Part shown: one piece after another, positions 1-34,376 of the stretch
How the letters are laid out: each line of letters opens with the position of its first letter
How positions within the stretch are numbered: the first letter of the stretch is position 1
Origin: Candidatus Aerophobetes bacterium Ae_b3b
GTDB taxonomy: Bacteria; Aerophobota; Aerophobia; Aerophobales; AE-B3A
Assembly: GCA_005223085.1 (NCBI GenBank)
Contig: NJBP01000018.1
Span: 1 to 34,376, forward strand
Direction: 5' to 3'
Length of the DNA: 34,376 nucleotides
Translations under genes and position numbers: made by a program
Notes under the pieces: generated by a model
Seen by the model: the letters and a program-made list of their open reading frames with translations, nothing else
The model's database searches: none
What the model was told of the DNA's origin: nothing

Positions 1-718
1 AAATGCCTGACAGAGGAGATTGTTAGTCTGGCAACCCGATACGTCAGATATGGGCAAGAGCAGAATAACAGCACTACTCGAGATAAGGAAGGCTGGATAG
101 TGAACCATAAGAGGGTTGAAAGAATCTGGAGAAAGAAAGGACTCAGGGTGTCACAAAGGCAGCCAAAGCGGAGCAGGCTTATGGCTAGAATGATGGCTCA
201 TGTATTAGACTTAAGATCTCGAATGCAAGGACCATGTGTGGAGTTACGACCTTATGGTAGCAAGAACGGAGGATGGAAGAGCATTTAAGATACTCACCAT
301 CATCGATGAATACACCAGGGAGTGTTTGGCTATTCTAGCTCGTCGTAGGATTACCTCTCAGAATGTTATCGAACAACTACTCTATCTATTTGTATTCAGG
401 GGTGTCCCTGATGCATATTCTCATCTCAACTAATGGCCCGGAATTCACAGCAAGGGCCATACGTAGATGGTTGGACCATCTAAAAGTAAATACGCTCTTC
501 ACTAGAGCGAGGAAGCCTCTGGGAGACGAGGGTATATAGAGTCGTTTAATGGGAAATTAAGAGATGAGCTGCTTAATAGAGAGATATTCACAACATTGAC
601 TGAGGCGAGGGTGTTGATTGAGGAGTGGCGGAAGGAATACAATCAAGTAAGACCTCACAGTGCTCTTAATTACCGACCACCTGCTCCCGAGGCCATTGTT
701 CCGTTGACTCTAACTTAA
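1..718 (+). pseudogene. IS3-family transposase (OrfB, rve integrase core), degraded, 5' truncated by window edge
   Basis: The region encodes the C-terminal two thirds of an IS3-family OrfB transposase, the DDE recombinase that moves the element, broken over all three frames. Frame 1 (to about 200) gives the helix-turn-helix-side motif VNHKRVERIWRKKGL. Frame 2 (236-430) gives the core motif WSYDLMVARTEDGRAFK and IIDEYTRECLA. After a shift near 415-430, frame 3 gives NGPEFTARAIRRWL, with the second catalytic Asp position altered (ISTNGPEF instead of RSDNGPEF). A further shift near 510-533 returns to frame 2 for YIESFNGKLRDELLNRE, which carries the catalytic Glu, and ends with RPHSALNYRPPAPEA and a stop at 716-718. 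At least three frame changes and a lost Asp mean it cannot be active. The family assignment is secure; the exact IS is not named. Confidence 0.9.
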
Positions 719-722
719 CAAG

Positions 723-747
723 TGGTACAATTAATGGGGACAGGTCA
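723..747 (+). repeat. Right terminal inverted repeat of the IS3-type element
   Basis: Four bases after the transposase stop lies a segment beginning tggtacaattaatgggg and ending in caggtca. Read on the other strand it starts TGACCTGTCCCC, the typical TG...CA end of many IS3-family elements with an OrfB of this type. The matching left end would lie outside the window, so the pairing and any target-site duplication cannot be checked here. Confidence 0.65.
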
Positions 748-1177
748 CTACGCTGCATTCCCGCATAGTTTATCCGCCTTCTTTCTTCTTGGTGAGAGGC
801 TGTATCCCTCTGGTCATATCTCCCTTTCAGCAGACCTTGCCGCAACACTCATATCCAGGGGACCAGGGTAACCACCAGATCCTCCCGGATTCGACCCGCC
901 GAATGTTCATGGCAGATCTTGACCTGCCAAACCTTCTCCTCCGCCTGTCAATTTCTCCTCAGGTGGAACACGATTTTCATATACCATATTAAACCCTAAG
1001 GGTCCTCAAGTGAAGCACTCATAGATAGACAATTCATGGTCCCCATTCAAATTCCCACAGAACAGATTACCAGAAGTAGTGAGAATATACAAAAAAATTT
1101 TGGGAGTCTTTCCCCCTTATCCTATTGCGAAATCCCATCAAAGGAGATTCTAACCCATAGAAAATCTATTCAACTAT
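748..1177. other. Gene-free stretch, no recognisable content
   Basis: This 430-base stretch lies between the IS right end and the DUF169 stop codon. The open frames in it are short (about 60-67 codons) and show no family motif that I recognise. A minus-strand frame running from the IS end to about 848 is open but includes the IS terminal repeat, so it is unlikely to be a native gene. Decayed DNA next to an old insertion is the simplest reading. Confidence 0.5.
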
Positions 1178-1795
1178 CTACAGTCCCCGTTTCAACACTG
1201 GTTCAAGCAGATTATAAACTTTGGATGGCAAGGCCATGAACAGCTCACCATCCTCTAATCTAGTCTGTGACCTGCTACCGCTACAACCTAGCGAGATATT
1301 GATCTTGCCGGTAACTACGGGAATAGCAGTGCACTCACCACACATCGCACCCACACCGCCCAGAATGGCTTCTATTCTTTCTCCTGTAAGTCTCGTGGCA
1401 ATTTGCACTAAACTCATAAGCTTCCTTGAAGTGCCCAACATCACAATGACGCTGGGCAAAAGAAGTTTATCATAAGGCATGGGGAAATAGATGATATACT
1501 TGTTCTCTAAGGGGAGTGTAAGGGCTGAATTTAGATAGTACAACGCAACCTCCTCACTTTTTGCATCGCCCCACTCAACCAGAGTTTTTGCCAAACCAAG
1601 AAGGTTCTTGTCCGATTTCGCATCTAATCCCAGATTAAATCGAGCTAAGGGACAGGAAATGTCGTCGTTTTGAGCATAAAACATATGACCATCTCTAGCT
1701 TGACCAACAAATAAACAGTGTTTATCAGCCCTTTTGACCCTAGGAATTCCAGACGGTTTGGTATTCGAAACAGCTATTCCGACCTCGTCAAACAA
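1178..1795 (-). CDS. DUF169 family protein
   Basis: About 205 residues of a DUF169 protein (Pfam PF02596), a family of unknown function found in methanogens, acetogens and other anaerobes. The supporting motif is in the C-terminal third: GAMCGECTAIPVVTGKINIS followed by LGCSGSR, which is the conserved Cys-rich signature. An earlier segment (DISCPLARFNLGL) supplies the second conserved Cys. The start is a TTG at 1795 with a GAGGAG ribosome site 8 nt upstream; a TGA at 1808-1810 closes the same frame just before it. Upstream of that TGA the frame is open for 65 further codons (see separate entry). The RACo-like gene directly upstream suggests a role near corrinoid or redox chemistry, but this is inference. 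The product may be N-terminally short for the family. Confidence 0.8.
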   Translation of the reverse strand: MFDEVGIAVSNTKPSGIPRVKRADKHCLFVGQARDGHMFYAQNDDISCPLARFNLGLDAKSDKNLLGLAKTLVEWGDAKSEEVALYYLNSALTLPLENKYIIYFPMPYDKLLLPSVIVMLGTSRKLMSLVQIATRLTGERIEAILGGVGAMCGECTAIPVVTGKINISLGCSGSRSQTRLEDGELFMALPSKVYNLLEPVLKRGL

Positions 1796-1807
1796 CTCTT
1801 CCTCTCC

Positions 1808-2005
1808 TCAGAAGGAAATAACAGTTTTCTTGCCCATCAGCTCTTGTTCAGCAGCAGCGACAATCTCATCCCTGTCAGTATTCCACCTTCTGGTAACGAG
1901 CATACTGTCTCGAAGAACTTCACCCACAAGTCGTCCAAACTCCTCAAAAGAAAGAGTCCGAAATTCCCCTTTTGTATAGTCCCTCGTCAGCCTGGTAATT
2001 TCTGA
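1808..2005 (-). other. Small open frame between the RACo-like gene and DUF169, unknown
   Basis: The frame is open for 65 codons (including RDYTKGEFRTLSFEEFGRLV and RDEIVAAAEQELMGKKTVIS) and ends at a TGA only four codons before the DUF169 TTG start, in the same frame. The composition is protein-like and amphipathic, but no ATG lies near its 5' end; the first ATG is at about codon 35. I do not recognise a family. It could be the original N-terminal part of the DUF169 gene cut off by a point mutation to TGA, a separate small gene with an unusual start, or chance. Its last codons contain the ribosome binding site for the next gene. Confidence 0.3.
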
Positions 2006-2031
2006 TTACTTGAAGATGACGTATCTTGATT

Positions 2032-3624
2032 TCATTGATTATCATCTTCTTCGAAATACATTTTCTCGGCCACCATATATGGAAAATTCTCCTCTCTTTC
2101 GTTGGGCTTAATGTGTTCAATCTTTCTGGCTATCCTTTCTGCATCTCTTCTCTTCTCACGGGATAAGAGCATTTGCCGTGCTCCCGCAAGGGCACCATTA
2201 CCAATCCCAACTACCTTATCCCTTGCCCTAGGAAGCAGACCTATGAGGATAGCATTATCCGGGTTGATGAAGTTGCCAAAGGCCCCGGATAAATAGATCC
2301 TATCTATTTCCCTGAGAGTAATCGAATAGTACTCTATCAGAAGGTCCTGATCCAGACGTAGACCAGCCTTCGCTGTTATTAGCTGATATACATCCTGCTG
2401 GGAAATGCTAATATCAGGAGTAATGAAAAAACTCTCCTTTAGCTTTGCCTTCCTGCTCATAATCCCGCTCTTCAGTAGCTCCCCTAATAGATCAATCAAA
2501 CCGGAACCGCAGATTCCCAGAGGTGGCTTATCACCAATAGTCTCGTACCGTACCCTGCCATTTACTATCCCGACATTCTTTATCGCTCCTTCGACAGCTC
2601 CAACACCGGAGTTTATTGTTGCTCCCTCATAGGCACCTCCGGCGGCACAGGAGGCGGTCAATATCCTGTTCTTATTACCAATAATAACCTCCCCATTGGT
2701 TCCAATATCTATGACCATAGATGGTCTCCTGTCCAAGTAGATCCCGGTGGAAATAATATCGGCCAGGGCATCTGCTCCGGCATGACCACCAATTAAAGGA
2801 ACCCCATAAACGTTAGCCCTGGGATTAATCTTGAGACCTAGCTCCTCAGCTTTCCTGTTTATGGGCTCACAGGTCAAAGGCTCAAAAGGAATTATCCCCA
2901 AGGAAGAGACCTTAACTCCGAAAAAGATGCTGCGCATGGTGGAATTCCCTACGACCACAGCCTCATAAATATGATTGAGGATTTTCCCCTTTTCTTCAGC
3001 AGTCCTTCCAAGACCTCCGTTTATCCCTTCGATAACAATGTTTTGCAGCTCCCTCAGTCCATTTTTCTTTCTCATAGTATAGTCAATTCGCGAGATAACA
3101 TCATCTCCAAAGGAGGTCTGAGGATTATTATCAACGAAAGCAGCTATCCTTTTACCCGATTCTAGATCGATTATCTGTGAAACAAGAGTGGTAGTACCCA
3201 CATCTATGGCCAGGCCATAGATTCCATCTCTGGATTTGTCGAGCTCCCTATCTTGCCAGAAAACCTTATCATTTTTTCTGTAGACAAAAGGATCTAGCTT
3301 GACTTTATCCTCTATGGTGTCAGAGAGAATGGCATATCTACCTGTGCTTTTGATGAAGACGCGGATACTACCTCCTCGCAGAACTTTCGCCTGGCAAGCT
3401 AACCTCTCATTCCTGCCTAATTTGAAGCTTTTCTCTGCCTCTGTTCTTGGGCCTAAGATACCCTCTCCCTCAACTCTCACTCTGCATTTACCACAGAAGC
3501 CTCTCCCGCCACACTCCGAAGGTATCTCTATGCCAAGCGTTCTTGCAGAATCTAAAATACTCCCTTTTTCGGTCTCGATTCCCTGCTTGCCTTTCTTGAA
3601 TTGAGGAAAAAATATCCTGGTCAT
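2032..3624 (-). CDS. Ferredoxin/ASKHA-domain protein, RACo/RamA-like corrinoid activation protein
   Basis: Members of this family (DUF4445, RACo/RamA) use a [2Fe-2S] or related cluster and ATP to reduce the cobalt of corrinoid proteins back to the active Co(I) state. Numbering from the upstream ATG at 3672, an N-terminal ferredoxin-like domain has C54, C60, C63 and C93 (ECGGRGFCGKC and LACQ). A linker leads to an ASKHA ATPase fold with DVGTTT (157-162), a central AVVVGNSTM, phosphate loop IDIGTNGE (321-328) and C-terminal IYLSGAFGNFIN. ATG 3672 would give 546 aa. I prefer the ATG at 3624 (MTRIFF, 530 aa) because it has an AGGGGG site 5 nt upstream, whereas the GGAGG before 3672 is 16 nt away. 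No corrinoid methyltransferase is visible in the window, so its partner is elsewhere. The family call is firm; the exact substrate is not. Confidence 0.88.
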   Translation of the reverse strand: MTRIFFPQFKKGKQGIETEKGSILDSARTLGIEIPSECGGRGFCGKCRVRVEGEGILGPRTEAEKSFKLGRNERLACQAKVLRGGSIRVFIKSTGRYAILSDTIEDKVKLDPFVYRKNDKVFWQDRELDKSRDGIYGLAIDVGTTTLVSQIIDLESGKRIAAFVDNNPQTSFGDDVISRIDYTMRKKNGLRELQNIVIEGINGGLGRTAEEKGKILNHIYEAVVVGNSTMRSIFFGVKVSSLGIIPFEPLTCEPINRKAEELGLKINPRANVYGVPLIGGHAGADALADIISTGIYLDRRPSMVIDIGTNGEVIIGNKNRILTASCAAGGAYEGATINSGVGAVEGAIKNVGIVNGRVRYETIGDKPPLGICGSGLIDLLGELLKSGIMSRKAKLKESFFITPDISISQQDVYQLITAKAGLRLDQDLLIEYYSITLREIDRIYLSGAFGNFINPDNAILIGLLPRARDKVVGIGNGALAGARQMLLSREKRRDAERIARKIEHIKPNEREENFPYMVAEKMYFEEDDNQ

Positions 3625-3781
3625 CCTAGCCCCCTTCTTCATTCTACCGCCAAAATGGTCAGTCACGTCCATTTTTTTCTGTACTTTTCCTCCAAAATGA
3701 GGGATTATCCAAAAAGATGATTTTCAAAAGTCACTGACCAGTAATTGTAATTGGCTCTTTTGGAGAACCAATATTTTCCCG

Positions 3782-3822
3782 CAGAGGGTAAAACATTGAC
3801 TAAGTCAAAAACTCAGCCTCTG
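3782..3822. promoter_or_regulatory. Symmetric dyad upstream of the RACo-like gene (possible operator)
   Basis: A perfect 13-base palindrome TTGACTAAGTCAA (3796-3808) is centred on 3802 and flanked symmetrically by CAGAGG (3782-3787) and CCTCTG (3817-3822), whose outer arms are centred on the same base. It lies about 110-160 bases before the RACo-like start codons. This suggests a protein-binding site or an RNA hairpin. A TTGACA hexamer just beyond it on the minus strand could be a -35 box, but no convincing -10 follows. Nothing else in 3673-3960 was recognised. Confidence 0.35.
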
Positions 3823-3959
3823 TCAAGCCTTAACGAACCCGTTTTGCCTCCAAGATGAGAAAAAAATTGGAACAAGTCTGTTCTTTCTCGCATTAAAGAA
3901 AAGAGATGAACTCAACCAAGAATAAGCTTTTTTCTATTGAGAATCGATGCAGTAGAGGA

Positions 3960-4160
3960 GCTCTCTAGGCGCGGGCTATTGCAACGCCTGTATCAGGTTC
4001 TACCTTAAGGATTTGATTTTCGCCTTGAGGATTTCCCGAAAGCCCGCCTCATCTAACTGCTCAGAAAGATCGGAAACTCAAGATTTAGCAAAGTCTATTC
4101 CACAGAGTTTCTCGGTAAGATCAGCTACTTTGCGAGTAGAGACCCCATTGCTTTTCTCTT
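3960..4160 (-). pseudogene. IS256 (Mutator)-type transposase fragment
   Basis: The minus strand at 4078-4150 reads NGVSTRKVADLTEKLCGIDF then AKS-stop-VSDLSEQLDE. This closely matches the conserved block GVSTRKV...L.G...SKSTVS..... LDE of IS256-family transposases, with a TGA in place of the usual Thr codon. Downstream the frame continues as DEAGFREILKAKIKSL to a TAG and then loses similarity. There is no start, no catalytic region and no recognisable terminal repeat, so this is a short relic. It shows that more than one IS family has left debris in this part of the chromosome. Confidence 0.55.
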
Positions 4161-4165
4161 GCCTC

Positions 4166-4513
4166 CTACTTTTTTTCCAAATCTCGGATCCTGGATCCAA
4201 TTTGCTCTAACTGGCTCTTTAAGACCTCCGACTGCTTCCTCAGATAATCAAGCTGTTGCTCCTGGGTCATCGTTCCTGGAGGGAGTGGTGCTCCTGGACC
4301 TGGAGGAGCATAAGGAGCTGCTCCCGGATATCCATAACTTGGGTAGGGCATTCCTCCATAAGGCGCATAAGCATATCCCCCTGCGTAGGGAACTCCATAT
4401 GTTCCCTGGCCGTATTGCATAACTGCTCCTATTCCCCAGGGGCTGCAAAAACCTCTCCCTCCTCCGGTCATTGGGCCCATTCCCCTTGGGCCAGTTCCAT
4501 CAAATCCTGGCAT
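4166..4513 (-). CDS. DUF5320 family protein
   Basis: A 115-residue small protein of the DUF5320 type. It begins MPGFDGTGPRGMGPMTGGGR, the hallmark N-terminus, continues with a Gly/Tyr/Pro-rich low-complexity middle (about 28-80), and ends in a charged coiled coil (QLDYLRKQSEVLKSQLEQI) terminating in LEKK. The function of the family is unknown. In anaerobes these genes often sit near dinitrogenase iron-molybdenum-cofactor-like proteins, Mrp ATPases and thioredoxins; a thioredoxin and glutaredoxin follow on the same strand here. ATG 4513 has AGGAGG about 5 nt upstream. It overlaps the end of the second frame of the preceding small gene. Confidence 0.85.
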   Translation of the reverse strand: MPGFDGTGPRGMGPMTGGGRGFCSPWGIGAVMQYGQGTYGVPYAGGYAYAPYGGMPYPSYGYPGAAPYAPPGPGAPLPPGTMTQEQQLDYLRKQSEVLKSQLEQIGSRIRDLEKK

Positions 4514-4714
4514 TTTTACCTCCTATTTTTAGCTCTTCTAGTCTTTTTCTGATGACATCCAGATCTCTGGTCAAACATCTTTCCTGGTCTTCAAGCATGA
4601 CAATTTCCTGCTCTCTTGGCATTGTCCAGGGCCAACCCCATAGCCGTAGGGAGTTACTCCCCAATATCTAGGCCATCTCCAGCGCCAAGGATATCCCCAA
4701 GACCAAGGCCACAT
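4500..4714 (-). pseudogene. Small Trp/Tyr-rich DUF5320-like protein with a frameshift
   Basis: ATG 4714 opens a frame encoding MWPWSWGYPWRWRWPRYWGV and then TPYGYGVGPGQ, which runs into a TGA soon after. At about 4620-4635 the overlapping second frame takes over with REQEIVMLEDQERCLTRDLD and VIRKRLEELK, a charged coiled coil like that ending DUF5320 neighbours. It stops at 4500, overlapping the next ATG. The aromatic head plus coiled-coil tail is a known layout for these short proteins, so one gene of about 70 codons with a one-base indel is the best reading. It could be a sequencing error rather than true decay. Confidence 0.55.
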
Positions 4715-4739
4715 TTCGTTCACTTCCTTTCAATCTGCT

Positions 4740-5015
4740 TTACTGGCTTACCACTAGCGGTACTAGTAGGATGCCGTCCAACCCGGCTTTATCCTTAAGC
4801 CCCCTGTCGTCGGCCGAACCATGGCTCTCTCCAAACGGGATACGCAGGCAAATATTTGTGACAGCAAAAATAGCTGCTTTGGCTCTCATTAAATTCTCAA
4901 TACCTCCTCCTACCCAACCGGCTATACTAGCAAGACAGTAAAGGAGACCCTGAGGATTAATTTCTATTCCTATCTCGGCAGCTCTGATGAGAGGAGAAGA
5001 AGCAAGTAATTTCAA
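4740..5015 (-). CDS. Hypothetical protein downstream of thioredoxin
   Basis: A 91-codon frame starts with TTG at 5015, overlapping the thioredoxin TGA (5012-5014). AGAGGA lies 6 nt upstream inside the thioredoxin tail, so translational coupling is plausible. Residues 1-62 look like folded protein (EINPQGLLYCLASIAGWVGG then GIENLMRAKAAIFAVTNICL); the last 30 residues (GSADDRGLKDKAG...) look less protein-like and come from more GC-rich DNA, so the 3' end may be truncated or replaced. I do not recognise the family. There is no signal peptide or metal motif. Confidence 0.5.
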   Translation of the reverse strand: MKLLASSPLIRAAEIGIEINPQGLLYCLASIAGWVGGGIENLMRAKAAIFAVTNICLRIPFGESHGSADDRGLKDKAGLDGILLVPLVVSQ

Positions 5016-5344
5016 CTTTTTTCCTCTAATACTCTTTCGATTTTCTCTACTAAAGTTTTCTTGGGTACTACCCCCACCACCCTGTCCACGAGTTTTCCTC
5101 CATTGAAGAACAAAAGAGAAGGGATTGCCATAACCTGGTATTTTCCGGCCGTAATAGGATTTTCATCGACATCTAGTTTTCCTATCTTGATTTTTCCTTC
5201 GTACTCCCGGCCAATTTGCTCCACCAGAGGTGCTACCATAGAGCAGGGTGCACACCACTCGGCCCAAAAATCAACCATTGCGGGAAGGCTTGAATTTAGG
5301 ACTTCATTATCCCAAGTTTGATCTGTCAAAGTGTTATCTGACAT
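5012..5344 (-). CDS. trxA: Thioredoxin
   Basis: A 110-residue thioredoxin, a cytoplasmic protein-disulfide reductase. The active site is WCAPC in the context VDFWAEWCAPCSMVAPLVEQ (about residues 25-44), followed by the buried Asp-containing strand KIKIGKLDVDENP and the conserved cis-Pro loop VMAIPSLLFFNGG. The C-terminal helix (KKTLVEKIERVLEEK) is complete, giving the normal family length. It lies 13 nt downstream of the glutaredoxin-like gene, so the two are probably co-transcribed. AGGGAG lies about 10 nt before the ATG. Confidence 0.95.
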   Translation of the reverse strand: MSDNTLTDQTWDNEVLNSSLPAMVDFWAEWCAPCSMVAPLVEQIGREYEGKIKIGKLDVDENPITAGKYQVMAIPSLLFFNGGKLVDRVVGVVPKKTLVEKIERVLEEKS

Positions 5345-5357
5345 ATTACTCTTCTCC

Positions 5358-5615
5358 CTAACTTCTTCCTAATCCTAATAATCGATCTATTCTTCCTTTA
5401 TCAAATCCCACAACTTTTGTCGAGCCGATTAGAAGAACCGGCACACTCATCTGACCCGTCATTCTTACAACATCTTTAGCGGCATCCGGGTCCTCATCCA
5501 CTCTCACCTCCTTCACTCTCACTCCCTTCTGGCGGAGATAACTCTTGGCTTGAGAGCACCAGGGACAGGAGCCTGAAGAGAATAGAATGACCCGGGGATA
5601 ACTTTTCTTTCCCAT
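5358..5615 (-). CDS. Glutaredoxin-like protein (CPWC)
   Basis: An 85-residue glutaredoxin-fold protein. It has the dithiol active site CPWC in VILFSSGSCPWCSQAKSYLR, the acidic strand KEVRVDEDPDAAKDV, and the cis-Pro segment SVPVLLIGSTKVVGFDKGRI, which binds the substrate cysteine in this family. It resembles the short glutaredoxins that pair with thioredoxin systems in anaerobes. AAGGAGG lies 5 nt upstream of the ATG, a strong site. Likely role: thiol-disulfide exchange; the physiological partner is unknown. Confidence 0.88.
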   Translation of the reverse strand: MGKKSYPRVILFSSGSCPWCSQAKSYLRQKGVRVKEVRVDEDPDAAKDVVRMTGQMSVPVLLIGSTKVVGFDKGRIDRLLGLGRS

Positions 5616-5641
5616 ATTAACCTCCTTAGGCCAAAAATTTT

Positions 5642-5960
5642 CTAATGGTAGTACCTCTCCCCCACACCCCTCTCATAAGCTTTCTGGGTGGGTCTTTTGA
5701 ATTCAGCAATAATCTCACACCTTTCTCCCAACACGGTCTTTATCTTCTTTAAATCTTCCCTACTTGAAGACCGTGCAGATTCTTCTGCCGGAGGACGAAT
5801 CACAGTGTTTAACTGGATCTTTTCTAGATTCATCTCCTTGATTACCTGAGCTGTCTTTTCTGTCTCCTCCAGGGAATCACTAAATCTACCTCCAGGGAAA
5901 AACCCAGTCTTCTAGAAGGTACCGGTCCGAATATCCTGACCTGCCGAAAGGACCAAAAAT
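5642..5960 (-). pseudogene. Radical SAM protein (COG0731-like) with the catalytic core deleted
   Basis: The 5' part (about 5935-5880) encodes IFGPVPSRRLGFSLEVDLV, the standard N-terminus of COG0731-type radical SAM proteins, which is normally followed within a few residues by the CxxxCxxC cluster motif. Here it jumps, with a frame change, straight to DSLEETEKTAQVIKEMNLEK and IQLNTVIRPPAEESAR, which is the region after the core barrel; the remaining tail runs to 5642. Roughly the whole cluster-binding barrel is missing, so the product cannot be a working radical SAM enzyme. An 11-bp direct repeat flanks the junction (see findings). It follows the DUF89 gene with overlap. Confidence 0.8.
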
Positions 5961-5966
5961 AGTACT

Positions 5967-6818
5967 TCAAAGGCTTCGCAGGACTATATCCCCTACCTTG
6001 CATCCTAGATCCTTTGCTATCACGGGACATTTTGCTTTGAGGAGAAAAAAGATAGGTTTATCCTCTTCAGAAAGAGTTTCATAATTTCCCTGTCCTTTGC
6101 TGATTATCAATTCAGCTCGATTAAAGTAAGCGCGAAACTCATTGGTAGCCAAGGAGAGAAAAGTTCCTGGTCCATCTGAACCGGAGGAGATGATTCTAGC
6201 TACTTTATCTATTCCGCAAAATAATGCGTCCTCTATAGTAGCATCATTTATGATGGGTTTTTCTCTCACCACATAGATTACCTTCTTGTTTAGCTTTTCT
6301 GTTATCAATTCTATCAGTATGCGGTCAAAAGCCACTTCACTGGAGTTATCCGCTATACATAAGAGCTCATCCGTATGCTCTAACGCCTTTTTAAATGAGA
6401 TATAATCAAAGATGGCAAAATCTTGCTTCAGAATCTGCTCTATCTCTTGTTCAAGGTCAATATGAGTATTTACTCCAAAATCAATGATATTTCCGGCGAT
6501 GGCTACCCTTATGCCCATAAGCAGGGGATCGTGTGCTTTTTCCACCCTCCCTCTAAGTTTAGGATAAAGCCTTATGGCAATTTTATTATATTTATCTTTG
6601 GTTTTCTTATAGGGATCGGATGAGCCTGCAATTCGGCGAACAATTTTATGGATTTTTCTTCCCATTTCCGGTGGGGTGCTGTTTAAGGGAATTTGGGGTA
6701 GCTCTTTTGCTATCTCATCCAGAACCTTTCTTTGTTTTTCCTCATCCTCTGTACCCATTCGAGCCGCCTCTAGCCCCTGCCTAAAGAAACAAGGGATACA
6801 ATCCAGGTAAGTTTTCAT
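5967..6818 (-). CDS. DUF89 / ARMT1-like damage-control phosphatase
   Basis: A 283-residue protein of the DUF89 family, metal-dependent phosphatases thought to remove harmful or off-pathway phosphometabolites. Evidence: the N-terminal CxxC segment YLDCIPCFFRQGLEA (C7, C10) typical of the archaeal/bacterial subfamily, AGNIIDFG (109-115), the metal site IADNSSEVAFDR with D157 and N158, and SKGQGNYE (240-247). Length is normal. The ATG overlaps the map stop codon by 4 nt, so the two are translationally coupled. A radical-SAM relic follows. Substrate is not predictable from sequence. Confidence 0.87.
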   Translation of the reverse strand: MKTYLDCIPCFFRQGLEAARMGTEDEEKQRKVLDEIAKELPQIPLNSTPPEMGRKIHKIVRRIAGSSDPYKKTKDKYNKIAIRLYPKLRGRVEKAHDPLLMGIRVAIAGNIIDFGVNTHIDLEQEIEQILKQDFAIFDYISFKKALEHTDELLCIADNSSEVAFDRILIELITEKLNKKVIYVVREKPIINDATIEDALFCGIDKVARIISSGSDGPGTFLSLATNEFRAYFNRAELIISKGQGNYETLSEEDKPIFFLLKAKCPVIAKDLGCKVGDIVLRSL

Positions 6819-7579
6819 CTTTTTCGTTTTATTAATGTCAATATTTCTGGCTCATTTGCCCTTATAGCGATGGTATGTTCAAAATGAGCAGAACGTTTGC
6901 CGTCCTTTATTACCACCGTCCAGTTATCCTTTATTGTTTTAACTTCAAAACTTCCCATATTGACCATTGGTTCTATCGCCAATGTCATTCCCATCTTGAG
7001 TCTTGGACCCTGATCAGGCTTGCCAAAGTTAGGTATTGGAGGCTCCTCATGAAGATGTCTCCCAATCCCATGGCCAACAAGAGCCCTGACCACCGAAAAA
7101 CCGTTCTTTTCCACATGGGACTGAATAGCATAAGAGATGTCGAATAATCTATTTCCCACTTTTGCCTGTCTGATTCCTTTATAGAGAGCATCTTCGGTAA
7201 CCTCTAGCAATCTATTAACTTCACCGCTTATCTCACCTAGAGCTACAGTAATAGCAGCATCTCCATAATATCCATTTAGTTTTACTCCTAAATCTAAACC
7301 TATAATATCCCCATGCTGCAGTTCGTAATCACCGGGAATACCATGTACAACCTGCTCATTAACAGAAGTACATAGACAGCAGGGGAATCCACGATATCCC
7401 TTAAAGGCCGGTCTAGCTCCTCGTCTGATAATCAAACTTTCTGCCAGCCTATCAAGCTCCTGCGTGGTTATCCCCGGATTGGTAATAATAACTTCCCGTA
7501 GCTCTGCAAGAACATCTGCTACAATCTGACCGGCTGCTCGTAGATAGCTTAATTCCTCCTCAGACTTTAAAGTGATCAT
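6815..7579 (-). CDS. map: Methionine aminopeptidase, type I
   Basis: A 254-residue type I methionine aminopeptidase, which removes the initiator Met from nascent proteins. Metal ligands are visible in order: Asp in IGLDLGVKLNGYYGDAA (two Asp), His in VGHGIGRHLHEEP, Glu in LAIEPMV and Glu in FEHTIAI. Substrate-side His is in NEQVVHGIPG. It lacks the N-terminal zinc-finger extension, as expected in bacteria. In many bacteria map follows adk in the ribosomal-protein operon; here it sits with a DUF89 gene instead. AGGA lies 9 nt before the ATG. Bases 7580-7717 upstream show no clear promoter. Confidence 0.96.
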   Translation of the reverse strand: MITLKSEEELSYLRAAGQIVADVLAELREVIITNPGITTQELDRLAESLIIRRGARPAFKGYRGFPCCLCTSVNEQVVHGIPGDYELQHGDIIGLDLGVKLNGYYGDAAITVALGEISGEVNRLLEVTEDALYKGIRQAKVGNRLFDISYAIQSHVEKNGFSVVRALVGHGIGRHLHEEPPIPNFGKPDQGPRLKMGMTLAIEPMVNMGSFEVKTIKDNWTVVIKDGKRSAHFEHTIAIRANEPEILTLIKRKR

Positions 7580-7717
7580 TTGTTCAAATCCTTTTTAGCA
7601 AGTCACCTTCATCTTCGAAATAGATTTACATAGCAAAAACCATCCCACAGAATAATTTTTTTCTTCGTTTTAGAAGCTACAAACCTACCCAAATTCCTAT
7701 CGGGTAAAAACAAAACC

Positions 7718-8452
7718 TTATTCTCTCCCTCGTCTTTCATCTATCTTAATTTCAACCTTTCCCCATTTAAAACCTTTTAAAGCAGATAGAGCTCCTTTGA
7801 TAGTATTTCGAATAATTTTGGCGGCAAAAGGATTTAAAGCTAACATTTGTCCGTTTAATATGACCTGAGTAGTAGGCTTCGAGGAAACACAATCCTCTAC
7901 GCTCTTTTTCCCCTGAACAATTTCTTTAGCCAGCCCGTAGCATGTTTTGTGCCCGCAGGATCCACAATTAAGATTAGGTAATTTAAAAGCTTTCTCTTCC
8001 ACAAGATCAGTTATTTTTTCTATATCATTAAGGATACTGAAAACCGGCACCCCCAGCTTAATCTTTAAGGGAGAAATTGTAGCCGCACAAATCTCCAGTC
8101 CATCGAGGAGCCTTTCTGCTTCATGTGCATCTTTTAAACAAATAATCTTGGGAAAGGTTTTTTCTTTTTTAAATCCTTCCACAAGAAGAAAGTCAGCTTC
8201 CATGTACCCGGCTATATTCTCTAAGCTTTTTCTAGAGTTAAAAAATATGGCTGACTCACCAGACGAGATGGCAGCTACCTGCTTGGCATATTTCTTATGT
8301 TCGGCCGTATCGCTGTTAAGAAGATCAATACCTTTAGATGTATGTTTTATGGTAGCTACCTTATAATCTCTTCTACTCAACTCTTGAGCTAAACTGACTA
8401 CCAATGTAGTCTTCCCACTCTTCTTGTAACCGATAATTCCCACCGCTTTCAC
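7718..8452 (-). CDS. MobB-like GTPase fused to a 4Fe-4S cluster domain
   Basis: The N-terminal domain matches MobB, the GTP-binding protein associated with molybdenum-cofactor guanylylation: P-loop [10 protein letters not shown], then [10 protein letters not shown] and [19 protein letters not shown]. The C-terminal third adds an FeS domain with the pattern C-x2-C-x4-C-x16-C ([17 protein letters not shown] ... SVEDC), a type found in electron-transfer proteins of anaerobes. The frame is open from a TTG at 8488, but the GTG at 8452 has AGGGAGGA about 5 nt upstream and gives the usual MobB N-terminus ([10 protein letters not shown]), so I chose it. It follows the DtxR gene closely and is probably part of the feo transcript. 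Confidence 0.82.
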
Positions 8453-8494
8453 CGAATCCTCCCTCACCGCCTTTTCATTGCTGCTCAAGGAGCC

Positions 8495-8896
8495 TCAACC
8501 CCTCCAGTTTTGCTTTCTTTGAGAAAAAGACTCTACCAATTCCACCAATTTTTCCAGAACCATTGGACTAACAGCATGCTCCATCTTGCAAGCATCTTCA
8601 TTGGCAGTTTTGGGATCTACACCCAACACCTCAGTCAAGAACTTAAAAAGAGTCCGATGACGAGAACAAATTGCTTCGGCTAATCTCTTTCCTTGATCGG
8701 TCAATTGTATATACCCATATTTTTCATGACTTATCAGTCTCTCTTTGGCCAACGTTTCTAATGCTCCACTTACACTGGACATTTTAACCTTCAATTCTTG
8801 GGCAACGTTTTTAACACGAACCACTCCTTTATCTGTTTCTAGATTTTTTATAGTCTCCAGGTAATTCTCCATGCTAGACGTTAGGGTCTCAGCCAT
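8495..8896 (-). CDS. DtxR/MntR-family metal-dependent transcriptional regulator
   Basis: A roughly 133-residue repressor of the DtxR family. An N-terminal winged helix (SSMENYLETIKNLE, then KVKMSSVSGALETLAKERL, ISHEKYGYIQLTDQGK) is followed by the dimerisation/metal-binding domain (RHRTLFKFLTEVLGVD, EDACKMEHAVSP), with the conserved Cys/Glu/His ligands typical of these proteins. There is no C-terminal SH3 domain, as in MntR or short forms. The first in-frame ATG (8911) lies inside the perfect GGAGGTGAT ribosome site; the true start is the ATG at 8896. It is 16-30 nt after feoB, and two DtxR-like palindromes precede feoA, so it probably represses this operon with Fe(II), including its own gene. 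Confidence 0.88.
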   Translation of the reverse strand: MAETLTSSMENYLETIKNLETDKGVVRVKNVAQELKVKMSSVSGALETLAKERLISHEKYGYIQLTDQGKRLAEAICSRHRTLFKFLTEVLGVDPKTANEDACKMEHAVSPMVLEKLVELVESFSQRKQNWRG

Positions 8897-8926
8897 ATCT
8901 ATCACCTCCATATCAAACCGACTTTT

Positions 8927-10345
8927 CTAGCTAATCAGGCCAAAAATAAGATGAAGTAATCCGCCCACTCCCAGAGCCACAGCTAGCATTAAAGCCGTAC
9001 TCTTCAGGGTATCTTTCACCCCTAGTTCTTTTAGAAAAACAGCAAAAGTAGCGGCACAGGGAAAGTAGATAGCCAACATAGCTACCACAGTAATGACTTG
9101 ATAAAGATCCATAATGCCCTTATCTAACAAGGGAGCGAGCAGGCCAGTAGCTACATCCTTTCTTAAGAAACCCACCACCAACGAATAGATGGCTTCCTGG
9201 GGAAGTCCCAACCATCTCCCCAGAATTGGACCCAGTATCTTGGATAAGAAATCTGTGGCGTGTAAACTATACAGTATATTGACTATGAAGATTCCCACAA
9301 ATACCCAGGGGATAGCCCCCAATAGAAATTGTTCTATCCTCAGGCGGGTTTTCATAAGGAGGTTGGAGATACGGGGCAATCTATAGGGAGGAATCTCTAT
9401 GGCTATTTCCGGTGTTTCACCCTTTAGGATTTTGTTCAAAAGACTCCCCATACTAACGAAGATACCCATCAGGATAAGGTAGATCAAGCCTACCCAGAGT
9501 AAGCCAAAGGGTCCAATAATATTCAAGACTACTGCTGTTTGAGCCATGCAGGGAATAGATATCCCCAACAAGGTGAGCATCATAAACCTTTGTTTATCTG
9601 TCGTCAGGATCCTGGCGGCCATCACTCCGGGAACGTTACAACCAAAGGAAAGAATGACCGGGACTATGGAGTAACCATGAAGACCTATGCGGTGGAAAAC
9701 AGTATCCACCAAAACAGCCAGTCTGGGAAGATAGCCTACGTCTTCCAGAAGAGTGAGGATGATATAGAAGACCAGAACTGCTGGCAGTACGATCCCTATG
9801 GGGACAAAAATTCCAGTGGTCAGGAGGCCAAAGGATTCGAGATAGCCAGTTCCAGGAGCACCGATTAGCATATCATGAACAAAACCATGAGGAAATATCT
9901 TTTCCACTGAACCACGAATGAAGTTATCATAAGGACCCTCAAAAAAAGGAACCATTAGTCCATCGGTTATAAATCCAGCTACGGTAATAAAGAGCTTAAA
10001 CATTCCCCAGAGAATACCTGCCGCTATGGGTAGGCCGGTAAGAGGCTTCACTGTGGCATCCCCTAGTTTTTCCAGGAAGGTAGGATGTCTATGATGAACC
10101 TTTTGTACTCGGCTAGTGATAGCACCGGCCTGTCCAAACCTTGCCCTCAACATAATCATCTCTATTGGCTCACTGTGATCTTTTTCCACTTCTTGAACCG
10201 CCCCTTTCAAAATCTTTCGAGGTATTTTCTTTTTAAACTCTTTACTTCCCTCTAGGGCAAGGATTATCTGCCAGCGGGGTAGGGAAATTTTTTCCTCAAT
10301 GTATTTGATAGCTCGTTCTATTTCGGGTTCAAACTCTATTTTCAA
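8927..10345 (-). CDS. feoB: FeoB C-terminal part: GDI-like and membrane transport domains
   Basis: 472 residues carrying the part of FeoB after the GTPase domain. Residues 1-75 form the helical GDI-like linker (EPEIERAIKYIEEKISLPRW). The rest is the polytopic permease with both Gate-type halves (GIFVPIGIVLPAVLVFYIIL, LEDVGYLPRLAVLVD, HGYSIVPVILSFGCNVPGVM with the conserved Cys, then FLRKDVATGLLAPL). It imports Fe2+ across the cytoplasmic membrane. The start is a TTG at 10345 inside the 3' end of the GTPase gene (17-nt overlap, different frame) with AGAGGA nearby, so it is made by coupled translation, or by frameshifting, or the split is a mutation. Both halves are otherwise complete. Confidence 0.9.
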   Translation of the reverse strand: MKIEFEPEIERAIKYIEEKISLPRWQIILALEGSKEFKKKIPRKILKGAVQEVEKDHSEPIEMIMLRARFGQAGAITSRVQKVHHRHPTFLEKLGDATVKPLTGLPIAAGILWGMFKLFITVAGFITDGLMVPFFEGPYDNFIRGSVEKIFPHGFVHDMLIGAPGTGYLESFGLLTTGIFVPIGIVLPAVLVFYIILTLLEDVGYLPRLAVLVDTVFHRIGLHGYSIVPVILSFGCNVPGVMAARILTTDKQRFMMLTLLGISIPCMAQTAVVLNIIGPFGLLWVGLIYLILMGIFVSMGSLLNKILKGETPEIAIEIPPYRLPRISNLLMKTRLRIEQFLLGAIPWVFVGIFIVNILYSLHATDFLSKILGPILGRWLGLPQEAIYSLVVGFLRKDVATGLLAPLLDKGIMDLYQVITVVAMLAIYFPCAATFAVFLKELGVKDTLKSTALMLAVALGVGGLLHLIFGLIS

Positions 10346-10838
10346 TCCTATTTCCTCTTAATATTTTTACAATTAACTCTCGTAACTTTTTAATTCCTTC
10401 TCCACTCACAGCTACACTGGGAATCACCGGGATTCCTAAAGCTTGCTCGAGGTCCGGGGTATCTATCTCTATGCCTCGTTCCCGAGCTACGTCGATCATA
10501 TTTAGATCAAGAACCATGGGTAAAGTTAACTCCTTTAATTGGAGGGTTAGGTAAAGATTTCTCTCTAAATTGGTGGCATCCACGACATTGATCACTAAAT
10601 CTGTTGGTTCTCTCATCAAGAGATGGGCTGCTGCCTCTTCGGCCCTGTCCGAAGGAATAAGAGAATAAGTTCCGGGAGCATCAATTATCTTCACCTTTTT
10701 ATTATCAATTATCATACTTCCTTCCAGGAACTCTACCGTTGTTCCCGGATAATTGGAGATAATGACCTTAATTCCAGTAAGACGGTTGAAGACCACGCTT
10801 TTTCCTACATTAGGATTTCCCATAAGGAGTATTCTCAT
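10329..10838 (-). CDS. feoB: FeoB N-terminal GTPase domain as a separate gene
   Basis: 169 residues forming only the G domain of FeoB. G1 is GNPNVGKS (7-14), G2 the Thr in SNYPGTTVEF, G3 DAPGTYSL, G4 LNMIDVA and G5 SVAVSGEG. In most bacteria this is fused to the GDI linker and permease; here a TGA at 10329-10331 ends it exactly at the G/GDI boundary and the permease gene starts 17 nt earlier in another frame. The ATG overlaps the feoA stop. All GTPase motifs are intact, which argues against long-standing decay. Confidence 0.9.
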   Translation of the reverse strand: MRILLMGNPNVGKSVVFNRLTGIKVIISNYPGTTVEFLEGSMIIDNKKVKIIDAPGTYSLIPSDRAEEAAAHLLMREPTDLVINVVDATNLERNLYLTLQLKELTLPMVLDLNMIDVARERGIEIDTPDLEQALGIPVIPSVAVSGEGIKKLRELIVKILRGNRIENRV

Positions 10839-11068
10839 CAGGTCACCCTCCTTATTACAACTCTACCTGCCATTCTCCGGCCAATGGCTATGCGAGCCCC
10901 CTCCACCTCAATCATAATTGGACCTCCCATAGGCTGAGTGGTTATCTTCTGGACGATCTTGCCCGGCATAATGCCCAGAGCTGCCAGATGTCGCTGCAAT
11001 CCAAACCCCCCTTGGAGGCTCATTACTTGTGCTCTTACTCCCACTGGCAGATCCAACAAAGTTCCCAT
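10838..11068 (-). CDS. feoA: FeoA ferrous iron transport protein
   Basis: A 76-residue FeoA, the small SH3-like cytoplasmic partner of FeoB. Supporting features are the N-terminal LPVGVRAQVMSLQGG, the central LAALGIMPGKIVQKI and the C-terminal PIMIEVEGARIAIGRRMA. It is the first gene of feoA-feoB(G)-feoB(permease)-dtxR-mobB/FeS, with start-stop overlaps of a few bases, and sits just below the metal-regulated promoter at 11092-11157. Confidence 0.92.
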   Translation of the reverse strand: MGTLLDLPVGVRAQVMSLQGGFGLQRHLAALGIMPGKIVQKITTQPMGGPIMIEVEGARIAIGRRMAGRVVIRRVT

Positions 11069-11091
11069 TTCCGGTGGTCCTGAGTCTTGAA

Positions 11092-11124
11092 TTAGGCTGT
11101 CCTATCTTTATTAGGCAAGCCTAA
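11092..11124 (-). promoter_or_regulatory. Two DtxR/IdeR-like operator palindromes upstream of feoA
   Basis: TTAGGCAAGCCTAA at 11111-11124 is a 6-2-6 inverted repeat (TTAGGC / GCCTAA). A second, weaker copy TTAGGCTGTCCTAT lies at 11092-11105, with centres 19 bases apart. The TTAGGC half-site matches the core of DtxR/IdeR-type boxes. Both copies lie just downstream of the predicted -10 and ahead of the feoA start, where a bound repressor would block transcription. A DtxR-family gene is in the same operon. Binding is inferred, not shown. Confidence 0.75.
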
Positions 11125-11129
11125 CATTA

Positions 11130-11157
11130 ATTATCATAAAAGAATATTTTTTGTCCA
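11130..11157 (-). promoter_or_regulatory. Promoter of the feo operon
   Basis: Minus-strand TGGACA (-35, 11157-11152) and GATAAT (-10, 11135-11130) are separated by 16 bases. The start point would fall in or beside the TTAGGC palindrome at 11111-11124, consistent with repression when iron is plentiful. Confidence 0.6.
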
Positions 11158-11191
11158 GTGGCAAGGTGGGGACAGTGATTATTCTTGAGAC

Positions 11192-12250
11192 CTAGGCGTC
11201 CGAAGCCTTTGGCTTAGCATCCATATTTATCAATGCTCTAGCCTCATCGGACATCCAAGAAAACTTGTGCCACCACGGCTTACTCACTATTCGAGCCAGG
11301 TTTTTGATTTGTTGAATTCTGGATAAAGCAATCTTCCGGAAAGAAGTTTCCAGACTGTCCCAATCTTTCGTAGCATCAACTGTGAAGGCCTCTTTGAAAT
11401 AAGCCCGGCCACACATGGGTCCAGCAAAGAGGTCGGCCACAATCCCGTACTGGGCTGCATACTGCTCAAAGTCGACTGCTGCACTTAAGAGGAGCATTGG
11501 TCTATCAACAGCCTGGGCCATCGCTTCCGCCGTTGTCCTGATTGTTTTAGGGCTACTGATTTTGGTGATTTTGCCATTTTCTTCGACCCAGAGAACAGGG
11601 ACTTGGGTTTTGTAGAAATGACCATAGGGGCCAAAGTCTTCAGCAATTTTTACCAGTCCCTCGGGGAGTCTTTTCGCCATCTCTACCTTAGACTCACCCG
11701 GTTTTTGAAGCAGTAAGACTTCGTTATAGAGAAGCTTACCAAGTTTCTGAGCTCTCTGAAAGACATCCCTTAACCAGTCAAGATTTTCTTCCCAACTTTC
11801 TTTGTGGTCGGGATCAAGTTTTATCAAAGTCTTAAAGGCATCAACTTTGTCGACGCAAGCCTCTGGATCAATGGAAAGTCGGGCAAGTTGTCCTTTCCCG
11901 CCGTCGATCGAAGTAGGATTGGTATCTTCCAGTCTTCCGATAAGCAGGACATTTTTGCCGAGAAGATCTCGAAAACCAGGACTTTCGAAAGCAAGCCGAT
12001 TAAAAAGAGCCGCGGTCGAAATACCCCCCAGAGCTCGAGCAAATCTTCGACATACTTCTCTTACATCGTCGTCGGTAGCTGGTCTTTTCTCACCAACATG
12101 TTTCAGATAGGCGGTCGTTAGCTTAAGATAGGAATTATGTTGATCAGAAGCAAAAACATCCATAGTTCCGTCTGAAGCATATTTTGCCGCTGTTCTGAAG
12201 ATATTCTCCTCTACCTCAACACCATCTGAATATTTTGCCCATGTAGGCAT
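11192..12250 (-). CDS. Class I aldolase, tagatose-bisphosphate aldolase (LacD)-like
   Basis: A 352-residue protein that resembles the LacD/DUF2090 branch of class I aldolases. It opens with the typical FASDQHNSYLKL segment (LacD equivalents read ...ALDQR.SL), has FKTLIKLDPDHKESWEENLD with a candidate Schiff-base Lys, then KLLYNEVLLLQKPGES, VLWVEENGKI and RPMLLLSAAVDFEQYAAQYG. Length fits LacD plus small insertions. The substrate is probably a ketose bisphosphate or 2-deoxy-sugar phosphate. AAAGGAGG lies 5 nt before the ATG, and a promoter lies at 12293-12320. A PfkB sugar kinase and HAD-like protein lie 1-3 kb away, but on separate transcripts. Confidence 0.65.
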   Translation of the reverse strand: MPTWAKYSDGVEVEENIFRTAAKYASDGTMDVFASDQHNSYLKLTTAYLKHVGEKRPATDDDVREVCRRFARALGGISTAALFNRLAFESPGFRDLLGKNVLLIGRLEDTNPTSIDGGKGQLARLSIDPEACVDKVDAFKTLIKLDPDHKESWEENLDWLRDVFQRAQKLGKLLYNEVLLLQKPGESKVEMAKRLPEGLVKIAEDFGPYGHFYKTQVPVLWVEENGKITKISSPKTIRTTAEAMAQAVDRPMLLLSAAVDFEQYAAQYGIVADLFAGPMCGRAYFKEAFTVDATKDWDSLETSFRKIALSRIQQIKNLARIVSKPWWHKFSWMSDEARALINMDAKPKASDA

Positions 12251-12292
12251 CCTTTCCTCCTTTGCAGTGGAAACTTGAACTCACGTTTGTCT

Positions 12293-12320
12293 ATTTTATA
12301 TGAAGAGTGAAATTCGTCAA
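12293..12320 (-). promoter_or_regulatory. Promoter of the aldolase gene
   Basis: TTGACG (12320-12315) and TAAAAT (12298-12293), spacing 16, about 45 bases before the ATG. The remainder of 12321-12432 shows only a 10-base palindrome AGACATGTCT (12409-12418) of unknown meaning. Confidence 0.55.
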
Positions 12321-12432
12321 GGATCGAATTAAGCTAGAAAATCTGGGTGTCAATCCATTTCTGGGAGAGGATTATGGCTTGGCTGATTTGATTTTTTGGT
12401 AGGGTAATAGACATGTCTTCCTTTATGCATAA

Positions 12433-12630
12433 TTACTTAGGTTTTACTCCGCAGTGGGGGCAAACAGAGGCTTGTCCTGGTAGGGCTTGTCCACACTTAC
12501 TGCAGAACTGCAGTTCTTTACCACAGACCTGGCAAAATGGAAAGGGTTTGGAGAAGCCGGTGTCACAATAGGGACAATGACAAGGTTTTTCCTTTGCTTC
12601 ACTCTTTTTTGACTCATGCGGCTGACTCAT
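12433..12630 (-). CDS. Double zinc-ribbon protein
   Basis: A 65-residue protein made almost entirely of zinc-ribbon knuckles: CPYC, CQVC, CSKC and CPHC, forming two four-Cys sites separated by short linkers, preceded by a charged 15-residue head. Such small double zinc ribbons are usually protein- or nucleic-acid-binding adaptors; no enzyme activity is expected. The ATG lies within the nifU-like gene (17-nt overlap), so it is translated from the same message, suggesting a link with Fe-S assembly or metal handling. Confidence 0.75.
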   Translation of the reverse strand: MSQPHESKKSEAKEKPCHCPYCDTGFSKPFPFCQVCGKELQFCSKCGQALPGQASVCPHCGVKPK

Positions 12631-13024
12631 CTCTTTCTCCTCTACTTTTGGACTTACTTAGCCTTCTTTTATAATTCTCGATGGCCTTGCGGAGAGCATC
12701 TGCCCCCAGATTAGAACAGTGTAGTTTATTCTTGGGAAGACCTCCAAGCTCTGTGGCCACCATTTTGTTGGTGATTTTCATAGCCTCATCCAGGGTCTTT
12801 CCCTTGGCCATTTCACTGACGATACTGGATACAGCAATGGCTGCGCCACAACCAAAGGTTTTGAACTTTACATCGCCAATACGACCATTATTGACTTTGA
12901 TATAAAAGGTCATCAGATCCCCACATACAGGATTACCTACCGTCCCTTCCCCATCTGCATCGGTGATTTCACCTACATTCCGGGGATTCATGAAGTGATC
13001 CATCACCTTTTGGTTGTATTGAAA
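12614..13024 (-). CDS. NifU/IscU-type Fe-S cluster scaffold
   Basis: The NifU N-terminal / IscU domain, about 136 residues, which builds transient Fe-S clusters before transfer. From the ATG at 13024, conserved C35 (NPVCGD, with the adjacent Asp), C60 (TFGCGAAIAVSS) and C104 (KLHCSNLG) form the scaffold site. The tail after about 115 is charged and basic. It lacks the C-terminal Nfu domain and the central [2Fe-2S] domain of full NifU. A GTG at 13042 extends the frame, but AGAGGG lies 4-5 nt before ATG 13024, so I start there. No cysteine desulfurase is in the window. Confidence 0.9.
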   Translation of the reverse strand, partial: FQYNQKVMDHFMNPRNVGEITDADGEGTVGNPVCGDLMTFYIKVNNGRIGDVKFKTFGCGAAIAVSSIVSEMAKGKTLDEAMKITNKMVATELGGLPKNKLHCSNLGADALRKAIENYKRRLSKSKSRGERDESAA

Positions 13025-13176
13025 CATCTCTCCCTCTTTCACTTAGAATCTATCTTTATTTCCCATTTTTTCCTAGCTTGAAATTCAGAACCCCTCATTA
13101 TGTTTTACTGCCTTGACTTTTTGGTAAATTGGGAAATCCTTCTACCTCAAATTTATCCTTGATGAGCAACTCCTAA

Positions 13177-13205
13177 TAAATATAATAACCTGCAGATTTT
13201 GTCAA
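13177..13205 (-). promoter_or_regulatory. Promoter of the nifU-like gene
   Basis: Perfect -35 TTGACA (13205-13200) with TATTTA (13182-13177), spacing 17, leaving a leader of about 150 bases before the ATG. The surrounding sequence is AT-rich. No clear IscR/Rrf2 palindrome was seen in the leader. Confidence 0.5.
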
Positions 13206-13223
13206 CAAGATAAATCCTCTTGG

Positions 13224-14405
13224 TTAGATTGCGTTGAAAGATTTGATACGTCCTAATGTTGACATATAGGCTTCGCAAGCTGGAGGACCTTCTTTACCTT
13301 CAACGAGAAAAACTTGCGTCTGACATCGGTTTGGAGGAAAAGGCCGATCACGAAAACTTGTCACTTTTAACTTTTCATAATTTTTGATTCCCTTAAGTCC
13401 TTCTGCCATACCCCAATCACTCCTGGAAATAACTTTCCCCTCAAGCTCAAGGCCGAAATCATCTCCCCACACTTCGATCATTCTTCCATCGGGCTCACAC
13501 TTGAGGATTCTTTCTATTATCCTGAGCTCTCGTACTCTCCTTATGGCTGTTTCTTTGCCACAGACACGCTTTCTTTTCTTATCCCAGATCTGAGTGTCGA
13601 AGGCCCCCGTCCCTGATAAATAGCTCACAAATCTCGCCCTGGGACTTACAAGTTCATTCTTTCCAAAAAGTTCATCCAGGTACCTCTTTGCTGCCCCTCT
13701 GATATCAATCTTTTCCTGGAATTGGAAGTCAGAAGGCCGAAATATAAATTTTTTGAGGGAAATAACCTCTCCTTGTCTTTTTAATACCTTCAAATTTTTG
13801 AGCGCCATCTTGCATAACTCATCTTTGCTGATCCTCTTTTTTCTCAGGAGCTCATTTCTGGAATCTGCTTCAATAGTAATCTGAGCTAAGGGATGACCCC
13901 TTCGATCGACTCTCACCTCAGGAAGGGAAATCATAACCCCTTTTATCTTAACCTTCTCTCCAGAAAACTGGAGAATCTCAGCTATCTCATCAACTGCACT
14001 CGACCAGGCTTTTCGTTGAGAGGCAGTCAGAAGCTGTTTAGAATAACTCCAGATCTGTCTTCTCTGTTGAGCTGAATGAATAGACTTCGAAGTTCTGACC
14101 GAAGTATAGATATAACCCTCAGCCCCACTAACTGGACAGGCAATTATTTTGTACCTTAATCTAGCCTCAATCAGGTCTACCAGTCTTTTTTCTAGCTGCT
14201 CAATGGAAGCCCCCGAAAGAATCACTAGAACCCCGTCTTTAAGGAATTCTGTGAAAAAACTTCTCTCCTTATCCGTCAGGCAGTACTTCTTTGGCATAGC
14301 TTTGAGGCCTGCCTCAATCTTTTTTAATTCCTCGGTGCCAAGATCACCAGTGGGCCAACTGAGGGTGAAGTCATTGTCGGCAAAAATTATCTTTCTATTG
14401 AACAT
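13224..14405 (-). CDS. Divergent HAD-superfamily hydrolase-like protein
   Basis: A 393-residue protein without a family I can name. It shows a HAD-like motif set in order: motif I IIFADNDFTL (D10, D12), motif II VLVILSGAS (S64), a GKETAIRRV block with K284 in the place of motif III, and VWGDDFGLE (314-319) in the place of motif IV. The long gap between motifs II and III would hold a C2-type cap of unusual size, roughly residues 80-260. HAD enzymes of the sucrose-phosphate/trehalose-phosphate phosphatase type have a similar plan. It lies 31 bp after a PfkB sugar kinase on the same strand, which fits sugar-phosphate turnover. The HAD assignment rests on short motifs. Confidence 0.5.
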   Translation of the reverse strand: MFNRKIIFADNDFTLSWPTGDLGTEELKKIEAGLKAMPKKYCLTDKERSFFTEFLKDGVLVILSGASIEQLEKRLVDLIEARLRYKIIACPVSGAEGYIYTSVRTSKSIHSAQQRRQIWSYSKQLLTASQRKAWSSAVDEIAEILQFSGEKVKIKGVMISLPEVRVDRRGHPLAQITIEADSRNELLRKKRISKDELCKMALKNLKVLKRQGEVISLKKFIFRPSDFQFQEKIDIRGAAKRYLDELFGKNELVSPRARFVSYLSGTGAFDTQIWDKKRKRVCGKETAIRRVRELRIIERILKCEPDGRMIEVWGDDFGLELEGKVISRSDWGMAEGLKGIKNYEKLKVTSFRDRPFPPNRCQTQVFLVEGKEGPPACEAYMSTLGRIKSFNAI

Positions 14406-14436
14406 TGTCCGAATTGTCCCAATAATAAATGAACTT

Positions 14437-15297
14437 TCATACCAGGCTTTCCCCTATTTTTATTTTCGTTGGTATCCCTACTCTCCCTACGGCAAGACCC
14501 CCACAGTAGTTAGCAACCTGGGCAGATTTTTCCAGAGAATATCCCCTCAAGATCCCGTAAGCAAATCCGCCTAGAAAGAGGTCGCCTGCACCGGTAGGGT
14601 CCTTTTCGGGCAGGGGTCGAGTAGGAACCTCAAGTTCCTTTCCTCTTTCAATAATACTACAGCCGTCCTTTCCCTTCGTTAATAACATGATGGTCTTTCT
14701 TGAGACCTCTTTTACCTTCACAAATTGAGATTCCAGCCTATTTAACCTCAAAAAATCAATCTTGGACAGCACATCGTAAAATTCCGTGCTGGCCAAATCA
14801 ACATGATAGACTTTCCCCAGTTGGTCTACTTTTCTAATGAGTCCCTGCACATCGCAGAAAATGACCTGACAAAGCGAGGATAACCTCTCGATGGTCTCAG
14901 GTAGAACTTCTCTGATGACTCCGGCGATGAGACCGACTTTGGATTTATATTGAATGTCTTTGGGGAAAATCGGCTCACAAATGCTCCTGACTTCCTGGAC
15001 TTTCTCACTACTGTGGTATCGATTGACAAAGCAGGTAGTTGGCTTTCTGACCAGGATAGGTTTTTGGGGAAGTTCAGAGAAATACTTAAAGTCCGGACCA
15101 ACCTTGGAGATTATGGTATAATTTACCCGAGCGTGACTCTCCTTTTCCTTGTTCTTTACTCTCCTGTTTAAACTCTCTAAGAGTCTGGAGATATAAGAGG
15201 GAGGTCCACCCAATCTAAGAAACTGTCTATCTTTCTGGACGATGATATCGTGAGTGCAATGTCCAGTGATGAGTATATCGAGCATACGCGTGTCCAT
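14437..15297 (-). CDS. PfkB-family carbohydrate kinase
   Basis: A 286-residue ribokinase/PfkB-type sugar kinase. The second PfkB signature is clear: DPTGAGDLFLGGFAYGIL (from residue 233) with the catalytic base D238 in GAGD. The first signature region is DILITGHCTHDII...FLRLGGPPSYISRLL. The Gly-Gly-Pro-Pro-Ser-Tyr form of the substrate loop is unlike classic ribokinase or fructokinase and recalls inositol-kinase-like members, so the substrate is open. AAGGAG lies 7 nt before the ATG. It is followed by the HAD-like gene 31 bp away. Confidence 0.88.
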   Translation of the reverse strand: MDTRMLDILITGHCTHDIIVQKDRQFLRLGGPPSYISRLLESLNRRVKNKEKESHARVNYTIISKVGPDFKYFSELPQKPILVRKPTTCFVNRYHSSEKVQEVRSICEPIFPKDIQYKSKVGLIAGVIREVLPETIERLSSLCQVIFCDVQGLIRKVDQLGKVYHVDLASTEFYDVLSKIDFLRLNRLESQFVKVKEVSRKTIMLLTKGKDGCSIIERGKELEVPTRPLPEKDPTGAGDLFLGGFAYGILRGYSLEKSAQVANYCGGLAVGRVGIPTKIKIGESLV

Positions 15298-15389
15298 TTT
15301 AAGCTCCTTTCTTACCTATTTTTTCGCATCAGTTTAGCTTAATACTTTTGTTGGAACAAAAAATCACCAATTTAGGAAAGCTTGATCCT

Positions 15390-15418
15390 ATTATATGGAA
15401 AAATTCTCTTATTGAAAA
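15390..15418 (-). promoter_or_regulatory. Promoter of the PfkB kinase gene
   Basis: TATAAT (15395-15390) with TTTTCA 17 bases upstream (15418-15413), about 90 bases before the ATG. The -10 is perfect and the -35 moderate. No terminator for the upstream MFS gene was recognised in 15419-15465. Confidence 0.5.
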
Positions 15419-15465
15419 GGCAAGATCCAGCCAAAAAGATTTTTCAGCAGCAAAGTAACAATCTC

Positions 15466-16662
15466 TCAGGCTCGTTTAATCGCACTTTTGGTAAGGTAAT
15501 AAAAAAGTGCTCCCGCCAGAATAAGAGGAATAGTGCTCAATTGCAAGGCTGAAATTAGCCCTAAATGGTCAGCCAGCAGGCCTATTATCCCAGGAGCAGC
15601 CGCACCCACCAGGATGGATAAGCACTGGATTAGCCCATAGATTTTTCCGCGGACGTAAATCGAGGTTAGATTAGCCAGGTAAACGTTCTGAGGAGGGAAC
15701 ACACCTGAGTAAAAGACCCCAAAAAGAATCAGGAGTAAAGCTAAGTTAATAGGGCTGGCGGCCAGAGTCAATAGAAAAATGATGGGGATACCGGCAATAG
15801 TCGCTATCTGAATGACCAGCAAGGAGGAAAACCTATCTACCAGTTTACCACTGAAAAAGGATCCCATCATCCCTCCCATAGCTATAAGCACAAAAAAGTA
15901 ACTAGCCTTTTCTAGGGGTAGACCTTTCACGTCCACCATGAAGGTGGGGATGAAATTAATCACTCCGTAAAAGCTTATGGTTAGAGCCAGGTTGGCGGTA
16001 AAGAAGATAACTAAGAGAGATAAAGTACCCTGGGACAAGGGAGGTGACTTTACTTCGGCTTTATCTTGCCAGTTCTGCCCTTTTGTTAAAAAACTGAGTG
16101 ATCGGAAAAAAAAGGGAGCGAATACCAGACCCGGCCAGGCAAGAATAAAAATCATCTGTCGCCAGGTTAACATCCTGCCGGCTAGATAAGATACTCCTGT
16201 AAGCATGACTGTCGATCCTATCCATCCCCAGAGCATAAAAGTACCTAGAACCTTACCTCTTCTTTTAGAGAATAAATGCATAAGCAAGGCAAGTGTGCTG
16301 GGATGAAAAGTGCTGGCCCCTGCACCCACCAATGCCGAGGCAAGAAGCAGTTGCCAGTAAAAGCTGCTTTTACTACAGAGCATCAGAGCCAGAGAAGCAA
16401 TTAAAAATCCTCCACTTAAGATGATTCTTCGGCCAAAACGGTCACCTAAATAGCCGGTAATAAAAGAACCCAGGCCAGTGACGATGGTAAAAGAAGTGAC
16501 CAGAAGGCCTGCCTGAATATAATTTAGCCCGAATTCCTCTTTAATGAGAGGTAGAAGAACTGGAAAGATAAACCAGTACATATCACTTAAGGCATGGGCG
16601 TAGGATGATGACCTCAAGATATTTACGGACAGATTTTTTCTTCTCTTTCTGGAAGATATCAT
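15466..16662 (-). CDS. MFS transporter
   Basis: A major facilitator superfamily permease of about 398 residues with 12 predicted membrane segments. The signature loop between segments 2 and 3 is present as GYLGDRFGRRIILSGGF, with its counterpart GKLVDRFSS after segment 8. The closest general type is the multidrug/metabolite efflux or nitrate-unrelated sugar-phosphate-like group; the substrate cannot be told. The open frame extends to a TTG at 16743, but that lies inside a transcription terminator, so the ATG at 16662 (MISSRKRRKNLS) is the likely start. The N-terminus then begins with a short basic cytoplasmic tail, as usual. Confidence 0.88.
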   Translation of the reverse strand: MISSRKRRKNLSVNILRSSSYAHALSDMYWFIFPVLLPLIKEEFGLNYIQAGLLVTSFTIVTGLGSFITGYLGDRFGRRIILSGGFLIASLALMLCSKSSFYWQLLLASALVGAGASTFHPSTLALLMHLFSKRRGKVLGTFMLWGWIGSTVMLTGVSYLAGRMLTWRQMIFILAWPGLVFAPFFFRSLSFLTKGQNWQDKAEVKSPPLSQGTLSLLVIFFTANLALTISFYGVINFIPTFMVDVKGLPLEKASYFFVLIAMGGMMGSFFSGKLVDRFSSLLVIQIATIAGIPIIFLLTLAASPINLALLLILFGVFYSGVFPPQNVYLANLTSIYVRGKIYGLIQCLSILVGAAAPGIIGLLADHLGLISALQLSTIPLILAGALFYYLTKSAIKRA

Positions 16663-16728
16663 ACCGGTATTCTCTATCTTTATATTTTCACCTTTTGCTG
16701 TTGGGCCTCTTAATAGGAAAAGATAGTA

Positions 16729-16760
16729 CAAAAAAGTGGGCAAGCTGATTCCTTGCCCAC
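16729..16760 (-). terminator. Rho-independent terminator of the PAC2 gene
   Basis: On the minus strand GTGGGCAAG, a 7-base loop and CTTGCCCAC form a perfect 9-bp stem (16760-16736), followed by TTTTTT. It lies about 70 bp after the PAC2 stop codon and ends that transcript before the MFS gene. Confidence 0.9.
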
Positions 16761-16830
16761 TGATAGAGCAATCGCGGAGGCTCTAAACTAACAGAGATTG
16801 GTCAAGTTGATTTCCAGCAAATATAGAAAG

Positions 16831-17781
16831 TTAGTGATGTCCTTTTTTAAAAAGGTCAAGAAATCTATCTTCGTATTCCTCAAATATTCCCCATTTATCC
16901 AGTTCAGCTTTTAGCTCAATTGCTTGGGATCTATCTTTAGCCGCCTGCTTGAAAAGGTTCTCAATTCTATCTTTTGCTGATTCAGGAATTTCACTGCGAT
17001 CTTTAAGACCTTTTTTCATCTCCTCAATTTCTTCACTACTTATAGGCTTTTCTAATTTCTGGTGAGTCTTGATAAATTCGTTAAGTCTTTCTTCGGTTTG
17101 TTTAGCGAGAAGGTTAATTTCTTCCATGTCAATTTCAATGCCTAACATCCTGGTCAAAATGGAAAGTACCGCCTGAGAGGATCTGGGATTTTCTATTTGA
17201 GTGGTATAATAAGGAATTTCCCCTAGGAGGCAAATGCCTTCCATATCTCTTTGTTTGACCACTCCTAATAAGAGTCCATTCATGCCGCTAATGTTGCCTT
17301 CCCTCATTAGCGTTACCTTAAATTTTTTAAGGTATTCTTTTAACTTTTTATTAGTAGCTACAGCCAAGACTCCCGGAGGTTGTGTGTGGTGAATAGGGGC
17401 CGGGGCGGCGGCGGCCGTATAAACTCTTTTGACCTCGAACAACTGGGCGACATCCAAAACTTTACTAGCAAAAGCGAGTTCTTTGTCCGGTGGAGGTTGA
17501 GCTTCCCCCAGAAAGATGATTAAGTCACGTCGAACTTCTCTGTTCTTCCAGTAAAAGAATGTGCTTTTCGGCAGTTGTGGCAAGATAATTTCCTCCTTCC
17601 TTATCCATACATCCGTCAAGTAGAAGAAATCCTCTGATTTTATCTCTGCCAAGAGAGTGGATTTCAATTTCTTTTTCAGATAACTAGCCACTCCAGTTGC
17701 CACATACCCCATACCAGGCCAAGCAGCTATCAGACAAGGATTTTCAAGCTCAGGTTTTCGGTAAAACTTGATGTTCTTCAT
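16831..17781 (-). CDS. PAC2-family (proteasome assembly chaperone-like) protein
   Basis: 316 residues. The first ~240 match the PAC2 family (PF09754): CLIAAWPGMGYVATGVASYL near the N-terminus, DLIIFLGEAQPPPDKE, RVYTAAAAPAPIHHTQPPGV, SGMNGLLLGVVKQRDMEGIC and LLGEIPYYTTQIENPRSSQA. The C-terminal ~75 residues are charged helices (EERLNEFIKTHQKLEKP...). The family is found in archaea and some bacteria, and its bacterial function is unknown; the name comes from distant eukaryotic proteasome chaperones. No proteasome genes are in the window. It has its own promoter (17828-17856) and terminator (16729-16760), so it is a single-gene unit. Confidence 0.87.
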   Translation of the reverse strand: MKNIKFYRKPELENPCLIAAWPGMGYVATGVASYLKKKLKSTLLAEIKSEDFFYLTDVWIRKEEIILPQLPKSTFFYWKNREVRRDLIIFLGEAQPPPDKELAFASKVLDVAQLFEVKRVYTAAAAPAPIHHTQPPGVLAVATNKKLKEYLKKFKVTLMREGNISGMNGLLLGVVKQRDMEGICLLGEIPYYTTQIENPRSSQAVLSILTRMLGIEIDMEEINLLAKQTEERLNEFIKTHQKLEKPISSEEIEEMKKGLKDRSEIPESAKDRIENLFKQAAKDRSQAIELKAELDKWGIFEEYEDRFLDLFKKGHH

Positions 17782-17827
17782 GGTATGAAATAACCGTATT
17801 GTCTAAAGTAAATTTCGAGGCAACGTT

Positions 17828-17856
17828 ATCTTATCATCATCGAGCCCCCTTGTCAA
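17828..17856 (-). promoter_or_regulatory. Promoter of the PAC2 gene
   Basis: Perfect -35 TTGACA (17856-17851), 17-base spacer, -10 TAAGAT (17833-17828), about 45 bases before the ATG at 17781. Confidence 0.7.
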
Positions 17857-17924
17857 AAATGCGAAAAGGAAACAATGCTGGTAAAAATTGGCTAATTTTC
17901 TTCATATGCTCTGGTATGATGATG

Positions 17925-17952
17925 TTGCAGTAGTTAAATTTTTGGGTATAAT
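17925..17952 (+). promoter_or_regulatory. Possible promoter of the DUF624-like gene
   Basis: TTGCAG (17925-17930) and a perfect TATAAT (17947-17952), spacing 16. The -10 overlaps the ATG at 17951, so if this promoter is used, translation must begin further down, for example at the TTG at 17972. Confidence 0.4.
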
Positions 17953-18772
17953 GTTGAAGAGGAAAAGGCAATTGTTAAAAGAAAGTAATCGAGTTGGTAA
18001 ACCCTCCGTAGGACGGGCCATCAAGTTTACTTTAGGGGATACTTATCATAATGCAGGTATGGTTATCCTTAGTAACTTATTCTGGACAGCTACCTTCATT
18101 CCCTGTCTATTAGTGGGTCTCGAGATCAGAAAAAATTTCTCCCCTTTACTTCTTCTTTTGCTGACCGGATGCTTTCTTTTAACTTCTCCTGCACTGGCGG
18201 GGATATTTGTTATTTCCCGAAAGATTGCCATAAAAGAGCACGAAATAGAGATGAGAGATTTCTTTACTGGGATAAAAGATCACTGGAAGAAAAGCCTTAT
18301 CCTGTCTCTTATTTGTGTGATAATCCCTTTAGTAGCTGGATCTTCCTTAATGTTCTACGGACAATTGGCTAGAACTAGCTCTTTGATTGTAATTCTTTGG
18401 ATAATCAACGTTTGGATATTGATCTTTTTCTTCCTGGCTCAAGTTTATTTCTTTCCCCTTATGATAGGGCAGAAAATGGGAATACGTCAAATCCTAAGGA
18501 CTTCTCTTTTACTAGCTTTGAATAATGTTGGGTTTACCTTGGTAATTCTTCTCTTTGAAATAGCTATTCTTTTGCTTTGTTCTATTACGGGAGTTATTTT
18601 TCTGGCAGGAGTGAGTGTAATTGCTCTTCTTCAAAGCAATGCCTTCACTGAAGTAGCCAAAAAATATACCGGGGAGGAGATAAGAAAAGAGGTGAAAAGA
18701 GGAGAAGAGGGCCCAAAAAAAACCTTGAAAGATGTTATTCGAGATACCTTTTTCCCCTGGAAATATGATTGA
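17951..18772 (+). CDS. DUF624 (YesL-like) integral membrane protein
   Basis: The only clear plus-strand gene of the window. About 270 residues with five or six membrane segments: VILSNLFWTATFIPCLLVGL, LLLLLLTGCFLLTSPALAGI, SLILSLICVIIPLVAGSSLM, SLIVILWIINVWILIFFFLA and VGFTLVILLFEIAILLLCSI. Between segments 2 and 3 is the family-like DFFTGIKDHWKKSL block. The N-terminal NRVGKPSVGRAIKFTLGDTY and the Pro-Ala-Gly turn fit DUF624. The C-terminus is charged and cytoplasmic. The frame is open from 17888; ATG 17951 and TTG 17972 (AGAGGAAAAGG just upstream) are better starts. It is transcribed divergently from the PAC2 gene and convergently towards trpA. Confidence 0.65.
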   Translation: MLKRKRQLLKESNRVGKPSVGRAIKFTLGDTYHNAGMVILSNLFWTATFIPCLLVGLEIRKNFSPLLLLLLTGCFLLTSPALAGIFVISRKIAIKEHEIEMRDFFTGIKDHWKKSLILSLICVIIPLVAGSSLMFYGQLARTSSLIVILWIINVWILIFFFLAQVYFFPLMIGQKMGIRQILRTSLLLALNNVGFTLVILLFEIAILLLCSITGVIFLAGVSVIALLQSNAFTEVAKKYTGEEIRKEVKRGEEGPKKTLKDVIRDTFFPWKYD

Positions 18773-18879
18773 GGACGCGTGAGAGTTTTTTATGAATTCG
18801 ATGTTTGTTGAGCTGGGGAAGAATGACGAAAAGACAAGGACTGTCCGAGAAACAGTGTGCACAGAAAGACTAGGAAGAA

Positions 18880-19680
18880 TCAATCGAAGCTTGTTGCCCG
18901 GGCTAATCTTTCGGCGAAAGTACCCACTTCGCTTAGCAGGTTTTTGCTGTCCCCATATTTTTCTATTCTTTTAACAATGGCACTGCCCACAATTACTGCG
19001 TCGGCTAAAGAAGCAGCTTTTTGGGCTGATGAGGCTGAGGAAATCCCAAATCCTATCCCGATAGGCTTTGAGGTAAGCCCGCGGATCTTACTTATCAATT
19101 CTTTTAGATCCTGTTCTCCTTTTCTCTCATCGCCAGTTATGCCGGTATAAGAGACACAGTAGATAAATCCTGTACTAGAGGCTGAGACCAGTTTTATCCT
19201 CTCTTCCGAGCTAACCGGGGTAAGGAGAAAGATGAGGTCAAGGCCATTTTTATCCGCCTCCTTTTTTAGATCATTGGCCTCCTCAGGGGGAAGATCGGCA
19301 ACTATTAATCCATCGAGGCCTGCCTGAGAGCATCTTTTTACAAATTCTGCTTCCCCGAATTTAAAAATGGGGTTGTAATATCCCATTAGAATGAGGGGAA
19401 TTTCTGTCTTTTGGCGCAGTTCTCTAACTAATTCCAGAATTTTAAGAAGAGAAATTCCTTCCTTTAACGCTCTTTGAGAAGATCTTTGAATTACCGGCCC
19501 GTCGGCAATGGGATCAGAGAAGGGAACCCCTAGCTCTATGGCATCTGCTCCTCTTTTCTCCAGTTCCAATACTAAAGATTTGGTGAGGTCTAAATTGGGA
19601 TCCCCGGCCGTTATAAAGGGGATAAAAGCCTTTTTTCCTTCATATTTTAGTTTTTTAAACCTTGCCTCGAGGCGACTCAT
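18880..19680 (-). CDS. trpA: Tryptophan synthase alpha chain
   Basis: A 266-residue TIM-barrel subunit that splits indole-3-glycerol phosphate into indole and glyceraldehyde 3-phosphate and channels indole to TrpB. Catalytic E49 ([12 protein letters not shown]) and D60 (PIADGPVIQ) fall at the same numbers as in the enteric enzyme. Loop [24 protein letters not shown] and the phosphate loop GFGISSA are present. The ATG overlaps the trpB stop by 4 nt. It is the last gene of the operon; the 107 bp to the convergent neighbour hold only a weak 5-bp hairpin. Confidence 0.97.
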
Positions 19681-20858
19681 TTCTTACTCACTTCCTCCAG
19701 ATCTTTGTCCCCCCTTCCCGAAAGATTAACTATCACGATTTCATCTCGATTCAGCCCAGGGGCAAGCCTCTTGAGGTAGGCAATGGCATGGGCGCTTTCT
19801 AAGGCGGGAATGATTCCCTCTATCTGGGAAAGCCATCGAAAAGCCTCTAATGCGTCACTATCGGTAACCGTATAGTATTTAACTCTGCCACTTTTCTTAA
19901 GGTAGGAATGCTCTGGGCCGACCCCCGGATAGTCCAGTCCGGGGGCTACTGAATGGGTAGAGCGAATCTGACCATTTCTATCCTGCAGAAGATAACTTTT
20001 GCTTCCATGAAGCACTCCAATGCTTCCCTTGGCTAAAGTTGCTCCATGGCGAGGGGTTGATAGCCCTAATCCCCCTGCTTCGATTCCGATAAGCTCCACC
20101 TCCTCCTCCAAAAAAGGATAGAAAAGTCCGAGGGAGTTACTTCCTCCACCCACGCAGGCAAGTAAATAGCCGGGGAGTTTTTTTTCTTTAGCTAAAATTT
20201 GATGCTTGGTTTCTTTTCCGATGACCGACTGAAAATCACGCACCATCATAGGGTAAGGGTGAGGACCTACTACTGAGCCTAAGACATAATAGGTGCTTCT
20301 TATATTGGTTACCCAATCTCTCATAGCCTCGTTGATAGCCTCCTTTAAGGTGCAGCTTCCAGAAGATACCGGTATCACTTCCGCTCCTAAAAGTTTCATT
20401 CTCGATACGTTGAGCCTCTGGCGCCGGATATCCTCATCTCCCATATATACCTGGCAGGGTAGGCCTAAAACAGCTGCTGCTGTGGCGGTGGCCACTCCAT
20501 GCTGACCGGCTCCGGTTTCAGCAATGATACGGGTTTTACCCATTTTTGTTGCCAATAATACCTGTCCCAGGGTGTTATTAATCTTGTGGGCGCCCGTATG
20601 GGCTAAATCCTCTCTTTTTAGATAAACCTTGGCTCCCTTTAAATCATGGGTTAATCTCTCAGCGAAATACAATGGGGTAGGACGACCAGCATAATCTCTA
20701 AGATATAGTTCCAGTTCGGCCTGAAAGCCATTTTTATCTTTTTTTGCCTCCAGATAGGCCTCTTCCAGCTCGTGCAAAGCCGGCATCACCGTCTCTGGGA
20801 CAAACTTTCCTCCGAACTCCCCAAAATGTCCCTTTTTGTCTGGGAAATAATAATTCAT
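19677..20858 (-). CDS. trpB: Tryptophan synthase beta chain (TrpB1)
   Basis: A 393-residue PLP enzyme that joins indole and serine to form tryptophan. PLP Lys is K92 in [13 protein letters not shown], with the phosphate-binding loop [11 protein letters not shown] and the catalytic-Glu segment LIGIEAGG. It is the canonical TrpB that partners TrpA, and the two genes overlap by 4 nt. A second, TrpB2-type, paralogue leads the same operon (25435-26787). Confidence 0.98.
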
Positions 20859-21469
20859 CCTGCCTTCCGTACCATCTTCACCAGCCTCTCCAGTTTTCCA
20901 TAATCCTTCTTTCCTTCTTTTGATTCCACCCCGCTACCTACATCCACTGCGTAGGGCCTAACCTCACTTATTGCTCTGGCAACATTGTCCGGATTTAGAC
21001 CGCCGGAGAGAATAAGGGGAACCCCAATCCCCTTGACCCTCCCGGCAATTTCCCAGTTGAAAGTTTTTCCTGTTCCTCCTGGCCTGCCCCGAAGATAGGT
21101 ATCCAGAAGGTATGCGTCCACTTTATAGCTCACAGCTTTTTCTAGTACGCTCTCGTCCTTAACCCGAAATGATTTTATGACTTTTTGCCTGAACCCCTGG
21201 CAATAGGCGGGGGATTCTTCTCCGTGAAATTGTAGAGTGGTTAGGCTACATAGATCTGCTATTTCCTTCACTTTTTCCTTATCCTCATCGACAAAAACCC
21301 CTACCGTGGAAACAAAAGGGGGAAGAAATTTAACAATCTTGCATACTACCTCAGGCCCCACTCTTCTGGGACTTTCAGCGAAGATAAAGCCTAAAGCGTC
21401 GACTTTTAAATCTGCTGCCCACAGGGCATCCTCTTTGTTGGTTATTCCACAGATCTTAATGAGGGTCAT
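20855..21469 (-). CDS. trpF: Phosphoribosylanthranilate isomerase
   Basis: 204 residues, carrying out the Amadori isomerisation of PRA to CdRP. Catalytic Cys is in [13 protein letters not shown] (C7); catalytic Asp is in [30 protein letters not shown] and the phosphate loop [10 protein letters not shown] with VDVGSGVES complete the barrel. It overlaps trpC at its start (14 nt) and trpB at its end (4 nt), so it is a separate gene, not a TrpCF fusion. Confidence 0.97.
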
Positions 21470-22241
21470 TTCCTAAAAGCTTCTTTAGCTTTTTGCCTAT
21501 ATTTTCACTTCTCAGTAAGCTCTCACCTATCAAAAAAGCATCTACTCCTGACTTTTTTAATCTTTCAATATCTTTTTCATTTTTAATCCCGCTTTCGCTC
21601 ACCACGATCTTATGAGTCGGGATCTTTTGCATAAGGTCAAAAGTAACTCCTAGATCCACTTTAAGAGTTTGAAGGTCACGGTTATTAATACCAATAATAT
21701 GCGCGGGAAGATCCTTAATCTTCTGCCACTCCTCTTCCCGGTGAATCTCCACCAGGCAGTGCATATCTAGTTCTTGGGCCAAATCCAAATAACTTCTTAA
21801 CTTTTCTCTTTCCAGGATGGAAGCAATTAAAAGAACAGCATCGGCTCCCAGAGCTCTTGCCTCGTAAATTTGATACTCGTCTATGATGAACTCCTTGGCT
21901 AGTATGGGTAAGGAGCTAACTTTTCTAACCTCGACTATATTCTTTAGGTCTCCTCCAAAAAACCTGCGATCAATCAGTATGGAGATAGCTGAGGCACCGT
22001 GTTTCTCATAGATCCTGGCTAATTTCCCAGGATTAAAATCTCTCACTAGAGTCCCGGCTGAGGGGGAGAATTGCTTAATTTCAGCAATGATATTAGTTTT
22101 TCCCCGACATGAGATACTTTCTTTGAAATTATTACCCTGAGCCTCATCAGTTATTCTTGATTTTAGAGCCTCTAAAGGAACTTTTCTTTTTCGCTTCCTC
22201 ACTTCCCTTATTTTATTTTCTAATATCCTTGATAAGAGCAA
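21456..22241 (-). CDS. trpC: Indole-3-glycerol phosphate synthase
   Basis: 261 residues closing the indole ring from CdRP. Motifs: NIIAEIKQFSPSAGTL with the catalytic Lys, SILIDRRFFGGDL, LAKEFIIDEYQIYEARALGA, CLVEIHREEEW, GINNRDLQTLKVD and VSESGIKNEKDIERL with VDAFLIGESL. Length is normal. The gene starts 14 nt after trpD. Confidence 0.97.
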   Translation of the reverse strand: MLLSRILENKIREVRKRKRKVPLEALKSRITDEAQGNNFKESISCRGKTNIIAEIKQFSPSAGTLVRDFNPGKLARIYEKHGASAISILIDRRFFGGDLKNIVEVRKVSSLPILAKEFIIDEYQIYEARALGADAVLLIASILEREKLRSYLDLAQELDMHCLVEIHREEEWQKIKDLPAHIIGINNRDLQTLKVDLGVTFDLMQKIPTHKIVVSESGIKNEKDIERLKKSGVDAFLIGESLLRSENIGKKLKKLLGNDPH

Positions 22242-22255
22242 AAAATTCCTCTCTT

Positions 22256-23272
22256 TTAATTGCGGGTAAAATCAATCAACGCTTCCAGTTTCTTTTTAGC
22301 CCTTCCTGAGTCAATAGAATTTGCCGCTATCTGGACTCCTTGCTCCAGATCTTTAGCTAGGTCTGCCGCTACCAGACAGGCAGCAGCATTAATGAGGACA
22401 ATCTCTCTTTTGGACCCCTTGGCACCTTCGAGAATATCTTTGAAGATGCGAGCGTTTTCTTGTCTTGTGCCTCCACGTATTTCATCGAGACAAGCTCTTT
22501 TTATCCCAAAATCCTCAGGCTGAACATAGTAGGTGTTTATTTTGTTCTCCTTAAGCTGAGTTATTTTTGTTCTTCCACTAATGCTAATCTCATCAAGTCC
22601 ATCCTCTCCCCAGACAACGAAGGCGCCCTTCACCTCTAGGTTTCTTAATACTCTGGCTAAGGGCTCGGTTAAAGAGGGCTGGTAGACACCCAAAAGGCGG
22701 ACGTTGGCTCCCAGGGGATTGGTAAGGGGACCGAGGATGTTAAAGACTGTTCTAATCCCCATCTCCTGTCGGGGCGAAAGGGCATATTTCATAGCTGGGT
22801 GAAATGAGGGAGCAAAAAGAAAGCTGATTCCTACTTTGTCCAGGCACTCCCTCACCTTTTCTTTGGATACAGTTAATTTTACCCCTAAAGTTTCCAGAAC
22901 GTCGGCACTACCACATTGGCTGGAAAGAGCCCGGTTGCCATGTTTGGCTACCACCAGGCCTGCTCCCACTGCAACAAAGGCAACCACTGTGGAAATATTG
23001 AAGGTATTAAGGCTATCTCCCCCGGTGCCGCAAGTATCGACTAAGGTGTCCCTTTCCAGACTGAAAGTATCAACTTTTTCTTGCATAGCTTTGGCAAAAC
23101 CAGTAATCTCCTCTACCGTCTCGCCCTTCATTCTAAGAGCAGTAAGGAATGAGGCAATCTGAGCGGCAGTAGCTTTCCCCTCCATTATTATATTCATAGC
23201 TTTTCTTGCCTGTGGTTCTGTTAAGTTGTTGCCTTCCGCCAGGATTTTTAAAGTCTTCTTGATCATTTCCAC
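22256..23272 (-). CDS. trpD: Anthranilate phosphoribosyltransferase
   Basis: 338 residues; transfers phosphoribose from PRPP to anthranilate. The PRPP-binding motif is DTCGTGGDSLNTFNIST; KHGNRALSSQCGSADVLE, the Mg-site Asp-Glu pair in GEDGLDEIS and the NPLGA loop are present. It is not fused to trpG, which lies 10 nt upstream as a separate gene. Confidence 0.97.
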   Translation of the reverse strand: MEMIKKTLKILAEGNNLTEPQARKAMNIIMEGKATAAQIASFLTALRMKGETVEEITGFAKAMQEKVDTFSLERDTLVDTCGTGGDSLNTFNISTVVAFVAVGAGLVVAKHGNRALSSQCGSADVLETLGVKLTVSKEKVRECLDKVGISFLFAPSFHPAMKYALSPRQEMGIRTVFNILGPLTNPLGANVRLLGVYQPSLTEPLARVLRNLEVKGAFVVWGEDGLDEISISGRTKITQLKENKINTYYVQPEDFGIKRACLDEIRGGTRQENARIFKDILEGAKGSKREIVLINAAACLVAADLAKDLEQGVQIAANSIDSGRAKKKLEALIDFTRN

Positions 23273-23282
23273 TCCCAGCCGT

Positions 23283-23885
23283 TCAAATTGGAATTTGCCA
23301 GGTTCTGAGATGTATACATTCTATAAGATTAAGGAAATTCTTCAACAGCGCCTTGCCTGCCTTGGTTAATATGGATTCAGGATGAAACTGCATTCCAAAG
23401 ACAGGGTACTCCCGGTGTCGGACGCCCATAATCTCGTCTTTGCCAGTCCAGGCAGTTTTTACCAGACAGGTGGGTAGGCTATCATTTTTAATGATCAAGG
23501 AGTGATAGCGGGTAGCCACAAAAGGATTCTCCACTCCTTGGTAGATATCTTTTCCATAGTGGTGGATAAGCGAGGTTTTTCCATGCATCAAATTTTCTGA
23601 CAACACAATTCTTGCCCCAAAGACTTGCCCAATACACTGATGGCCCAGACAAACCCCTAGAATGGGTAGTCGGGGCGCAAAATATTCTACTATCCTGTTA
23701 GACATCCCGGCCTCTTCCGGTCTACCCGGACCAGGTGAGATGAGGATACTTTCCGGTTTTTTCCTTTCTATCTCTTTCAGGCTAAGGTAATCATTTCGGT
23801 AGACTTCGGTTCTTTTCCCCAACTCTCCTAGATATTGGACCAGATTATACACAAATGAGTCGTAGTTATCTATTACCAGAATCAT
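23283..23885 (-). CDS. trpG: Anthranilate synthase component II, glutamine amidotransferase
   Basis: A 200-residue class I amidotransferase that feeds ammonia to TrpE. Catalytic triad: nucleophile C79 in LGVCLGHQCIGQ, and His/Glu in GMQFHPESILT; oxyanion loop SPGPGRPEEAG. The ATG overlaps the trpE stop by 4 nt. The same protein may also serve para-aminobenzoate synthesis, as no separate pabA is seen here. Confidence 0.96.
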   Translation of the reverse strand: MILVIDNYDSFVYNLVQYLGELGKRTEVYRNDYLSLKEIERKKPESILISPGPGRPEEAGMSNRIVEYFAPRLPILGVCLGHQCIGQVFGARIVLSENLMHGKTSLIHHYGKDIYQGVENPFVATRYHSLIIKNDSLPTCLVKTAWTGKDEIMGVRHREYPVFGMQFHPESILTKAGKALLKNFLNLIECIHLRTWQIPI

Positions 23886-25381
23886 TCTATCCCCTCTTCA
23901 GCTAGCTCGATCGCCTTGATGAGGGCTTGGGCCTTATTTAGTGTCTCTTGGTATTCGGACCGAGGATTAGAATCAGCGACAATTCCTGCTCCTGCCTGGA
24001 CATAGGCAAATCCATCTTTGATGAGGATGGTACGAATTATGATACAGGTATCCAGATTTCCCGTGAAACTAAAGTATCCTAAGGATCCGGCATAGGGACC
24101 TCGTTTACAGGGCTCAATTTCTTCGATAATTTCCATGGCTCTTATCTTAGGGGCTCCAGAGACAGTCCCGGCGGGAAAACTTGCTCTCAGAAGATCGTAT
24201 TGATCCATCTCTTTTCTTAATTTTCCCTCAACGTGGGAGACAAGATGCATGACATGAGAATATTTTTCGATGCCTAATAATTCGGTGACTTTTACGGTGC
24301 CACTTTCACAAACCCGGCCCAGATCATTACGGCCCAGATCTACCAGCATTATATGTTCCGCTCTTTCTTTGGGGTCGGCCAGAAGTTCCTGGGCTAGACG
24401 CTCATCTTCGGCCTCATTTCTTCCCCTGGGCCTGGTTCCGGCAATGGGCCGCAGGATAACCTCATCTTTCTCTTTTCTTACCAGAATCTCCGGAGAGCTT
24501 CCTATTATCTGGAAATCCCCGCATTTTAGATAATACATATAGGGAGAAGGATTAAGAGATCTTAAACAACGATAAATATCAAAGGGGGAAGTATTTACTT
24601 TTCTCTTTAACCTTTGAGACAGAACTACTTGAAACGCATCACCCCGTTTTATATATTTCTTGGCTTTTTTTACTCCCTCCATAAAAAGCTGTGGAGTAAG
24701 GTTAGACTGAATATCAGTCTTTTTTTTCCTTTGGGTGTACTTCAGACTGGTAGAGGAACCAGAGGGAAGAGGATTTTTTAGTCTAGCAACTACTTCTTCT
24801 ATCCTTTGCTTGGTCTTTTCATAGGTCAGGTGAGTGGGTTCTTTCCCATCTAAAAAGGCATGAGAGACAATCTTTATCTTATGATCGATATGATCAAATA
24901 TGAGCAGGGTATCGCTGAGCATAAACAAACTATCGGGAAAACCTAGATCATCCTTGTTTAACGGGGGAATCTTTTCCCAGAAGCGTATCATATCATAGCC
25001 TAGATAGCCTACCGCTCCCCCCGAAAAACGGGGCAGGCCGGGAAGATTAACTACCTTGAACCTTCCTATGATCTTCTTTAGGTTGTGCAAAGGGTCCTTC
25101 TGGCAGGTTAAAGCAATATTTTTCCCCTTTTCTATTATGTGGATTTTTTTCCCTTTACTTTTGAAGATTATTCCCGACCCGCTCCCTAAAAAAGAGTATC
25201 TTCCTAATCTTTCTCCTTTTTCCACACTTTCTAAAAGATAGGAAAATTCCCCCTCATCGAGTTTCTTAAAGGCCGATACCGGTGTCTCCAGATCGGCGAG
25301 AATTTCTCGATAAACCGGGATCAAATTCCCTTTCTTAGATAACTTTTTAAATTCCTCTTCTTGCGGGTAATACAATTTCAT
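23882..25381 (-). CDS. trpE: Anthranilate synthase component I
   Basis: 499 residues; converts chorismate to anthranilate. The N-terminal LLES motif (49-52), which binds tryptophan for feedback inhibition, is intact. The C-terminal chorismate-binding domain has GSSPEILVR, IAGTRPRGRNEAED, SHVEGKL and PAGTVSGAPKIRAMEII. So the enzyme is probably feedback-inhibited as well as controlled at RNA level by TRAP. AAAGG lies close to the ATG, inside the palindrome CCTTTAAAGG. Confidence 0.97.
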   Translation of the reverse strand: MKLYYPQEEEFKKLSKKGNLIPVYREILADLETPVSAFKKLDEGEFSYLLESVEKGERLGRYSFLGSGSGIIFKSKGKKIHIIEKGKNIALTCQKDPLHNLKKIIGRFKVVNLPGLPRFSGGAVGYLGYDMIRFWEKIPPLNKDDLGFPDSLFMLSDTLLIFDHIDHKIKIVSHAFLDGKEPTHLTYEKTKQRIEEVVARLKNPLPSGSSTSLKYTQRKKKTDIQSNLTPQLFMEGVKKAKKYIKRGDAFQVVLSQRLKRKVNTSPFDIYRCLRSLNPSPYMYYLKCGDFQIIGSSPEILVRKEKDEVILRPIAGTRPRGRNEAEDERLAQELLADPKERAEHIMLVDLGRNDLGRVCESGTVKVTELLGIEKYSHVMHLVSHVEGKLRKEMDQYDLLRASFPAGTVSGAPKIRAMEIIEEIEPCKRGPYAGSLGYFSFTGNLDTCIIIRTILIKDGFAYVQAGAGIVADSNPRSEYQETLNKAQALIKAIELAEEGIE

Positions 25382-25407
25382 CCTTTAAAGGGATTCCTTT
25401 GCCTAGG

Positions 25408-25436
25408 AGAGGAGGATTTCCCCTGGTGACTCCTCT
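25408..25436 (-). other. Hairpin in the trpB2-trpE junction
   Basis: AGAGGAG (25436-25430 on the minus strand) and CTCCTCT (25414-25408) form a 7-bp stem with a 15-base loop, beginning inside the trpB2 stop region. There is no U-tract, so it is not a classical terminator; it could be an mRNA processing or stability element separating trpB2 from trpE. Confidence 0.35.
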
Positions 25437-26787
25437 AACTTTCCTTTATCTCAGGTAGCGACTTTAGTGCTTCTTCGATTTTTTCCTGTGGATATTTGTA
25501 GTCCTCCAGTTTGCCTTCAAAATAAGCCTGGTAGGCGCCTAGGTCAAAGTAACCATGGCCAGAATGATTGAAGACAATTACCGTCCCTGGCTTGGCTTTT
25601 TTTGCCTCTTCGATTACCGCTTTGGTAGCATGGGCTGTCTCGGGTGCTGGCAGAAATCCTTCTGTCTGAGCGAACAGCAAAGCCGCCTCGAATACCTCTT
25701 TCTGGTGATAAGCCTGCGCCTCCATTAGCCCTAATTTCAGTAGATGGCAGAGAATAGGTGCATCGCCATGATATCTCAGCCCTCCTGCATGAATAGGAGG
25801 AGGAACAAAAGAGTGTCCCAGAGTAAACATCTTCACTACCGGTCCCGTTCCAGCCGTATCTCCAAAATCATACTTATATGGACCTCTAGTAAGACTAGGA
25901 CAGGCCGTGGGTTCTACGGCTATAAACCTTATCTTCTCACCGGCAAGTTTCCTGGGAAAGAAGGGAAGAAAGAAGCCACCAAAGTTACTTCCTCCTCCTA
26001 CACAGCCAATCATTATATCTGGCTTTTCTCCCGCTTTCTCTAGTTGTTTTTCCACCTCTAGGCCCACGATAGTTTGATGAAGAAGAACGTGATTCACCAC
26101 GCTTCCTATGGAGTATTTGGTATCTTCATGAGTCGCTGCATCTTCTATTGCCTCGGATATGGCAATTCCCAAACTACCAAGGCAGTCTGGATCTTCCTCT
26201 GAGACTTTTCTGCCGAAATTTGTCCTATTGGAGGGAGAGCGAAACATCTCTGCTCCCCAGCTTTGAGCCAAGAGCCTTCTGTAAGGTTTTTGGTCGTAAC
26301 TTATCCCTACCATATAGACAGTGCATTCTAGTCCGAACATCTTACATGCAAAAGCTAAGGCGCTTCCCCATTGGCCAGCTCCGGTCTCGGTAGCCAGTCT
26401 CTTAATCCCTTCTTTCTTGTTGTAATAGGCCTGGGCAATGGCTGTATTCGGCTTGTGAGAACCTGGTGGGGATAGGGATTCATCTTTATAATATATTTTC
26501 GCCGAGGTTCCTATGGCCTCCTCCAGCCGATAGGCTCTGCGTAAAGGAGTGGGGCGGTATTGAGTATACACCTTTAGTACTTCCTCAGGTATCTCAATGC
26601 GAGGTTGGGAAGACATCTCCTGCTCAATACAAGCCATGGGGAAGATTGGCAAAAGATCTTCTGGAACTAGCGGCTTCTTAGTGCCAGGGTGTAGTTCCGG
26701 GGGTAGGGACCCTGGTAAATCTGGTAGTACATTGTACCATGCTTGGGGCATTTCCCTTTCTTCCAGTAAAATCTTTTTTTCAGTCAT
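25435..26787 (-). CDS. TrpB2-type (TrpB-like) pyridoxal-phosphate enzyme
   Basis: 450 residues of the TrpB2 branch (COG1350), which is longer than TrpB1 and has an N-terminal extension ([20 protein letters not shown]). PLP Lys is K112 in [42 protein letters not shown] and [11 protein letters not shown] follow. TrpB2 enzymes make tryptophan from serine, or phosphoserine in some archaea, and indole, often without TrpA; they are thought to salvage free indole. Here it is the first structural gene behind the TRAP leader, with a full trpB/trpA pair at the far end. AAGGAG lies 8 nt before the ATG. Confidence 0.94.
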
Positions 26788-26809
26788 ACTCTTTCTCCTT
26801 ATTCTTTAG

Positions 26810-27034
26810 TTTTTCTTCTGTTTTCTTCGGACTATCAGTCCTTTTTTCTCTCCAAATAAATATCTGGCTTTCTCCTTGCCTCTTGGACAACCTCTTTCTT
26901 ATTCTGACATATCCTCTCCTGGTCTTTTTAATTTTTCCTCAAATTTTCTCCCTGTTTTAATCCCTCTTTGCTAGCAGGATATTTCCAATAAAAAAACCGA
27001 GCAGGAAGCCCGATTTTAAAAAATATCCACTCAC
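26810..27034 (-). pseudogene. Possible decayed YtxH-like small protein in the trp leader
   Basis: Minus-strand codons 27034-26957 spell VSGYFLKSGFLLGFFIGNIL then LAKRD and a stop, like the Gly-rich membrane head of YtxH-domain proteins. Downstream, other frames give charged helical stretches (TGRKFEEKLKRPGED, KEKARYLFGEKKG). Switching frames restores a head-plus-coiled-coil plan. The same bases carry the GAG-repeat site and terminator, and the region is purine-rich, so the similarity may be accidental. Listed with low confidence; the regulatory reading is stronger. Confidence 0.25.
26990..27017 (-). terminator. Attenuator terminator of the trp leader
   Basis: On the minus strand TCGGGC, loop TTCCT and GCTCGG form a 6-bp stem (27013-26997, two G-U pairs), extendable by AAAA-UUUU pairing, followed by seven U residues (26996-26990). 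It lies 60-80 bases after the mtrB stop and about 200 bases before trpB2. Alone it would end transcription after mtrB. The upstream GAG segment can compete for its loop and 3' arm (see regulatory site and findings). Confidence 0.65.
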
Positions 27035-27063
27035 CTCCTCTCGTCTCAAGCTTATCTCGTCTT
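27025..27063 (-). promoter_or_regulatory. TRAP-binding site: GAG/AAG triplet array in the trp leader
   Basis: Reading the minus strand from 27063: AAG-ac-GAG-at-AAG-ctt-GAG-ac-GAG-ag-GAG-gt-GAG-tg-GAT. That is seven NAG triplets and one GAT with spacers of 2,2,3,2,2,2,2 bases. TRAP binds up to 11 (G/U/A)AG triplets spaced by 2-3 nt, so the register fits what is known from Bacillus subtilis. It starts 15 bases after the mtrB stop. The segment CGAG-A-GGAGG (27043-27034) can pair with 27008-26998 (nine pairs around a small internal loop), which would form an antiterminator. Confidence 0.8.
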
Positions 27064-27077
27064 TAAAGATTTAGAAA

Positions 27078-27305
27078 TTACTTACCGGATTGTACTTTTC
27101 CATACCGGGAAAAGATCTCCGCTTTACCTCTTATCTTGATGGCAGATACATGTTCTGTAAACTGACAGAACCAGACCTCACCTTCATCCAATTTCTCGGT
27201 ATGATGAACTGTGGTCTCTTTTCCTCGAGTTAAGCCAATGATGGTTACCCCGTTTTCTAGCGCTTTCACTACCATAAAATCAGCTTGCACTATTTCTTCC
27301 ATCAT
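27078..27305 (-). CDS. mtrB: Trp RNA-binding attenuation protein (TRAP)
   Basis: A 75-residue protein, the same length as Bacillus subtilis TRAP, closely similar throughout: DFMVVKALENGVTIIGLTRG, then HHTEKLDEGEVWFCQFTEH and SAIKIRGKAE. With an offset of one, the RNA-binding K37, K56 and R58 of the Bacillus protein are present as K38, K57 and R59; the tryptophan-pocket residues T25, Q47, T49 and S53 as T26, Q48, T50 and S54. It should form an 11-subunit ring that, when loaded with tryptophan, wraps (G/U)AG-repeat RNA. Such repeats begin 15 nt after its stop codon, ahead of the trp genes. It has its own strong promoter. No mtrA/folE is adjacent, unlike B. subtilis. Either of two ATGs (27305, 27302) may start it. 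Confidence 0.95.
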   Translation of the reverse strand: MMEEIVQADFMVVKALENGVTIIGLTRGKETTVHHTEKLDEGEVWFCQFTEHVSAIKIRGKAEIFSRYGKVQSGK

Positions 27306-27322
27306 CCAACTCTTCGAGATAC

Positions 27323-27350
27323 ATTATAGGAGTTTTTTCTTTCCCGTCAA
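27323..27350 (-). promoter_or_regulatory. Promoter of mtrB and probably of the trp operon
   Basis: TTGACG (27350-27345), 16-base spacer, TATAAT (27328-27323), only 18 bases before the mtrB ATG. It is the strongest consensus-like promoter between rpsI and trpB2; no comparable promoter was found between mtrB and trpB2, which suggests one transcript enters mtrB, the leader and the trp genes. Confidence 0.75.
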
Positions 27351-27397
27351 CCCCGTAAAGGGCAAAAAAATTGATTCCTCCCATCCGACAAAGATCT

Positions 27398-27787
27398 TTA
27401 TCTTTTAGAGATCTGGGGTCTTGCTCTGGCTCCTCTTAGTCCTGGTTTTTTCCTCTCCTTCACCCTGGGATCACGGGTTAAAAGACCGGCCTTCCTTAGA
27501 GGATTTCTAAGTTCTGGGTTAATCTTCAAAATGGCCCGGGAGAGGCCCAGTCTTATGGCTTCAGCCTGACCGGCTAGACCCCCTCCTTTAACGTGAGCTT
27601 CGACATCAAACTTATCCAGAAAACCTACCTTTTCTAGAGGCTCCCTTACAATTTTACTGTTAACCTTACGGGGGAAATAGTTTTCTAGATCCCTCTTATT
27701 CACAGTAAGATTTCCCTGGCCCGACTTTATCTTGACCTTAGCGGTTGCTTTTTTTCTTCTTCCCACAGCGTAAAAACCTTCCTTCAT
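27398..27787 (-). CDS. rpsI: 30S ribosomal protein S9
   Basis: 129 residues, full length for bS9/uS9: N-terminal YAVGRRKKATAKVKI, the central GGGLAGQAEAIRLGLSRAI and the C-terminal tail GLRGARARPQISKR, ending in the invariant Lys-Arg that reaches the decoding site. The usual motif is RAPQFSKR; here it is RARPQISKR. AGGAGTGACC precedes the ATG. rplM (L13), which normally lies just upstream, is absent: hflC is there instead. Confidence 0.97.
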   Translation of the reverse strand: MKEGFYAVGRRKKATAKVKIKSGQGNLTVNKRDLENYFPRKVNSKIVREPLEKVGFLDKFDVEAHVKGGGLAGQAEAIRLGLSRAILKINPELRNPLRKAGLLTRDPRVKERKKPGLRGARARPQISKR

Positions 27788-27812
27788 TGGTCACTCCTGA
27801 ATTTTGTCTTAA

Positions 27813-27840
27813 AGGGTATCACAATTTTTAACCCGGTCAA
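27813..27840 (-). promoter_or_regulatory. Possible promoter of rpsI
   Basis: TTGACC (27840-27835) and TACCCT (27818-27813) with 16-base spacing, in the 76-base gap after hflC. The -10 is weak; rpsI could also be read through from hflKC. Confidence 0.4.
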
Positions 27841-27863
27841 GAGGAAATGAGGCAGGCAACTTC

Positions 27864-28841
27864 TTAAGGTTTATTGGAGGAAGCTTTTTCTGGGGCAGCT
27901 TCAGGGGCCAGGTATTTAAAAAACTTTGAATCCAGGGGGACTACGATAAGCGTCTTTTTGGAAAGGGTTTCCCGGTAAGTTTCCAGGGTCTTTGAAAAGT
28001 TAAAAAAGTCAGGATCCTGCTCATAGGCCTGGGCATAAATTTTGGTGGCCTCGGCATCAGCCTCTCCCTTTATCTCCTGGGCCTTCCGATAGGCCTCCGA
28101 CCTTATCCGTGCCAGTTCTTTTTCCATCTCTCCCAATATTTTGGCTTTTTCCCCCTCTCCTTCAGAGATGTACCTATTGGAAATCCTGTTTCTTTCGGCT
28201 TTCATTCTGGCAAAAACTGCCTCCCTGTTGGCTTTGGGAAGATCTGCTCTTTTAATTCTCACATCAATTACCTTTATTCCGTATTCCCTGGCCATCTGGT
28301 CACTCTTTTCATTAACTACCTTCATGATCTTCTCTCTTCCCACCTCTATTCTTTCTATCTCTCTTTTTACCTGTTCTTCCTCGGGAGTTATTTCTGCGGA
28401 CAATATTTTTCTATTAGAGGTTCTCACAGTATCCATTAAATTGTATTTACCCACTTCTTCTCTTAATACCGAATAAATAATATCGTCCAATCTTGAGTGT
28501 GCTCCAGGCTCGTTTCTCACCGTCTTCATGAATAGGAGTGGGTCAACTATTCTCCAGCGGGCATAATTATTGAGAAATATGTACTTTTTGTCTTTGGTAA
28601 CACATCTTCTCGGTGCGGCGTCGTATTCAAGCAGTCGGTCTTCAAACTTGTGGGCCATCTGAATGAAGGGAATCTTCATGTAGAGACCCGGCTTTTTCAG
28701 CACTTTAATGGGTTTTCCCATTTGGGTGACCACCACCTGGTTGGTTTCATTAACGGTAAAGAGGGCCGAGTTAAGGGTTAAAAGCCCGATAATTACGATG
28801 ATGATTTCAGCTATAGCAGCTCCACTTGGTCTAGTAATCAT
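27864..28841 (-). CDS. hflC: HflC, SPFH/prohibitin-domain membrane protein
   Basis: 325 residues. One N-terminal membrane anchor (AIAEIIIVIIGLLTLNSALF) is followed by the SPFH/band 7 domain (VNETNQVVVTQMGKPIKVLK, PGLYMKIPFIQMAHKFEDRL, ITPEEEQVKREIERIEVGRE) and a helical region with RIKRADLPKANREAVFARMK. With HflK it forms a large membrane cage around the FtsH protease and modulates its activity. The C-terminal PEAAPEKASSNKP tail is flexible. It starts 15 nt after hflK. Confidence 0.93.
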   Translation of the reverse strand: MITRPSGAAIAEIIIVIIGLLTLNSALFTVNETNQVVVTQMGKPIKVLKKPGLYMKIPFIQMAHKFEDRLLEYDAAPRRCVTKDKKYIFLNNYARWRIVDPLLFMKTVRNEPGAHSRLDDIIYSVLREEVGKYNLMDTVRTSNRKILSAEITPEEEQVKREIERIEVGREKIMKVVNEKSDQMAREYGIKVIDVRIKRADLPKANREAVFARMKAERNRISNRYISEGEGEKAKILGEMEKELARIRSEAYRKAQEIKGEADAEATKIYAQAYEQDPDFFNFSKTLETYRETLSKKTLIVVPLDSKFFKYLAPEAAPEKASSNKP

Positions 28842-28856
28842 TTTTGCCTCTTTCCC

Positions 28857-29804
28857 TTATTCCCCACCCCTGAGTGATCCCTCCAGTCCTTTTCCTCTCA
28901 AGTTCAGGAACTTTAGAAGACCCTCACGGGGCTCGGCCATAATCACCTTCTCAATATCGGGAAGAATCTCTCTCATTGTCTCCAGGTATAATCTATCTTT
29001 GGTTATGATTTTAGCTTCCCGGTAAGCCTTTAGCCTTTCCAAAAATCTTTTTGCCTCACCCTGACTATGTTTTACTCTTTGTACCGCATATGCCTCTGCT
29101 TCTCTTATCGTCTTTTCTGCTTCTCCCCCGGCTCTAGGAACCTCCGTATTATATTTTCCCAGGGCCTCGTTGACCAGTCTTTCTCTAGCCTCTTTAGCGC
29201 TGGCTACTCCCTCGAAGGCCTCCTTTACCTCACCGGGAGGATGGACATCCTGTAGTTTTACCGTCACCACATGAATCCCGCTCTCATAATGGTCTAAAAT
29301 TCTCTGAAGTCTTTTTTCGGCTGCATCCTGAATTTCCTCTTTCCCAATGGCCAGAGCTTCGTCAACGCCTCTGTCTCCAATGGTTTGTCTCATGGCCGCC
29401 TCTGCTGCATCTTTTATGGTTTTTTTGATATGTTTTACATTGAAAAGATAGGCTTTGGCGTCTTTGATTCTATATTGGACAATGAACCAGAGATCAACTA
29501 TATTGATGTCTCCCGTGAGCATGAGGGACTCCTCTTCGAGGTCCTGGTATACTGCTGGAGGTCCTACTCTGATGGTTTTAAATCCAATCTCCATCTTCTG
29601 GATTTTGGCTATGGGTGGCTTGTCCACCCGTTCCACGGGCCAGGGAATATGATAGTGTATTCCGGGACCTTGGGAAGTATAATACCTTCCCCACCTTCTA
29701 ATAATTCCTTCCTCCTCGGGATGAACGATATAAACTCCTGAGAGAAGCCAGATGGCTATGATGAATAAAACTACCCCCAGAGCTATTTTTTTTGCGCTCA
29801 CCAT
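28857..29804 (-). CDS. hflK: HflK, SPFH/prohibitin-domain membrane protein
   Basis: 315 residues with an N-terminal anchor (KIALGVVLFIIAIWLLSGVY) and HflK-type band 7 domain: YIVHPEEEGIIRRWGRYYT, GPGIHYHIPWPVERVDKPP, MLTGDINIVDLWFIVQYRI, TVKLQDVHPPGEVKEAFEGV. It lacks the long Gly-rich N-terminal extension of the E. coli protein. It is the partner of HflC in controlling FtsH. The gene begins 7 nt after the VWA gene, so the four upstream and downstream genes form one transcript. Confidence 0.93.
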   Translation of the reverse strand: MVSAKKIALGVVLFIIAIWLLSGVYIVHPEEEGIIRRWGRYYTSQGPGIHYHIPWPVERVDKPPIAKIQKMEIGFKTIRVGPPAVYQDLEEESLMLTGDINIVDLWFIVQYRIKDAKAYLFNVKHIKKTIKDAAEAAMRQTIGDRGVDEALAIGKEEIQDAAEKRLQRILDHYESGIHVVTVKLQDVHPPGEVKEAFEGVASAKEARERLVNEALGKYNTEVPRAGGEAEKTIREAEAYAVQRVKHSQGEAKRFLERLKAYREAKIITKDRLYLETMREILPDIEKVIMAEPREGLLKFLNLRGKGLEGSLRGGE

Positions 29805-29811
29805 CTTTTCC

Positions 29812-31812
29812 TCACTTTATGATTCCATAAGTGGTGAATATTCGAAGAACTTCATTGGGAAGTTCACCTATTCTGTCTCTTTCTATAATTACGTAATCAT
29901 CTATGAGTGATTTGGCACATTTTTCGTGTTCTTGCCCAATAACGAATAGAAAAGGAAGAATTTCATTGTCTGAAAGTTTGCTGAGCACATCTCTTACCGC
30001 CTCAGGGGTGTCTGGTTCTCCATCGGTTATGATAGAAAAACCCTTGGGCCTACCTTCCACCTCTTTTAACTTCTCAGCAATGTATTCTATGGCATTCACC
30101 ATTAAGGTGCCTCCATATGGATAAAGAGACATTATCCTTCCTCGAGAATCTTCCATATAGTTTTCCTTGAAATCCTTTATGATATAGACTGTATCTTTGT
30201 AATTTATCATTTCTTTTAAGAGCCTTCCCCCGGAGTGAAAGGCAAAAATTGCGAAAGGATAACCAGAGTAGTTGAGCGCTTCTCCCTGAATTAAGAGAGC
30301 ACTCTTAATATAATCAATTATCTTATATCCAAACCCAAACCCGGTAGAGGAACTTATGTCTGCTAAAATGGCCCAGGCAGCTTTTTTCTTAATCCTGGCT
30401 CTTTTTCTAAACATCTTTTTGTTTGGTTTGACCCCGGTGGCCTCGTATTCTAACTCTGCCTGCACATACTCGCCTATATTAATCTCCTCTCCCTGTTTTG
30501 CCCTTTTCTTTCCTCGATATCTTTCCTCGAGCCTTTTAAAGTAACTTTCTATAGCCCTTATTTCTCCATTGTACTCCTCTATGATTTTATGGGCATTATC
30601 AATGTCAACCTGGCAGCTCGGGGGCCTTCTCAGAATAACCCCTGGGCTCGGCCTTGGTACTATCCTCACAAAGGGACCACCAGACTGCAGATATTTCCAT
30701 TGGTCTTTTCTTAAATCTTTTTCTTTTTTCTCCTTGTTTTTCTTTTCCTCTAATTTTTTCTCGGACTTCCCTTTCTCCTTTCCGACCTCTTTACTAACTT
30801 CATCCTTCTCCCTGGCAGTATTTTCTTTAGTTTTGAGTTCTTGCTGGTGCTTCTTCTCTTTTTCTACCTTGCTTGAAGTTTCTTCTTTATCTGATTTCGG
30901 TCTTCTCTCACGGGATTCTTTTTGACTTGATCCTTTTTGTTGATCGGCAGGTTTTTTCTTACTCTGGGGTGTGAGTTCCTCTTGATCCTCTCTGCCTTCT
31001 CTAGGTTTTACCTGACCCCTATAGCTGCGGGGAACTCCGGGAGATAATTTATCATGGCTTCTCCCGGCATAAGAGGGAAGTCTTGGTATGGGCTGCTTTA
31101 TGTCGAAATTTTCCTTAAATTTTTGATAGACTTTGGCAGTTGAATCAAGAGAAGCATGAATATCATTATCTTCAGCTTCCCGCGCTATGGCTACACACTC
31201 CTGCAGAAGATTTTCATATTTAGAAGGCACCTCATCAATAGTTTTGTCAAGTAAAGTTTTCTGGAGAAAAAATTCCCTGAAGGCATTCAATTCTTTCCTT
31301 TTTTTCAACAGATATTTGGGGCTGGGCCTGCGGGCAAGATAGACTGGTTTTTCCTTTTCCTCGGAAAACTTTCTAAGTCCAGGAAGCTCTCTTCTAGCCT
31401 TGCGGTCTATCCTATTGTCCTCAACTACATTGAAGATCTCATGGGCGAGGGTGGGATTCTCCTTAAATTGATCCTGGAGAAAGAAGTCTTCCAGGAACCG
31501 ATTTATCCTTTTAGAATCATATTCCCTGGAATCGGCCAATTGCTCGTGCAATTTGATAAATTCCTTTATGTGGTCTGATTCATGTCTTATTGCGCTGGCA
31601 AGCATCATCTCATTATCAGAGTCGTTGCCAGCCAAACCAAATTGTTGTGGCAAATGTATTTTTTCCCCATCGGTAAAGATAGCTGGACCACTGATGAGGG
31701 AAAGAAGGTTTTTTTTATCGAAAATAAGAGGATATTTTTCGCTAGCTCCATCCCCTATTCTAAAATTTATCACTTTTTGAAGCTCGGACTCGATTTTCTC
31801 ACAGATAACCAT
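29812..31812 (-). CDS. VWA-domain protein with N-terminal HEXXH motif (CobT/NorD/CbbO-like)
   Basis: 666 residues in three parts. Residues 1-240 are a helical, peptidase-like domain with HESDH at 77-81 (an HEXXH zinc motif) and LAHEIFNVVEDNRIDRKARR, as in VWA-associated metallopeptidase-like and CobT-type proteins. Residues about 250-390 are a Lys/Glu/Ser-rich disordered linker. From about 475 a von Willebrand A domain has a MIDAS: D485-I-S-S-S489, T569 in YGGTLMV and D597 in ITDGEPD. In this class (CbbO, NorD) the VWA protein works with a MoxR-type ATPase to remodel or insert metal into a target. Its ATPase partner ends 2 nt upstream. Whether HEXXH is catalytic is unknown. Confidence 0.82.
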   Translation of the reverse strand: MVICEKIESELQKVINFRIGDGASEKYPLIFDKKNLLSLISGPAIFTDGEKIHLPQQFGLAGNDSDNEMMLASAIRHESDHIKEFIKLHEQLADSREYDSKRINRFLEDFFLQDQFKENPTLAHEIFNVVEDNRIDRKARRELPGLRKFSEEKEKPVYLARRPSPKYLLKKRKELNAFREFFLQKTLLDKTIDEVPSKYENLLQECVAIAREAEDNDIHASLDSTAKVYQKFKENFDIKQPIPRLPSYAGRSHDKLSPGVPRSYRGQVKPREGREDQEELTPQSKKKPADQQKGSSQKESRERRPKSDKEETSSKVEKEKKHQQELKTKENTAREKDEVSKEVGKEKGKSEKKLEEKKNKEKKEKDLRKDQWKYLQSGGPFVRIVPRPSPGVILRRPPSCQVDIDNAHKIIEEYNGEIRAIESYFKRLEERYRGKKRAKQGEEINIGEYVQAELEYEATGVKPNKKMFRKRARIKKKAAWAILADISSSTGFGFGYKIIDYIKSALLIQGEALNYSGYPFAIFAFHSGGRLLKEMINYKDTVYIIKDFKENYMEDSRGRIMSLYPYGGTLMVNAIEYIAEKLKEVEGRPKGFSIITDGEPDTPEAVRDVLSKLSDNEILPFLFVIGQEHEKCAKSLIDDYVIIERDRIGELPNEVLRIFTTYGIIK

Positions 31813-31814
31813 TT

Positions 31815-33254
31815 TTACCTCTTTATTCTCCTCTTAACTTTCTCCATTAGCTTTCTGAAAAGTGTTTGGTCAGTCTCATAAGTAGACTTAGGATTGAGCA
31901 TATGCACCTCTATTAGCTTTCTAAGTGGCTGCTTGCTCTGTTGAACAGCCTGACAGACCTCTACTGCCCCTCTTAAACCCATATCTTTTTTATAAGTTGA
32001 AAGTATCTCTCTGAAGTCAAAGAGTAGCTCAGTTATTAAAACAGCTATTTTTTCATCAATTTCTGGTGCTCTTGATTTCAGAATGTTGGCGGTGCCTTCT
32101 TTGTCAGGATAGATTATCTTTATCTGGGCCCACCTTTCCAGAAAGGCATCACTAAGCTCAATGGGAGTATATCTTGAGTCCAAATTTCCGGAAGAGATCA
32201 TCTTAAAATTTTCCCCACCTTCGATAACTTCAAAACCATACTGGGACTGGACAGTTATCTTTTTATCATCCAGGACCCCATGTAGACCATAAAGCACTCC
32301 GGGATCTACCGGTCCTATCTCCTCAAAATAGAATATGCCATTATGTATCATGGCCAGGATGAGAGCCCCGGGGGCCTTTATAGGTTTTGGATCGGCAGGG
32401 ACCCAGGAGCCCACTATATCGTCCATGGTGGTTTCTCTGTTTCCCGTAGGTGACATATAAAAAGGTATATTATTTATATAGGCATACCACTTAATCATGG
32501 TACTTTTCCCACATCCGGTTGGTCCGTTTAACAAAAGAGGTTTTCCCTTGTCTACCAATTCACAGAATATCTTCCATTCACCCTGTTGATCGATGTATTC
32601 AACAGCTTCCATCATCTTGTTGACCGGATAATTTGAAAGGATAAAATTGCCGTATTTTCCTTCCGCCATTTCCTGAGCTACTTCCAGAGCCTCAGCAGAT
32701 TTCACCGTTTTTTCCTTGAGCTCCTTCATTAATTTGTCCAGGACCACCAGAGAAAGGAAATCAGTGTGATCAAACTCATCTTCGAGCTCCAGGAGGCCTC
32801 TTATTTTTGCTGGACGCCGGAAAAGATAAAAGTTTCCTATAATTACATTTCTCTTAATATCGTATCCCTTAAAAAAGCCGTTTTTCTCCAGTCTTTCTTT
32901 TCTCTTCCTGCTTAAAAGATTTTTATCGATGACCGTAATTTCGTAATTATTTGAGGGTGATTTTAGAATAATTGTGCGCTCATCCTTAAAAGATAAAAGG
33001 GTAGTCTTGTTTAAGGTAATTGTTCTTATATGGAAATCTTCCGGGGGATAATTTTCAGCCATCCAGGCTCCTAGCTTGCCAATTTTTTTGTAGCCATTGC
33101 CTTTAATCAGACTTACGTTATAGTACACCGGAAGATAAATCTCCTCTTCCAGGGCAGGAAAATCTAATTTTATTACTTTCCCCGGCTCCAAGGGGTTAAT
33201 AATTACATTTTCTTCTTTGGCTTTTTTGATGAATTCCACCAGGTATCTTTTCAT
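31815..33254 (-). CDS. MoxR/CbbQ-type AAA+ ATPase
   Basis: 479 residues. A roughly 235-residue N-terminal region unlike standard MoxR is followed by a AAA+ module: Walker A GPTGCGKS (244-251), Walker B GIFYFEE (306-312), sensor 1 SSGNLDSRYTP (N357) and the arginine-containing ELSDAFLERWAQIKI segment. CbbQ/NorQ-type ATPases act with a VWA partner, here the next gene, to refit enzymes or envelope complexes. The start overlaps the preceding gene's stop by 4 nt. The long N-terminal part may recruit the membrane partner upstream; this is inference. Confidence 0.85.
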   Translation of the reverse strand: MKRYLVEFIKKAKEENVIINPLEPGKVIKLDFPALEEEIYLPVYYNVSLIKGNGYKKIGKLGAWMAENYPPEDFHIRTITLNKTTLLSFKDERTIILKSPSNNYEITVIDKNLLSRKRKERLEKNGFFKGYDIKRNVIIGNFYLFRRPAKIRGLLELEDEFDHTDFLSLVVLDKLMKELKEKTVKSAEALEVAQEMAEGKYGNFILSNYPVNKMMEAVEYIDQQGEWKIFCELVDKGKPLLLNGPTGCGKSTMIKWYAYINNIPFYMSPTGNRETTMDDIVGSWVPADPKPIKAPGALILAMIHNGIFYFEEIGPVDPGVLYGLHGVLDDKKITVQSQYGFEVIEGGENFKMISSGNLDSRYTPIELSDAFLERWAQIKIIYPDKEGTANILKSRAPEIDEKIAVLITELLFDFREILSTYKKDMGLRGAVEVCQAVQQSKQPLRKLIEVHMLNPKSTYETDQTLFRKLMEKVKRRIKR

Positions 33255-34228
33255 CCTTTGTCTTTCTCTTTTTTAGATTCTTTCTTCTCCCACACCCGAT
33301 CAAAGTCTGTTTCTTCACTTGACTTTTCCAGTGGTTCTATCTCAATTCGCCAGACATCGAGGTTTTCCTCCTTTGGTTCAGTTCCGTTAATGAGGTAATT
33401 ACAAAAAGCAAAAGCGTTCTCATATCTACCTCTGAAGCCAATAATAATTCCCTTAAACTCCTCAGATTTTTTGAAAGATAAAGCGGCTGGCTCCCAATCC
33501 TTAGTGAGTTTTTTATTTTCCTTTCTTAGTCTTTGACTTAAAAAGGATTTTTTTTCCACGTCGGCTGTTTCCTTGAACTCTTTTTCCCGCTTTCTTAATC
33601 TTTCACCCCTCTTTCCAAAATAGGTGAGTAAACTCTCATCCAACGACACGTATCTTTTAAAGAGGCGTCTCTTGGCAGGATAGGCACCTATCTGAAAAAA
33701 AGGTGAGGTAAATCTCCCCAGATCAGCTAACCAGGGAACCACTAAACCAAAGATGACATCGCCAAAGACAAAATAAAAACCCGCTATCACAGCGGCAGTT
33801 TTAGGATTTTGGTAAATCATGGCCATAATACCAGCCCAGCCAATTACTTCGGTAAGGATACCGTATTTTGTGGCTCGTCGCTGAGCATACCTTCTCAGTG
33901 GCTCAGGATTTTTATGGCTTGGATTGATTTTTATCTTGCCACTTCTAAATCTTTTTTCAAAACCTCGATCCAAATAGCGGATGAAATCTTCTCTCCCATT
34001 TCTGACGTTTATCTCAAAAAGATGATTGATTCTATCAGTTAATAATTTAAAAAGGATGTAGACTTCCTCATGGTCTTCATACTTAACTAATACTACCGAA
34101 CTACAGTCGTTATTTTCTCCATAAATTCTCGATTGAAGATGATCTTTGTTTCTTACTTCGAAGAATTTGCCATCTAAATATACTCCAATCCCAGAGCCTA
34201 ATTCGTCATTGAGGTCTTTTACACGCAT
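33251..34228 (-). CDS. Hypothetical membrane protein of the MoxR-VWA-HflKC operon
   Basis: About 325 residues, family not recognised. Residues 1-120 are soluble and charged; 125-185 hold two or three hydrophobic segments (GILTEVIGWAGIMAMIYQNP, TAAVIAGFYFVFGDVIFGLV); the C-terminal half is a charged, helical region (RERLRKREKEFKE, KKSFLSQRLRKENKKLTK) ending in a Lys/Glu tail. The ATG at 34228 has GGAG 5 nt upstream; the adjacent ATG at 34231 is only 2 nt away, so the second is preferred. First gene of the operon seen here; it may anchor the ATPase/VWA pair to the membrane. Confidence 0.7.
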   Translation of the reverse strand: MRVKDLNDELGSGIGVYLDGKFFEVRNKDHLQSRIYGENNDCSSVVLVKYEDHEEVYILFKLLTDRINHLFEINVRNGREDFIRYLDRGFEKRFRSGKIKINPSHKNPEPLRRYAQRRATKYGILTEVIGWAGIMAMIYQNPKTAAVIAGFYFVFGDVIFGLVVPWLADLGRFTSPFFQIGAYPAKRRLFKRYVSLDESLLTYFGKRGERLRKREKEFKETADVEKKSFLSQRLRKENKKLTKDWEPAALSFKKSEEFKGIIIGFRGRYENAFAFCNYLINGTEPKEENLDVWRIEIEPLEKSSEETDFDRVWEKKESKKEKDKG

Positions 34229-34250
34229 CATCTCTCCTCAAGATACTCAA

Positions 34251-34321
34251 GGGGGGAAACATCCCCCCTCGACGGCTCGATCGGCAAAGCCGACTCTCGC
34301 TTCGCTCGAGCAAGTCGAGCC
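34251..34321. repeat. Compound palindromic repeat at the window edge
   Basis: Two adjoining structures. GGGGGG-aaacat-CCCCCC at 34251-34268 is a strong hairpin. Then GGCTCGA (34274-34280) pairs with TCGAGCC (34315-34321), enclosing TCGGC-aaa-GCCGA (34281-34293) and a CTCGCTTCGCTCGAG-type palindrome (about 34295-34309), a branched, cloverleaf-like fold. It is far more GC-rich than its surroundings. It resembles an intergenic REP/MITE-like element. No matching copy was found elsewhere in the window. Confidence 0.55.
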
Positions 34322-34376
34322 TGCTCCCCTCTTTTTTCTGATATTTCGTCTACCGAGGTTTACTTGATAATAATTC

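Follow-up and report, generated by a model that had tools for sequence, protein, structure and literature searches.

The question raised by this locus is whether a trp operon can encode, within its own leader transcript, the tryptophan sensor that should control it. The locus lies in a 34,376-nucleotide stretch of DNA, referred to in its entirety as the window, from Candidatus Aerophobetes bacterium Ae_b3b (assembly GCA_005223085.1, contig NJBP01000018.1). A preliminary description of the window had proposed the order promoter, mtrB, array of NAG triplets, terminator, and trpB2-trpEGDCFBA, and this order holds on the sequence, the open reading frames (ORFs), and the family matches. From the evidence below, we consider it probable (about 0.86) that the locus is a TRAP-type, tryptophan-dependent transcription attenuator with mtrB in its leader transcript.

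Organization of the mtrB-trp locus

Along the minus strand, rpsI is followed by a promoter, mtrB, the NAG array, a terminator hairpin, a gap of approximately 200 nt, and the genes trpB2-trpE-trpG-trpD-trpC-trpF-trpB-trpA. The predicted promoter of the mtrB-trp transcript, TTGACG-16-TATAAT (27323..27350, minus strand), has 11 of 12 consensus bases, and the ATG of mtrB is 18 nt from the end of the -10 element. The 5′ ends of mtrB messages look very short, with these 18 nt in the window and only 8 to 9 nt from the -10 element in two relatives, G010 and G011 (loci L015 and L016), whose mtrB messages would be nearly leaderless. A scan of the interval between the array and trpB2 for a separate trp promoter, the finding that would have spoken against a common leader, gave none of quality, the best candidates being two 9/12 matches that both overlap the array. 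An Rfam search of the window returned no family match.

All the genes behind the attenuator are on the minus strand. The first is trpB2, TrpB-like (25435..26787; NF009057, 702 bits; TIGR01415), followed by trpE (23882..25381; TIGR00564, 594 bits), trpG (23283..23885), trpD (22256..23272; TIGR01245), trpC (21456..22241), trpF (20855..21469), trpB (19677..20858; TIGR00263), and trpA (18880..19680; TIGR00262), with trpG, trpC, and trpF assigned as ORFs with same-order counterparts in relatives. The trpB2 product shares 93% identity with its copy in the relative G001, compared to 63 to 81% for the remaining trp proteins of the pair, and may be under stronger constraint or have been recently exchanged.

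The mtrB product is a TRAP protein

The gene mtrB (27078..27305, minus strand) encodes a 75-residue protein that scored 124.3 bits against PF02081 in a profile search (cut-off, 21.3) and 124.7 against the equivalog model NF009724 (cut-off, 117), and that is matched by TRAP sequences in the PDB with E-values down to 3e-46. On these grounds MtrB is, by sequence, an unmistakable TRAP, as had been claimed. When MtrB was aligned with two TRAP sequences of the Bacillus type, K38, K57, and R59 were invariant; we take these positions to be the RNA-contacting residues of TRAP. From its identity to solved TRAPs, MtrB would be expected to form an 11- or 12-subunit, tryptophan-activated ring.

Only one TRAP gene, this mtrB, turned up in the 2.04-Mb draft genome (89% complete). 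Searches of the same draft (89% complete) for the anti-TRAP protein RtpA with PF15777 gave only one match, below the cut-off and in a 385-residue frame, and most of the matches in relatives were likewise in frames of 383 to 392 residues, about as long as DnaJ, a protein with zinc fingers. One candidate from the relative G005 was rejected because its frame clears the PF15777 cut-off only through the sum of two copies. No TRAP relatives were found in the viral contigs searched, and the plasmids searched yielded a single match, in Monoglobus.

The NAG array

The predicted TRAP-binding array (27063..27025, minus strand) reads AAG.ac.GAG.at.AAG.ctt.GAG.ac.GAG.ag.GAG.gt.GAG.tg.GAT, that is, five GAG and two AAG triplets plus GAT in a strict register of 2- to 3-nt spacers, just as the preliminary description had it. 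The short gap to the mtrB stop codon was also borne out, except that it measures 14 nt and not the 15 nt originally given. When NAG triplets were summed in a strict 5- to 6-nt register, the array was the best chain on either strand of the window, with a score of 6.4 compared to 4.5 for the runner-up. When the purine-rich leader was simulated with a first-order Markov model, 0.3% of trials attained 6.4; a second-order simulation of the entire 34-kb strand attained it anywhere in 1 of 60 trials.

Shorter patterns carry no such information, since bare runs of four to five triplets, used for a regulon search in the bacterium's own genome, showed no excess over the background or a reversed-pattern control; the array is therefore persuasive by its length, place, and conservation and not by its short pieces. 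Sites in Bacillus usually, though not invariably, comprise about 11 triplets, mostly GAG or UAG, and the shortness of this site and its two AAG triplets speak against the TRAP reading. Triplet number varies in nature, with 19 NAG in Bacillus halodurans (PMC3184956), and for this reason the seven to eight triplets seen here are not taken as excluding a TRAP site. The interval from the terminator to trpB2 is purine rich too, and a second TRAP site ahead of trpB2 was considered and found to be unsupported, the strict chain there scoring only 2.1. Elsewhere in the same genome, a seven-triplet array (L135:1489-1522, contig G000:C37) lies approximately 25 nt before a gene of the ABC substrate-binding type; it is a possible second TRAP target, unproven given that short arrays are at background level in this genome.

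Terminator and predicted folding switch

Behind the array, the stem-loop with a 7-U tract that had been noted was confirmed at 27017..26993 (minus strand) as a 10-bp hairpin, AAAATCGGGC-TTCCT-GCTCGGTTTT, followed by seven T. Its pairing is kept in seven leaders, with 91% of cells paired in the alignment and one compensatory change, although variation across these leaders is too small for a statistical claim of covariation.

RNA folding predicts an antiterminator (26996..27044, minus strand) formed by pairing between CGAGAGGAGG in the array and CUUCCUGCUCG in the terminator, with a minimum free energy of -16.8 kcal/mol versus -11.1 for the terminator alone. Folding the window leader with and without the triplets masked, as had been suggested, revealed a switch, the probability of the terminator rising from 0.01 with the array free to 1.00 with the array masked. 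Against spacer-shuffled controls, 112 of 300 of which were at least as low, the array-terminator pairing in the window is ordinary, and its strength may simply follow from AG-rich triplets facing a CU-rich stem. The folding switch in the window is hence best described as plausible.

Leaders from related genomes gave a graded picture. Those of G008 and G004 (trpX) showed a strong switch, with terminator probabilities of 0.00 and 0.09 with the array free, and that of G011 a partial one (0.23), while in G002 the competing fold reached -19.3 versus -10.7 for the terminator. In G004 (trpE), G010, and G013, the terminator was mostly formed either way at equilibrium (0.72 to 0.91 with the array free), but pairing between array and terminator arm was still seen in the nascent RNA. 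No switch appeared at equilibrium in G001 and G014, the terminator being predicted even with the array free. The array-terminator pairing beat the spacer-shuffled controls in G004, G013, G010, and G011.

Conservation within the phylum

The phylum was sampled through 17 genomes, including that of the window (G000). TRAP was detected in 11 of these, and trpE above its cut-off in 9. All nine trpE-bearing genomes have a NAG array ahead of trpE or trpB2, followed in eight by a terminator; the exception is G012, whose array has no such terminator and overlaps the probable start of trpE. Thus, the triplet arrays with a downstream terminator do recur in related genomes, the conservation on which the preliminary description had made its case depend, with mtrB directly upstream of the array in five of the nine (G000, G001, G010, G012, and G014). 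In the other four, G004 (trpE), G013, G008, and G002, the array has no mtrB upstream, and the gene is at the operon end, elsewhere, or not found; in G013, it is placed behind trpF. The distance from the mtrB stop to the array ranges among relatives from a few nucleotides to 141 nt. The draft of G002 (69% complete), in which mtrB was not found, has a transporter ATPase gene followed by array, terminator, trpB2, and trpE (L130:1-1034).

Combinations with other genes were also seen. In G004, mtrB, array, and terminator lie ahead of genes for a substrate-binding protein, a permease, and an ATPase of the PF04392/PF02653/PF00005 type, presumably an ABC transporter of the trpXYZ type, and trpE is preceded by a separate array and terminator that follow an rpsI-like gene. 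G011 has kept mtrB, array, and terminator (L016:426-1045) with no trpE found in the genome; the next gene there resembles one, peptidase-like, that comes after trpA in G010 and G012. No attenuator follows mtrB in G007, G015, or G016. The mtrB start of G007 is itself overlapped by a NAG array (L020:7108 and downstream, minus strand), which could be a sign of autoregulation.

For four PF04392 genes (two in G013 and one each in G014 and G015), the start lies within or immediately after a NAG array that covers the ribosome-binding site, a position that points to translational control in trans. When the relatives' loci and the window were scanned together (353 kb with both strands counted), 18 positions scored at least 4.6, of which 17 lie in trp leaders, at the start of transporter genes, or, once, at the start of mtrB in G007, the lone exception being L019:14588; because these loci had been picked for mtrB, trpE, or PF04392, the figure reflects an enrichment inside chosen loci and not a genome-wide test.

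Loci outside the phylum

Beyond the phylum sample and one Bacillota class, we read the best 80 of at least 578 TRAP loci. Among these 80, nearly all the Bacillota and Synergistota copies lacked a trp gene in the 6 kb retrieved. Two Bacillota loci, L054 and L060, show the order mtrB, array, terminator, DAHP synthase, and trpE. In the Bacillota class of L060, TRAP was present in 27 of 29 genomes, with an array and terminator between mtrB and DAHP synthase in nine genomes and an array at the DAHP synthase start in two, one locus ending at the contig end. In L060 itself, from a Bacillota metagenome-assembled genome, an 802-residue frame (L060:6375-8780) directly behind mtrB, array, and terminator fuses a DAHP synthase domain (PF00793) to TrpE (PF04715, PF00425).

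By sequence, then, mtrB in the leader is an arrangement not unique to the host. In a TRAP tree, the Aerophobetes proteins and those of these Bacillota loci lie on separate branches; the arrangement therefore arose more than once or is old, two histories between which this tree of few columns does not discriminate.

Proposed mechanism and alternative explanations

As we read the locus, transcription would start near 27316, cross mtrB, and then enter the NAG array. With tryptophan scarce, TRAP would be inactive and the array free to pair with the terminator as an antiterminator, so that polymerase would enter trpB2-trpEGDCFBA. With ample tryptophan, Trp-TRAP would occupy the array and block the antiterminator, the terminator would fold, and the transcript would stop after mtrB. 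As termination lies behind mtrB, upstream of its own control point, the gene would be transcribed and the TRAP message made in both tryptophan states, and the number of TRAP-encoding messages would be coupled to that of the leaders under control. Tryptophan-dependent binding, termination in vivo, continued TRAP synthesis, and any stoichiometric benefit are what we infer from this layout.

Whether the placement of mtrB in cis itself matters is a separate issue, on which we would put somewhat less than even odds. The arrangement is not required, because the array occurs without an upstream mtrB in four trp-bearing relatives. The competing explanation accepts the attenuation mechanism and differs only on what the cis arrangement means: the array would regulate the trp genes via TRAP, with mtrB a clustered neighbor whose position in the leader has no regulatory significance. 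The variable gene order, with G002, G004 (trpE), G008, and G013 lacking mtrB ahead of the array, and the variable mtrB-to-array distance both favor it; against it, mtrB, array, and terminator recur together before trpB2, trpE, trpXYZ, and DAHP synthase, in two phyla and on two TRAP branches. We regard this explanation as a serious contender that falls a little short of an even chance. The same recurrence would fit, tentatively and no more strongly, a self-contained, movable tryptophan-off cassette of mtrB, array, and terminator, placed ahead of trpB2/trpE, trpXYZ, or DAHP synthase-trpE in at least two phyla; it would hold sensor and target in fixed proportion because each leader also carries the TRAP message.

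A second alternative concerns the mechanism, with TRAP acting mainly without an antiterminator, either by promoting termination directly when bound or by also blocking trpB2 translation. The leaders of G001 and G014, with a terminator predicted despite the free array, would be accounted for in this way, as would the arrays that overlap the likely trpE start in G012 and transporter starts in G013 to G015, and TRAP of Bacillus subtilis can terminate without the attenuator in vivo (PMC3913778). We nevertheless judge this alternative unlikely: the window has a strong competing fold, and no comparable array lies in the latter half of its leader, ahead of trpB2 (strict chain, 2.1). That the triplets are a chance product of a purine-rich mtrB 3′ end next to an ordinary mtrB terminator, with the trp genes regulated separately, would agree with the purine-rich terminator-trpB2 region and the background level of short NAG patterns but is highly improbable, since different genera and families share arrays with this register and position and no good separate promoter was seen.

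Comparison with known systems

To our knowledge, TRAP has been studied almost exclusively in Bacillus. Here, an uncultured phylum outside the Bacillota appears to keep the whole TRAP logic in many genera (protein, array, terminator, and transporter sites), frequently with the sensor gene inside the leader that it should control. This would provide a natural test of whether attenuation gains robustness when sensor dosage is locked to leader dosage, as well as natural variants for the evolution of RNA-based control, including attenuation, apparent translational control, transporter relocation, and retention where no trp operon was found. A search of the open-access literature turned up neither a trp leader containing mtrB nor a TRAP from Aerophobetes, which does not imply absence from the wider literature. 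Hence, as far as the sequences indicate, the kind of control, TRAP attenuation, is already known, whereas a trp leader that houses the sensor gene and the presence of TRAP in Aerophobetes have no earlier report that we found in the open-access literature.

The B. subtilis trp operon is controlled through TRAP-mediated attenuation, and its trpEDCFBA attenuator (PMC3913778) shares with our locus the TRAP protein, NAG triplets with 2- to 3-nt spacers, and competing antiterminator and terminator upstream of the trp genes. The two differ in the site, 11 (G/U)AG in B. subtilis versus 7 NAG (two of them AAG) plus GAT here, and in that, unlike in B. subtilis, the trp genes begin with trpB2 and no anti-TRAP was found. 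They also differ in the position of the sensor gene. In B. subtilis, mtrB is part of mtrAB and lies outside the leader, as the preliminary description stated, although "elsewhere" overstates the separation, mtrAB being only a few kilobases upstream of the trp region on the same strand; here, mtrB is within the leader transcript.

TRAP of B. subtilis also controls the translation of transporter and trpG messages, and the arrays over the ribosome-binding site or start of trpX-like genes in G013, G014, and G015, seen in relatives of the host, resemble this second mode of action. In the order of sensor, array, terminator, and target genes, the Bacillota loci L054 and L060 and their relatives are equal to ours; these differ in having 10 to 15 triplets in several genomes, DAHP synthase as the first gene (fused to TrpE in L060), and a TRAP on another branch.

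Follow-up and report, generated by a model that had tools for sequence, protein, structure and literature searches.

A Predicted TRAP-Type Transcription Attenuator between mtrB and the trp Genes in an Aerophobota Operon

Within a 34,376-nucleotide stretch of DNA from Candidatus Aerophobetes bacterium Ae_b3b (contig NJBP01000018.1, analysed whole and termed here the window), gene identification and RNA folding models together point to what is very probably a transcription attenuator under TRAP control, located in an operon where it separates mtrB from the trp genes. It would be a variant form of an established mechanism; searches of the open-access literature found no TRAP report for the phylum. 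For Bacillus subtilis it is disputed whether TRAP only flips an RNA switch or terminates the polymerase itself, and the dispute persists because the attenuator of that species is a weak terminator; the strong terminator and fully competing antiterminator predicted in Aerophobota leaders would therefore let the classical model be tested more cleanly. We give roughly even chances to the broader reading, namely a phylum-wide TRAP regulon outside the Firmicutes with no T-box or stand-alone anti-TRAP detected, in which mtrB lies upstream of its own attenuator (TRAP on, trp off) and the antiterminator takes up almost all of a terminator that is truly intrinsic. Such a device would be a plain RNA switch with two states, which B. 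subtilis itself may lack.

The mtrB-trp Locus

The order on the minus strand is rpsI, promoter, mtrB, leader, terminator, trpB2, trpE, trpG, trpD, trpC, trpF, trpB and trpA:

27787-27398, minus strand, rpsI, the gene upstream of the promoter and mtrB
27323..27350, minus strand, sigma-70-like promoter TTGACG-16-TATAAT for mtrB and the operon (11/12 consensus matches)
27078..27302, minus strand, mtrB, TRAP protein of 74 aa (PF02081)
25435..26787, minus strand, trpB2, TrpB-like PLP enzyme, first gene past the attenuator (TIGR01415, 635.9 bits)
23882..25381, minus strand, trpE (TIGR00564)
23283..23885, minus strand, trpG (TIGR00566)
22256..23272, minus strand, trpD (TIGR01245)
21456..22241, minus strand, trpC (NF001377)
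20855..21469, minus strand, trpF (NF002298)
19677..20858, minus strand, trpB, encoding TrpB1 (TIGR00263)
18880..19680, minus strand, trpA (TIGR00262)

Judged by its sequence, the mtrB directly upstream of the leader is a bona fide TRAP gene. A profile search assigns its product to PF02081 (E 1.7e-36 to 6.9e-36), the match with solved MtrB structures covers 66 residues, and the RNA-binding residues E36, K37, K56 and R58 are present together with D39. Position 32 is V/I, at a site that we take to be Phe in B. subtilis TRAP. Two types of TrpB are encoded in the operon, TrpB2 by the first gene past the attenuator and TrpB1 by the gene beside trpA. An Rfam search of the whole window returned zero matches, the T-box family (RF00230) included.

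The NAG Array and Two Exclusive Folds

The following elements were located between mtrB and trpB2:

27030..27063, minus strand, TRAP-site-like array AAG GAG AAG GAG GAG GAG GAG with spacers 2,2,3,2,2,2 (best array in the window)
27046..27053, minus strand, 5' strand AAGCUUGA of an alternative early antiterminator, with its partner UCGGGCUU at 27013-27006 (stepwise folding, RNA polymerase at 26996-26990)
27033..27043, minus strand, antiterminator 5' strand CGAGAGGAGGU, within the array (MFE and pair probabilities)
26998..27009, minus strand, antiterminator 3' strand, made of the terminator loop, the 3' arm and the final two bases of the 5' arm (predicted fold)
26993..27017, minus strand, intrinsic terminator hairpin AAAAUCGGGC-UUCCU-GCUCGGUUUU (-11.4 kcal/mol)
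26990..26996, minus strand, terminator run of seven U (read from the sequence)

Counted in register from 27063 to 27030, the array upstream of the trp genes holds seven triplets (five GAG and two AAG) and not the eight given in the earlier note. It had the top score when both strands of the window were scanned; the runner-up (31427-31389, score 9.5, same strand) lies within a coding region and is probably due to chance. Since 2 of 60 versions of the window with shuffled dinucleotides reached the score of the leader array, the array's place in the mtrB/trp interval beside the terminator carries much of the weight. TRAP binds RNA stably when there are at least seven (G/U)AG repeats, a threshold that comes from the B. 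subtilis protein (PMC4027176); only five of the seven triplets here are of this kind, which falls short of it.

The earlier note had paired CGAG-A-GGAGG (27043-27034) with 27008-26998, and all nine pairs are present: C27043-G26998, G27042-C26999, A27041-U27000 and G27040-C27001, followed by G27038-C27004, G27037-C27005, A27036-U27006, G27035.U27007 and G27034-C27008. Adding A27039-U27003 and U27033.G27009 gives a helix of eleven pairs, contiguous save for one bulge, and lowers the energy from -8.2 to -13.8 kcal/mol, against -11.4 kcal/mol for the ten-pair terminator hairpin. The description of 27008-26998 as loop and 3' arm of the terminator is essentially correct, the segment also taking in the final base of the 5' arm. 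The terminator, with its GC-rich core, strong stem and U7 without interruption, looks intrinsically competent in the model. Of the 15 bases in the terminator core, the antiterminator 3' strand occupies 12. The predicted antiterminator and terminator are mutually exclusive, with one antiterminator strand inside the array.

The MFE structure of the whole free leader (-16.8 kcal/mol) is the antiterminator fold, and the best fold with the terminator forced reaches -14.2 kcal/mol. An antiterminator much weaker than the terminator under all conditions, named in the earlier note as a refuting result, is clearly not what the folds show. The terminator accounts for 0.01 of the free ensemble and the nine-pair helix for approximately 0.68. 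When the triplets are blocked to mimic TRAP, the terminator rises from 0.01 to 1.00 of the ensemble, and the best fold makes an identical switch when computed for 50 or 60 C; the proposal that TRAP frees the terminator by sequestering the GAG side is thus borne out in the predicted folds. In stepwise folding, with 10 nt hidden within the polymerase, the AAGCUUGA/UCGGGCUU antiterminator forms first and is displaced by the 27043-27033 helix upon emergence of the 3' arm; once the terminator 5' arm is out, the best fold is an antiterminator at all lengths and never the terminator.

Proposed Mechanism

The computations show what the genes are, that the two folds exclude each other, how triplet blocking shifts the balance between them and that the arrangement recurs in relatives; from there we infer TRAP binding, tryptophan dependence, actual termination and co-transcription from the mtrB promoter. 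Transcription would start upstream of mtrB. With tryptophan scarce, the GAG-rich RNA would be free to pair with the emerging terminator, initially through AAGCUUGA with UCGGGCUU and later through CGAGAGGAGGU with the terminator loop and 3' arm, and the antiterminator so formed would let RNA polymerase continue into trpB2-trpEGDCFBA. With tryptophan plentiful, Trp-bound TRAP would wrap the triplets at 27063-27030 and sequester the antiterminator strand; the terminator hairpin would then form and stop transcription, leaving an mRNA that codes for TRAP alone. With mtrB placed ahead of the attenuator within one operon, attenuation would keep TRAP on and the trp genes silent.

Homologous Leaders in Aerophobota

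Homologous or similar leaders precede trpB2 in G001, G002 and G007, trpE in G003, G004, G005, G008, G010, G012, G013 and G014, and a Trp-type ABC transporter beside mtrB in G004; in G011 the leader follows mtrB. The trpB2 leader of G007 was retrieved with an RNA model built from the leaders (E 1e-10). Of the homologous set (G002, G003/G008, G004 at two sites, G005 and G013), most are not next to mtrB. This recurrence of array and terminator in most relatives before trpB2, trpE or a Trp-type ABC transporter, together with the mtrB directly upstream in the window and the fold switch, supports the earlier reading of a TRAP switch.

The free terminator probability is below 0.06 in the window and in G002, G003, G004 (both sites), G005 and G008, and rises to at least 0.99 upon blocking. 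However, the antiterminator is not universal, because the terminator already dominates without TRAP in G001 (1.00), G010 (0.88), G014 (1.00) and G007 (0.71); by these folding models it is present in most, not all, leaders.

Chance pairing was assessed by permuting the spacers alone, with triplets and terminator held fixed. The window leader by itself gave p 0.076 (duplex energy) and 0.123 (ensemble), not beyond what a GAG array yields by chance, since such an array opposite a pyrimidine-rich loop pairs easily. Nine lineages combined by Fisher's method gave p 7e-6 (duplex) and 1.4e-5 (ensemble), the values being 1.4e-5 and 3.7e-5 without the window leader and 2.7e-5 with G007 added. Support for the predicted antiterminator is thus drawn from the homologous leaders and not from the window leader by itself. 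A swap test, in which the array of one leader was set against the hairpin of another, was uninformative because every GAG array pairs with pyrimidine-rich loops.

In a column alignment of nine leaders, 83% of the cells of a common helix GAUGAGCC:GGCUUAUC are paired, against at most 46% when it is slid; the window helix is one repeat off this register. The compensatory changes called for by the earlier note are found only in a loose form: no pair of the nine-leader alignment has a two-sided change, one-sided ones such as G-C to G-U being the only kind, and pairing is kept through G-U changes and register shifts. The exact window helix is also not kept in the G001 and G007 leaders, which are the closest by operon, both having trpB2 first. 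For these two reasons strict covariation is lacking.

Alternative Explanations

In one alternative, the chief action of TRAP, as suggested for B. subtilis, would be to dislodge RNA polymerase at the U-rich terminator, and the antiterminator pairing would arise without selection, simply because purine-rich triplets lie opposite a pyrimidine-rich loop. The p of just 0.08-0.12 for the window leader and the four related leaders without an effective antiterminator fit this view, and B. subtilis TRAP does terminate in vivo without the attenuator (PMC3913778). We nevertheless consider it unlikely, given that spacers across lineages appear tuned against the free-state terminator (combined p approximately 1e-5), and that the terminator here, unlike that of B. 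subtilis, combines a strong stem with a U run free of interruptions, so that some device for readthrough is needed.

More improbable still is a simple terminator whose role is to insulate mtrB from trpB2, beside a GAG array that is chance purine-rich DNA. Two of 60 shuffled windows do equal the array score and trpB2 could have its own promoter further downstream, but six relatives carry similar arrays before trpE or trpB2 at a distance from any intact mtrB, and the leader RNA model matches before G007 trpB2 at E 1e-10. Attenuation via translation, with the GGAGGUGA stretch as ribosome site of a short leader peptide, is scarcely credible and was rejected: GGAGGUGAGUG is Shine-Dalgarno-like and is followed by GUG, but the spacing is too short and the reading frame has four codons (GUG GAU AUU UUU), includes no Trp and is not conserved in other leaders.

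Comparison with Known TRAP Systems

The attenuator proposed for the window shares with the B. subtilis trp leader a TRAP orthologue, NAG triplets set 2-3 nt apart ahead of the trp genes, an antiterminator 5' strand within the triplets and an overlapping, exclusive terminator. It differs in having seven triplets, two of them AAG, against 11 (G/U)AG, in an operon shared with mtrB upstream of the attenuator, and in trpB2 leading the trp genes. The antiterminator and terminator overlap by only 4 nt (+108 to +111) in B. subtilis (PMC4027176), against the 12 core bases noted above, and the B. subtilis attenuator has been described as a poor intrinsic terminator (PMC3913778), in contrast to the strong stem and uninterrupted U7 here.

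The mtrB-leader-trp order is not unique to Aerophobota, as some Bacillota share it. Their mtrB-leader-(aroF)-trpE loci (Fuchsiella, Frackibacter, L062, L066 and L084) likewise combine mtrB, a GAG/UAG array and trp genes, and the Fuchsiella leader is predicted to undergo an equal fold switch (terminator 0.05 free, 1.00 blocked). Unlike the window, they have 6-13 triplets and aroF or trpE first instead of trpB2; a clear antiterminator was absent in three of the four Bacillota mtrB-leader loci tested.

TRAP in Aerophobota and Its Wider Regulon

The host, an uncultured bacterium, belongs to the candidate phylum Aerophobota. The phylum was sampled with 17 genomes, which are also all those of the host's order and class, and TRAP was found in 11 of them. 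In a tree with Bacillota TRAP, the Aerophobota proteins fall on one side of a weakly supported branch (79/95). No T-box (RF00230) was detected across the 17 genomes, and a family search of the phylum's genomes gave no clear stand-alone anti-TRAP: matches were mostly sub-threshold, in frames of 383-392 codons that we read as DnaJ zinc finger, and the single set above cut-off is a 271-codon frame in G005.

Upstream of the leader in G007:C89, in the place that mtrB takes in the window, lies a possible decayed mtrB remnant (L145, LDAGEVWLSQIEEH; 10/14 residues), for which the DNA-level match was not significant; the intact G007 mtrB sits elsewhere (C3). At L114 (G004:C49), mtrB and an attenuator of the same type are followed by three genes for the binding protein, permease and ATPase of an ABC transporter and not by trp genes.

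A search for five perfect KAG triplets gave little above the reversed control and no clear extra site in the host genome. Further GAG arrays at the starts of transporter and DAHP synthase genes and at LivK-like promoters suggest a wider TRAP regulon with translational sites. At L133 / L146 (G013:C18:6143-6216), UAG-GAG-GAG-GAG-GAG with 2-nt spacers runs into the start codon (AUG) of the gene for the binding protein of a Trp-type ABC transporter; this is likely a translational TRAP site. GAG arrays immediately 5' of the DAHP synthase start codon at L127 (G006:C220:8246-8316) and L137 (G007:C145:4368-4421) likely place the aromatic entry step under TRAP control; the preceding gene is prephenate dehydratase-like. 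The trpP and trpG genes of B. subtilis have TRAP sites of translational type, which the Aerophobota arrays over the starts of the Trp-type transporter gene (G013:C18) and aroF (G006, G007) resemble, these being sites separate from the window attenuator with a putative translational role. NAG arrays also occur right behind the promoters of LivK-like transporter genes at L147 (G014:C39) and L148 (G010:C128), the next gene at L148 being phenylacetate-CoA ligase-like.
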